From: Ferrimonas kyonanensis DSM 18153
Lineage (GTDB): Bacteria; Pseudomonadota; Gammaproteobacteria; Enterobacterales; Shewanellaceae
NCBI RefSeq assembly: GCF_000425405.1
Contig: NZ_AUDJ01000040.1
Location: forward strand, 1-39,159
Direction: 5' to 3'
Length of the DNA stretch: 39,159 nucleotides
Part shown: positions 1 to 39,159 of the stretch, in pieces
Layout: each line of letters begins with the position of its first letter
Position numbering within the stretch: the first letter of the stretch is position 1
Notes under the pieces: model-generated
Seen by the model: the letters and a program-made list of their open reading frames with translations, nothing else
Database searches by the model: none
Told to the model about the DNA's origin: nothing
Translations under genes and position numbers: made by a program

Positions 1-110
1 CAGTGACTTTAATGGTGATACGGGCAAAGACGCTGGATTCTCGCCTGCGCAAGAATGACCAAAGGGGAAGACGCTAACTACCCACGTGCACAAGCATGAC
101 CCAGAACTCT
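1..110. repeat. REP/BIME-like repeat fragment at left edge
   Basis: The first ~110 bases contain blocks such as ttctcgcctgcgcaagaatg followed by accaaagg and a second acgc-ctac-ccacgtgca-like block. The same blocks recur at 23069-23560 and 38995-39060. It is a truncated member of the same intergenic repeat family. No coding signal is seen here. Confidence 0.7.
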
Positions 111-149
111 TTGAAGCTGGACCGGAGTGATGATTGCTGAGTACTGTCC

Positions 150-262
150 GGGTTCAGTAGCCAATGTTCCACTGCACCCAACCTCCATGTCTTCGAAGTA
201 AGAACAACAAAAAGCCCGTACTCGGCGGGCTTTTCTGTGGATGACGGAGAGATGGGGTCTTG
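150..262. repeat. Distal, degenerate copy of the tRNA-Ser-linked repeat unit
   Basis: This stretch matches the 157-bp units at 1747-2217 in order: a tcttcgaa block, agaacaacaaaaagcccg, a terminator-like hairpin (arms 210-218 and 226-234), then a degraded copy of the tRNA-Ser 3' end (gacggagagatgggg from 243). It is separated from the main array by the SnoaL-like/HxlR pair, which suggests that the pair was inserted into, or trapped within, an older longer array. Confidence 0.65.
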
Positions 263-467
263 ATGCCACTCAAAATAAAATTCTACTATTTTAGAATGAC
301 TAACCGTGTTGTAAGGCAATCAAATTAGTCGTCTGCTTAGTACAGGTTAAAGCCTAGTGCTTACTTTAACGTCTAGAAACAGCAATGATAGAACTCATGA
401 CACACTTTTGGACACATACAAGTTATGGCCAAAGCACCAACCTATTTTATCTATCAACGTCAATAAC

Positions 468-1010
468 TTAGAAAACACCATTTGAATTAGCAATGTCACC
501 ACCGCTGATCAGGGAGTACACTCTCATTGAAAAATCAAGCGCTTGAATCGAATCCCAATGCTCTACAATTCTGCCCTCTTCGATACGCCAGGTGTCGATA
601 ATATTCATCCCTTTTTGATCATCGCCTCTGTCTTCTCTTTCTAACGTGGCATGAGAATGGAAGATCACATAATCACCGTCTACGTAGATGTGTTTTACAT
701 CATAAGTGTAATCAGGATATTCCTCGACAAATTCAGTGAGGAAGTCCACTAAGCCAGTAACTTTGTCAGGTAAGTTTCGATTGTGTTGTACATAAGCACT
801 GTCGTTGTAGTGCTCTAGGATGTAGTCAAAATTGTGATTGTTCATAAGGTTTTGAACAAAATCAGTAATCAACTCCGCATTTTCAAACTCTTGTTGTGTC
901 CAACTGGATTTCTTGAGCGATGGCAGATCAATGATCAATGCGTCCTTAGATTGTGCGTATGCCACCGTGCTAGTGAATAGAAGAATAAATGAGGTAAGTG
1001 CTTTGAACAT
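468..1010 (-). CDS. Secreted SnoaL-like (NTF2-fold) protein
   Basis: The product is about 180 residues, with an N-terminal signal peptide (MFKALTSFILLFTSTVAYA, cleavage near AYA-QS). The mature part has the alternating pattern of SnoaL-like/NTF2-fold proteins: an initial helix with FVQNLMNNHNFDYILEHY, then a strand with YVQHN, GLVDFLTEF, and late strands TWRIEEGRIVEHWDSIQ. The conserved ending EGRIVEHWD is typical of the SnoaL-like polyketide-cyclase-related family, whose exact substrates are mostly unknown. I chose the ATG at 1010 because GGAG lies 6 nt upstream; the ATG at 1022 overlaps that Shine-Dalgarno. The gene is divergent from an HxlR regulator, a common pairing. The stretch is AT-richer than most of the window, hinting at acquisition. 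Enzymatic activity is not demonstrated by sequence. Confidence 0.8.
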   Translation of the reverse strand: MFKALTSFILLFTSTVAYAQSKDALIIDLPSLKKSSWTQQEFENAELITDFVQNLMNNHNFDYILEHYNDSAYVQHNRNLPDKVTGLVDFLTEFVEEYPDYTYDVKHIYVDGDYVIFHSHATLEREDRGDDQKGMNIIDTWRIEEGRIVEHWDSIQALDFSMRVYSLISGGDIANSNGVF

Positions 1011-1160
1011 AGGTAACTCCATTGTTTGCCGTGCTTAGTAGGTATATATTAATAACCACGGTAATCAATAGTAACCTCAAGCACAAGAAGGCACCAAATA
1101 CTTAGCTAGGCACATTTTGGTAACTCTTGCGGTAACAACAGACAAATAAGGCATTGAAAA

Positions 1161-1541
1161 ATGGCGAAAAAACCTAAATCGGACAGGCGTATCTTTCACA
1201 ATAATGAGGATTGCCCCGTGCGCAACGTTGTAGCGCAAATAGGTGACAAATGGTCGCTACTCATCCTGTTTGCTCTCGTAGATGGCTCAGACCGTTTTAA
1301 TGCTTTGAAATCTAGAATAGAAGGGATTTCTCAACGTATGTTGACTCAAACCCTGCGTGATCTAGAGCGGGAAGGTTATGTGAATAGGACTGTGTATCCT
1401 GAAGTGCCTGTACGAGTAGAATATGCACTAACAGAGTTGGGAAGGGATCTGGTTAAGCCTTTGTACAAACTCGTGTGTTGGGCAGATGAACATCAACAAG
1501 AGATTCATCGAGCTCGAAGATCCTATGACGAAAAAAGTTAG
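1161..1541 (+). CDS. HxlR-family transcriptional regulator
   Basis: A 126-residue single-domain winged-helix regulator. The HxlR signature is clear: C18-P-V-R near the N-terminus, then IGDKWSLLILFAL, RFNALKSRIEGISQRMLTQTLRDLEREGYVNRTVYPEVPVRVEYALTELG split over the recognition helix and wing. Cys18 lies where HxlR proteins such as YodB and HypR carry a redox- or electrophile-sensing cysteine (family knowledge), so it may respond to reactive compounds. It is divergent from the SnoaL-like gene across about 150 bp and probably controls it. AAGG lies about 9 nt before the ATG. The ligand is unknown. Confidence 0.9.
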   Translation: MAKKPKSDRRIFHNNEDCPVRNVVAQIGDKWSLLILFALVDGSDRFNALKSRIEGISQRMLTQTLRDLEREGYVNRTVYPEVPVRVEYALTELGRDLVKPLYKLVCWADEHQQEIHRARRSYDEKS

Positions 1542-1589
1542 CCTTATCTCGTTCAAAAAAGGGTATAAAGTTCGGCATTTCTCAACTAA

Positions 1590-1746
1590 GCGACTCTAAG
1601 CTAACGGGTCGAAAGTGCTTTGGTTGACTCCCTTCGGCGTTACTCGCTGCGCTCGTTGGAACCCTGACTAGGGCTCATGCACCCTATCTCACTCTCTTCG
1701 AATCCAGAACAGCAAAAAGCCCGCACGTAGCGGGCTTTTCTGTGTA
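1590..1746. repeat. Degenerate fourth unit of tRNA-Ser-linked array
   Basis: From about 1626 the sequence matches the core of the 157-bp unit (ccttcggcgttactcgctgc, gttggaaccctgactaggg, tcttcgaatccagaacagc, hairpin gcccgc...gcgggc). The first ~35 bp, which should hold the tRNA 3' copy, are not recognisable. The phase is right for a unit ending at 1746. Confidence 0.7.
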
Positions 1747-1903
1747 TGGCGGAGAGATAGGGATTGATTCCCTCACTGCGCTCGGCCGCCTTCGGCGTTA
1801 CTCGCTACGCTCGTTGGAACCCTGGCTAGGGTTCTGCACCCTATCTCACTTTCTTCGAACGCAGAACAGCAAAAAGCCCGCACTAGGCGGGCTTTTCGGT
1901 ATA
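1747..1903 (-). repeat. tRNA-Ser-linked tandem repeat, unit 3
   Basis: A 157-bp unit. It opens on the plus strand with TGGCGGAGAGATAGGGATT, identical to the complement of the last 19 nt of the neighbouring tRNA-Ser including CCA. It contains a 9-bp inverted repeat GAGATAGGG (1754-1762) / CCCTATCTC (1839-1847) and a terminator-like hairpin gcccgc-acta-ggcgggc near its distal end. In the direction of tRNA transcription (minus strand) it lies downstream of two further units. Confidence 0.9.
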
Positions 1904-2060
1904 TGGCGGAGAGATAGGGATTGATTCCCTCACTGCGTTCGGCCGCCTTCGGCGTTACTCGCTGCGCTCGTTGGAACCCTGGCTAGGGTTCTGCACCCTA
2001 TCTCCGTTTCTTCGAATCCAGAACAGCAAAAAGCCCGCACTAGGCGGGCTTTTCTTTGTA
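1904..2060 (-). repeat. tRNA-Ser-linked tandem repeat, unit 2
   Basis: A 157-bp unit with the same 19-nt tRNA 3' copy at its start (plus-strand sense) and the same hairpin. It differs from the flanking units at only a few bases, for example ctccgtttc for ctcactttc. Confidence 0.9.
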
Positions 2061-2217
2061 TGGCACAGAGATAGGGATTGATTCCCTCACTGCGTTCGGC
2101 CGCCTACGGCGTTACTCGCTGCGCTCGTTGGAACCCTGACTAGGGTTCTGCACCCTATCTCACTTTCTTCGAATCCAGAACAGCAAAAAGCCCGCACTAG
2201 GCGGGCTTTTCTTTATA
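2061..2217 (-). repeat. tRNA-Ser-linked tandem repeat, unit 1 (next to tRNA)
   Basis: A 157-bp unit directly abutting the tRNA 3' end. Its tRNA copy carries one change cluster (tggcacagag instead of tggcggagag). The hairpin of this unit (about 2184-2214) is the first terminator downstream of the tRNA-Ser gene: arms gcccgc/gcgggc with a U-run on the minus strand. Confidence 0.9.
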
Positions 2218-2308
2218 TGGCGGAGAGATAGGGATTTGAACCCTAGAAGGGCTATAAACCCTTGCCGGTTTTCAAGACCGGTGCTTTCAACCACTCAGCC
2301 ATCTCTCC
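2218..2308 (-). tRNA. tRNA-Ser(UGA), copy 1
   Basis: On the minus strand the 91-nt sequence begins GGAGAGATGGCTGAGTGG and ends TCTCTCCGCCA. The 7-bp acceptor stem GGAGAGA/TCTCTCC, the D-arm, the anticodon stem CCGGT/ACCGG around CTTGAAA (anticodon TGA), a long variable arm and a TTCAAAT T-loop all fit a class II serine tRNA. The CCA end is encoded. It is identical base for base to the second copy at 15607-15697. Confidence 0.97.
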
Positions 2309-2318
2309 AACGCGGCAA

Positions 2319-2347
2319 ATAGTAATAATCGCCGGCCCGGCTGTAAA
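2319..2347 (-). promoter_or_regulatory. Promoter of tRNA-Ser copy 1
   Basis: On the minus strand a -35 TTTACA (2342-2347) and a -10 TACTAT (2319-2324) are separated by 17 bp. A short GC-rich discriminator (TTGCCGCG) follows, as expected for stringently controlled stable-RNA promoters. The second tRNA-Ser copy has the same layout. Confidence 0.65.
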
Positions 2348-2440
2348 GCAAAAAACGGTCGACTGAACAATATAGTGGCAATCCTCGGTGCGAATGACGA
2401 TTTTTCATTCGAGTTGAGACAAATGCCGCCAGACTTTGGG

Positions 2441-3163
2441 TTACACCAGTTGGAGTTTGCCGGCTTCATGCACCAACTGGGCAATGTTTCTCGCCCCCAG
2501 CACCTGCTTCAACACACTGATGTGATAATCGACGCCACGCAGAGTCAGGTTGAGTTGGGAAGACACCTGCTCGCGATCCTGTCCCTGAGCAATACCCGAA
2601 AGAATGTACACCGCCAACGGGCTAATCACATTGCAGTCCACCAAGGGATGAATGTCACGACCGAACTCAAGTGCAATCTGAGTCTGCAACCGCGCCAGGC
2701 ACGCCGCGACTCTCCCCTGCTGATCGGCCAACTCTGTCAGTTGCTCCGAGCATTGCACCAACAGCATAAACCGGCCCCGCAAACGTGGCGACACCGGGCA
2801 GCATACCGACACAGTCATAACCCCATCGACCCCTTGAGCCTGCAGGTGACGAACCATCGGCGCCGGCATGCTCTGCTGTGGCCAGACACACACCTGCTGG
2901 CTCAAAAGCTGTTCGATAACAGTTTCCATGTTCCGATAAAACGGCATCTTTCTGCGCCACAAGCTCAGCGCCTGACCGGAACTGGCAAACAGTTGACGCC
3001 GCTTGGCCAGGTTGCGAATCACGTGTTCGGTGCTTTTCAGGCGCCGCCCCCAGCGCATCGGCTCATCCAAATCGTAGCAATAGCAGATGGCCTTCACCCC
3101 CAATTCGTCGCAGCCTTGTTGCAGGAGTCCGGCAATGCCAGTACCGCTATCCGCCTGTGTCAT
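2441..3163 (-). CDS. LuxR-type regulator at the end of the reductive dehalogenase cluster
   Basis: A 240-residue protein with a C-terminal LuxR/FixJ-type helix-turn-helix (about residues 180-240). The pattern is ISPLAVYILSGIAQGQ, then LNLTLRGVDYHISVLKQVLG and ARNIAQLVHEA, which matches the scaffold of the family. The N-terminal ~170 residues have the length of an autoinducer- or ligand-binding domain, but I do not see the classic acyl-homoserine-lactone residue set, so the ligand is unknown. It starts 13 bp after the zinc-ribbon gene, with a G-rich ribosome site, and is the last gene of the rdh run. It is therefore the likely regulator of reductive dehalogenation here, unlike the CRP/FNR-type CprK or two-component regulators known for other rdh clusters (established knowledge). 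Confidence 0.82.
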   Translation of the reverse strand: MTQADSGTGIAGLLQQGCDELGVKAICYCYDLDEPMRWGRRLKSTEHVIRNLAKRRQLFASSGQALSLWRRKMPFYRNMETVIEQLLSQQVCVWPQQSMPAPMVRHLQAQGVDGVMTVSVCCPVSPRLRGRFMLLVQCSEQLTELADQQGRVAACLARLQTQIALEFGRDIHPLVDCNVISPLAVYILSGIAQGQDREQVSSQLNLTLRGVDYHISVLKQVLGARNIAQLVHEAGKLQLV

Positions 3164-3176
3164 ACCCTAGCCCCCC

Positions 3177-3818
3177 TCAGCGGTAATCCGCCGCACTGCG
3201 GGTGTCGACGGCCTGAGTCAATCGGCAACGAAACAGCCGCTGATGACGCTGCTCTATCTGCTGCCTCAGCAAATTGACAATGTCCAGCGCCATGCCGTCA
3301 AACTGCCCATCCAACAGCGCGCTAGCCGATTCGTACTGGCCCAGTTGACGCAGCAATTCGACGGCCATTAGCCGCTCCTGAACCCGGTGCATATCCAAGA
3401 TCGCCAGCAGCGCCTCCATATTGGCTTGTTCCGCTTCGGTCCAGGCTACGTCAGAGCCGTCATCGTTGCGGTAGCGATGGTTTGACTGCTGCCACAGCTT
3501 TACTCGCAGATGCAACTGATGATCCGAGGGCTGACTCGCATACTGATCGAGCAGACTCTGAATCTCGGCCGGAGTCAGTGGCCGGTAGTCACAACCATTC
3601 TTCCCGCCGTTGGGGTTGACCGCCAGTTCCGGTAACCACACTGACGCCTGACAGTGGCCACAGCGGGCCACCAGCGGCTGCTCAGGCACAGTAGGGCTGT
3701 CAACGTAGCCATCACTCCACAGAGTGGCAAAACGAGCATCCACCGCCATCAGTGGCCGATGAATTAGGTCGCCACCACAGCCGCTGCAAATCAAGAACGT
3801 GTCGGGCCCATACCTCAT
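3177..3818 (-). CDS. Zinc-ribbon protein of unknown function in rdh cluster
   Basis: A 213-residue soluble protein. Two CxxC pairs, CSGC (about residue 11) and CGHC (about residue 53), flank a segment containing TLWSDGYVDSPTVPEQP and so form a probable zinc ribbon. The rest is predicted helical, with tetratricopeptide-like features (ERLMAVELLRQLGQYESASALL). Similar TLWSDG-then-CxxC proteins occur as uncharacterised families; I know no function. Its ATG overlaps the stop of the upstream membrane gene (ATGA), with AGGAGG 7-8 nt before it, so the two are translationally coupled. The position inside the rdh transcript suggests an accessory or maturation role, but that is inference. Confidence 0.75.
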   Translation of the reverse strand: MRYGPDTFLICSGCGGDLIHRPLMAVDARFATLWSDGYVDSPTVPEQPLVARCGHCQASVWLPELAVNPNGGKNGCDYRPLTPAEIQSLLDQYASQPSDHQLHLRVKLWQQSNHRYRNDDGSDVAWTEAEQANMEALLAILDMHRVQERLMAVELLRQLGQYESASALLDGQFDGMALDIVNLLRQQIEQRHQRLFRCRLTQAVDTRSAADYR

Positions 3819-3997
3819 GGTGTCACCTCCTCGCTGGACATCGCGTCACCGACGCTGTGGCGGAACTGCTGCCACACACCATCGGTGTGGATCTGCCGCG
3901 CCGAGTTAAAAAAGAACAGCAGAATCAGAAACAAGGTCACGCCACTTAATACCCGGGCGATGGGGTGCGCGTTGGGCTTACGCCGAAGTTTTGCCAT
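3815..3997 (-). CDS. Small single-helix membrane protein in rdh cluster
   Basis: A 60-residue protein starting MAKLRRKPNAHP. It has a basic N-terminus followed by one hydrophobic helix (about residues 15-33, VLSGVTLFLILLFFF) and a short polar tail. I place the start at 3997 because AAAGGAGG lies 6-7 nt upstream; a longer frame from 4036 has no such site. It overlaps the end of rdhC by 20 bp and the next gene by 4 bp, which indicates coupled translation. The family is not recognised. It could be an extra subunit or assembly factor of the RdhABC membrane complex. Confidence 0.72.
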   Translation of the reverse strand: MAKLRRKPNAHPIARVLSGVTLFLILLFFFNSARQIHTDGVWQQFRHSVGDAMSSEEVTP

Positions 3998-5249
3998 GGG
4001 AGCCTCCTTTGTGAGTCGGTGACGGGATGCCGGCATCGCACTGCACTTCGATACGGCGACTGTGATGCCAAGCCTTAGCCCGGTTCACTGCTTTGCGGCG
4101 CAGTTTCACCGACTCGTTGATGGTCAGCCCAACCGGACAGAAATAACGACACCAGAAATCGGGAATGAACGCAGCACCAAACAGCGACAGCGGCAGGATG
4201 TACCACTGCATGCCAACCCCTTCGAGGGCGAACATCATCGAAAACGGCTCATAGGAGCCCAGCGATGGGTGACGGGAGAGCAGAATCAGCATTAAAGATC
4301 CCCAAATAAGCCCTAAAATCAGGCTTCGGGCATGCTTGATCAGTACCGTTGGGGCCTTCATCGATAGGCCGGTGACCTTGGTCAGCAGGGATTGCACCGT
4401 GCTAAAGGGGCACAATTTGTGACAATAGACATTGCGGCCCAGCAATACGATGCCCACCAGAATGGCGCCCATCAGTATCCACCATAGTGGATGCTGCTTC
4501 ACACTAGGGATGTACCCCAGAACAATGCTGCTGATGCTGCCGATGCCGATAGAGGCATTGGTATAAAAGCCCACAAACAGCAGTGACACCAGCGGCAGCG
4601 ACGTTTTCAACAGCCGACTGAAACGGTGTTTCGACCCCATGCTGACCACGATTGACGCCGCCACCAGCAACAACATTCCCAACTCATCCCACCCCAACGC
4701 CCAAGGATCCGGCGTCCAGGTGGCAGGCAAGCCCAGGTGAGTCATTGCCCCCAGGTGCAGGGAGGCCCGCATCGCTTGACTGACGCCCCGGGCAGTAATG
4801 GTCGCCCCGGAGTAAGAGTCGATATCGGTATCCAATAGGAAATCGTCGGTCACCGAACGGTTAGCCAGTTGGCGGAAAAAGTGTTTCTTCTTAAGTCGCT
4901 CGATGTATGGCGGGGTTTCGGTATCCGCCAGCAGCAACACGTCGTGGGTTCGGGCCCCGGTGGCGGTGCGACTGGCGGTAATGGCCACCGTCATCGGCCC
5001 GCCATAGCCGTCCCCCTGACCCAGAATCACCACTTCGGGCTCACCCTGCTGGCGATTGCCGAACTCAAAGACTCTGGGGCCATCACCCTCGCCCGAGTAC
5101 GGCGTCAGGGTCGCCTCGGGAAAATGACTGGCCAGCAATGCCTCGTAGTCCGGGCGTGTACCTATCTGACCGATAACAAAGGCCGCGATCAGACTCAACC
5201 AGGCCAGGCTGCGGATCAGCGACGACCAAGCGAATCGTTTTACTTTCAT
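3978..5249 (-). CDS. rdhC: RdhC/PceC-like FMN-binding NosR-family membrane protein
   Basis: A 423-residue membrane flavoprotein. An N-terminal helix is followed by a periplasmic FMN-binding domain whose SGAT motif (residues 147-150, in DSYSGATITARG) is the site of covalent flavin attachment through threonine in NqrC, RnfG and PceC relatives. Five or so further membrane helices follow, with two CxxxCP motifs (C276/C280 and C367/C371) of the NosR/NirI type. In organohalide-respiring bacteria RdhC proteins are proposed to pass electrons to RdhA or assist its maturation. The ATG at 5249 has only a weak ribosome site. A strong stem-loop separates it from rdhB. Usual RdhC lengths are around 400 residues, so the protein appears complete. 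Confidence 0.88.
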   Translation of the reverse strand: MKVKRFAWSSLIRSLAWLSLIAAFVIGQIGTRPDYEALLASHFPEATLTPYSGEGDGPRVFEFGNRQQGEPEVVILGQGDGYGGPMTVAITASRTATGARTHDVLLLADTETPPYIERLKKKHFFRQLANRSVTDDFLLDTDIDSYSGATITARGVSQAMRASLHLGAMTHLGLPATWTPDPWALGWDELGMLLLVAASIVVSMGSKHRFSRLLKTSLPLVSLLFVGFYTNASIGIGSISSIVLGYIPSVKQHPLWWILMGAILVGIVLLGRNVYCHKLCPFSTVQSLLTKVTGLSMKAPTVLIKHARSLILGLIWGSLMLILLSRHPSLGSYEPFSMMFALEGVGMQWYILPLSLFGAAFIPDFWCRYFCPVGLTINESVKLRRKAVNRAKAWHHSRRIEVQCDAGIPSPTHKGGSHGKTSA

Positions 5250-5272
5250 GACATTCTCGTCTTGTGAACAAT

Positions 5273-5310
5273 GTCGGCGTGCGCAGCTTCAGCCAGCATC
5301 GCACGCCGAC
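5273..5310 (-). promoter_or_regulatory. Intercistronic stem-loop between rdhB and rdhC
   Basis: A perfect 11-bp inverted repeat, GTCGGCGTGCG (5273-5283) and CGCACGCCGAC (5300-5310), with a 16-nt loop. There is no U-run after it in the direction of transcription, so it looks like an mRNA-stability or processing element, or an attenuator, rather than a simple terminator. Confidence 0.7.
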
Positions 5311-5326
5311 CAGGAGGACGTTCGCC

Positions 5327-5605
5327 CTACAGGCGCAGGCCTTTAGGCACGTACTTACGCCAGATGAAAGCCATCAATAACAGGCCCGGCATACAGAACA
5401 CCGCCAGTCCCAGCGAGCCCGATTGCGGCACGTCCTCAATAAAGGAACTGCCGGCCCAACCAATGCCAAACAGGAAGATCAAGGCTCCGGTGATCATGCC
5501 AGCCCAGGCCAGGGCCGGCATCTGTACCCGTACCGACAGGTAAGCCAGTCCCAAAACACCCAGGGTGAACAGCATGCCCATGATAAAAAATTCCAGTAGT
5601 TCCAT
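5327..5605 (-). CDS. rdhB: RdhB-like membrane anchor of reductive dehalogenase
   Basis: A 92-residue protein made of three hydrophobic helices (starting MELLEFFIMGMLFTLGVLG, then a middle helix WAGMITGALIFLFGIGWAG and a last helix LGLAVFCMPGLLLMAFIW), ending in a basic tail. This is the size and topology of RdhB proteins (roughly 70-100 residues), which anchor RdhA to the outer face of the cytoplasmic membrane. The ATG at 5605 is preceded by GAGGAG with good spacing; an in-frame extension to 5644 runs into rdhA and lacks a site. It starts 10 bp after the rdhA stop, the standard rdhA-rdhB order. Confidence 0.85.
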   Translation of the reverse strand: MELLEFFIMGMLFTLGVLGLAYLSVRVQMPALAWAGMITGALIFLFGIGWAGSSFIEDVPQSGSLGLAVFCMPGLLLMAFIWRKYVPKGLRL

Positions 5606-5615
5606 GTCACTCTCC

Positions 5616-7196
5616 TCAGGAACGGCCGACAGCGCCGAAAACATTACGGTTGGTTGCGTTCACCCGCATCCCCTCCCCGGTATTCCAGAACTTGGTCACC
5701 TTGGCGGGGTTCTGGGTAGAGCCATAGCCAAAGGCCGGGTGCATCTCCGACATGGCACTGTGCAGCACGTCCGGAATGAACGGGTTGGCCGCCACGATCA
5801 TCCAGTGATGCCAGAAATCCGGTTCGTTAAAAGTACAGGCGGCGTTACAGGCGGCGCAGTCGCCGTCGCTCTCCATCCAGTAGTCGAAACAGCGCTTGGA
5901 GTCGACGTGGAACTTCTTGATCCCTTCGTGGTTGTTCCAGTTATAACCTGGCTGTTCCGAGTGCTCACCGACAAAGGTAAAGGTGGTGTCTTCGCCCATG
6001 GGCAACGCCTTGGACGGGCAGGCTTCGGCGCACTTTTTACAGGATTTGCAGAACTCCTCAATGCCCCAGCTGCGCGGCTGATCGTGGTCAACAAATTCCA
6101 GGTCGGTATACACTTTGCACAGGCGCAGACGCGGACCATAGCCGGGCACAATCAACTGGCCATTTCGGGCCCCCTCACCCAGGCCGGCGGCAATGCCGTA
6201 AGCCACCGAGTTACCCAGATCGTTGCCACTGGCCACAGCATGGTAACCGAGGCCGCGAATGAATTTGGCCATCTGCGACGCCAACGTCGCCATCTTGGTG
6301 TAACCGTCTCCCACGGTGCCGCCGGAGGTAAAGGTCGGTGCGGTGGCCAGGTTGTCATAGTCCATGGGCACCGCCATCACAATCACCGTCTTTGGCTCGA
6401 AAGGAAAATCCTCCTCCCAGCTAAGCTCGCGGTCCACAGGCTTAAAGTGCTCCATCGCCCCCTGCATCGCCTTGGCCATCTCCGCCTGATCGGTGATCTT
6501 GCTGACGCCCTGAGCTTCCATGGTTTCCATCATCTCCACGGTGGCACCGGCATGGTAAATCGGGTCGTAATCCCAGCGCTTATCGCGTTTAGCGATGCCA
6601 CAGCGGATGGCGCCAAACAAGCGTGCAGCACTGCGAATGGCATTGGCCGCCTCCAACTTGGAGCCAAACTGATACTGTTCATGCTCGACATCCGACTGAT
6701 CCCAGGAGAACCAGGTGGTATCCGGCACGCCCATGGCACCCAGGCGCAAATCCCATTTGTGCGGTGGACACCAGGCGGCATGGGACAACGAGCGATCCAG
6801 CTGGGTAAAGCCGAGGCGAGAGTTATCCCACCCCTTTTGCTCAAAACGAGGCACCTGAAGCTGAAAGTTGTAGTTGGGGTTGTCCTTGTTAAGCCGGCCA
6901 AACTGCTCGTTACGCTCAGGATGGCGCATCATCAGCATCGGGCTGCCGGCATAGGACCACATGTGGTCACGACCGGGAAAGGGCTTGAAATCGTCTGCCA
7001 ACTGCGGCCAACCGGGATTGAGTTTTCCCTCGATGGATACCCGGCCAACGCCATAGGCTCCCAGGCCCGCCGCCAGTACAGCGCCACCACCCAGCGCCGC
7101 CCGTTTAAACAGTTGGCGACGTTGTGGATTGTCCAGCAACCCCTCGGAATCCTGCGGGCAATCAGGCTGGCCCGGTGTAGCTTGTTTTTGAGTCAT
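5616..7196 (-). CDS. rdhA: Tat-exported corrinoid/iron-sulfur reductive dehalogenase
   Basis: A 526-residue catalytic subunit that replaces a halogen by hydrogen on an organic substrate, using a corrinoid and two Fe-S clusters. A twin-arginine signal (R26-R27-Q-L-F-K) is followed by a hydrophobic stretch to about residue 48. The family core has MDYD (278-281), YTKMA (Y299, a candidate for the catalytic tyrosine), FIRGLGYHA, AAGLGEGARNG and DLEFVDHDQP. Two ferredoxin motifs are intact: C383-x2-C386-x2-C389-x3-C393 and C436-x10-C447-x2-C450-x3-C454. Signal peptide plus RdhB/RdhC marks the membrane-bound, respiratory-type class, not the cytosolic catabolic class (NpRdhA, BhbA). The substrate cannot be read from sequence. 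The ATG at 7196 has GATGGG just upstream. No corrinoid biosynthesis gene or trigger-factor-like RdhT is in the window. Confidence 0.95.
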   Translation of the reverse strand: MTQKQATPGQPDCPQDSEGLLDNPQRRQLFKRAALGGGAVLAAGLGAYGVGRVSIEGKLNPGWPQLADDFKPFPGRDHMWSYAGSPMLMMRHPERNEQFGRLNKDNPNYNFQLQVPRFEQKGWDNSRLGFTQLDRSLSHAAWCPPHKWDLRLGAMGVPDTTWFSWDQSDVEHEQYQFGSKLEAANAIRSAARLFGAIRCGIAKRDKRWDYDPIYHAGATVEMMETMEAQGVSKITDQAEMAKAMQGAMEHFKPVDRELSWEEDFPFEPKTVIVMAVPMDYDNLATAPTFTSGGTVGDGYTKMATLASQMAKFIRGLGYHAVASGNDLGNSVAYGIAAGLGEGARNGQLIVPGYGPRLRLCKVYTDLEFVDHDQPRSWGIEEFCKSCKKCAEACPSKALPMGEDTTFTFVGEHSEQPGYNWNNHEGIKKFHVDSKRCFDYWMESDGDCAACNAACTFNEPDFWHHWMIVAANPFIPDVLHSAMSEMHPAFGYGSTQNPAKVTKFWNTGEGMRVNATNRNVFGAVGRS

Positions 7197-7387
7197 TTCC
7201 CATCTCGCAATAGTAGTAATGGAAATATTGTCGGCAATTCAAACCTAGAGATTATTAATTTATTGAACACCAACATCTTGGCCTAAAATATTATCCAATA
7301 TCACTCACCCCAAATAGCCCCGCTCAGGTAACTCACAATTTCATATTTGATAATCGCAGTAAGTCATGGACTTCAAACACCCACTGC

Positions 7388-7406
7388 CACTAGGGATTCC
7401 CTACTG
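7388..7406. promoter_or_regulatory. Near-perfect 19-bp palindrome upstream of rdhA
   Basis: CACTAGGGATTCCCTACTG is palindromic at 16 of 19 positions around 7397 (core TAGGGA-t-TCCCTA), about 190 bp upstream of the rdhA start. It is a candidate operator for the LuxR-type regulator of the cluster or for the nearby LysR. Assignment is inference. Confidence 0.5.
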
Positions 7407-7498
7407 TTTTACTTTTTCAAATAAATCGATTGCAGCGCCCAATTTGCGACTCAGGTATCATTTTCCACTCCCTCTGATGCCTCCCCCCCGTAGTCTAA

Positions 7499-7512
7499 GG
7501 GCTTCTAAGCCC
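7499..7512. promoter_or_regulatory. Second dyad in rdhA/fadL-like control region
   Basis: GGGCTTCTAAGCCC is an inverted repeat with 6-bp arms and a 2-bp centre. It is too tight for a hairpin, so a protein-binding site is more likely. No factor can be named. Confidence 0.35.
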
Positions 7513-7790
7513 CGGTAAACCCGAACAACGGCAGCGGCTTTAGCTGTCTAGTACTATAGCGATGCACAGCCAGCTCTCAGTCTCATCATTTCAAATATGA
7601 AACTGTCAATTTTAAATATAAAAACAACCACATCAAATTTAAACTAATTATCAGAATTTCATCACAATTGAAAAAATAACAACAACAAGGACAGACGAAT
7701 AAAATTGTATATTCCGTTCCGCGACATAAAAACAATAAACACTGAAAATAATAAATGACTGCAATCTGGTTATTTACTAAGGGTTGAAAC

Positions 7791-9050
7791 ATGAATCGTT
7801 CTTCTAAATATCTTTCTCTGGGCTTAGTTGCCCTCTCTGCCACCCTTGCCACTACGGTCAACGCCAGTGGCCTGCTTCGGGACGACACCGCCTCCGCCTA
7901 CCTCGGCAGCGCCGGTGCCGGCCGCGCCGCCGACATCAGTGCCGGTGCCGCCTTCAACAATCCGGCCGGACTGGCCTTTATAGAACAACGGCAAGTCGAG
8001 GCAAACCTGATGGCCATCGACCACCACTTCAACTTTAAGGATCAAGGCTCCAGCGGCAGCAACGACGGCTTCGACCAGCGTCGCCGAAATGTCGACTACG
8101 ATGTCGGTGTCGCTGCGGGTAATTCGCTGTTTTACGGCCAGCCACTCGATGAGAACTGGGGCATGGGCCTGGCCCTGGCGTCGCCGGCAGGTGGCGCTGC
8201 CGACTTCGGCAGCAACTGGGTCGGAGACAACTTTATCGAGTCTGTAGACGTGCTGGTACTGACGGCCACCGCTTCAGTGGGCTACCGAATCAACCAACAA
8301 TGGTCGTTAGGGGCCAGTCTTGGGGCCAATTACATGAGCTGGGAGCTGGACATGGCACCGTTTCCCGGTGCCAGCGAAAACCTGGACCTGAGCAGCACCG
8401 AGTTCACCTGGTCGATGGGGCTGATGTACCGTCCGGACGAACTCACTCGCCTGGGGTTGCGCTATGTGGCGGGCGTTGAACATGAGTTGACCGGCGACAC
8501 CACCCTAATCAGCCCCATGGGCACCCAAAAGGATCAGGCCACCCACGTATTTAATCTGGCAGACTTGGTTACTTTCAGTCTGGATCGCCAACTCGGCGCA
8601 GGCTGGACCCTGTTGGCGGATCTGGAATGGGCACAATGGTCCGATCTGGAGGAGAGTCGCATCGTCCATGACCACGGCCCCACCATCGTTATTCCCCGCA
8701 ACTGGAACGACGCCTGGAGTGCCGCCATCGGCTTCAACTACCGGCTCAGCCAACAATGGTTGCTCGAGGCCGGCATCGCCTACGATCAGTCGGTGGTGTC
8801 AAAAGCTGACCACAAACTGGATCCGCCCATGGATCGCCAGCTCGCCTACGCCGTCGGCGCCAGCTGGCAGGTGAGTGAACGCACTCGCCTCGACCTGAAC
8901 TATCAATACCTGGATCTGGGCGACATCGAAGTCAATCAGGCCATCAACGGCTATGACCCCATTGCTGAGGCGCCTTTCCAACAACAGATTCGAGGTCAAA
9001 GTGAGGCCCATATTCACCTCCTTAGCCTGGGATTAAGTCACCAGTTTTAA
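7791..9050 (+). CDS. FadL/TodX-family outer-membrane hydrophobic-compound channel
   Basis: A 419-residue protein with a signal peptide (cleaved near VNA-SG) and an outer-membrane beta-barrel of the OmpP1/FadL/TodX family. The NPAG motif in FNNPAGLAFIEQRQVEA is the family hallmark. The remainder alternates short amphipathic strands with aromatic girdles, ending in HLLSLGLSHQF with a terminal Phe as outer-membrane proteins do. FadL-type channels import long-chain fatty acids or, in TodX/XylN relatives, aromatic hydrocarbons. Being divergent from rdhA, it may import a hydrophobic halogenated substrate; fatty-acid transport is the alternative. AAGGG lies 7 nt before the ATG. Confidence 0.9.
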   Translation: MNRSSKYLSLGLVALSATLATTVNASGLLRDDTASAYLGSAGAGRAADISAGAAFNNPAGLAFIEQRQVEANLMAIDHHFNFKDQGSSGSNDGFDQRRRNVDYDVGVAAGNSLFYGQPLDENWGMGLALASPAGGAADFGSNWVGDNFIESVDVLVLTATASVGYRINQQWSLGASLGANYMSWELDMAPFPGASENLDLSSTEFTWSMGLMYRPDELTRLGLRYVAGVEHELTGDTTLISPMGTQKDQATHVFNLADLVTFSLDRQLGAGWTLLADLEWAQWSDLEESRIVHDHGPTIVIPRNWNDAWSAAIGFNYRLSQQWLLEAGIAYDQSVVSKADHKLDPPMDRQLAYAVGASWQVSERTRLDLNYQYLDLGDIEVNQAINGYDPIAEAPFQQQIRGQSEAHIHLLSLGLSHQF

Positions 9051-9055
9051 CCACT

Positions 9056-9089
9056 GACTTAGGCCCAGGAACCCCCGACGCCCTAAGTC
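9056..9089 (+). terminator. Stem-loop after FadL-type gene
   Basis: Arms GACTTAGG (9056-9063) and CCTAAGTC (9082-9089), 8 bp perfect, 18-nt loop, no strong U-run. A weak terminator or mRNA 3' end structure. Confidence 0.4.
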
Positions 9090-9205
9090 TTATGACTAGT
9101 GACAGACAAATCCCCACCTGCTACCGGGCTCACTGTGTGGTGCCCGGTTTCGTTGCTACTATCAGGAGACAGAGCCTTCGACCGCCAAGACAAGACAGGA
9201 TAACT

Positions 9206-10123
9206 ATGCACCAAATCTCCCTCGACGACCTTCGTTTGGTTAACCACATCGCCAAAGTCGGCAGTTTCGCCCGCGCTGCAGACTCCCTGGCTCAACCTCG
9301 TCCCAGCGTGACCCGGCGCATCAAACAACTGGAGTCCCATCTCGGCGTAGTGCTGTTTCAGCGTTCAACCCGGCAACTGGCCTTAACACCGGAAGGAGAG
9401 GCATTCCTGCAACACAGCCAGGCCATTGAGATGCAGTGGCTGGAGGCCACCGAGCGCATGAAGACCACCACCTGCGAACCGAGCGGCAAACTCAGAGTCA
9501 GTGCCTTGGGCCTGTTTAACCGGGTGATCGCCGGACCGGTGCTGTCCGAGTTCGTACGCAAGTACCCCAACATTGACCTGGAGCTAAGGTCCACCTGGTC
9601 GGCCCCCGATGCCACCAAATTCGATGTCGATTTGATGTTCAACACCAAGCCTTTGAACGACAAAAGTTTCGTCAGTGAACCGCTGTCGCTCACCAAACGT
9701 GACTTTTATGCCAGCCCGGAGTACCTGAAAACTGCCGGCACCCCAAGTAACATTCAGGAGTTGAATGATCACCACCTGGTGGTGCTCAATTACACCGATC
9801 TCGGCGACGGCGACTGGTATTGGCAGGATGGCGACCAACTGCAGACACTGCCAGTTCACAGCCACCTTCGCCTGGATGAGGCCGAAGCGGCGCTGCAGAT
9901 GACCTTGCTGGGTCATGGCATCTGCTGGCTACCGGATTTTTGCTGCAACCAGTATCTGGAAAGCGGCCAGTTGGTGCGCCTGTTTGACGGCCGCTTCGCC
10001 ACTCCCGGCCCCCTGTGGGCCATCTACCCCAGGACCCCGTTTGAGAATCATCGCATGCGGCTGTTTATCGAAATGGCCAGAGCCAGCGAATTGCTGGGAG
10101 AGCCGGCCCCGCGCCGGCGCTGA
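9206..10123 (+). CDS. LysR-family transcriptional regulator
   Basis: A 305-residue LysR regulator. The N-terminal winged helix (MHQISLDDLRLVNHIAKVGS, then FARAADSLAQPRPSVTRRIKQLE) is followed by the periplasmic-binding-protein-like effector domain from about residue 90. I start at the ATG at 9206, which has AGGA 6 nt upstream and gives the usual LysR N-terminus; the open frame extends back to 9092 without support. It lies on the same strand as, and just after, the FadL-type gene and is convergent with aidB. Its target could be the FadL gene or the rdh promoter. The effector is unknown. Confidence 0.92.
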   Translation: MHQISLDDLRLVNHIAKVGSFARAADSLAQPRPSVTRRIKQLESHLGVVLFQRSTRQLALTPEGEAFLQHSQAIEMQWLEATERMKTTTCEPSGKLRVSALGLFNRVIAGPVLSEFVRKYPNIDLELRSTWSAPDATKFDVDLMFNTKPLNDKSFVSEPLSLTKRDFYASPEYLKTAGTPSNIQELNDHHLVVLNYTDLGDGDWYWQDGDQLQTLPVHSHLRLDEAEAALQMTLLGHGICWLPDFCCNQYLESGQLVRLFDGRFATPGPLWAIYPRTPFENHRMRLFIEMARASELLGEPAPRRR

Positions 10124-10135
10124 TAAGCACCGCGA

Positions 10136-11806
10136 TTATTCACCGGCCATTACCTTGGGTCTGGCCCGCTCTATGATGGCCAGACAATCGATGCCCAGTG
10201 GCAAGTTGCCAAAGCACAGCCCTCGTCCGGGCCCCAGGCGACTGGCACAAAAACCATCAATGACTCCGGCGTTACCGGCGAAAATTAACTGCGCCGCCTG
10301 CATCAGCTTGGCCAGACGCTCTACCATATGCCGCCCCTGATACTCAAAGTCCGTCAATGCCTGAAACTGCTCCCGAGTATCATCCAGATAGGCGTCGTAC
10401 AACCGGTGACCGCCGCGGGCCAACTCCAGCTCTGAAAAGTAAACCTCCATCGCCTGCGGCGTTTTGCCGATGGCCCGCAACACATCCAGACATTGCACAT
10501 TACCACTGCCCTCCCAGATGGAGTTCACCGGCGCTTCACGATACAACCGCGGCAGTATGCTTTCCTCCACATAACCTATGCCCCCCAGACACTCCTGGGC
10601 CTCGCCAATATGGTGAGTCGCACGTTTGCAAATCCAGTACTTGCCAATCGCCGTACCCACCCGCAACAACAGCTGTTCCTGAGGATCGTCCGGGGCGTCC
10701 AGCGCCCGAGCCATGCGACCGGTCATCGCCAGTGCCCCCTCGACCTCCAGACACAGGTCCGCCACCACATTCTGCATTAACGGCTGTTCCATCAAGGGTT
10801 TTCCCATCACGCTACGATGAGCAATATGATGAGTCACCTGAGCCACCGCCTGGCGCATCATCGAGGTAGAGCCGATCATGCAGTCGTAACGGGTCAGCGC
10901 CACCATCTCGATGATGGTGGCGACTCCGCGGCCCTCGTCGCCAAGACGCCAGCCCAGAGCACCGCGAAACTCCACCTCAGACGAGGCGTTGGACACGTTG
11001 CCCATCTTGTTTTTAAGCCGCTGCACATAAAACTCGTTACGGCGCCCGTCCGGGCGCCACCGGGGCAGCAAAAAGCAGGTCAGTCCGGCGGCTGTCTGCG
11101 CCAGGGTCAGGAAACCGTCGCACATGGGCGCCGAGCAGAACCACTTGTGACCGACGAGTTCATAACGATCGCCCTCCAACTGCGTCGCCACCGTCGTATT
11201 GGCTCTCACGTCGGTACCGCCCTGCTTTTCGGTCATGGCCATGCCGATGGTAACGCCCAGTTTATCGCTGCTGGGCTTGTTGGCCGGATCGTAGCGACCT
11301 TGCAGCAACTTTGCCAGCCAAGCCGAGGCCTCACCCTTGGCTTTCGCCAGCGGCGGCACCGCCGCAAAGGTCATGGTCAACGGACAACCGCTGCCGGCGT
11401 CATTCTGGTTGTAGAGGTAGTTGAGAGCCATCCGCACCACATGGGCGCCGGCTTTAGGTGTGGTCCAGGGCAGGGTTGGAATGCCGGCATCGATGGCCAG
11501 GGTCATCAACTCGTGGTAAGCCGGATGAAACTCCACCCAGTCAATGCGATTACCGAATCGATCGTGGCTGTGAAACTCCGGCTTATACCGATTGGCCAAA
11601 AAGCCTTTCTCTATCCACTGGGGCTCCCCCAGGGTCTGCCCCAGACGACGAACCCGCTCCAGGCCCCAGTTGCCGCCTTCGCGAGCCAGTAACTCTTTCA
11701 GTGGTTGATCGTTATCATACAGGTTGTAGTGCTCCAGCGGCGGCACCTGATTAAACACTTGGTGGGTTTCAGCGAGTATGCTGACAGCGGGCTGAGGGGT
11801 CGACAA
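10136..11806 (-). CDS. aidB: AidB-like acyl-CoA dehydrogenase
   Basis: About 556 residues of the AidB branch of the acyl-CoA dehydrogenase superfamily, an FAD flavoprotein. Recognisable are ETHQVFNQVPPLEHYNLYDND at the N-terminus, the FHPAYHELM segment, CPLTMTFAAVPPL, the flavin-binding MTEKQGGTDVRANTT stretch, HKWFCSAPMCD, and CLGGIGYVEESILPRLYREA. E. coli AidB (541 residues) is induced in alkylation response, binds DNA and has weak isovaleryl-CoA dehydrogenase activity; its true role is unsettled. There is no ATG at the 5' end. The TTG at 11806 has AAGGA 7 nt upstream, whereas the TTG at 11833 has none, so I prefer 11806. It follows the deiodinase-like gene by about 86 bp on the same strand and may be co-transcribed with it. 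Confidence 0.88.
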   Translation of the reverse strand: MSTPQPAVSILAETHQVFNQVPPLEHYNLYDNDQPLKELLAREGGNWGLERVRRLGQTLGEPQWIEKGFLANRYKPEFHSHDRFGNRIDWVEFHPAYHELMTLAIDAGIPTLPWTTPKAGAHVVRMALNYLYNQNDAGSGCPLTMTFAAVPPLAKAKGEASAWLAKLLQGRYDPANKPSSDKLGVTIGMAMTEKQGGTDVRANTTVATQLEGDRYELVGHKWFCSAPMCDGFLTLAQTAAGLTCFLLPRWRPDGRRNEFYVQRLKNKMGNVSNASSEVEFRGALGWRLGDEGRGVATIIEMVALTRYDCMIGSTSMMRQAVAQVTHHIAHRSVMGKPLMEQPLMQNVVADLCLEVEGALAMTGRMARALDAPDDPQEQLLLRVGTAIGKYWICKRATHHIGEAQECLGGIGYVEESILPRLYREAPVNSIWEGSGNVQCLDVLRAIGKTPQAMEVYFSELELARGGHRLYDAYLDDTREQFQALTDFEYQGRHMVERLAKLMQAAQLIFAGNAGVIDGFCASRLGPGRGLCFGNLPLGIDCLAIIERARPKVMAGE

Positions 11807-11892
11807 GGGCCATTCCTTCTGGTCAAAATTCAATCATCGATGAATTTAAACTAGCGTTTACTTGGCGACCCGTAAAGCCCTTTGTGCCAGCC

Positions 11893-12570
11893 CTACAAAA
11901 AGCTGGCGATCTCTGCCAACGACTTCTTATGGCGGGCATGGGCGGGAATGCTGGCGTCTTCGCCCGGGTAACCGGCCACAATCAACATGTAAGGCCGCTC
12001 GTTGTCGCTGCGCCCGCACACCTTGGACAGGAAACTCATCGGCTTCGGGGTGTGGGTGAGCGTTGCCAGTCCAGCCTGATGCAGGGCGGTGATCAGAAAG
12101 CCGGTGGCAATTCCCACGCTTTCATGCACATAGTAGTTGGTGGTTGCACCGTCATCCTGCAAGCCGCCGCGTTTCTTGCTGAATACTGCGATCAGCCATG
12201 GGGCGGTCTGCAAATAAGGCTTATGGGCGTCGGTGCCCAGAGGTTTCAGAGCCTCGAGCCACTCCTCTCCGGCACGCTTATCCTCGTAAAACCCTCGCTC
12301 CAGTGCCTCAGCCTGCTCGCGAATCTGGCTTTTAACCTCGTCAGAGTGAATGGCAACAAAATGCCAGGGCTGGTGATTGGCACCACTGGGAGCACTGCCG
12401 GCAGTAAGAATGCAGTCTTCGATCACCTGCCGAGGCACAGGCCGATCGGAAAAGCTGCGAATGGAGTGACGACGGCGCATCTGTTGCAAAAACAACTGCG
12501 CCCGCTGTTGCATCTGCTCGCTGTCGTACTCGATAAAATCACTGAGGGGTTCACTGTCGTGAGGCTGCAT
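11893..12570 (-). CDS. Nitroreductase-fold flavoprotein resembling iodotyrosine deiodinase
   Basis: A 225-residue FMN enzyme of the nitroreductase superfamily, starting at the ATG at 12570 (GGAG 8 nt upstream); an upstream extension to 12660 lacks a site and family support. The sequence follows iodotyrosine deiodinase (IYD) more closely than ordinary nitroreductases: RHSIRSFSDRPVP, then TAGSAPSGANHQPWHF, YLQTAPWLIAVF, NYYVHESVGIATGFLITAL, TLTHTP and YPGEDASIPAH. The IYD active-site lid residues that grip the substrate zwitterion appear present as E91, Y95 and K117 (E91/Y95/K116 in the Haliscomenobacter enzyme, from memory). IYDs remove halide reductively from halotyrosines. General nitroreductase or flavin oxidoreductase activity is the alternative. 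It probably heads a unit with aidB. Confidence 0.75.
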   Translation of the reverse strand: MQPHDSEPLSDFIEYDSEQMQQRAQLFLQQMRRRHSIRSFSDRPVPRQVIEDCILTAGSAPSGANHQPWHFVAIHSDEVKSQIREQAEALERGFYEDKRAGEEWLEALKPLGTDAHKPYLQTAPWLIAVFSKKRGGLQDDGATTNYYVHESVGIATGFLITALHQAGLATLTHTPKPMSFLSKVCGRSDNERPYMLIVAGYPGEDASIPAHARHKKSLAEIASFL

Positions 12571-12701
12571 GGCGTCGCTCCGGTCCGTGGGTGTTCGGCC
12601 AACCTCAGGCACACCTATGCCCGCTTCACCCGTTGATGAAGCCTTCATGCTACCCAGCATGCGGGTCTAGCACAAGTCACGCCCAAAGACACCACAAACA
12701 A

Positions 12702-12728
12702 AAAGCCCCGGCACTAGGCCGGGGCTTT
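12702..12728 (-). terminator. Terminator of fusA2
   Basis: Perfect 11-bp arms AAAGCCCCGGC (12702-12712) and GCCGGGGCTTT (12718-12728), followed on the minus strand by TTTTGTTTG. It isolates EF-G2 from the downstream deiodinase-like gene. Confidence 0.9.
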
Positions 12729-12748
12729 AACACATTCAGTAATCGAAA

Positions 12749-14836
<2,088 letters not shown>

Positions 14837-15253
14837 TGCTTTACTCTGCAAAAAACAATCGTTGTCACTTTTCGGCGGGGAAGTATACCACTATTGGCAC
14901 CAAAAGATACGCACTACTCGAAATGATTTCGGTAGTTAGCATCGATTTTGTACTGCAACTGGTCACTATCTTGTCCGACGTCGGTTGGGATGTCTGACTT
15001 GCCGCACGAATTATAGCCCACTTCTATTTGCCAACGATGATTTGGGGCCGAAATCTCAAAAAAAACCACCGCTCGATTTTGCCGCTGTATCCCTAAGCTA
15101 AGGAACATCCGGCATCAGTCTCGTTCGTGTGTTCTTACTGTCGTTGGCATAGCCTTGTAGGGCCTTGTAACGTATAGACATTCTCCGTCAGCGCCAGCCT
15201 CGATGTCCGCGCAGACAGGGGGGGAGTCACAAGGTCAACCCTACAAGTTGTAC
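14837..15253. other. Intergenic stretch upstream of fusA2
   Basis: About 417 bp without a convincing gene. It holds the fusA2 promoter (minus-strand TATACT near 14886) and otherwise nothing I recognise. A 64-codon open frame at 14914-15108 has no family resemblance and no ribosome site. Confidence 0.5.
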
Positions 15254-15254
15254 G

Positions 15255-15283
15255 AAAAAACCCGCCAAAAGGCGGGTTTTTCT
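15255..15283. terminator. Terminator-like hairpin in second tRNA-Ser array
   Basis: aaaaaacccgcc-aaaa-ggcgggttttt forms a perfect GC stem with A/T flanks on both sides, so it could act in both directions. It occupies the same place relative to the tRNA 3' copy as the hairpins of the first array. Confidence 0.8.
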
Positions 15284-15289
15284 AAAACA

Positions 15290-15606
15290 TGGCGGAGAGA
15301 TAGGGATTGATACCCGCGCTGCGCTTGGCCGCCTTCGGCGTTACTCGCTACGCTCGTTGCGAACCCAGCTAGGGCTCTTCACCCCATCTCTCTCCTAACT
15401 TCGAAACCAAATCATGAAAAATTACAGTTTCAAAGGCATTGCTAAATATGGCGGAGAGATAGGGATTGATTCCCTCGCCAGCTCGGCCGCCTTCGGCGTT
15501 ACTCGCTGCGCTCGTTGCAAACCCTGACTAGGGTTCTGCACCCTAACTCTCTCCAGCTTCGAAACCAACCCGCAAAAGGTATCCGGTTTCAAAGCAATTG
15601 CTAATA
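15290..15606 (-). repeat. Second tRNA-Ser-linked repeat array (two units)
   Basis: Two units starting at 15290 and 15449 (periods 159 and 158 bp to the tRNA at 15607). Each opens with TGGCGGAGAGATAGGGATT, the complement of the last 19 nt of the tRNA. Both contain the ggccgccttcggcgttactc core found in the first array. Their distal parts have diverged (tttcaaaggcattgctaa and tttcaaagcaattgctaa) and lack the strong hairpin between units. Confidence 0.88.
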
Positions 15607-15697
15607 TGGCGGAGAGATAGGGATTTGAACCCTAGAAGGGCTATAAACCCTTGCCGGTTTTCAAGACCGGTGCTTTCAACCACTCAGCCATCTCTCC
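15607..15697 (-). tRNA. tRNA-Ser(UGA), copy 2
   Basis: A 91-nt class II tRNA identical to the copy at 2218-2308: same acceptor stem, TGA anticodon in CTTGAAA, long variable arm, encoded CCA. Both copies have the same orientation. Confidence 0.97.
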
Positions 15698-15707
15698 AGT
15701 GGCGGCA

Positions 15708-15736
15708 ATGATAGGGAAAGCTCGCCTCGCTGTAAA
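15708..15736 (-). promoter_or_regulatory. Promoter of tRNA-Ser copy 2
   Basis: Minus-strand -35 TTTACA (15731-15736), 17-bp spacer, -10 TATCAT (15708-15713), then TTGCCGCC before the tRNA. The same -35, spacing and discriminator as copy 1. Confidence 0.65.
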
Positions 15737-15771
15737 GCCCTAGATTCCCCTCAGGGGCCAATAGTCAAAAA

Positions 15772-16269
15772 CTATGACCCAGCGCATCCTTCCAATAAGG
15801 TCAATGCCATACGCCAACTCTGCAGTCGCTGACCCCGGCGAATCGTCTGGTTCTCCCGAACCACCTCAAAGCCCCGTTTTTCAAAAAACGGTCGAGCAAA
15901 ACAAGACGCATCGACGGTGAGGGTTTGCAAGGATTGCTTCGCCGCCTTTACCAACAAATGCTCATACAGGGCACTGGCAATCCCCCGGCGCTGATAGGAT
16001 TGATGGGTATAAGCCAAATCAATATGGCCACTGTCGCTCAAGGTGATAAAGCCAACCACGATGTCATCCAACAGGGCCACGTAGGGAGGACACTGGGACA
16101 GTCTCACCGCCCAGCGTTCATACTCCTTCGGGAGTGGCGCCCAGGCCGCTACCTGCTCCGCCGTGTAGTGAAGCGGACCTATGGAGTGGATGGTGTCATA
16201 AAACAGGTCGGTAAGCGCCCGAGCATCGCTCGGCCGATAAGGCCGAATGTACAGGTCAATGTCAGTCAT
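15772..16269 (-). CDS. GNAT-family N-acetyltransferase
   Basis: A 165-residue acetyl-CoA-dependent acyltransferase of the GNAT fold. The acetyl-CoA-binding motif A is YQRRGIASALYEHLL (about residues 91-105), preceded by the strand GFITLSDSGHIDLAYTH. The late FEKRGFEV is the usual motif B region of this subgroup (YafP-like; the substrate is not known). The start is the ATG at 16269; a TTG two codons earlier is possible, and neither has a good ribosome site. It follows the DUF4440-like gene by 9 bp, so translation is probably coupled. Confidence 0.88.
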   Translation of the reverse strand: MTDIDLYIRPYRPSDARALTDLFYDTIHSIGPLHYTAEQVAAWAPLPKEYERWAVRLSQCPPYVALLDDIVVGFITLSDSGHIDLAYTHQSYQRRGIASALYEHLLVKAAKQSLQTLTVDASCFARPFFEKRGFEVVRENQTIRRGQRLQSWRMALTLLEGCAGS

Positions 16270-16278
16270 AAACAAGAT

Positions 16279-16659
16279 TCAAAATGGCGGACAGGGCGTC
16301 CCTTGATGATGGATCATCTGCCAACGGTTCTCTTCCAGCACCCACAATGAACTGCGCTGGGAATAGCTGAATACCGCCCCTTTCACCATCTTAGCCCGAT
16401 ACAACACCTGACACAGGCTGGCACTGAGTTGACGCACCTGGAACTCTCTGGCATCGATAAGCGGCGGCACTTCATTGGGCACTCTGGCCAGCACCTGAGC
16501 CAGCCCGAAGCGCTGCCCCGCGGCGGACACTTCGATAAAATCGGCGTGAATCAAGAAAGCCAGCTGCTCAGGCTGCCGACGGGTCGAATGACAGAACAGG
16601 CGCTTTTCCAGAGCTACGATATGAGGTTCCAGTTCCAGTGCTGCACTTAGAGTATTCAT
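16279..16659 (-). CDS. DUF4440-like NTF2-fold protein
   Basis: A 126-residue protein with the layout of DUF4440/SnoaL-like NTF2-fold proteins: N-terminal helix ALELEPHIVALEKRLF, the conserved ADFIEVSAAGQRFG strand-turn, and a final strand RSSLWVLEENRWQMIHHQGTP, where the W-x-M-x-H-H-Q-x-T-P ending is typical. Many members are lone proteins of unknown function. The ATG at 16659 has AAGGA rather far upstream. It is the first gene of a two-gene unit with the acetyltransferase. Confidence 0.78.
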   Translation of the reverse strand: MNTLSAALELEPHIVALEKRLFCHSTRRQPEQLAFLIHADFIEVSAAGQRFGLAQVLARVPNEVPPLIDAREFQVRQLSASLCQVLYRAKMVKGAVFSYSQRSSLWVLEENRWQMIHHQGTPCPPF

Positions 16660-16976
16660 AAATAGGCTAGTCTTCCTTAACGGTTACGCTTTCCTGATGA
16701 GGACACTGCCCCACAGACAGTCTGCCTTATCTTGTTAGCATAGCCCAGACGACGTCGATAAAATGTCAGCATTGCGCCATGTCTCGGATTTTGTGCGCCA
16801 ATACTGCGACATTTCCGTATCCAGTCACCACAGCCTTGATTGTGGCTGAACTCATCACCCAATAATGACCTCAAGGGGTTGAAAAACCGTTGCCGGGCAC
16901 CTATATCAACTTGTACAGTAAACCTTTTAGGATTTGGTGGCTCTAAACTGTTGTAGCCACAGACAAAGGAGTCAAC
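16660..16976. other. Intergenic region between DUF4440-like gene and yccA
   Basis: A 317-bp divergent control region. A small inverted repeat GTGGCT/AGCCAC lies in the expected yccA leader (about 16937-16961). No gene was recognised, and no clear promoter hexamers can be fixed by eye. Confidence 0.4.
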
Positions 16977-17636
16977 ATGCAGACCCAGCGTTTTGAGACC
17001 GTCAGCAGCACCCGCAGCTCGGTCGAGATTAATAAAGTTCTCCGCAACACCTATATGTTGCTGGCCATGACCCTGGCCTTTTCCGCCGCCGTAGCCGGCG
17101 TCACCATGGCGTTGAATCTGCCCTACCCCGGCATGATCATCACCCTGGTCGGTTTCTACGGTCTGCTGTTTTTGGTTAGCCGCACTGCCAACAGTGCCAT
17201 GGGCCTGGTGTCCGTATTCGCCCTGACCGGCTTCATGGGGTACACCCTGGGACCGATTCTGAATATGTATCTGGGTGCGGGTATGGGCGACGTCGTTTTG
17301 ATGGCCCTGGGTGGCACCGCCCTGACCTTCTTCGGTCTGTCTGCCTACGTGCTGGTTACCGGTAAAGACATGTCCTTCCTCGGTGGCATGATGATGGCAG
17401 GCTTCTGGGTGATCATTGCCGCCTTCATCGCCAACATCTTCCTGGCCATTCCGGCGCTGAGCATGGCTCTGAGCTGTCTGTTCATCCTGTTCTCGTCCGG
17501 TGCCATCCTGATGCAAACCAGCGCCATTATCCATGGCGGTGAAACCAACTACATCAATGCGACCGTGACCCTGTTTGTGTCTCTGTACAACATCTTCCTC
17601 AGCCTGCTAAGCCTGCTGGGCATGAGCGACGACTAA
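16977..17636 (+). CDS. yccA: Bax inhibitor-1/YccA-family membrane protein
   Basis: A 219-residue inner-membrane protein with seven hydrophobic segments, for example MLLAMTLAFSAAVAGVTMAL, GMIITLVGFYGLLFLVS and the final LFVSLYNIFLSLLSLLG followed by acidic GMSDD. The ETNYINATVTLFVSLYN stretch before the last helix is the Bax-inhibitor-1 family signature. E. coli YccA is a substrate and modulator of the FtsH protease and protects against jammed Sec translocons. AAGGAG precedes the ATG by 6 nt. It lies directly before the tus genes, the same neighbourhood as in E. coli and its relatives, but a strong terminator separates them. Confidence 0.95.
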   Translation: MQTQRFETVSSTRSSVEINKVLRNTYMLLAMTLAFSAAVAGVTMALNLPYPGMIITLVGFYGLLFLVSRTANSAMGLVSVFALTGFMGYTLGPILNMYLGAGMGDVVLMALGGTALTFFGLSAYVLVTGKDMSFLGGMMMAGFWVIIAAFIANIFLAIPALSMALSCLFILFSSGAILMQTSAIIHGGETNYINATVTLFVSLYNIFLSLLSLLGMSDD

Positions 17637-17657
17637 ATTCGCAAAGTGCGTTACACT

Positions 17658-17679
17658 AAGGCCCCATTACCGGGGCCTT
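17658..17679 (+). terminator. Terminator after yccA
   Basis: AAGGCCCC (17658-17665) / GGGGCCTT (17672-17679) followed by TTTTTA. It lies between yccA and tusD, so tusD may have its own promoter or be expressed by read-through. Confidence 0.88.
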
Positions 17680-17702
17680 TTTTATTGAATACTGCACACG
17701 AT

Positions 17703-18092
17703 ATGAGTTCTTTTTTAGTGGTCGTCAATGGCGAACCCTACGGCAGCCAGTCCGCCTGGTCTGCCCTAAAATTTTGTGAATCCGTCATTGAGGCGGGCCA
17801 CCGGCTGGAACAGGTGTTCTTCTACCAGGCCGGTGTATTGAACGCCTCCAGAATGCTGATGCCCGCCAGCGATGAGCTGAACTTGCTCGGTCGCTGGCAA
17901 CAACTTCACCTTCAACACCAGGTTCCGCTGATCAGCTGCGTCTCCGCCGGACTGCGCCGAGGAATCATCGATACCGAGGCTGCAGAGGATGCTGGCCTGG
18001 ACAGCGCCAATCTGGCCACCGGCTTTATCCTTGGAGGCCTCGGCGAACTGGTAACCACCATGCAAGCGGCAGACAGGACGGTGCAATTTTGA
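17703..18092 (+). CDS. tusD: Sulfurtransferase complex subunit TusD
   Basis: A 129-residue DsrE-fold subunit of the TusBCD complex. TusBCD takes persulfide sulfur from TusA and hands it to TusE for 2-thiolation of the wobble uridine of tRNA-Glu/Gln/Lys by MnmA. The active cysteine is C79 in ISCVSAGLRRG (E. coli C78). I begin at the ATG at 17703, which gives the usual start MSSFLVVVNGEPYG; the frame upstream crosses the terminator. Its stop overlaps the tusC start (TGATG). Confidence 0.95.
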   Translation: MSSFLVVVNGEPYGSQSAWSALKFCESVIEAGHRLEQVFFYQAGVLNASRMLMPASDELNLLGRWQQLHLQHQVPLISCVSAGLRRGIIDTEAAEDAGLDSANLATGFILGGLGELVTTMQAADRTVQF

Positions 18093-18448
18093 TGAAACAG
18101 CTTGCCATAGTCTTTACTCACATGCCGCACGGTCGCGCCAGTGGTCGGGAAGCGCTGGATCTGGCCCTGCTCAGCGCCAGTTATGACATCCCCACCCAAT
18201 GCTTCTTCGTGGGCGATGGCGTCTACCAACTGCTGTCCGAACAGGCCCCCAGTCAGATTGAGGCCAGAGACTACATCGCCACCTTCAAAGCCCTGCCCAT
18301 GTACGACGTCGAACAGATCTGGGTCTGCCAGCAGTCACTAGAACAACGGGGACTGAGTGCCGATGACCTGCTGATGCCGGTCAAGGTATTGACCCGGCAG
18401 CAATTGACCGAGCAGCTAAACGGCATACAACAGGTACTGACATTTTGA
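18092..18448 (+). CDS. tusC: Sulfurtransferase complex subunit TusC
   Basis: A 118-residue DsrE/F-like subunit: KQLAIVFTHMPHGRASGREALD at the N-terminus, CFFVGDGVYQLL, and a C-terminal LLMPVKVLTRQQL. It forms the TusBCD hexamer with TusD and TusB and is not itself the main sulfur carrier. The ATG at 18092 overlaps the tusD stop by one base; the TTG codon before it is probably not used. Confidence 0.95.
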   Translation: MKQLAIVFTHMPHGRASGREALDLALLSASYDIPTQCFFVGDGVYQLLSEQAPSQIEARDYIATFKALPMYDVEQIWVCQQSLEQRGLSADDLLMPVKVLTRQQLTEQLNGIQQVLTF

Positions 18449-18732
18449 ACGTTCTCCATACCCTCAGCCAATCCCCCAATGACAGTCATCGCCATCAACT
18501 GGCTATCGATTACGCCAGCGCCGGTGATGGCCTGCTGTTGATGCAGGACGCCGTGGTCGCCGCCACCCTGTCCGATTTTGCCAACCTGCTCCACGATCGC
18601 CCCTGCTACGCTCTAAAGGAAGACTTGCAGGCGCGGGGGTTGTTAAAACGAGTCCTGACCCCCATAACGGTGATTGATTACCCGCAGTTCGTCGATCTGA
18701 CACTGCACTACGACAAAGTACAGGCTTGGTAA
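18445..18732 (+). CDS. tusB: Sulfurtransferase complex subunit TusB
   Basis: A 95-residue DsrH-like subunit: [10 protein letters not shown] at the start, [46 protein letters not shown] at the end. The [10 protein letters not shown] block and terminal QAW are family hallmarks. There is no ATG in position; the start is TTG at 18445, overlapping the tusC stop by 4 nt, so translation depends on coupling to tusC. Confidence 0.93.
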
Positions 18733-18734
18733 AC

Positions 18735-19064
18735 ATGTTGAATTTCAATGGTCAGGAGATAGAGACTGACAAACAGGGCTACCTGCTGGACGCCAACCAG
18801 TGGCAACCGGAGATGGCACCTCTGCTGGCCGAGCAGGAAGGCATCAGCCTTAGCGCCAACCACTGGGAAGTGGTGAATTTTGTGCGGGCGTTCTACGAAG
18901 AGTTCAACACCAGTCCCGCCATTCGGGTGTTGGTTAAAGCCATCGGTCAGAAACTGGGCGAAGAGAAAGGCAACTCCAAGTACCTCTACAAACTGTTCCC
19001 CAAAGGCCCGGCCAAACAGGCCACCAAAATTGCCGGTCTGCCGAAACCGGCCCGCTGCATCTGA
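18735..19064 (+). CDS. tusE: Sulfur carrier TusE (DsrC family)
   Basis: A 109-residue DsrC/TusE protein. The penultimate cysteine C108 in PKPARCI accepts sulfur from TusD and presents it to MnmA. Other features are [27 protein letters not shown], and [20 protein letters not shown]. The ATG at 18735 is two bases after the tusB stop; an in-frame TTG at 18726 is unlikely. In E. coli tusE lies apart, near yccA; here it is fused to the tusDCB operon, as in Shewanella-like genomes. Confidence 0.95.
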
Positions 19065-19095
19065 CCTCTTGGTTGTTTTTTGATGGGGTTAAAGC

Positions 19096-19126
19096 AAAAA
19101 AAGCCAGCATCTCTGCTGGCTTTTTT
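19096..19126. terminator. Bidirectional terminator between tusE and gapB
   Basis: Stem AAAAAAGCCAGC (19097-19108) / GCTGGCTTTTTT (19115-19126) with a 6-nt loop. The A-run on one side and the T-run on the other let it stop the convergent tus and gapB transcripts. Confidence 0.92.
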
Positions 19127-19143
19127 GCTATTCAGGCAACCCG

Positions 19144-20571
19144 TTAAGACGGAATCACGTGGGTCGTCAGGCCCAGCATCTTCTTCATAACTCGAGTCAC
19201 CTGGCGGCTATAACCAAACTCGTTGTCGTACCACACGTACAATACCGCGCGGTCGCCATCGACGATGGTCGCTTGAGAATCAACCACACCGGCGTAACGG
19301 GAACCGACCAAATCGGTGGATACGATCTCGGTAGACTCGGTGAAGTCCACCTGGCTTTGCAACTCGGAGTGCAGGGCCACTTCACGCAAGAACTCGTTCA
19401 TGGTCTCGCGATCGGTGCCTTCGGCCAGGTTCAAGTTCATGATGGCCATGGACACGTTTGGCGTCGGAACGCGAATGGCGTTGCCGGTCAACTTACCTTT
19501 CAGCTCCGGCAGCGCCTTGGCAACGGCTTTGGCGGCACCGGTAGAGGTCAGTACCATGTTCAGGGCCGCACTGCGACCACGACGATCACCCTTGTGGTAG
19601 TTATCGATCAGGTTCTGATCGTTGGTGTAGGAGTGCACCGTCTCAACGTGGCCGTTACGAATACCAAACTTATCGTTGATGGCTTTCAGCACCGGAGTGA
19701 TGGCGTTGGTGGTACAGGACGCCGCAGACACAATCATATCTTCCGGCAAAATGTCCATGTGGTTGACACCGTACACCACGTTCTTGATGTCGCCTTTGGC
19801 CGGAGCGGTCAGCAACACCTTCTCCACGCCCTTAGACTTCAGGTGCAGACCCAGACCCTCTTCATCTTTCCAGATGCCGGTGTTATCAACGACCAGAGCG
19901 TTGTTAATGCCGTATTGGGTGTAATCCACCTGATCCGGACCATTGGAGTAGATCACCTGAATGTAGGTCCCGTTGGCGATGATGGCGTTGTTCTCTTCAT
20001 CCACCTCGATGGAACCGTTAAACGGCCCGTGGATGGAATCACGACGCAACAGGCTGGCACGCTTCTCCAGATCGCCATCGCGACCGCCTCGTACCACAAT
20101 GGCTTTCAGGCGCATGGAGTTGGCCACACCGGTGCGCTCAATCATCAAACGAGCCAGCAGACGGCCGATGCGACCGAAGCCGTACAGAACGACGTCACGC
20201 TGCTCCAGCTCCTGCTCGATGGCCGGGCCCATTTCCGCTTCAACGTAAGACTCAATCTCACTGCCGTCGCTGTGGTTACGCCAGTAGTTCATGGCCAGCT
20301 TACCGAGATCGATGCGAGCGTAGCGAACATCCAGCTTGCTCAGGGCTTCAAGGAACGGGAAGCTTTCACGCAGGCGCAGTTTCTCACCTTCGTGCTTACG
20401 AACCAGACGGTGAGACTTAATGATGTCGATGGTAGACGCATTCAGCAGGCTCTTACCATACACCAACACTTCGACGCCTTTGTTGCGATACAGCTTGCCA
20501 ATAATGGGTTGCATCGCTTCGGCCATTTCGAAACGTTCTTGCCAGCTTTTCAAGTGCTTGTCAGCGCTCAT
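19144..20571 (-). CDS. gapB: Long-form glyceraldehyde-3-phosphate dehydrogenase (GapB type)
   Basis: A 475-residue GAPDH with a ~125-residue N-terminal extension absent from ordinary GAPDHs (about 330 residues). The Rossmann motif GFGRIGR is at 131-137 and the catalytic SAASCTTNA has C286; HSYTNDQ and WYDNEFGYS follow. The acidic residue that binds NAD ribose (Asp in the INDL motif of the second GAPDH here) is replaced in AIVVRGGRDG, so NADP use is possible; that is inference. The start ATG at 20571 has AAAGGA about 10 nt upstream. It is divergent from the DUF2989 lipoprotein. Long GapB proteins in Shewanella are associated with gluconeogenic flux, while GapA serves glycolysis. Confidence 0.92.
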   Translation of the reverse strand: MSADKHLKSWQERFEMAEAMQPIIGKLYRNKGVEVLVYGKSLLNASTIDIIKSHRLVRKHEGEKLRLRESFPFLEALSKLDVRYARIDLGKLAMNYWRNHSDGSEIESYVEAEMGPAIEQELEQRDVVLYGFGRIGRLLARLMIERTGVANSMRLKAIVVRGGRDGDLEKRASLLRRDSIHGPFNGSIEVDEENNAIIANGTYIQVIYSNGPDQVDYTQYGINNALVVDNTGIWKDEEGLGLHLKSKGVEKVLLTAPAKGDIKNVVYGVNHMDILPEDMIVSAASCTTNAITPVLKAINDKFGIRNGHVETVHSYTNDQNLIDNYHKGDRRGRSAALNMVLTSTGAAKAVAKALPELKGKLTGNAIRVPTPNVSMAIMNLNLAEGTDRETMNEFLREVALHSELQSQVDFTESTEIVSTDLVGSRYAGVVDSQATIVDGDRAVLYVWYDNEFGYSRQVTRVMKKMLGLTTHVIPS

Positions 20572-20731
20572 TGTCAACAGATCCTTTATGATGCGCACAG
20601 TCTTCGGCTCAATGCTTTATAATCGTGATTAAGTTCAAAGACCATGAAATGGGTACAGATAACGTGGCTACGTTGGCCAACTGGCTGGTATTCTACAGAA
20701 CAACGGCTTCTTGATTCCAGCAACCTAAATC

Positions 20732-20746
20732 CGTAATTTAATTAGA
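20732..20746. promoter_or_regulatory. Candidate HexR box, gapB/DUF2989 interval
   Basis: CGTAATTTAATTAGA matches 13 of 15 positions of the gammaproteobacterial HexR consensus TGTARTTWNAYTACA (recalled). It lies about 160 bp upstream of gapB and 52 bp upstream of the lipoprotein gene. Confidence 0.5.
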
Positions 20747-20798
20747 GAAATCGACTAGATTTAGCCGATGACCGCAGAATTTTTGGTAAAATTACACG

Positions 20799-21587
20799 AT
20801 GCGAGCAATTGCCCTGGTAGCTCTACTGCTGCCCCTTAGCGCCTGCGACACCCGATTAACGCTGCAACAAGTGTGTGAAGCTCAGCCGCAAATGTGTCAG
20901 GACGTGCCCCTGACCGGCTGGTGTATTAAAGAGCGTTCGCAGGTGATCTGGACCCGTTACGAAGACGACCCCAGTGATCGCAGAACCATTTATAACGAAC
21001 TCATTTCCTTAGAAAACTATGTTGGCTGCATGGAAAAAGCGACCATGATAGAAAACCGCATCGTTGCCAAGGAGCGGGAGACGGCCCGAATCGAGAGCTA
21101 CATCGCTTCACAAAAAGCGCTGAAAAAGCTGCAACAATCGACCGTCAGCGACCCTTCCCCCTATCTCAGCTTCTACCACTGGACCCGGCTCAACGACCAC
21201 CAGGCACTGGCGCGGTTCCTGGATTCTGAGCGAAAAGGCGAACTGAACTCCATCCAGTTAAAGCAGTTTGCAGCGTCCTACTATTCTCGAATAAACCCTG
21301 AGAAAGCAGTCGCCTATCTATTGGACATTCTCCCCACCCTGCCCCACCCCGCTGTTGATACCTATCTGGAGCTGTCCAACGAATACCTGACACTCGACCA
21401 ACCAGCTAGTGCTTATCTGTTTGCTAAGATGACCGCACAGTTCAAACCCGAGCTGGTAAATGCGCAGCGACTGCGGCTATTGCAGGCTTCCAGCAAAGTG
21501 GACAAGGCCACTCTGGACGCCAAAGCCGCGACGCTGCTGGACAAGCTTGAGCAGGGCTCATTTACGGCAAACGACCTCAAACTGTAA
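20799..21587 (+). CDS. DUF2989-type lipoprotein
   Basis: A 262-residue lipoprotein with a short signal and a lipobox LSAC (C16), so it is lipid-anchored after export. The mature part is cysteine-bearing at first (QVCEAQPQMCQDVPLTGWCIKE), then helical with tetratricopeptide-like stretches (NPEKAVAYLLDIL, PASAYLFAKMTAQFKP). It resembles the uncharacterised DUF2989 proteins of Shewanella and Vibrio, which are often found between gap genes. No function is known. There is no Shine-Dalgarno; a TAAAAT box ends 6 nt before the ATG, so the mRNA may be leaderless. Confidence 0.82.
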   Translation: MRAIALVALLLPLSACDTRLTLQQVCEAQPQMCQDVPLTGWCIKERSQVIWTRYEDDPSDRRTIYNELISLENYVGCMEKATMIENRIVAKERETARIESYIASQKALKKLQQSTVSDPSPYLSFYHWTRLNDHQALARFLDSERKGELNSIQLKQFAASYYSRINPEKAVAYLLDILPTLPHPAVDTYLELSNEYLTLDQPASAYLFAKMTAQFKPELVNAQRLRLLQASSKVDKATLDAKAATLLDKLEQGSFTANDLKL

Positions 21588-21639
21588 TTTTATTTCTTTT
21601 TGAGTTACGGACTAAATGGTGATTTATTGCACGGAGCGC

Positions 21640-21657
21640 GCCTCGCCATCGCGAGGC
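21640..21657. other. Stem-loop after DUF2989 gene
   Basis: GCCTCGC (21640-21646) / GCGAGGC (21651-21657) with a CATC loop, without a U-run. It may be part of the 3' end of the lipoprotein transcript. Confidence 0.45.
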
Positions 21658-21758
21658 ACTGGTCACAGAAACAGCCGTTTTGTACTAGGCTTAAGCCAAC
21701 TAAAACTTGATGTGTCGTAACATTTACTCATTTATCACAAAATATTGCGGTTACGCCC

Positions 21759-21793
21759 TTGACCACCGCCATTAGTGTTGTAAATTAACCACA
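21759..21793 (+). promoter_or_regulatory. gapA promoter with overlapping HexR box
   Basis: -35 TTGACC (21759-21764), 16-bp spacer, -10 TAAATT (21781-21786). The box TGTAAATTAACCACA (21779-21793) fits 13 of 15 positions of the HexR consensus and covers the -10 and likely start site, a repression geometry. The gapA start codon is 30 bp further on. Confidence 0.6.
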
Positions 21794-21823
21794 ATTACAT
21801 AAGTTATCGAGATAGGTATCACT

Positions 21824-22831
21824 ATGATCAAAGTTGCCATCAATGGATATGGCCGAATCGGCCGCAACGTTGTGCGCGCGCTGTATGAGAGCGAGAAAGA
21901 CTACCCAATTAAAATCGTTGCTATCAACGATCTGGGTGACGCCGCCATTAACGCTCACCTGACCAAGTACGACTCCGTACACGGTCGCTTCAACGCCAAG
22001 GTTGAGCAGAGCGAAGGTGCCATCACCATCAATGGCGATGAGATCCGTACCTTCTCCGAGCGTGATCCATCCAAACTGCCTTGGGGCGAGCTGGACGTAG
22101 ACGTGGTGTTCGAGTGTACTGGTATCTTCACAACCAAAGCTACCGCCTCCAAGCACATCGAAGCCGGTGCCAAGAAAGTGATCATCTCTGCACCTGGTAA
22201 AGAAGTCGACGCGACCGTTGTTTACGGCGTAAACCACGACATCGTGACTTCTGACATGACCGTTATCTCTAACGCGTCTTGTACCACCAACTGCCTGGCA
22301 CCGTTTGCCAAGCCGCTGAACGACGAGCTGGGTATCGAGTCTGGTCTGATGACCACCATCCACGCTTACACCAACGATCAGCGTCTGTCTGACGTATACC
22401 ATTCAGATCTGCGTCGCGCCCGTGCTGCGGCCGTGAACATGATCCCAACCAAAACCGGTGCTGCTGCGGCAGTTGGTCTGGTTGTACCTGAACTGGCTGG
22501 TAAGTTTGACGGCGGTGCGGTTCGCGTACCAACCATCAACGTCTCTCTGGTTGATCTGTCCTTCGTTGCCAAGCGCGACACCACCATCGAAGAAGTCAAC
22601 GCCATCATCGCCAAGGCTTGCAGCCACGGCGCCATGGCCGAAGTTCTGGCTGTCAACGATGAGCCGCTGGTTTCCTGCGACTTCAACCACAGCCCATACT
22701 CCTCTACCTTCGACGCCACGCAGACCCGTGTTAACGGTCGCCTGGTTAAAGTCATGGCCTGGTACGACAACGAGTGGGGCTTCTCCAACCGTATGCTGGA
22801 CAACGCCGTTGTCCTGATGAACGCCAAGTAA
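21824..22831 (+). CDS. gapA: Glyceraldehyde-3-phosphate dehydrogenase (GapA)
   Basis: A 335-residue NAD-type GAPDH. NAD-binding [10 protein letters not shown] (6-15) and the second-strand Asp (D36 in AINDLGD) indicate NAD use. Catalytic [20 protein letters not shown] and [12 protein letters not shown] are intact. The overall sequence, with [16 protein letters not shown] and ATVVYGVN, is close to the Epd (erythrose-4-phosphate dehydrogenase) branch, but HAYTNDQ in place of the Epd HSAMHDQ favours true GAPDH. Codon use is that of a highly expressed gene. AGG lies about 9 nt before the ATG. A UUCG-loop terminator follows. Confidence 0.93.
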
Positions 22832-22859
22832 GCGTTCTGCGGTAAAAACTCCTGACAGG

Positions 22860-22885
22860 GGCTCGCTTCGGCGAGCCTTTTTTTG
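22860..22885 (+). terminator. Terminator of gapA
   Basis: GGCTCGC (22860-22866), TTCG tetraloop, GCGAGCC (22871-22877), then seven T residues. A classic intrinsic terminator. Confidence 0.93.
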
Positions 22886-22902
22886 TGCCTGAAAAACCGC
22901 CT

Positions 22903-23560
22903 GTCGCTGTTGCCAGCGACAGGGGCCACTGGCTTTGGTTCTGGGTAGGAGCAGTAAAGACACTGGCTACCCGCGTGCGCGGGTACGACCCGGGGCCATT
23001 TTAAGCTCATTCGCACCGGAGCATTAAGGCGGCCACCACTACCGCCGCCAACACCTAACCCTCATCGTGTCGCCCTTGCCAGCGCGAGAGCCCAGTGGCC
23101 TTGATTTTGATAGAGGGAAAGACGCTGGGTACCCGCGTGCGCAAGAATGACCAAAGGCACAGACACTGGCTACCCGCCTTCGCGAGTAAGACAGAAGAGG
23201 GGTTGTCGCCCTTGCGAACGCGAGGGCCCAGTGACTTTGATTTTGATTGAGAGAAAGACACTGGCTACCCACGTGCGCGGGTACGACAGAGGGGTGATTA
23301 GAGTACGTAGGGAACCAACTGCACCGTGCTTTACGAAAACCACGATAACAACCGGGCTACCGCACATCCTATCAACTCACACCGTCGCCCTTGCGAACGC
23401 GAGGGCCCAGTGGCTTTGATTTTGATTAAGGGAAAGACGCTGAATTCTCGCCTGCGCAAGAATGACCAAAGGCACAGACACTGGCTACCCGCCTTCGCGG
23501 GTAAGACAGAAGAGGGGTTGTCGCCCTTGCGAACGCGAGGGCCCAGTGGCTTTAGTTGTA
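22903..23560. repeat. REP/BIME-like repeat cluster between gapA and eda
   Basis: A mosaic of palindromic elements. Head motifs gtcgcccttgcgaacgcgag (or close variants) begin at 22903, 23069, 23205, 23384 and 23520. Each is followed by gggcccagtg, a ttgattttgatt-type spacer, a caga/agacgctgg block and a tail hairpin such as TACCCGCGTGCGCGGGTA (22968-22985, perfect 8-bp arms). The units run head-to-tail. It fills most of a 789-bp gap that has no gene. Confidence 0.85.
22994..23078. repeat. 85-bp module shared with the right end of the window
   Basis: From gccattttaagctcattcgc to the tgtcgccc head, this module recurs at 39069-39153 with only two or so differences. It is separate from the palindromic units and suggests that larger composite blocks were copied. 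Confidence 0.8.
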
Positions 23561-23580
23561 TTAAAAAAGGGAAGATCAAA

Positions 23581-23605
23581 AAAGGCCGGCATAATGCCGG
23601 CCTTT
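23581..23605 (-). terminator. Terminator of the zwf-pgl-edd-eda operon
   Basis: AAAGGCCGGC (23581-23590), 5-nt loop, GCCGGCCTTT (23596-23605). On the minus strand TTTGATC follows the stem. Confidence 0.9.
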
Positions 23606-23620
23606 ATGAACCACTTACGC

Positions 23621-24262
23621 TTAACCGTTGACGTGAGCCAGCGCTTGGCTGGACAGGTCGCTGATGCGCTGCCAGTCGCCATCGCGTACGGCGTCAGACG
23701 GCGCAATCCAACTGCCACCGACACAGGCAACGTTAGACAGAGCCAGGTAGTCTTTGCAGTTAGACAGGCCGATACCACCGGTGGGGCAGAAAGTCAGTTT
23801 GGACAGCGGGCTGCCCATGGACTTGATCGCCTTAACACCGCCGCTGGCTTCTGCTGGGAAGAACTTCAGGAAGTGGTAACCGTAGTCCATCGCCTTCATG
23901 GCATCAGAGACCGAAGCCACGCCCGGGATCAGCGGAATGCTGCCTTCAGCACCCGCTTCCAGCAACGCACTGGTCACCCCGGGGCTGATGGCAAACTGCG
24001 CACCGGCATCCACCACCGCTTGCAGCTGCAGAGGGTTAAGAACCGTACCGGCTCCCACCAGGGCCTCAGGCACCTCTTCACGAATCAATTTAATCGCTTC
24101 CAGGGCACACTCGGTTCTCAGAGTTACCTCAAGGATACGAATGCCACCGGCAACCAGTGCGCGTGCCAACGGCACCGCCTGATCCAGTTGCTCAATCACC
24201 ATCACCGGAATCACCGGGCTGGTAGCAAAAACCTCAGCAGGCTGGATGCTCCAATTTTTCAT
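23621..24262 (-). CDS. eda: 2-keto-3-deoxy-6-phosphogluconate aldolase
   Basis: A 213-residue class I aldolase that cleaves KDPG to pyruvate and glyceraldehyde-3-phosphate, the last Entner-Doudoroff step. The catalytic E45 (LEVTLRT) and the Schiff-base K133 (FLKFFPAE) are at the same numbers as in E. coli Eda. GAGTV and CPTGGIG phosphate-binding motifs are present. It starts 12 bp after edd in the same operon, which makes this four-gene unit a full route from glucose-6-phosphate to pyruvate. Confidence 0.97.
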   Translation of the reverse strand: MKNWSIQPAEVFATSPVIPVMVIEQLDQAVPLARALVAGGIRILEVTLRTECALEAIKLIREEVPEALVGAGTVLNPLQLQAVVDAGAQFAISPGVTSALLEAGAEGSIPLIPGVASVSDAMKAMDYGYHFLKFFPAEASGGVKAIKSMGSPLSKLTFCPTGGIGLSNCKDYLALSNVACVGGSWIAPSDAVRDGDWQRISDLSSQALAHVNG

Positions 24263-24274
24263 CTCTATCCTCGC

Positions 24275-26089
24275 TTAATCTAACAGCGCCGAAGCACCAG
24301 TTTCCGGACTGGAAAGCAGCTTACGCATATTGCTGAACAATTCTCGGCCAAAGCCTTCGTCATTTTCCCGCAGGTCCACCGCAGCGATGGTGCGAGCATC
24401 CAATTCAACTTCATCCACCAACAGTTCGATGATGCCGTTTTTGGCATCGAGTCGAACCAGATCTCCCTCTTTCACTTTAGCCAACAGACCGCCATCGAGG
24501 GCTTCCGGGCTCACGTGAATGGCAGCAGGAACCTTGCCGGAGGCGCCGGACATACGACCGTCGGTGACCAATGCCACCTTAAAGCCTTTGTCCTGCAGCA
24601 CACCCAGTGGTGGCAGCAGTTTATGCAGTTCCGGCATACCATTGGCCTGAGGGCCCTGATACCGCACCACGGCGATGAAATCCTGATTCAGCTCTCCGTT
24701 CTGGAACGCTTCAGTCAGCGCCTTCTGAGACTCAAACACCTTGGCGGGGGCTTCCACCACCTGATGCTCTTCGGCCACGGCAGAGGTTTTAATCACCGCC
24801 CGACCCAGGTTGCCCTTCACCAGATTCATGCCGCCATTAGCCAGAAACGGGTTATCGATGGGGCGCAGAACGTCATCATCGGCGCTGGCTTCAGGAATAT
24901 CCTTCCAAACCACTTTACCGTCCACCAATTCAGGCTTCTGAGTGTAGCGGTCCAGCCCCTGTCCCGCAGCAGTCGTGACGTCGTCGTGCACCAGTCCGCC
25001 GCGACGCAATTCACGAATCAGGAAGGCCATGCCTCCGGCCTGATGGAAGTGATTGATGTCGGCCTGGCCATTCGGGTAAACCCGGGCCAACAATGGCGTT
25101 ACCGCCGACAGTTCGGCGAAATCCTGCCAATCGACAATGATGCCTGCCGCACGGGCAGCGGCCACGATGTGCATGGTCAGGTTGGTGGAGCCGCCGGTCG
25201 CCAGCAAGGCGACGATGCCATTGACGACACTCTTCTCATCCACAATCTTGTACAGCGGGGTAAAACTGTCCCCCTCCTGACTCATGCGGCAGACCTGCTG
25301 GCTGGCCAACTTGGTCAACTCATGGCGCAGGGGGCTGGTGGGATTAACAAACGAAGATCCCGGCAGTTGCAGCCCCATGGCTTCCAGCACCAACTGGTTA
25401 GAGTTGGCGGTGCCATAGAAGGTACAGGTGCCCGGGCTGTGGTAAGACGCCGACTCCGCTTTAAGCAAGTCCTCATCGCTGACTTTACCCTGAGCGTACT
25501 CCTGCCGTACCTTGGCTTTTTCCTTGTTGGGCAGACCCGATGGCATCGGACCGGCTGGCACAAAGAGCGTTGGCAGGTAGCCAAAGCTCATGGCACCCAT
25601 CAACAGTCCAGGAACGATCTTGTCGCAAATCCCCAGCATCAGCGCGCCATCAAACATGGCGTGAGTCAGACCCACGGAAGTGGCCATGGCGATGACATCG
25701 CGGGACATCAGGCTCAGTTCCATTCCGGGCTGGCCCTGGGTCACGCCATCACACATTGCCGGCACACCCGCCGCCACCTGAGCCACCGAGCCTACATCAC
25801 GACAGGCTTGTTTGATGATGTCCGGGTAGACGCCATAGGGTTGATGAGCCGACAACATGTCGTTGTAAGCGGTAACGATGCCGATGTTGTACTTATTAAA
25901 GTGCTGCAGGTCGTCTTTATCCTGCTTGCCGCAACTGGCAAACCCGTGGGCCAGGTTGGAGCAAGATAACTCCCCACGCTGAACCCCCTGAGCCTGTTGT
26001 TTGGCCATGCGCTGCAGGTAAGCCTGACGGCGGCCCTTGCTGCGCTGAACAATGCGTTCGGTAACGGCTAACACAGTAGCATGGGTCAT
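24275..26089 (-). CDS. edd: 6-phosphogluconate dehydratase
   Basis: A 604-residue [4Fe-4S] dehydratase of the IlvD/Edd family that converts 6-phosphogluconate to KDPG. Signature regions: [13 protein letters not shown] and [19 protein letters not shown], plus [15 protein letters not shown] and [14 protein letters not shown]. The length matches E. coli Edd (603). The ATG at 26089 overlaps the pgl stop (ATGA), so the two are translationally coupled. Confidence 0.97.
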
Positions 26090-26790
26090 GAGGCTTGACT
26101 CCAGTAAACGTCCACCGGGGTCTTGCGTTGATTGAGCACCGCCCGGATCGGCATCTCAGTCGCATCATCGGATTGCAGCACCTGCTCCAGAACGGCTTTT
26201 TTGCCTTCTCCGTGCAGATGCAGATAAATCTGTTTGCTGTCCAGCAAGGTCTTCAGCGACAGCGACAGGCGCCCATGGGGCGCGGTGGTCGGGTGTACCG
26301 CCAGACAGGTTTTAGGCGTTGCCAGCCCCAGGGCCAGTTGCTCTGAACAGGGAAACAGCGACGCGGTATGGCCATCGTTACCCATGCCCAGAATCACCAC
26401 ATCCAACGGCCGAGGCAGGTTTGACAGCACCTCTTCGGTCATCAGAACCCCCTCATCCACCTGGGCGTAGGAGTTCTTCAAACCACGGAACTTGGCCGCA
26501 GAGGCACGATTCGTCAGCAGGTGCTCACGCACCAGGCGCTCGTTGGAGTCGGCGTGCTCAGGATCCACCCAGCGTTCGTCCGCCAGGGTTACGAACACCT
26601 CTTGCCAGTCGATGGCCTGACGGGACAACTCTGAAAACAGCAACAGCGGCGTGCTGCCGCCGGAAACCACCAGCGAGGCACTGCCACGGCTATCGATGGC
26701 ACTCTGTAGCTGAGCAGCGATCTTCGCCGCCAGCGTTTGCGCCAGGTGCTGCGCCGTATCAAACGGCTTAAACACAGACAGTTTGATCAT
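26086..26790 (-). CDS. pgl: 6-phosphogluconolactonase
   Basis: A 234-residue DevB-type lactonase that hydrolyses 6-phosphogluconolactone. Typical motifs: [53 protein letters not shown] and [10 protein letters not shown]. It lies 12 bp after zwf and overlaps edd by 4 bp, so the enzymes acting in sequence are made from one transcript. Confidence 0.96.
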
Positions 26791-26802
26791 AATTAACTTC
26801 TC

Positions 26803-28281
26803 TTACTCATCCCAGGAGCGGCCGTCGCGGGTGATCAACGCCACCGAGGCCACCGGGCCCCAGGTTCCCGCAGGGTACGCCTTAGGTTCTTCATGGGAGT
26901 CGGACCAGGCCGCCAGAATGGAATCGCACCATTTCCACGCCTGCTCCACTTCGTCACGACGGACGAACAAAGATTGGTTACCGAGCATGCATTCAAGCAA
27001 CAACCGCTCATAGGCATCGGCAACCCGTTGATTCTTGAAGGTGTCAGAGAATGACAAATCCAGCTTGGTGGTTTGCAGACGCTGAGTTTCGTCCAACCCG
27101 GGCACCTTATTCATCATCTGAATCTCAACCCCTTCGTGGGGCTGCAGACGAATAGTCAGCTTGTTGGGTGGCAACTGGCGGTAACTGTCGCGGTACAGGT
27201 TATGGGGCGGGTTCTTAAAGTGAACCACGATCTCGGAGCACTTATAGGGCATCCGCTTGCCGGTACGCAGATAGAATGGCACCCCGGACCAACGCCAGTT
27301 GTCGATGTCGACCCGAATGGCGGCAAAGGTTTCGGTATCGGAATTGAGGTTGGCCCCCTCCTCCTCCAGGTAACCGGGAACCGGTTGGCCTTTAAGGAAG
27401 CCCGCCGAGTACTGGCCTCGTACGGTTTTCTCGAACACGTTATTGCTGTCGATGGGCCGCAGTGACTTCAGCACTTTCACTTTCTCGTCACGAATCGAGT
27501 CCGCATCCAGATTCACCGGTGGGTCCATCGCCACCAGCGCCAGCACCTGCAGCAGGTGGTTCTGAATCATATCGCGCATCTGACCGGCTTTATCGAAGTA
27601 GTCCCAGCGCCCTTCAATGCCCACCTCTTCGGCCACGGTGATCTGCACATGGTCTATGGTTCGATTGTCCCATTTTGAGGCAAACAGGGAATTGGCGAAT
27701 CGCAGCGCCACCAGGTTCTGCACCGTCTCTTTACCCAGATAATGATCGATGCGGTAGATCTGGTTCTCTTCGAAGAACTCCGCCACCTGATTGTTGATCA
27801 CCTGAGACGATTCCAGATCATGCCCGATCGGCTTCTCCAGCACCACTCGGGTCTCGGGTTGAATCAGGGCGCAGGATTTCAGGCAACGGCAGATGTCACC
27901 ATAGATAGAGGGGGGCGTGGCGAAGTAGTTCACCATCACATTGTCGGGCTGCTGCTCGCGCAAGGCATGGAACTGTTGGTAGCCTTCCGGCTGGGTGAAA
28001 TCCATGGCCAGATACTGACAACGAGCCAACAGGCGGGTCAGAACGTCCTGATCCACGTCCTCTTTTAAGAACTCATCCAGGGCAGTACGGATCATCTGCT
28101 GGTATTCGGACTGCGCCATCTCCCGGCGAGCCACGCCGATGACACGGGTACCGGAATGCAGCAGTCCGGCCTTGTCCAACTGGTACAACGAAGGGATCAG
28201 TTTGCGGCGAGCCAAATCGCCACAAGTACCAAACAACACGAAATCACACGGTTTGGCGACCGAGCCGGTAAAGTGGGTCAC
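26803..28281 (-). CDS. zwf: Glucose-6-phosphate 1-dehydrogenase
   Basis: A 492-residue enzyme oxidising glucose-6-phosphate to the lactone with NADP. The nucleotide-binding [19 protein letters not shown] is at the N-terminus. The active-site signature RIDHYLGKE and EKPIGHD are intact. The length fits bacterial Zwf (about 490). First gene of zwf-pgl-edd-eda, divergent from hexR. A HexR box lies 49 bp upstream of its start. Confidence 0.97.
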
Positions 28282-28329
28282 TATCCAACTCCTATAAATA
28301 GGGGGCCGCTGTATGCGGCGTCACTTTTT

Positions 28330-28344
28330 CGTAAATTAACTACA
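28330..28344. promoter_or_regulatory. Candidate HexR box upstream of zwf
   Basis: CGTAAATTAACTACA fits 13 of 15 positions of TGTARTTWNAYTACA. It lies in the hexR/zwf divergent region, where HexR sites are known in related bacteria. Confidence 0.65.
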
Positions 28345-28400
28345 TTAAAGAGAATTTTTTTCGATGGTGCAACCTCAGCGTCCACTGAAAAGCTAGATAA

Positions 28401-28420
28401 TTTACAACACTGTTTGTAAA
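28401..28420. promoter_or_regulatory. 20-bp dyad between zwf and hexR
   Basis: TTTACAACACTGTTTGTAAA has 7-bp arms TTTACAA/TTGTAAA separated by 6 bp. It differs from the HexR box in spacing; it may be a second regulator site or an upstream HexR half-site pair. No factor can be named. Confidence 0.45.
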
Positions 28421-28545
28421 CTTAACCTAACTGCAAGCAGGTGCCAGAGGGTAGTCGCCCAGTATACAGGGCTTTACAGGCTATTATAGGCGGCTTCTGA
28501 CAAATGATTGCAGCCATCTTCTCGGTAAACTGGGCGATATATCGC

Positions 28546-29400
28546 ATGAATACTCTAGAAAAAATACAAACTAACCTAAGTAACTTCAGTAAGTCCGAGC
28601 GAAAAGTAGCGGAAGTCATCTTAACCTCTCCCCAAACCGCTATTCACGCTAGCATTGCCACCCTGGCAAAAATGGCCGACGTCAGTGAGCCGACGGTTAA
28701 CCGTTTTTGTCGTCGCTTGGACACCAAAGGTTTTCCAGACTTTAAGCTGCATTTGGCCCAGAGTCTGGCTAACGGAACGCCGTACGTATCCCGCCATGTC
28801 GATGAAGACGATGGCCCGGATTCCTACACCAACAAAATTTTTGAGTCCTCCATGGCGGCGCTGGATGCCGCACGGCAGTCCATCGACCCGATGGCCATCA
28901 ACCGTGCCGTCGACATCCTGACTCAGGCCCAGCAGATCTCCTTTTTTGGTCTGGGCGCCTCCTCATCGGTGGCCCACGATGCGCAGAACAAGTTCTTCCG
29001 CTTCAACGTACCTGTGGTCTGCTTCGATGACGTGTTAATGATGCGCATGAGCTGCATTAACGCTACTGCCGGCTCCGTTCTGGTGCTGTTTTCCCACACC
29101 GGACGCACCAAGGCGCTGGTTGAAGTGGCCCGCCTGGCCCGGGAGAGCAACGCCCAGGTGATCTCCATTACCGCCAAGGACAGCCCGCTGGCTCGGGAGA
29201 GTACTCTGGCGGTCACCGTTGAGGTGCCGGAGGACACAGACATGTTCATCCCCATGGCCTCAAGACTGGCTCACCTGACTGTGATCGATGTCTTGGCTAC
29301 CGGCTTTACTCTGCGCCGGGGCCCACGTTTCAGGGATAATTTGAAACGCGTCAAAGAAGCCATCAGAGAATCCCGCTTCGAAAAACCCGCCAATCTGTAA
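28546..29400 (+). CDS. hexR: HexR, RpiR-family regulator of central carbon metabolism
   Basis: A 284-residue RpiR-type regulator. An N-terminal helix-turn-helix (about residues 1-80, with SIATLAKMADVSEPTVNRFC and RRLDTKGFPDFK) is followed by a sugar-phosphate-isomerase (SIS) domain (FFGLGASSSVAHDAQNKFFR, LFSHTGRTKALVEVARLARE) that senses KDPG. HexR controls zwf, edd-eda, gap and pyk genes in Shewanella and Pseudomonas. I chose the ATG at 28546 (MNTLEKIQTNL) because it gives the family N-terminus; the ATG at 28504 would add 14 residues and neither has a strong ribosome site. Confidence 0.95.
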   Translation: MNTLEKIQTNLSNFSKSERKVAEVILTSPQTAIHASIATLAKMADVSEPTVNRFCRRLDTKGFPDFKLHLAQSLANGTPYVSRHVDEDDGPDSYTNKIFESSMAALDAARQSIDPMAINRAVDILTQAQQISFFGLGASSSVAHDAQNKFFRFNVPVVCFDDVLMMRMSCINATAGSVLVLFSHTGRTKALVEVARLARESNAQVISITAKDSPLARESTLAVTVEVPEDTDMFIPMASRLAHLTVIDVLATGFTLRRGPRFRDNLKRVKEAIRESRFEKPANL

Positions 29401-29402
29401 AG

Positions 29403-29434
29403 AAATGCCGCTGACATCCCCGTCAGCGGCATTT
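29403..29434 (+). terminator. Terminator of hexR
   Basis: AAATGCCGCTGAC (29403-29415), 6-nt loop, GTCAGCGGCATTT (29422-29434), then a T-run: 13-bp perfect stem. Confidence 0.93.
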
Positions 29435-29528
29435 TTTTTATCACACCGACTACACTTGACCTCAACAATTGGCACCTTTAGGCTTGCCTACCTTGCGCTG
29501 GATCACATTTTTGTTATCAAGCTACAAC

Positions 29529-29552
29529 TATAATTTATGTAATTTTCTTTCA
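29529..29552 (+). promoter_or_regulatory. pykA promoter with candidate HexR box
   Basis: A consensus -10 TATAAT (29529-29534), with a poor -35, is followed at once by TGTAATTTTCTTTCA (29538-29552), 13 of 15 matches to the HexR consensus, over the likely transcription start. The pykA start codon is about 80 bp downstream. Confidence 0.5.
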
Positions 29553-29631
29553 TGTTGATCTTTCAGCTACAACATTTAGCGAAACTCGACATCTATAAAC
29601 TTTAGAGCCAGTATTCTTTATGGAGTCTCTT

Positions 29632-31068
29632 ATGCTCAGAAGAACCAAAATCGTAACCACGCTAGGTCCGGCTACCGACCGTGATGGCAACCTGGAAAAG
29701 ATCATCCTGGCCGGCGCCAACGTCGTCCGGATGAACTTCTCTCACGGTAGTGCCGAAGATCACGTCAAGCGTGCCAACGACGTGCGTGCGATTGCCGCCA
29801 AGCATAACCGTCATGTTGCCATCCTCGGTGACCTGCAAGGCCCTAAAATCCGTGTCTCCACCTTTAAGGAAGGCAAGGTCCAACTGCCTATGGGTCATAC
29901 CTTCGTGCTGGACAGCGATCTGGCTAAAGGCGAAGGCGATGAGAACCAGGTTGGTCTGGACTACAAAAACCTGCCTCAGGACGTCGTTCCTGGTGACGTA
30001 CTGCTGCTGGACGACGGCCGCGTACAACTGCGGGTAGAGAAAGTGGACGGCAACCGGGTAACCACTACCGTTACCGTTGCCGGCCCGCTGTCCAACAACA
30101 AGGGCATCAACAAGCAAGGCGGTGGCCTGTCTGCAGCGGCACTGACCGACAAAGACAAGCAAGACATCAAAACCGCTGCCGCCATCAACGTCGATTACCT
30201 GGCGGTGTCTTTCCCACGTACCGGTGAAGATCTGCACTACGCTCGCGAACTGGCTCGCGAAGCAGGCTGTAACGCCCACATCGTGTCCAAAGTAGAACGT
30301 GCCGAAGCCGTTGCCACCGACGAAGCCATGGATGACGTTATCCTGGCCTCCGATGCGGTGATGGTTGCCCGTGGTGACCTGGGTGTTGAGATTGGCGATG
30401 CCGAGCTGATGGGTGTGCAGAAGAAACTGATCGCTCGCTGTCGTCAACTGAACCGCGTGGTGATTACCGCCACTCAGATGATGGAGTCCATGATCTCCAG
30501 CCCAATGCCAACCCGTGCCGAAGTCATGGACGTGGCGAACGCGGTACTGGACGGCACTGACGCCGTGATGCTGTCTGCCGAAACTGCGGCCGGTGACTTC
30601 CCTGAAGAAACCGTTACTGCCATGGTCAACGTCTGCATCGGCGCCGAGAAGAACCCACGGGTTAAGGTTTCTCGTCACCGCCTGGAAGAGCGTTTCAAGA
30701 CCGTTGAAGAAACTGTGGCTCTGGCAACCATGTACGCCGCCAACCACCTGGAAGGCGTTAAGGCCATCGTTGCCCTGACCGAGTCCGGTAACACCCCGAT
30801 GATCATGAGCCGCATCACTTCCAGCCTGCCGATCATTGCGCTGTCTCGTCACGAGCCGACTCTGAACCGTATGGCCATGTACCGTGGTGTCTACCCAGTG
30901 AACTTTGATTCCACTCAGCATCCAGCCGGTCACCTGGTGTCTGCCGCCATTGCTGAAATCAAAGCCGCCGGTCTGCTGCAAAGCGGTGACATGGTTCTGG
31001 TAACCAAGGGCGACATGATGGAAACCATCGGCGGCACCAACACCACCAAGGTTGTGGTTGTCGAGTAA
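29632..31068 (+). CDS. pykA: Pyruvate kinase II
   Basis: A 478-residue pyruvate kinase transferring phosphate from PEP to ADP. It follows E. coli PykA closely: [61 protein letters not shown] (active-site lysine), [38 protein letters not shown]. The ATG at 29632 is chosen because GGAG lies 6 nt before it and MLRRTKI matches E. coli; the ATG at 29620 overlaps that site. It follows hexR and closes the Entner-Doudoroff route to pyruvate. Confidence 0.95.
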
Positions 31069-31092
31069 ACACCGCTCTCATTCTCATCCACT

Positions 31093-31122
31093 AAAAGGGT
31101 TAGCTTCGGCTAACCCTTTTTT
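31093..31122 (+). terminator. Terminator of pykA
   Basis: AAAAGGGTTAGC (31093-31104), TTCG loop, GCTAACCCTTTT (31109-31120) and further T. It is A-rich on the other side, so it may also stop the convergent marR transcript. Confidence 0.93.
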
Positions 31123-31133
31123 ATACCCGATAT

Positions 31134-31586
31134 CTAGTCAGCGCTGCCGGCTGCGACCATCTTCGCCAGTAGCGATAAAAACTGCTGCTGCTCTTGCGGC
31201 TGAAGCACCGACAGCAAGCTGTCATTGACGTCCATGGCTTCGGCGATCAAGGCGGATTTCAGCGCCCGCCCCTCATCGGTGAGATAGATAAGGTGCGAGC
31301 GTCGGCTAGTCGGGTGTTTGCGCCGCTCCACCAGCTGTTTCTTCTCTAAGCTGTCCAACACCCGAGTGGTGGTGTAATGCGCCGTCATGCAGCGCGACGC
31401 CAACTCCACCTGGGTCAACCCCTCCTCCTCCCAGAGCATCATCAGGGTCGGCCACATCCCCAGGTTTAACCCGACTTTCTGCAACCGCTCATCCAGTTGG
31501 TCGGCAGCCCGGCTGTGAACCACCGCCAACAACCAGCCAAGACTGCGGTCCCGGGAAAACGCCGCCAATTTATCACCCTGCTCCAC
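31134..31586 (-). CDS. MarR-family transcriptional regulator
   Basis: A 150-residue winged-helix MarR regulator: helix 1-2 DRSLGWLLAVVHSRAADQLDE, then LTQVELASRCMTAHYTTTRVLDSLEKKQLVERRK (recognition helix) and the wing RRSHLIYLTDEGRAL. There is no ATG; the GTG at 31586 has AGGAGG 6 nt upstream and is preferred over the GTG at 31592, which lies in the ribosome site. It follows the cytochrome b561 gene by 10 bp in the same unit, so it may autoregulate the b561/cytochrome c' region. The ligand is unknown. Confidence 0.9.
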   Translation of the reverse strand: MEQGDKLAAFSRDRSLGWLLAVVHSRAADQLDERLQKVGLNLGMWPTLMMLWEEEGLTQVELASRCMTAHYTTTRVLDSLEKKQLVERRKHPTSRRSHLIYLTDEGRALKSALIAEAMDVNDSLLSVLQPQEQQQFLSLLAKMVAAGSAD

Positions 31587-31596
31587 TAACACCCTC

Positions 31597-32214
31597 CTAG
31601 AATAAAGAGATCACCATCATCAGACTGACTCCGCTTGCACTGAGAGCCAACACTATTGCGGCCTTACGTCCGGCCACCAATTTGGGCACAGCACCGCTAC
31701 CGTGCTGCTTGCCGGTGATCATTGCCTGGATCAATCGATGACCTCGCCATTGATAAACGGTCACCGCGAAGACATGCACCAATACCGCAATCACCAACCC
31801 CAGAGCCATCCGTCCATGGTTGTGTTCAAGCAATCGCACCACGCTGCGTTTAAGCTCAACAGGACTCAGCGGGCTGATCAGCCAACCACTGAGCAACTGG
31901 CTGCACAACAGGCACAACAGTAGCACCACCATCAACGCCCCCAACGGATTATGACCTGGGCGCTCCTGACGCGATGAAATCAAGTAACTGACCAGTTGGG
32001 ACGGTGAGGGAATAAAAGCACGAAACCGTGCCGTTTCACTGCCCCAAAAGCCCCAGATTAACCGCCAACATACCAGCACCAACAGTGCCACTCCGGCCGC
32101 CATATGACCGATAGAATCGCCGTTACCACTGAAGCCGCTCAGCAGCATCCACGTCACCAACAGCGCCTGGCCCCAATGATAGAGGCGAGTTGCCAGATCC
32201 CATACTTGTATCAT
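31597..32214 (-). CDS. Cytochrome b561-family membrane protein
   Basis: A 205-residue di-heme b-type cytochrome with four main membrane helices. Start MIQVWDLATRLYHWGQALLV has the helix-1 heme ligand H13; IGHMAAGVALLVLVCWRLIWGFWG is helix 2, HNPLGALMVVLLLCLL helix 3, HNHGRMALGLVIAVLVHVFAVTVYQW helix 4 with further histidines. This resembles Ni/Fe-hydrogenase-type b561 subunits, which pass quinol electrons to periplasmic partners. The ATG at 32214 has GGGGAG 7-8 nt upstream; a longer frame has none. Divergent from cytochrome c', a frequent pairing. Confidence 0.9.
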   Translation of the reverse strand: MIQVWDLATRLYHWGQALLVTWMLLSGFSGNGDSIGHMAAGVALLVLVCWRLIWGFWGSETARFRAFIPSPSQLVSYLISSRQERPGHNPLGALMVVLLLCLLCSQLLSGWLISPLSPVELKRSVVRLLEHNHGRMALGLVIAVLVHVFAVTVYQWRGHRLIQAMITGKQHGSGAVPKLVAGRKAAIVLALSASGVSLMMVISLF

Positions 32215-32231
32215 TTCAATTCTCCCCACAG

Positions 32232-32275
32232 CAACAATTGCATTTGCAACAATAGCATTTGCATGATAGCTTGCA
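32232..32275. promoter_or_regulatory. Tandem direct repeat / dyads between b561 and cytochrome c' genes
   Basis: On the minus strand a 15-bp direct repeat, GCAAATGCWATTGTT, occurs twice in tandem. It includes the palindrome TTGCATTTGCAA (32238-32249) on the plus strand and a second TGCAT...TTGCA dyad. The position between divergent genes with a MarR gene next door makes it a candidate MarR operator. Confidence 0.5.
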
Positions 32276-32307
32276 CACAAATCATTCAAACCAAGATGGA
32301 GATCACA

Positions 32308-32739
32308 ATGCAGACCCCCTTCCCTATGCTGGTAGGAGCTATAGCGCTCATCATTTCGGCGTTAGCCTGGGCCGATCAGCCTGCAGTGAATCAAAGACAA
32401 CAGCTTTTTGATCAACTCGATACTAAAACCGAACTGATGGAAGACGCTCTGGACCAGGAGCAATGGCAGCGAGGAGCCGAATTGGCCGCCGAACTTGCAG
32501 ACACCGTCACATTGTTGAAAACTCTGTTTCCCGAAACCAGTCGAGGTGAAGGGCGCAGCCGCAAATCAATTTGGAACGAATGGCCTGAGTTTGAAGGTCG
32601 GCTAACGCGACTGGCTGATGACTTTACCGCCATCAGCAACACCGCTGAGTCTGGCCGTTCCGCCGGGTTGGATACGGCGCTGAAAAACGCCACCTCCAGC
32701 TGCCGCTCCTGCCATATGAGCTACCGTTCGTTGTGGTAA
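32308..32739 (+). CDS. Cytochrome c' (periplasmic)
   Basis: A 143-residue cytochrome c'. A signal peptide (to about A22) is followed by a four-helix bundle and the heme motif C132-R-S-C135-H136 near the C-terminus (CRSCHMSYR), as in the family. Cytochromes c' bind nitric oxide and CO and help with NO tolerance; electron donors are uncertain and the divergent b561 could be one. The start is the ATG at 32308, with GGAG 7 nt upstream; the earlier in-frame ATG at 32295 is part of that site. Confidence 0.9.
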   Translation: MQTPFPMLVGAIALIISALAWADQPAVNQRQQLFDQLDTKTELMEDALDQEQWQRGAELAAELADTVTLLKTLFPETSRGEGRSRKSIWNEWPEFEGRLTRLADDFTAISNTAESGRSAGLDTALKNATSSCRSCHMSYRSLW

Positions 32740-32750
32740 GGAGGCGCTTT

Positions 32751-33194
32751 ATGACCATTCAAAATGCCCATCGACTGGCTGCGACACTGGCTTTTCTGAT
32801 CATACTGACGTTTTTCAGCAGCACCCTTATTGCCGAATTACTGGGCAATGACCGTGTCATCTCAGCCACCAAACACGCCATCGTCTATGGCATCTGGCTG
32901 CTGGTACCCGTCATGGCTTTGACCGGTATCACCGGCATGAAACTGGCGCCCAAGGCCAGCAGTGGTCCCATTGGTCGAAAGAAAAAAAGGATGCCGATTA
33001 TCGCCCTCAATGGGCTGTTGATACTGATCCCCGCCGCGATCTACCTGGATCATTTGGCCAGCCAGGGACTGATGACCGGAGTATTTTGGTGGGTACAGGG
33101 ACTGGAGTTAACAGCAGGCGCCGCCAACCTGATTCTTATGGGCCTGAATGTTATCGACGGTCGCCGATTACGCCCGCGCTCCAGGCGTGAATGA
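32751..33194 (+). CDS. Small four-helix membrane protein
   Basis: A 147-residue protein with four predicted helices: LAATLAFLIILTFFSSTLIA, AIVYGIWLLVPVMALTGI, IIALNGLLILIPAAIYL, and WWVQGLELTAGAANLILMGLN. The ATG at 32751 has AAGGAGG 6 nt before it. It follows cytochrome c' by 11 bp, so it is surely co-transcribed. The histidines (H-R, K-H-A) could be heme ligands, but I do not recognise a family and no function can be assigned. Confidence 0.8.
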   Translation: MTIQNAHRLAATLAFLIILTFFSSTLIAELLGNDRVISATKHAIVYGIWLLVPVMALTGITGMKLAPKASSGPIGRKKKRMPIIALNGLLILIPAAIYLDHLASQGLMTGVFWWVQGLELTAGAANLILMGLNVIDGRRLRPRSRRE

Positions 33195-33246
33195 ATAGCA
33201 GGTTGACATTAGGGTCAACCTGCTTACTTTGCGGGCAACACAGCAT

Positions 33247-33702
33247 TCACTTAAACCACTGCCGCCCCACCTGATTGGCGCGATGCTGAAGCAGCTCAAA
33301 CCAGGTCCGTTCAGACTGTAGCAGCTGCTGCTGCGGATCAAGACCATTGAAACAGTCTTCAAAGATCGCCCGAGCGGTGGCATAACTGTCCTCGCCCCTC
33401 AGGCTGTGCTGCATCTCGGGCTCGCGAAGACACGGCGCCAACTCGATGTCGTAATGGGTCAGAATTCGAGTATCGGGCTGCAACTGATGACAGGCCAGTT
33501 CATCCACAAAGCCCAGGGATACGGATTGAAACACGCGCTCAGCCTGGTATTTTGCGTGAGGATCATCACCACGGGCACACTGCAGGAACTGGCCGAAGTA
33601 GTGCAGATACATAGGAATAAAGTGCCGATACAACACCCGCTCCTTGAGATTTTTATTTGCCAAGACTCTGTCGAGATCCAACCATGCCCATCGGTTCATC
33701 AT
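33247..33702 (-). CDS. Conserved-looking hypothetical protein
   Basis: A 151-residue soluble protein, acidic-aromatic and mostly helical (WAWLDLDRVLANKNLKERVLY, RHFIPMYLHYFGQFLQCARG, SLRGEDSYATARAIFEDCF). No signal peptide, no membrane segment, no domain I recognise. The ATG at 33702 has AGGAG 6-7 nt upstream; the longer frame to 33723 is less supported. It is convergent with the membrane protein before it and lies alone. Confidence 0.7.
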   Translation of the reverse strand: MMNRWAWLDLDRVLANKNLKERVLYRHFIPMYLHYFGQFLQCARGDDPHAKYQAERVFQSVSLGFVDELACHQLQPDTRILTHYDIELAPCLREPEMQHSLRGEDSYATARAIFEDCFNGLDPQQQLLQSERTWFELLQHRANQVGRQWFK

Positions 33703-33852
33703 GTGTCGCTCCTGCGCTGACATCCCATTTACAGTAAAGAATGCGACACTTGTCAGACCAGTTCCGTGATCAAGATCAACCCAGCTCCAGTCTTGCGCAA
33801 TTGGCTATTTCACTCTGCACAACTCTCATTGTTTAACAGGCCGATATAAAAA

Positions 33853-33874
33853 AGGGCCGGCAAATGCCGGCCCT
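33853..33874 (-). terminator. Terminator of the tetR-fadE operon
   Basis: AGGGCCGGC (33853-33861), AAAT loop, GCCGGCCCT (33866-33874), followed on the minus strand by TTTTTTATAT. Confidence 0.92.
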
Positions 33875-33892
33875 GATTCTACACTGCGGGGA

Positions 33893-36169
33893 TTACAGCG
33901 TAGCAAACTCGTCCACATGGATGGCTGCCGTACGCAGCGTCCAGGCGCTAAGCAGGGACTCAGACTGAGATTCGGTCAGCACCTCCGCCTCTACCGCTTT
34001 GGCAATCAAGGCCGGCGATATCGCCTGCTTGGGCAAGGCACCGGAACGCATCGCCTGCTTCAGGGTCTTCATCAATGGCGCCTGCTCATGCAGCGCCAGG
34101 AAAGCCTTCTCCACTTCACTGATGCCATCTTCCAGACCTTCAGGCATGTGGCACAGGTGAGTGATGCGTTCGCGAACCACTCCCGGTTTGGACACCGCCT
34201 CACACACCGCTTTGGCGGTATCGTCCGAAGGCATGTGGAAATGGTTGCCAATAGGGAAGATCAGCGCCTTAGCCAGCCAACCCAGAGGACGATTAGGGAA
34301 GTTGCGAATCACTTCCTCCATCGCTTTTGCCGCTTCATAGCAACACTTCTCTACCGAATAGTGCAGCAGCGGCAGGTCGCCATGCTGACGCCCCTCGGAT
34401 TCAAAATGACGCAATGCCGCCGACGCCAGGTACAACTGGCTGAGCACATCGCCCAGGCGGGCCGAGATCATCTCTTTCTGCTTCAGACCGCCGCCCAGGG
34501 CCGCCATGGCCAGATCCGACATCAACGCCAGGTTGGCACTGAGGCGACTCAGGTTACGATAATGACGAGCGGTTTCCCCCGCCACCGGCGCCGAGTTCAA
34601 GCGAGCCCCGGTCAAAGCCCCGACCAATGAGTTCAGGCCATTGCGCGCCCCGTAAAGCATGTGAGACAGCAGCAGACCGTCAAACACTTTCAGGGCCTGG
34701 TCCTTATCCTCCATGGCCACCGCTTCCATCTCAGACAAGACGTAGGGATGACAGCGCGTCGCGCCCTGGCCGAAGATCATCAGGTTACGGGTCAGGATAT
34801 TGGCCCCTTCCACAGTGATCGACACCGGCTGAGCCAGATACATGTTACCCAGGTAGTTCTTAGGGCCCAGCTGAATCCCCTTGCCACCATGAATGTCCAT
34901 GGCGTCATTGACAATGGAGCGGCCCAATTCGGTCATGTGGTACTTGGCAATGGCCGTCACCACCGACGGTTTCTGATTCATGTCGATGGCGCCCACGGTC
35001 ATCTTACGGGCAGCTTCCAACAGATAGGTATTGCCAGCGATGCGTGCCATCGCTTCCTGCACCCCCTCAAACTGACCGATATTCACCCCAAACTGCTGGC
35101 GTACACCGCAGTACGCCGAGGTAGTGCGGGTCGCCACGTGTCCGGCCGCCGTCGCCAGAGCCGGCAGAGAGATGCCCCGCCCTGCAGACAGGCACTCCAC
35201 CAGCATGCGCCACCCGCGCCCGGCGTAATCAGGACCGCCGATGATCCACTCCATGGGAATAAACACATCCTCACCGCGGGTGGTACCGTTCATAAAGGCC
35301 ATGTTCAGAGGGTTATGACGGTTGCCCAGCTCTACGCCGGGGTGTGATGCCGGAATCAGCGCACAGGTGATGCCAATCTCCTTGGTGTCACCCAACAAAC
35401 CGTCCGGGTCACGCATCTTAAATGCCAGCCCCAATACCGTGGCCACCGGAGCCAAGGTGATGTAACGCTTATCCCAGTTCAGGCGTAGACCCAGCACCTC
35501 TTTGCCGTCGTGCTCACCCATGCACACAACGCCGCTGTCGGGAATGGCGCCGGCGTCTGATCCGGCTTCCGGGCCGGTTAAGGCGAAGCACGGCACCTCG
35601 GTGCCATCGGCCAATCCTGGCAGCCAGCGCTGCTTCTGCTCTTCGGTACCATAATGAGCCAACAGTTCACCGGGACCGAGAGAGTTCGGCACCATTACGG
35701 TAATGGCGGCGGTGAGGCTGCGACTGGCGATACGAGCGACAATGGTGGAGGCACCCAGGGCAGAGAAATCCAGGCCGCCATAGGTTTTGGGAATGATCAT
35801 CGAGAAGAAGCGTTCCTGCTTCAGGTAATCCCAGACCGGTTGTGGCAGGTCTTTCTGTTCCTGTACCACATGATGGTCATCCAGCATCAACAGCAGCGTA
35901 TCGACCTGGTTGTCCAAAAAGGCCCGCTCTTCACCGCTGAGCTCGCCCATGGGCATGGAGTGCAGCTGCTGCCAATCCGGACGGCCGGAGAACAGTTCGC
36001 CGTCCCACCAAACGGTGCCCGCTTCCATCGCTTCCCGTTCGGTCTGTGACAGGGGCGGCAACACCTTGCGGAAAAAGCCGAATATCGGTTTGGAAATAAA
36101 TTGGCGACGAATGTCAGTGACACCAAACACCACTAACACCGCAATAATGATCAAAATCAGCAAGGTCAT
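33893..36169 (-). CDS. fadE: Acyl-CoA dehydrogenase FadE
   Basis: A 758-residue FadE-type acyl-CoA dehydrogenase carrying out the first oxidation step of fatty-acid beta-oxidation. One N-terminal membrane helix (LLILIIIAVLVVFGV) is typical of FadE; E. coli FadE is 814 residues, and Shewanella-type forms are about this length. Motifs: YGGLDFSALGAST, FALTGPEAGSDAGAIP, MNGTTRGEDVFIP, GRGISLPALA, and the late IVNDAMDIHGGKGIQLG. Its ATG overlaps the TetR stop (ATGA), so the pair is translationally coupled. Confidence 0.95.
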   Translation of the reverse strand: MTLLILIIIAVLVVFGVTDIRRQFISKPIFGFFRKVLPPLSQTEREAMEAGTVWWDGELFSGRPDWQQLHSMPMGELSGEERAFLDNQVDTLLLMLDDHHVVQEQKDLPQPVWDYLKQERFFSMIIPKTYGGLDFSALGASTIVARIASRSLTAAITVMVPNSLGPGELLAHYGTEEQKQRWLPGLADGTEVPCFALTGPEAGSDAGAIPDSGVVCMGEHDGKEVLGLRLNWDKRYITLAPVATVLGLAFKMRDPDGLLGDTKEIGITCALIPASHPGVELGNRHNPLNMAFMNGTTRGEDVFIPMEWIIGGPDYAGRGWRMLVECLSAGRGISLPALATAAGHVATRTTSAYCGVRQQFGVNIGQFEGVQEAMARIAGNTYLLEAARKMTVGAIDMNQKPSVVTAIAKYHMTELGRSIVNDAMDIHGGKGIQLGPKNYLGNMYLAQPVSITVEGANILTRNLMIFGQGATRCHPYVLSEMEAVAMEDKDQALKVFDGLLLSHMLYGARNGLNSLVGALTGARLNSAPVAGETARHYRNLSRLSANLALMSDLAMAALGGGLKQKEMISARLGDVLSQLYLASAALRHFESEGRQHGDLPLLHYSVEKCCYEAAKAMEEVIRNFPNRPLGWLAKALIFPIGNHFHMPSDDTAKAVCEAVSKPGVVRERITHLCHMPEGLEDGISEVEKAFLALHEQAPLMKTLKQAMRSGALPKQAISPALIAKAVEAEVLTESQSESLLSAWTLRTAAIHVDEFATL

Positions 36170-36831
36170 GATACTTCCTTAATCTTGGTCCCTGACAGTT
36201 GGGGAGCCGGAGCAACAACGCCCGCGGCCACATAGGGAATCAGCCGCTTAATCACCGACTCCACGTTATTGTCTTGTTCAAAATCCGCATGGGCGATGTC
36301 ATTCAGCGCTTCAAACGAGGCCATGGTGAAAACCACGGTACCCAGGGTAAAGTGCAGACGCCAAAACAACTCAGCATCGTCGATGTCGTTGTCCACCTGA
36401 TGGATCAACTTGACGATCAGCTCCAGCGGTTTGCCGTAATGAGTGGTCACAAACCAACGCAGGTGGCCCTGACTCTCGATGTAACCCCGCCCCAGTAACT
36501 GCAAAAAGATGCTGGACCCCCGGTGACGCAATTCATCCAACGACAGCAGCGGCTGCACCAGGGTGTCGAAAATCTCATGCACCGTCAGCCCAGGCTGGTT
36601 TTCCAGAGCCGACAGAGCCGCTTCACTGGCAGGCATAAACTGATCCAGATAGCGGGCCAGTACCGCCTGGATTAACTCTTTCTTGGAACCAAAATGATAA
36701 TTTACAGAAGCCAGATTCACTTCCGCCTTGCTGGTGATAAGACGCAATGACGTGTCGGCAAATCCCCGTTCTGCAAATAATCGCTCCGCTGCGTCCAAGA
36801 TACGGGATTTTGTACCTTGTTTATTCGACAT
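36166..36831 (-). CDS. TetR-family regulator, PsrA-like
   Basis: A 221-residue TetR regulator. N-terminal HTH: SRILDAAERLFAERGFADTSL, then ASVNYHFGSKKELIQAVLARYL. The C-terminal ligand domain (LLSLDELRHRGSSIFLQLLGR) resembles PsrA, which senses acyl-CoA/fatty acids and represses beta-oxidation genes in Pseudomonas and Shewanella. Operon with fadE, ATGA overlap, fits that role. An AAAC-N4-GTTT dyad lies 18 bp upstream of the start, so autoregulation is plausible. The PsrA label is inference. Confidence 0.88.
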   Translation of the reverse strand: MSNKQGTKSRILDAAERLFAERGFADTSLRLITSKAEVNLASVNYHFGSKKELIQAVLARYLDQFMPASEAALSALENQPGLTVHEIFDTLVQPLLSLDELRHRGSSIFLQLLGRGYIESQGHLRWFVTTHYGKPLELIVKLIHQVDNDIDDAELFWRLHFTLGTVVFTMASFEALNDIAHADFEQDNNVESVIKRLIPYVAAGVVAPAPQLSGTKIKEVS

Positions 36832-36847
36832 AGTCGCGCCTTCCTGA

Positions 36848-36865
36848 TTTAAACACTTGTTTTAA
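36848..36865. promoter_or_regulatory. Candidate operator of the TetR (PsrA-like) regulator
   Basis: TTTAAACACTTGTTTTAA, near-palindromic with AAAC-acTT-GTTT core, similar to PsrA sites (AAAC-N-GTTT type). It sits between the promoter area and the regulator start. Confidence 0.55.
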
Positions 36866-37091
36866 CTTACTCTGCCACTTGGGTATTGTCAAAGTCATGA
36901 AGCGTATTCTGTTTGAACACTCGATAAACCAAGTGCTTAGCCCCATCAGGCACCGCCTGATGTCCCAGGGGCTGCCAAGGTTAAGACTCTGATCTAAGCC
37001 AGGTTCAAACCAAACTCGGCCCCCTTTCCTCCGCTCCGGTCCCGTAATAAAATAGCGACTTTTCGACAACAACCACGCAAAGGAACGCGAT

Positions 37092-38921
37092 ATGGCACTT
37101 TTCCGCCACTCGATGGCTCTGTCTGCCGTCACTCTGGCGCTGCTCAGCGGCTGCTCCCCGACCCCCACCCCCGATCAAGGCAAGGAAACCAACCCGGACA
37201 GCGATAGCCGTGAGTTCATCGCTGCCGCCGAGGCCGACCTGTCTAATCTGGTGGAAGAAGCGGGCCGGGCGTCCTGGATCTACAGCAACTTCATCACCGA
37301 AGATACCGCGGCCCTGGCCTCCGACGCCGAGCGCCGATTCAATGACAAGGCGGTCATGTACGCCAGTCAAGCGGCCAAGACCGATCCTCAGGGACTGAGC
37401 GACGTCGAGTTGCGCAAACTGGAAGTGCTGAAGCGCACCATCATTCTGCCCTCTCCGGACAGCCCGGAGAAAAGCGCCGAGCTGGCCGGCCTCAATGCCG
37501 AACTGGGTGGCCTGTATGGCAAAGGCCGCCACTGCCTCAAGAGCGGCGAATGCCTGAGTCAGCCGCAACTTTCCTCTTTGATGGCCACTTCCAGAGATCC
37601 GGAACAACTGCTGGACATCTGGCAGGGCTGGCGCGAGATCGCCAAACCGATGCGTCCTCTGTTCAGCCGCCAGGTGGAACTGGCCAACGAGGGAGCACGG
37701 CAACTGGGTTACCAGGACGTCGGTGAACTGTGGCGCTCAAAGTACGACATGCCGGCGGCGCAGTTCCCGAAAGAGCTGGATTCATTGTGGGGAGAGGTAA
37801 AGCCTCTGTACGACGCTCTGCACTGCTACGTGCGCGGCGAACTGGGTGAGCACTACGGTGAAGAGGTGGTGCCCCAGGACGGCATGATTCCGGCGCACCT
37901 GCTGGGCAACCTGTGGTCACAGCAGTGGGGCAATATCTACGATCTGGTGGCGCCTGCCAACGCCGATCCGGGCTTCGATCTCACCGAACTGCTGGCAGAA
38001 CACCAGTACGATGAGATCAAGATGGTCGAGCAGGCGGAGCAGTTCTTTACCTCGCTGGGGTTCGAGCCGTTGCCACAAACTTTCTGGGACCGCTCGCTGT
38101 TTGTTGAACCTCAGGATCGGGATGTCGTCTGCCACGCCAGCGCCTGGGATCTGGACAACGAGGACGACATTCGCATCAAGATGTGCATCCAGAAAAACGC
38201 CGAAGACTTTGTGGTGATCCACCACGAACTCGGGCACAACATCTACCAGCGCGCCTACAAGCACCAGCCGTTCCTGTTTAAAGACAGTGCCAACGACGGC
38301 TTCCACGAAGCCATCGGCGACACCATTGCCCTGTCGATTACCCCCAGCTACCTGCAGCAGATTGGACTGCTAGACACGGTGCCCTCCAAGGAGAGTGACA
38401 TCGGCCTGCTGCTACGCCAGGCACTGGACAAGGTGGCGTTTCTGCCCTTTGGCCTGATGATCGATCAATGGCGCTGGAAGGTGTTCTCCGGTGAAATCAC
38501 ACCAGAAAACTACAACCAGGCCTGGTGGGATCTGCGCGCCAAATACCAAGGCATCGCTGCGCCGGTGGCCCGCAGTGAAGCGGACTTCGATCCTGGCGCC
38601 AAATACCATGTACCCGGCAACGTTCCCTATACCCGCTACTTCCTGGCCCACATCCTGCAGTTCCAGTTCCATCAGGCGCTGTGTGAGACTGCCGGCTTTG
38701 AGGGTGACATTCACAGCTGCTCCATCTACGGCAATAAGGAGGCCGGTGCCAAGCTGAACACCATGCTGGAATCTGGCCTGTCTCAGCCATGGCCGCAGGC
38801 GTTGGCCATGGTCACCGGCTCAGAGCAGATGAGTGGTGAGGCCCTGCTGAACTACTTTGCGCCACTGCAGGGTTGGCTGGAGCAACAAAACCAGGCCGCC
38901 GGCCGCCAGTGTGGCTGGTAA
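37092..38921 (+). CDS. M2-family peptidase (angiotensin-converting-enzyme-like), lipoprotein
   Basis: A 609-residue zinc dipeptidyl carboxypeptidase-like enzyme. The signal ends in a lipobox LLSGC (C21), so it is likely lipid-anchored to the cell envelope. The catalytic HExxH is H378-E379-L-G-H382, with E406 24 residues on in HEAIGDTIAL as the third zinc ligand. Other M2 features are WDRSLFVEPQDRDVVCHASAWD, KMCIQ, and FLPFGLMIDQWRWKVFSGEI. Length fits single-domain bacterial ACE homologues. AAAGGA lies 7 nt before the ATG. The physiological peptide substrate is unknown. Confidence 0.95.
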   Translation: MALFRHSMALSAVTLALLSGCSPTPTPDQGKETNPDSDSREFIAAAEADLSNLVEEAGRASWIYSNFITEDTAALASDAERRFNDKAVMYASQAAKTDPQGLSDVELRKLEVLKRTIILPSPDSPEKSAELAGLNAELGGLYGKGRHCLKSGECLSQPQLSSLMATSRDPEQLLDIWQGWREIAKPMRPLFSRQVELANEGARQLGYQDVGELWRSKYDMPAAQFPKELDSLWGEVKPLYDALHCYVRGELGEHYGEEVVPQDGMIPAHLLGNLWSQQWGNIYDLVAPANADPGFDLTELLAEHQYDEIKMVEQAEQFFTSLGFEPLPQTFWDRSLFVEPQDRDVVCHASAWDLDNEDDIRIKMCIQKNAEDFVVIHHELGHNIYQRAYKHQPFLFKDSANDGFHEAIGDTIALSITPSYLQQIGLLDTVPSKESDIGLLLRQALDKVAFLPFGLMIDQWRWKVFSGEITPENYNQAWWDLRAKYQGIAAPVARSEADFDPGAKYHVPGNVPYTRYFLAHILQFQFHQALCETAGFEGDIHSCSIYGNKEAGAKLNTMLESGLSQPWPQALAMVTGSEQMSGEALLNYFAPLQGWLEQQNQAAGRQCGW

Positions 38922-38935
38922 CCCCACCGCAAACC

Positions 38936-38967
38936 AAAGAACCCGGCGTCAGCCGGGTTCTTTTTTT
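38936..38967 (+). terminator. Terminator of M2 peptidase gene
   Basis: AAAGAACCCGGC (38936-38947), GTCA loop, GCCGGGTTCTTT (38952-38963) and further T residues: 12-bp perfect stem. Confidence 0.93.
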
Positions 38968-38988
38968 AGGCTTTGATGTTGATACCCC

Positions 38989-39159
38989 GAAAAACACCGG
39001 ATTCTCGCCTGCGCAAGAATGACCAAAGGCACAGACGCTGGGTACCCGCGTGCGCGGGCACGACGGAAGGCCGTTTTAAGCTCATTCGCACCGGAGTATT
39101 AAGGCGGCCACCACTACCGCCGCCAACACCTAACCCTCATCGTGTCGCCCTTGCGAACG
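38989..39159. repeat. REP/BIME-like repeats at right edge
   Basis: Contains ttctcgcctgcgcaagaatg, a tail hairpin tacccgcgtgcgcggg, the 85-bp module also at 22994-23078 (here 39069-39153) and the start of a new head at 39144, cut by the window end. No gene is seen here. Confidence 0.85.

Follow-up and report, generated by a model that had tools for sequence, protein, structure and literature searches.

A candidate cassette for organohalide respiration in Ferrimonas and Shewanella, with a FadL-type channel, a LuxR-type regulator and a zinc-ribbon protein

The window, which is the whole stretch of 39,159 nucleotides analysed here, comes from Ferrimonas kyonanensis DSM 18153, a host close to F. 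sediminum. It carries a reductive dehalogenase locus with the following genes and features.

2441..3163, (-): luxR, LuxR-type one-component regulator (PF00196, 29.1 bits against a cut-off of 23.5)
3177..3818, (-): protein with a zinc ribbon and a helical hairpin (four Cys invariant in 9 members)
3815..3997 (or 4036), (-): one-helix membrane protein after rdhC (second ATG preferred, preceded by AAAGGAGG)
3978..5249, (-): rdhC, membrane flavoprotein with FMN_bind and two CX3CP motifs (PF04205 and PF12801 over cut-off)
5327..5605 (or 5644), (-): rdhB, membrane anchor with three hydrophobic stretches (from position, hydrophobicity and homologues behind rdhA)
5616..7196, (-): rdhA, reductive dehalogenase catalytic subunit of 526 aa with a Tat signal and two 4Fe-4S motifs (TIGR02486, PDB alignment)
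6435..6542, (-): clade-specific 36-residue insert of RdhA, residues 219-254 (alignment)
7330..7353, (-): conserved 24-nt box TTATCANNNNNGAAATNNTGAGTT upstream of rdhA, 16 nt upstream of a sigma-70-like pair that was judged by eye
7791..9050, (+): FadL/TodX-type outer-membrane channel, divergent from rdhA (PF03349; same place in L021-L025, L110 and L111)
9092..10123, (+): LysR-type regulator behind the channel gene (PF00126 and PF03466; same place in L021-L025, L110 and L111)

An ORF check of the window bore out the earlier note, which had described six head-to-tail genes at 2441-7196, all on the (-) strand. The spacings that it gave hold when the one-helix gene starts at its second ATG: this gene then overlaps rdhC by 20 bp and the zinc-ribbon gene by 4 bp, and a 13-bp gap lies between the zinc-ribbon gene and luxR. 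The second ATG is also the preferred start of rdhB, 10 bp past rdhA, and rdhB and rdhC are 77 bp apart. The dN/dS values of the six genes against F. sediminum are 0.03-0.17, and against two more distant Ferrimonas they are at most 0.26 where measured, these ratios being rough because many dS values are above 1; for the one-helix gene F. sediminum was the sole reference, and the rdhC comparisons do not include L110. Because the values are low, the six genes are not chance ORFs. The channel gene and the LysR gene are likewise conserved, all eight genes having dN/dS well below 1 against F. sediminum.

The cassette itself stood up to this analysis but its six-gene range did not, since fadL and lysR at 7791-10123 are part of it. 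The unit is made up of eight genes, namely, the six genes on the (-) strand, the divergent FadL-type channel gene and the LysR gene. Four cassette-free Ferrimonas genomes were examined for an empty site. In G295, EF-G, nitroreductase, AidB and tRNA-Ser are present and the cassette is absent, while G301 has a deletion scar with just truncated lysR and luxR ends between nitroreductase and AidB; both the empty site and the scar fit an eight-gene unit. The other two, G030 and G306, are uninformative, since of these neighbours only AidB is present. The channel gene matches PF03349 over nearly its full length with 199.1 bits against a cut-off of 29.7. The loci used for comparison came from one scan, the best 80 of 90, and were retrieved by two peptide patterns taken from the clade of insert-bearing RdhA; therefore, distant rdh clusters are under-sampled. 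Among these loci the gene order is found again in further marine genomes. F. sediminum DSM 23317 and F. futtsuensis DSM 18154 also possess the cassette. In the Shewanella loci L023-L025 rdhC and the one-helix gene are absent from the locus, which shows that these two genes are not always required in Shewanella.

The assignment of RdhA as a respiratory-type reductive dehalogenase, made in the earlier note, appears correct from its sequence. RdhA scored 203.5 bits with TIGR02486, above the cut-off of 160.35, and its top PDB chain is 8q4h, a tetrachloroethene reductive dehalogenase (E 4.8e-63). With Pfam PF13486 it scored 12.4 bits, below the cut-off of 24.3, and a genome search with this model was uninformative because it missed RdhA in its own genome and detected the control in 0 of 14 genomes. 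Y299, N325 and R358 align to Y246, N272 and R305 of PceA, the catalytic residues of that enzyme, and the catalytic Tyr, Asn and Arg are intact. The Tat signal, RRQLFK near the N-terminus, is also intact, and both Fe-S motifs are present as C383-x2-C-x2-C-x3-C393-P and C436-x10-C-x2-C-x3-C454 with all eight Cys kept. Epoxyqueuosine reductase (QueG) was rejected as an identity for RdhA: the score with TIGR00276 is 31.2 against 200 bits, and the genome has a separate QueG at G000:C4:256391-257395 with 466.5 bits. The earlier note had said that its reading would fall if RdhA grouped with QueG or other non-dehalogenases or if the last three genes were absent from all related loci; neither is the case, because the QueG identity was rejected and the same gene order occurs in further marine genomes. 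Two further rdhA copies in the genome (L019 and L020) are accompanied by a Phenol_MetA_deg channel and LysR instead.

It is quite improbable that this RdhA serves detoxification or the release of carbon and not respiration. The host genome is rich in other haem proteins, and halogen respiration would therefore be one option among many, which agrees with a non-respiratory role. Against this, the Tat signal, the RdhB anchor and the FMN protein RdhC mark the respiratory type, and the match to PDB 4ras/6zxu, the catabolic NpRdhA, is far weaker (52 against 216 bits).

RdhB is a small membrane protein adjoining rdhA, and none of the curated models in Pfam and NCBIfam matched it. The rdhB profile drifted into rdhC, and the large rdhB matches among the compared loci are rdhC. 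RdhC has the FMN site SGATIT at 147 and the two CX3CP motifs CHKLCP at 276 and CRYFCP at 367; 5 hydrophobic stretches were detected, and 6 helices are described for RdhC in the part of the literature available to us (PMC5928378). Genes for an ApbE flavin transferase and for corrinoid synthesis (CobB/CbiA) are also present in the genome. The one-helix profile matched in 17 distinct collected loci, always behind rdhC, and by a mechanical rule applied without a chance control a one-helix ORF lies behind 35 of 59 rdhC genes, 3 of the 62 rdhC rows having been excluded because they were duplicates or lay at a contig end. In other bacteria, too, the one-helix protein often accompanies rdhC, and it is not special to this cassette. 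The last three genes of the six had been thought to lie outside the known rdh accessory set; this holds for the zinc-ribbon gene and fails for the one-helix gene and for luxR, which has a precedent near rdh in Desulfoluna. Of the three, only the zinc-ribbon gene is specific.

The zinc-ribbon gene was found in 9 of 12 rdhA-positive genomes of the family and in 0 of 140 rdhA-negative ones, and in all nine collected loci that carry it RdhA bears the insert, which is 36-43 residues long in these loci. In the alignment, the 51-58-residue form of this segment occurs in 9 of 104 RdhA rows and these are exactly the nine loci with the zinc-ribbon gene. On the RdhA tree they form a clade of their own, made up of Ferrimonas, Shewanella and a Thalassotalea MAG; L014, L015 and L016 (same DNA as L029, L043 and L042), L084 (split frame) and two pieces, in L099 and L100, were left out of the tree. 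The AF2 model of the zinc-ribbon protein has a pLDDT of 83.5, and no counterpart was found in Pfam, NCBIfam, PDB sequences or by Foldseek on PDB. Its helical part gave weak TPR-like Foldseek matches, none with E <= 0.001, and identity as a TPR protein was rejected (PF25170, 13.1 against 27 bits; best Foldseek E 0.11). A match of the model to 8ye5/TmrC with E 0.52 was disregarded. Trigger-factor and PPIase domains, sought as a sign of RdhT/PceT, had no Pfam match at E <= 1 in the six proteins.

The gain of the zinc-ribbon gene and of the insert amounts to one change on the RdhA tree, and because both track one clade their co-occurrence may reflect shared descent only; the same applies to LuxR with the box and to FadL within that clade. 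It is therefore possible, though rather unlikely, that this is an ordinary rdh cluster, rdhABC with locally recruited regulators and hypothetical genes, in which the zinc-ribbon gene is carried along by descent. A single origin suffices for the zinc-ribbon clade, RdhC of Ferrimonas, Vibrio and Photobacterium was already reported in 2018, as far as the accessible text goes (PMC5928378), and LuxR near rdh is likewise in print for Desulfoluna (PMC7031245, in the portion available). Passive carriage does not agree with the purifying selection on the zinc-ribbon gene (dN/dS 0.11-0.26) nor with its being kept in place without rdhC in L023-L025 and without luxR in L027 and L028. These last two loci also bear on whether the zinc-ribbon protein is a regulatory partner of LuxR and not a helper of RdhA. 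The two genes are neighbours in the window, L021-L026, L110 and L111, and exactly these two are left in the remnant in G380 (Shewanella), beside transposase-like ORFs and with rdhA absent within 20 kb. However, L027 and L028 carry the zinc-ribbon gene and insert-bearing RdhA without luxR, and the genome has 20 LuxR-family matches against one zinc-ribbon gene, so we consider such a partnership unlikely.

The LuxR protein, whose GerE helix-turn-helix is over the cut-off and whose AF2 model has a pLDDT of 89, was aligned with 18 relatives. At E <= 10, PF00196 was matched by all 19 members and PF03472, the autoinducer-binding domain of quorum-sensing LuxR, was listed for none. The family is expanded in Ferrimonas, and 12 of 13 examined copies away from rdh adjoin a protein with four CXXCH motifs. 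Among the distinct loci with insert-bearing RdhA, all 8 that have LuxR carry the 24-nt box, and neither of the 2 without LuxR (L027 and L028) does. Seven of these eight loci served to define the box; in L026, the sole independent case, it is found but the -35-like element is missing. The genome contains no exact copy other than that upstream of rdhA. Perfect palindromes with 7-nt arms were found between fadL and rdhA in 3 of 7 loci, with none in common.

A related LysR gene occurs in 31 of 85 distinct collected loci, among them the LuxR-free rdhA loci L048, L050, L059, L060, L064, L070 and L071. This raises the question whether organohalides are sensed by LysR, which would then control rdhA through the box, with LuxR instead answering a general signal such as redox state. 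Because so many LuxR relatives adjoin four-CXXCH proteins, a respiratory rather than halogen-specific role of LuxR is suggested. The box nevertheless tracks LuxR, being present in eight loci with it and lacking in two without it, even though L028 has LysR directly upstream; there are only two such negatives. We regard LysR as a doubtful candidate for the sensor.

Based on these findings, we propose that the locus is probably a cassette for organohalide respiration in Ferrimonas and Shewanella, one that brings its own uptake channel, a LuxR switch and a helper for RdhA. The FadL-type channel would let a hydrophobic halogenated compound pass the outer membrane. RdhA, exported by Tat and anchored by RdhB, is expected to contain a corrinoid and two Fe-S clusters. 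It would dehalogenate the compound on the periplasmic side of the inner membrane, and the quinol pool would supply the electrons by way of RdhB, of the FMN protein RdhC, or of both; the one-helix protein may be associated with RdhC. LuxR would act as a one-component activator, sensing the compound or a product with its N-terminal domain and binding to the box that precedes the rdhA promoter, and LysR would act on the divergent channel gene or in both directions. The zinc-ribbon protein may help RdhA of the insert-bearing clade, most likely with the loading of its cofactors or with pre-protein export, and perhaps contacts the helical insert of RdhA near the substrate channel. A more far-reaching version is that the zinc-ribbon protein is a dedicated assembly factor which recognises this insert and, at the same time, that LuxR is a new type of organohalide sensor derived from a Ferrimonas family of one-component switches, each in control of a single electron-transfer protein outside the cytoplasm; we offer this combination tentatively and think it unlikely as a whole.

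Reductive dehalogenases are hard to produce in other hosts. If the proposal is true, the cassette is a compact unit with an uptake channel, a candidate maturation factor and a regulator outside the CRP/FNR, two-component and MarR types, which are the characterised types named in the available part of PMC12090745. Respiratorily versatile marine Gammaproteobacteria may participate in natural halogen cycling. Our literature search found no paper that joins LuxR with a marine gammaproteobacterial RdhA; in the portions available, one source places LuxR beside dsrAB and not rdhA (PMC4959651) and two mention it merely in references or a family list (PMC8547461, PMC6771000). Judged by its sequences, the cassette appears to have RdhABC of a known kind and LuxR near rdh as known before, and a zinc-ribbon protein without known counterpart in the searched libraries.

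PceA of S. multivorans (4uqu) has a Tat signal and an RdhB partner. The cassette RdhA resembles it and PDB 8q4h in the active-site Tyr, Asn and Arg and in Fe-S spacing, that of the second motif being the spacing of PceA, but its insert segment is 51-58 residues long, against about 15 in the rest of the gammaproteobacterial RdhA in its branch. With pceABCT of Dehalobacter and Desulfitobacterium it shares the order rdhA-rdhB-rdhC and an RdhC with an FMN site and two CX3CP motifs, as far as described in the accessible text (PMC5928378); unlike pceABCT, it has no gene for a trigger-factor-type PceT or a CRP-type regulator and has the zinc-ribbon, LuxR, FadL and LysR genes. The rdh clusters of Desulfoluna and other deltaproteobacteria are likewise marine, and in Desulfoluna LuxR and MarR genes flank rdhA2, according to the part available (PMC7031245); our LuxR profile had no match in two collected Desulfoluna loci (L094 and L095), which are possibly not the rdhA2 cluster. 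The other deltaproteobacterial clusters have sigma-54 activators, and clade 5 has TPR genes; in the portions available of these sources no FadL or zinc-ribbon gene is described (PMC7031245, PMC6299228), and RdhA of the cassette belongs to another clade. With FadL/TodX channels the cassette channel has PF03349 over nearly the full length in common, but here the channel gene is divergently paired with a reductive dehalogenase.

The placement, overlaps and gap claimed for six genes in the earlier note were borne out by the ORF positions in the window. The features considered are the following.

2441-7196, minus strand: rdhA, rdhB, rdhC and genes for a one-helix protein, a Zn-ribbon protein and a LuxR-type regulator
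7330-7353, minus strand: conserved 24-nt block upstream of rdhA, here called the box
7791-9050, plus strand: divergent gene for a FadL/TodX-type channel
9092-10123, plus strand: lysR

RdhA is a reductive dehalogenase, as had been proposed, and not QueG, scoring above the curated dehalogenase-model cut-off and far below that for QueG. In the alignment its Tat arginines and both Fe-S motifs are intact, and a Tyr, an Asn and an Arg align with Y246, N272 and R305 of S. multivorans PceA, residues which we take to have a role in that enzyme. Comparison with other Ferrimonas showed purifying selection on the cassette genes, with dS often >1 and rough ratios for distant pairs.

The channel and lysR genes are found at the same place in L021-L025 (L023-L025 being Shewanella), L110 and L111; the L026 contig ends 1.7 kb upstream, where presence of the channel is not judgeable. 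In genome G295, EF-G, nitroreductase, AidB and tRNA-Ser genes lie together without the cassette. Nitroreductase and AidB flank the cassette in G305 and G299, and AidB and tRNA-Ser flank it in the window and in F. sediminum; in G301 only cut lysR and luxR ends are left between nitroreductase and AidB (deletion scar, L124 6425-7530). A single lysR-to-luxR unit that occupies two positions, was deleted in G301 and is absent from G295 would account for this. The window also has, at 1631-2236, four tandem units of ~157 nt, together with a terminator-like hairpin and a piece that partly complements the tRNA-Ser(tga) next to it (2218-2308). Another tRNA-Ser(tga) is found at 15607-15697.

Among 152 genomes of the family as grouped by the tool, including the host, RdhA (E <=1e-25) was found in 12 and the Zn-ribbon gene, scored on up to 10 candidates per genome, in 9, all of them within the 12. 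An internal stop was listed in two of ten Zn-ribbon matches (G380 and G412, the latter in L026); in both, reading from the ATG gives an open frame. In eight of the nine genomes the gene lies beside an rdhA whose product has an insert of 36-43 residues. The ninth is G380, which has no rdhA within 20 kb around its Zn-ribbon/luxR pair and five other RdhA genes elsewhere; by eye, this pair (L138 7783-10538) lies beside transposase-like ORFs. The insert lengthens to 51-58 residues a segment that corresponds to the PceA insertion unit, next to the substrate channel. Segments of this length occur in 9 of 104 RdhA rows, which include three duplicated loci and some fragments, and these are exactly the loci with the Zn-ribbon gene; some Bacteroidota and Sansalvadorimonas rows have segments of 35-46 residues, unlike in sequence, without that gene. 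The nine fall in a single clade (SH-aLRT 98), with one change on the tree, so gene and insert could both be the outcome of a single event. The tree and tables describe the best 80 of 90 loci matching two peptide patterns of the window RdhA clade.

Four cysteines are invariant across the nine Zn-ribbon proteins, whose C-terminal half is helical. The top Foldseek matches of the predicted model were TPR-type and other helical repeats, and because the best E was 0.11, with no match at E <=0.001, the TPR-type fold name is a lead only. PceT is a helper-like neighbour at other rdh loci, an FKBP-type isomerase gene lies upstream of rdhA in Psychromonas (L015), and a TPR protein gene precedes the second rdhA of L019 in the host genome. 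TPR genes are also described in some deltaproteobacterial rdh clusters (PMC6299228). Because other rdh loci have such helper-like neighbours, we favor a role for the Zn-ribbon protein in RdhA maturation.

The one-helix gene had been put forward as one of the unusual accessory genes; such genes are often found behind rdhC in other bacteria, and it does not look peculiar to this cassette. Its profile matches 17 distinct loci, some with weak scores, all directly behind rdhC and mostly in Gammaproteobacteria, plus single MAGs of other classes. By a mechanical rule applied without a chance control, 35 of 59 rdhC genes have behind them a small ORF with a single hydrophobic segment. It looks like an rdhC companion.

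The fadL-rdhA intergenic region is poorly conserved except for the box, TTATCA-N5-GAAAT-N2-TGAGTT. This lies 16 nt upstream of a pair, recognized by eye, that resembles a sigma-70 promoter (TTGANN or TTGGGG, 17, TATTNN). Defined on seven loci (the window, L021-L025 and L110), it was found with <=2 mismatches upstream of rdhA in all eight distinct loci having both insert-RdhA and LuxR, the eighth being L026, which has no -35-like part. It was absent at this threshold upstream of rdhA in L027 and L028, where insert-RdhA and the Zn-ribbon gene occur without LuxR. Four further matches in the collected DNA, with two mismatches each, look like chance. Across the whole host genome the box occurs once exactly and once with two mismatches, and the reversed-pattern control gave one match. 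In a group of six paralogous rdhA loci, L114 among them, each with an rdh-linked LuxR-family gene, a different conserved block stands upstream of rdhA, TGCNNTTTTTGCAAA in most rows.

This LuxR family occurs in 19 of 85 distinct loci, all Ferrimonas or Shewanella except for a weak match in L100, and in 8 of 14 Ferrimonas genomes. The predicted model is confident (pLDDT 89), and the N-terminal domain has no Pfam match. The host genome has 20 matches, three of them in rdh loci. Surroundings were inspected for 13 of the other 17, and 12 of these adjoin an ORF for a haem protein that has four CXXCH in 558-733 residues; a lipobox-like motif is found close to the start of 11 of these 12 ORFs. Only the DNA-binding part was matched in one of the 13, at L108 (11074-11259), and in the remaining four. 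Since its relatives adjoin such ORFs, the cassette regulator seems to be descended from a family of regulators that switch adjacent genes for extracytoplasmic electron-transfer proteins. L101 (6086-17531, host contig C12) has four consecutive gene pairs of this kind, three with a lipobox-like start.

RdhA is present in 5 of 14 Ferrimonas genomes, and the host has four copies at three places. The host also has genes for an ApbE flavin transferase (L106) and, in corrinoid synthesis, for CobB/CbiA. Among the best 80 of 90 loci the closest named relative is F. sediminum, with an RdhA 96% identical, followed by F. futtsuensis. L019 (14324-19595, host contig C3) encodes a divergent RdhA with Pro aligned to the active-site Asn; its gene is preceded by the TPR protein gene and followed by rdhB, rdhC, one-helix and LuxR genes. 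F. sediminum (L051) shares this RdhA type, as do the Shewanella loci L049, L052 and L096. A distant RdhA of another Ferrimonas (G030, L018 5131-11818) has Thr aligned to the Asn. Near it, judging by eye, lie one ORF with a Tat signal and a small one resembling a cytochrome.

From family knowledge and anatomy we propose that substrate would enter via the FadL channel and that exported RdhA, seated on RdhB, would carry out dehalogenation with electrons delivered by RdhB and/or RdhC. Position and co-occurrence suggest that LuxR may act at the box as a switch, that LysR may control the channel, and that the Zn-ribbon protein may aid RdhA assembly.

Ferrimonas has already been named in print as a candidate organohalide respirer (PMC5928378). 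The literature searched, which covered few subscription papers, gave no account of this eight-gene unit, of its Zn-ribbon protein or of the box, and these are apparently undescribed. PMC7031245 places a LuxR-type gene, not necessarily of the same family, near the Desulfoluna rdhA2 cluster. The window RdhC carries the features described for PceC in PMC5928378, with FMN_bind and Fer4_5 domains, SGATIT and two CX3CP motifs.
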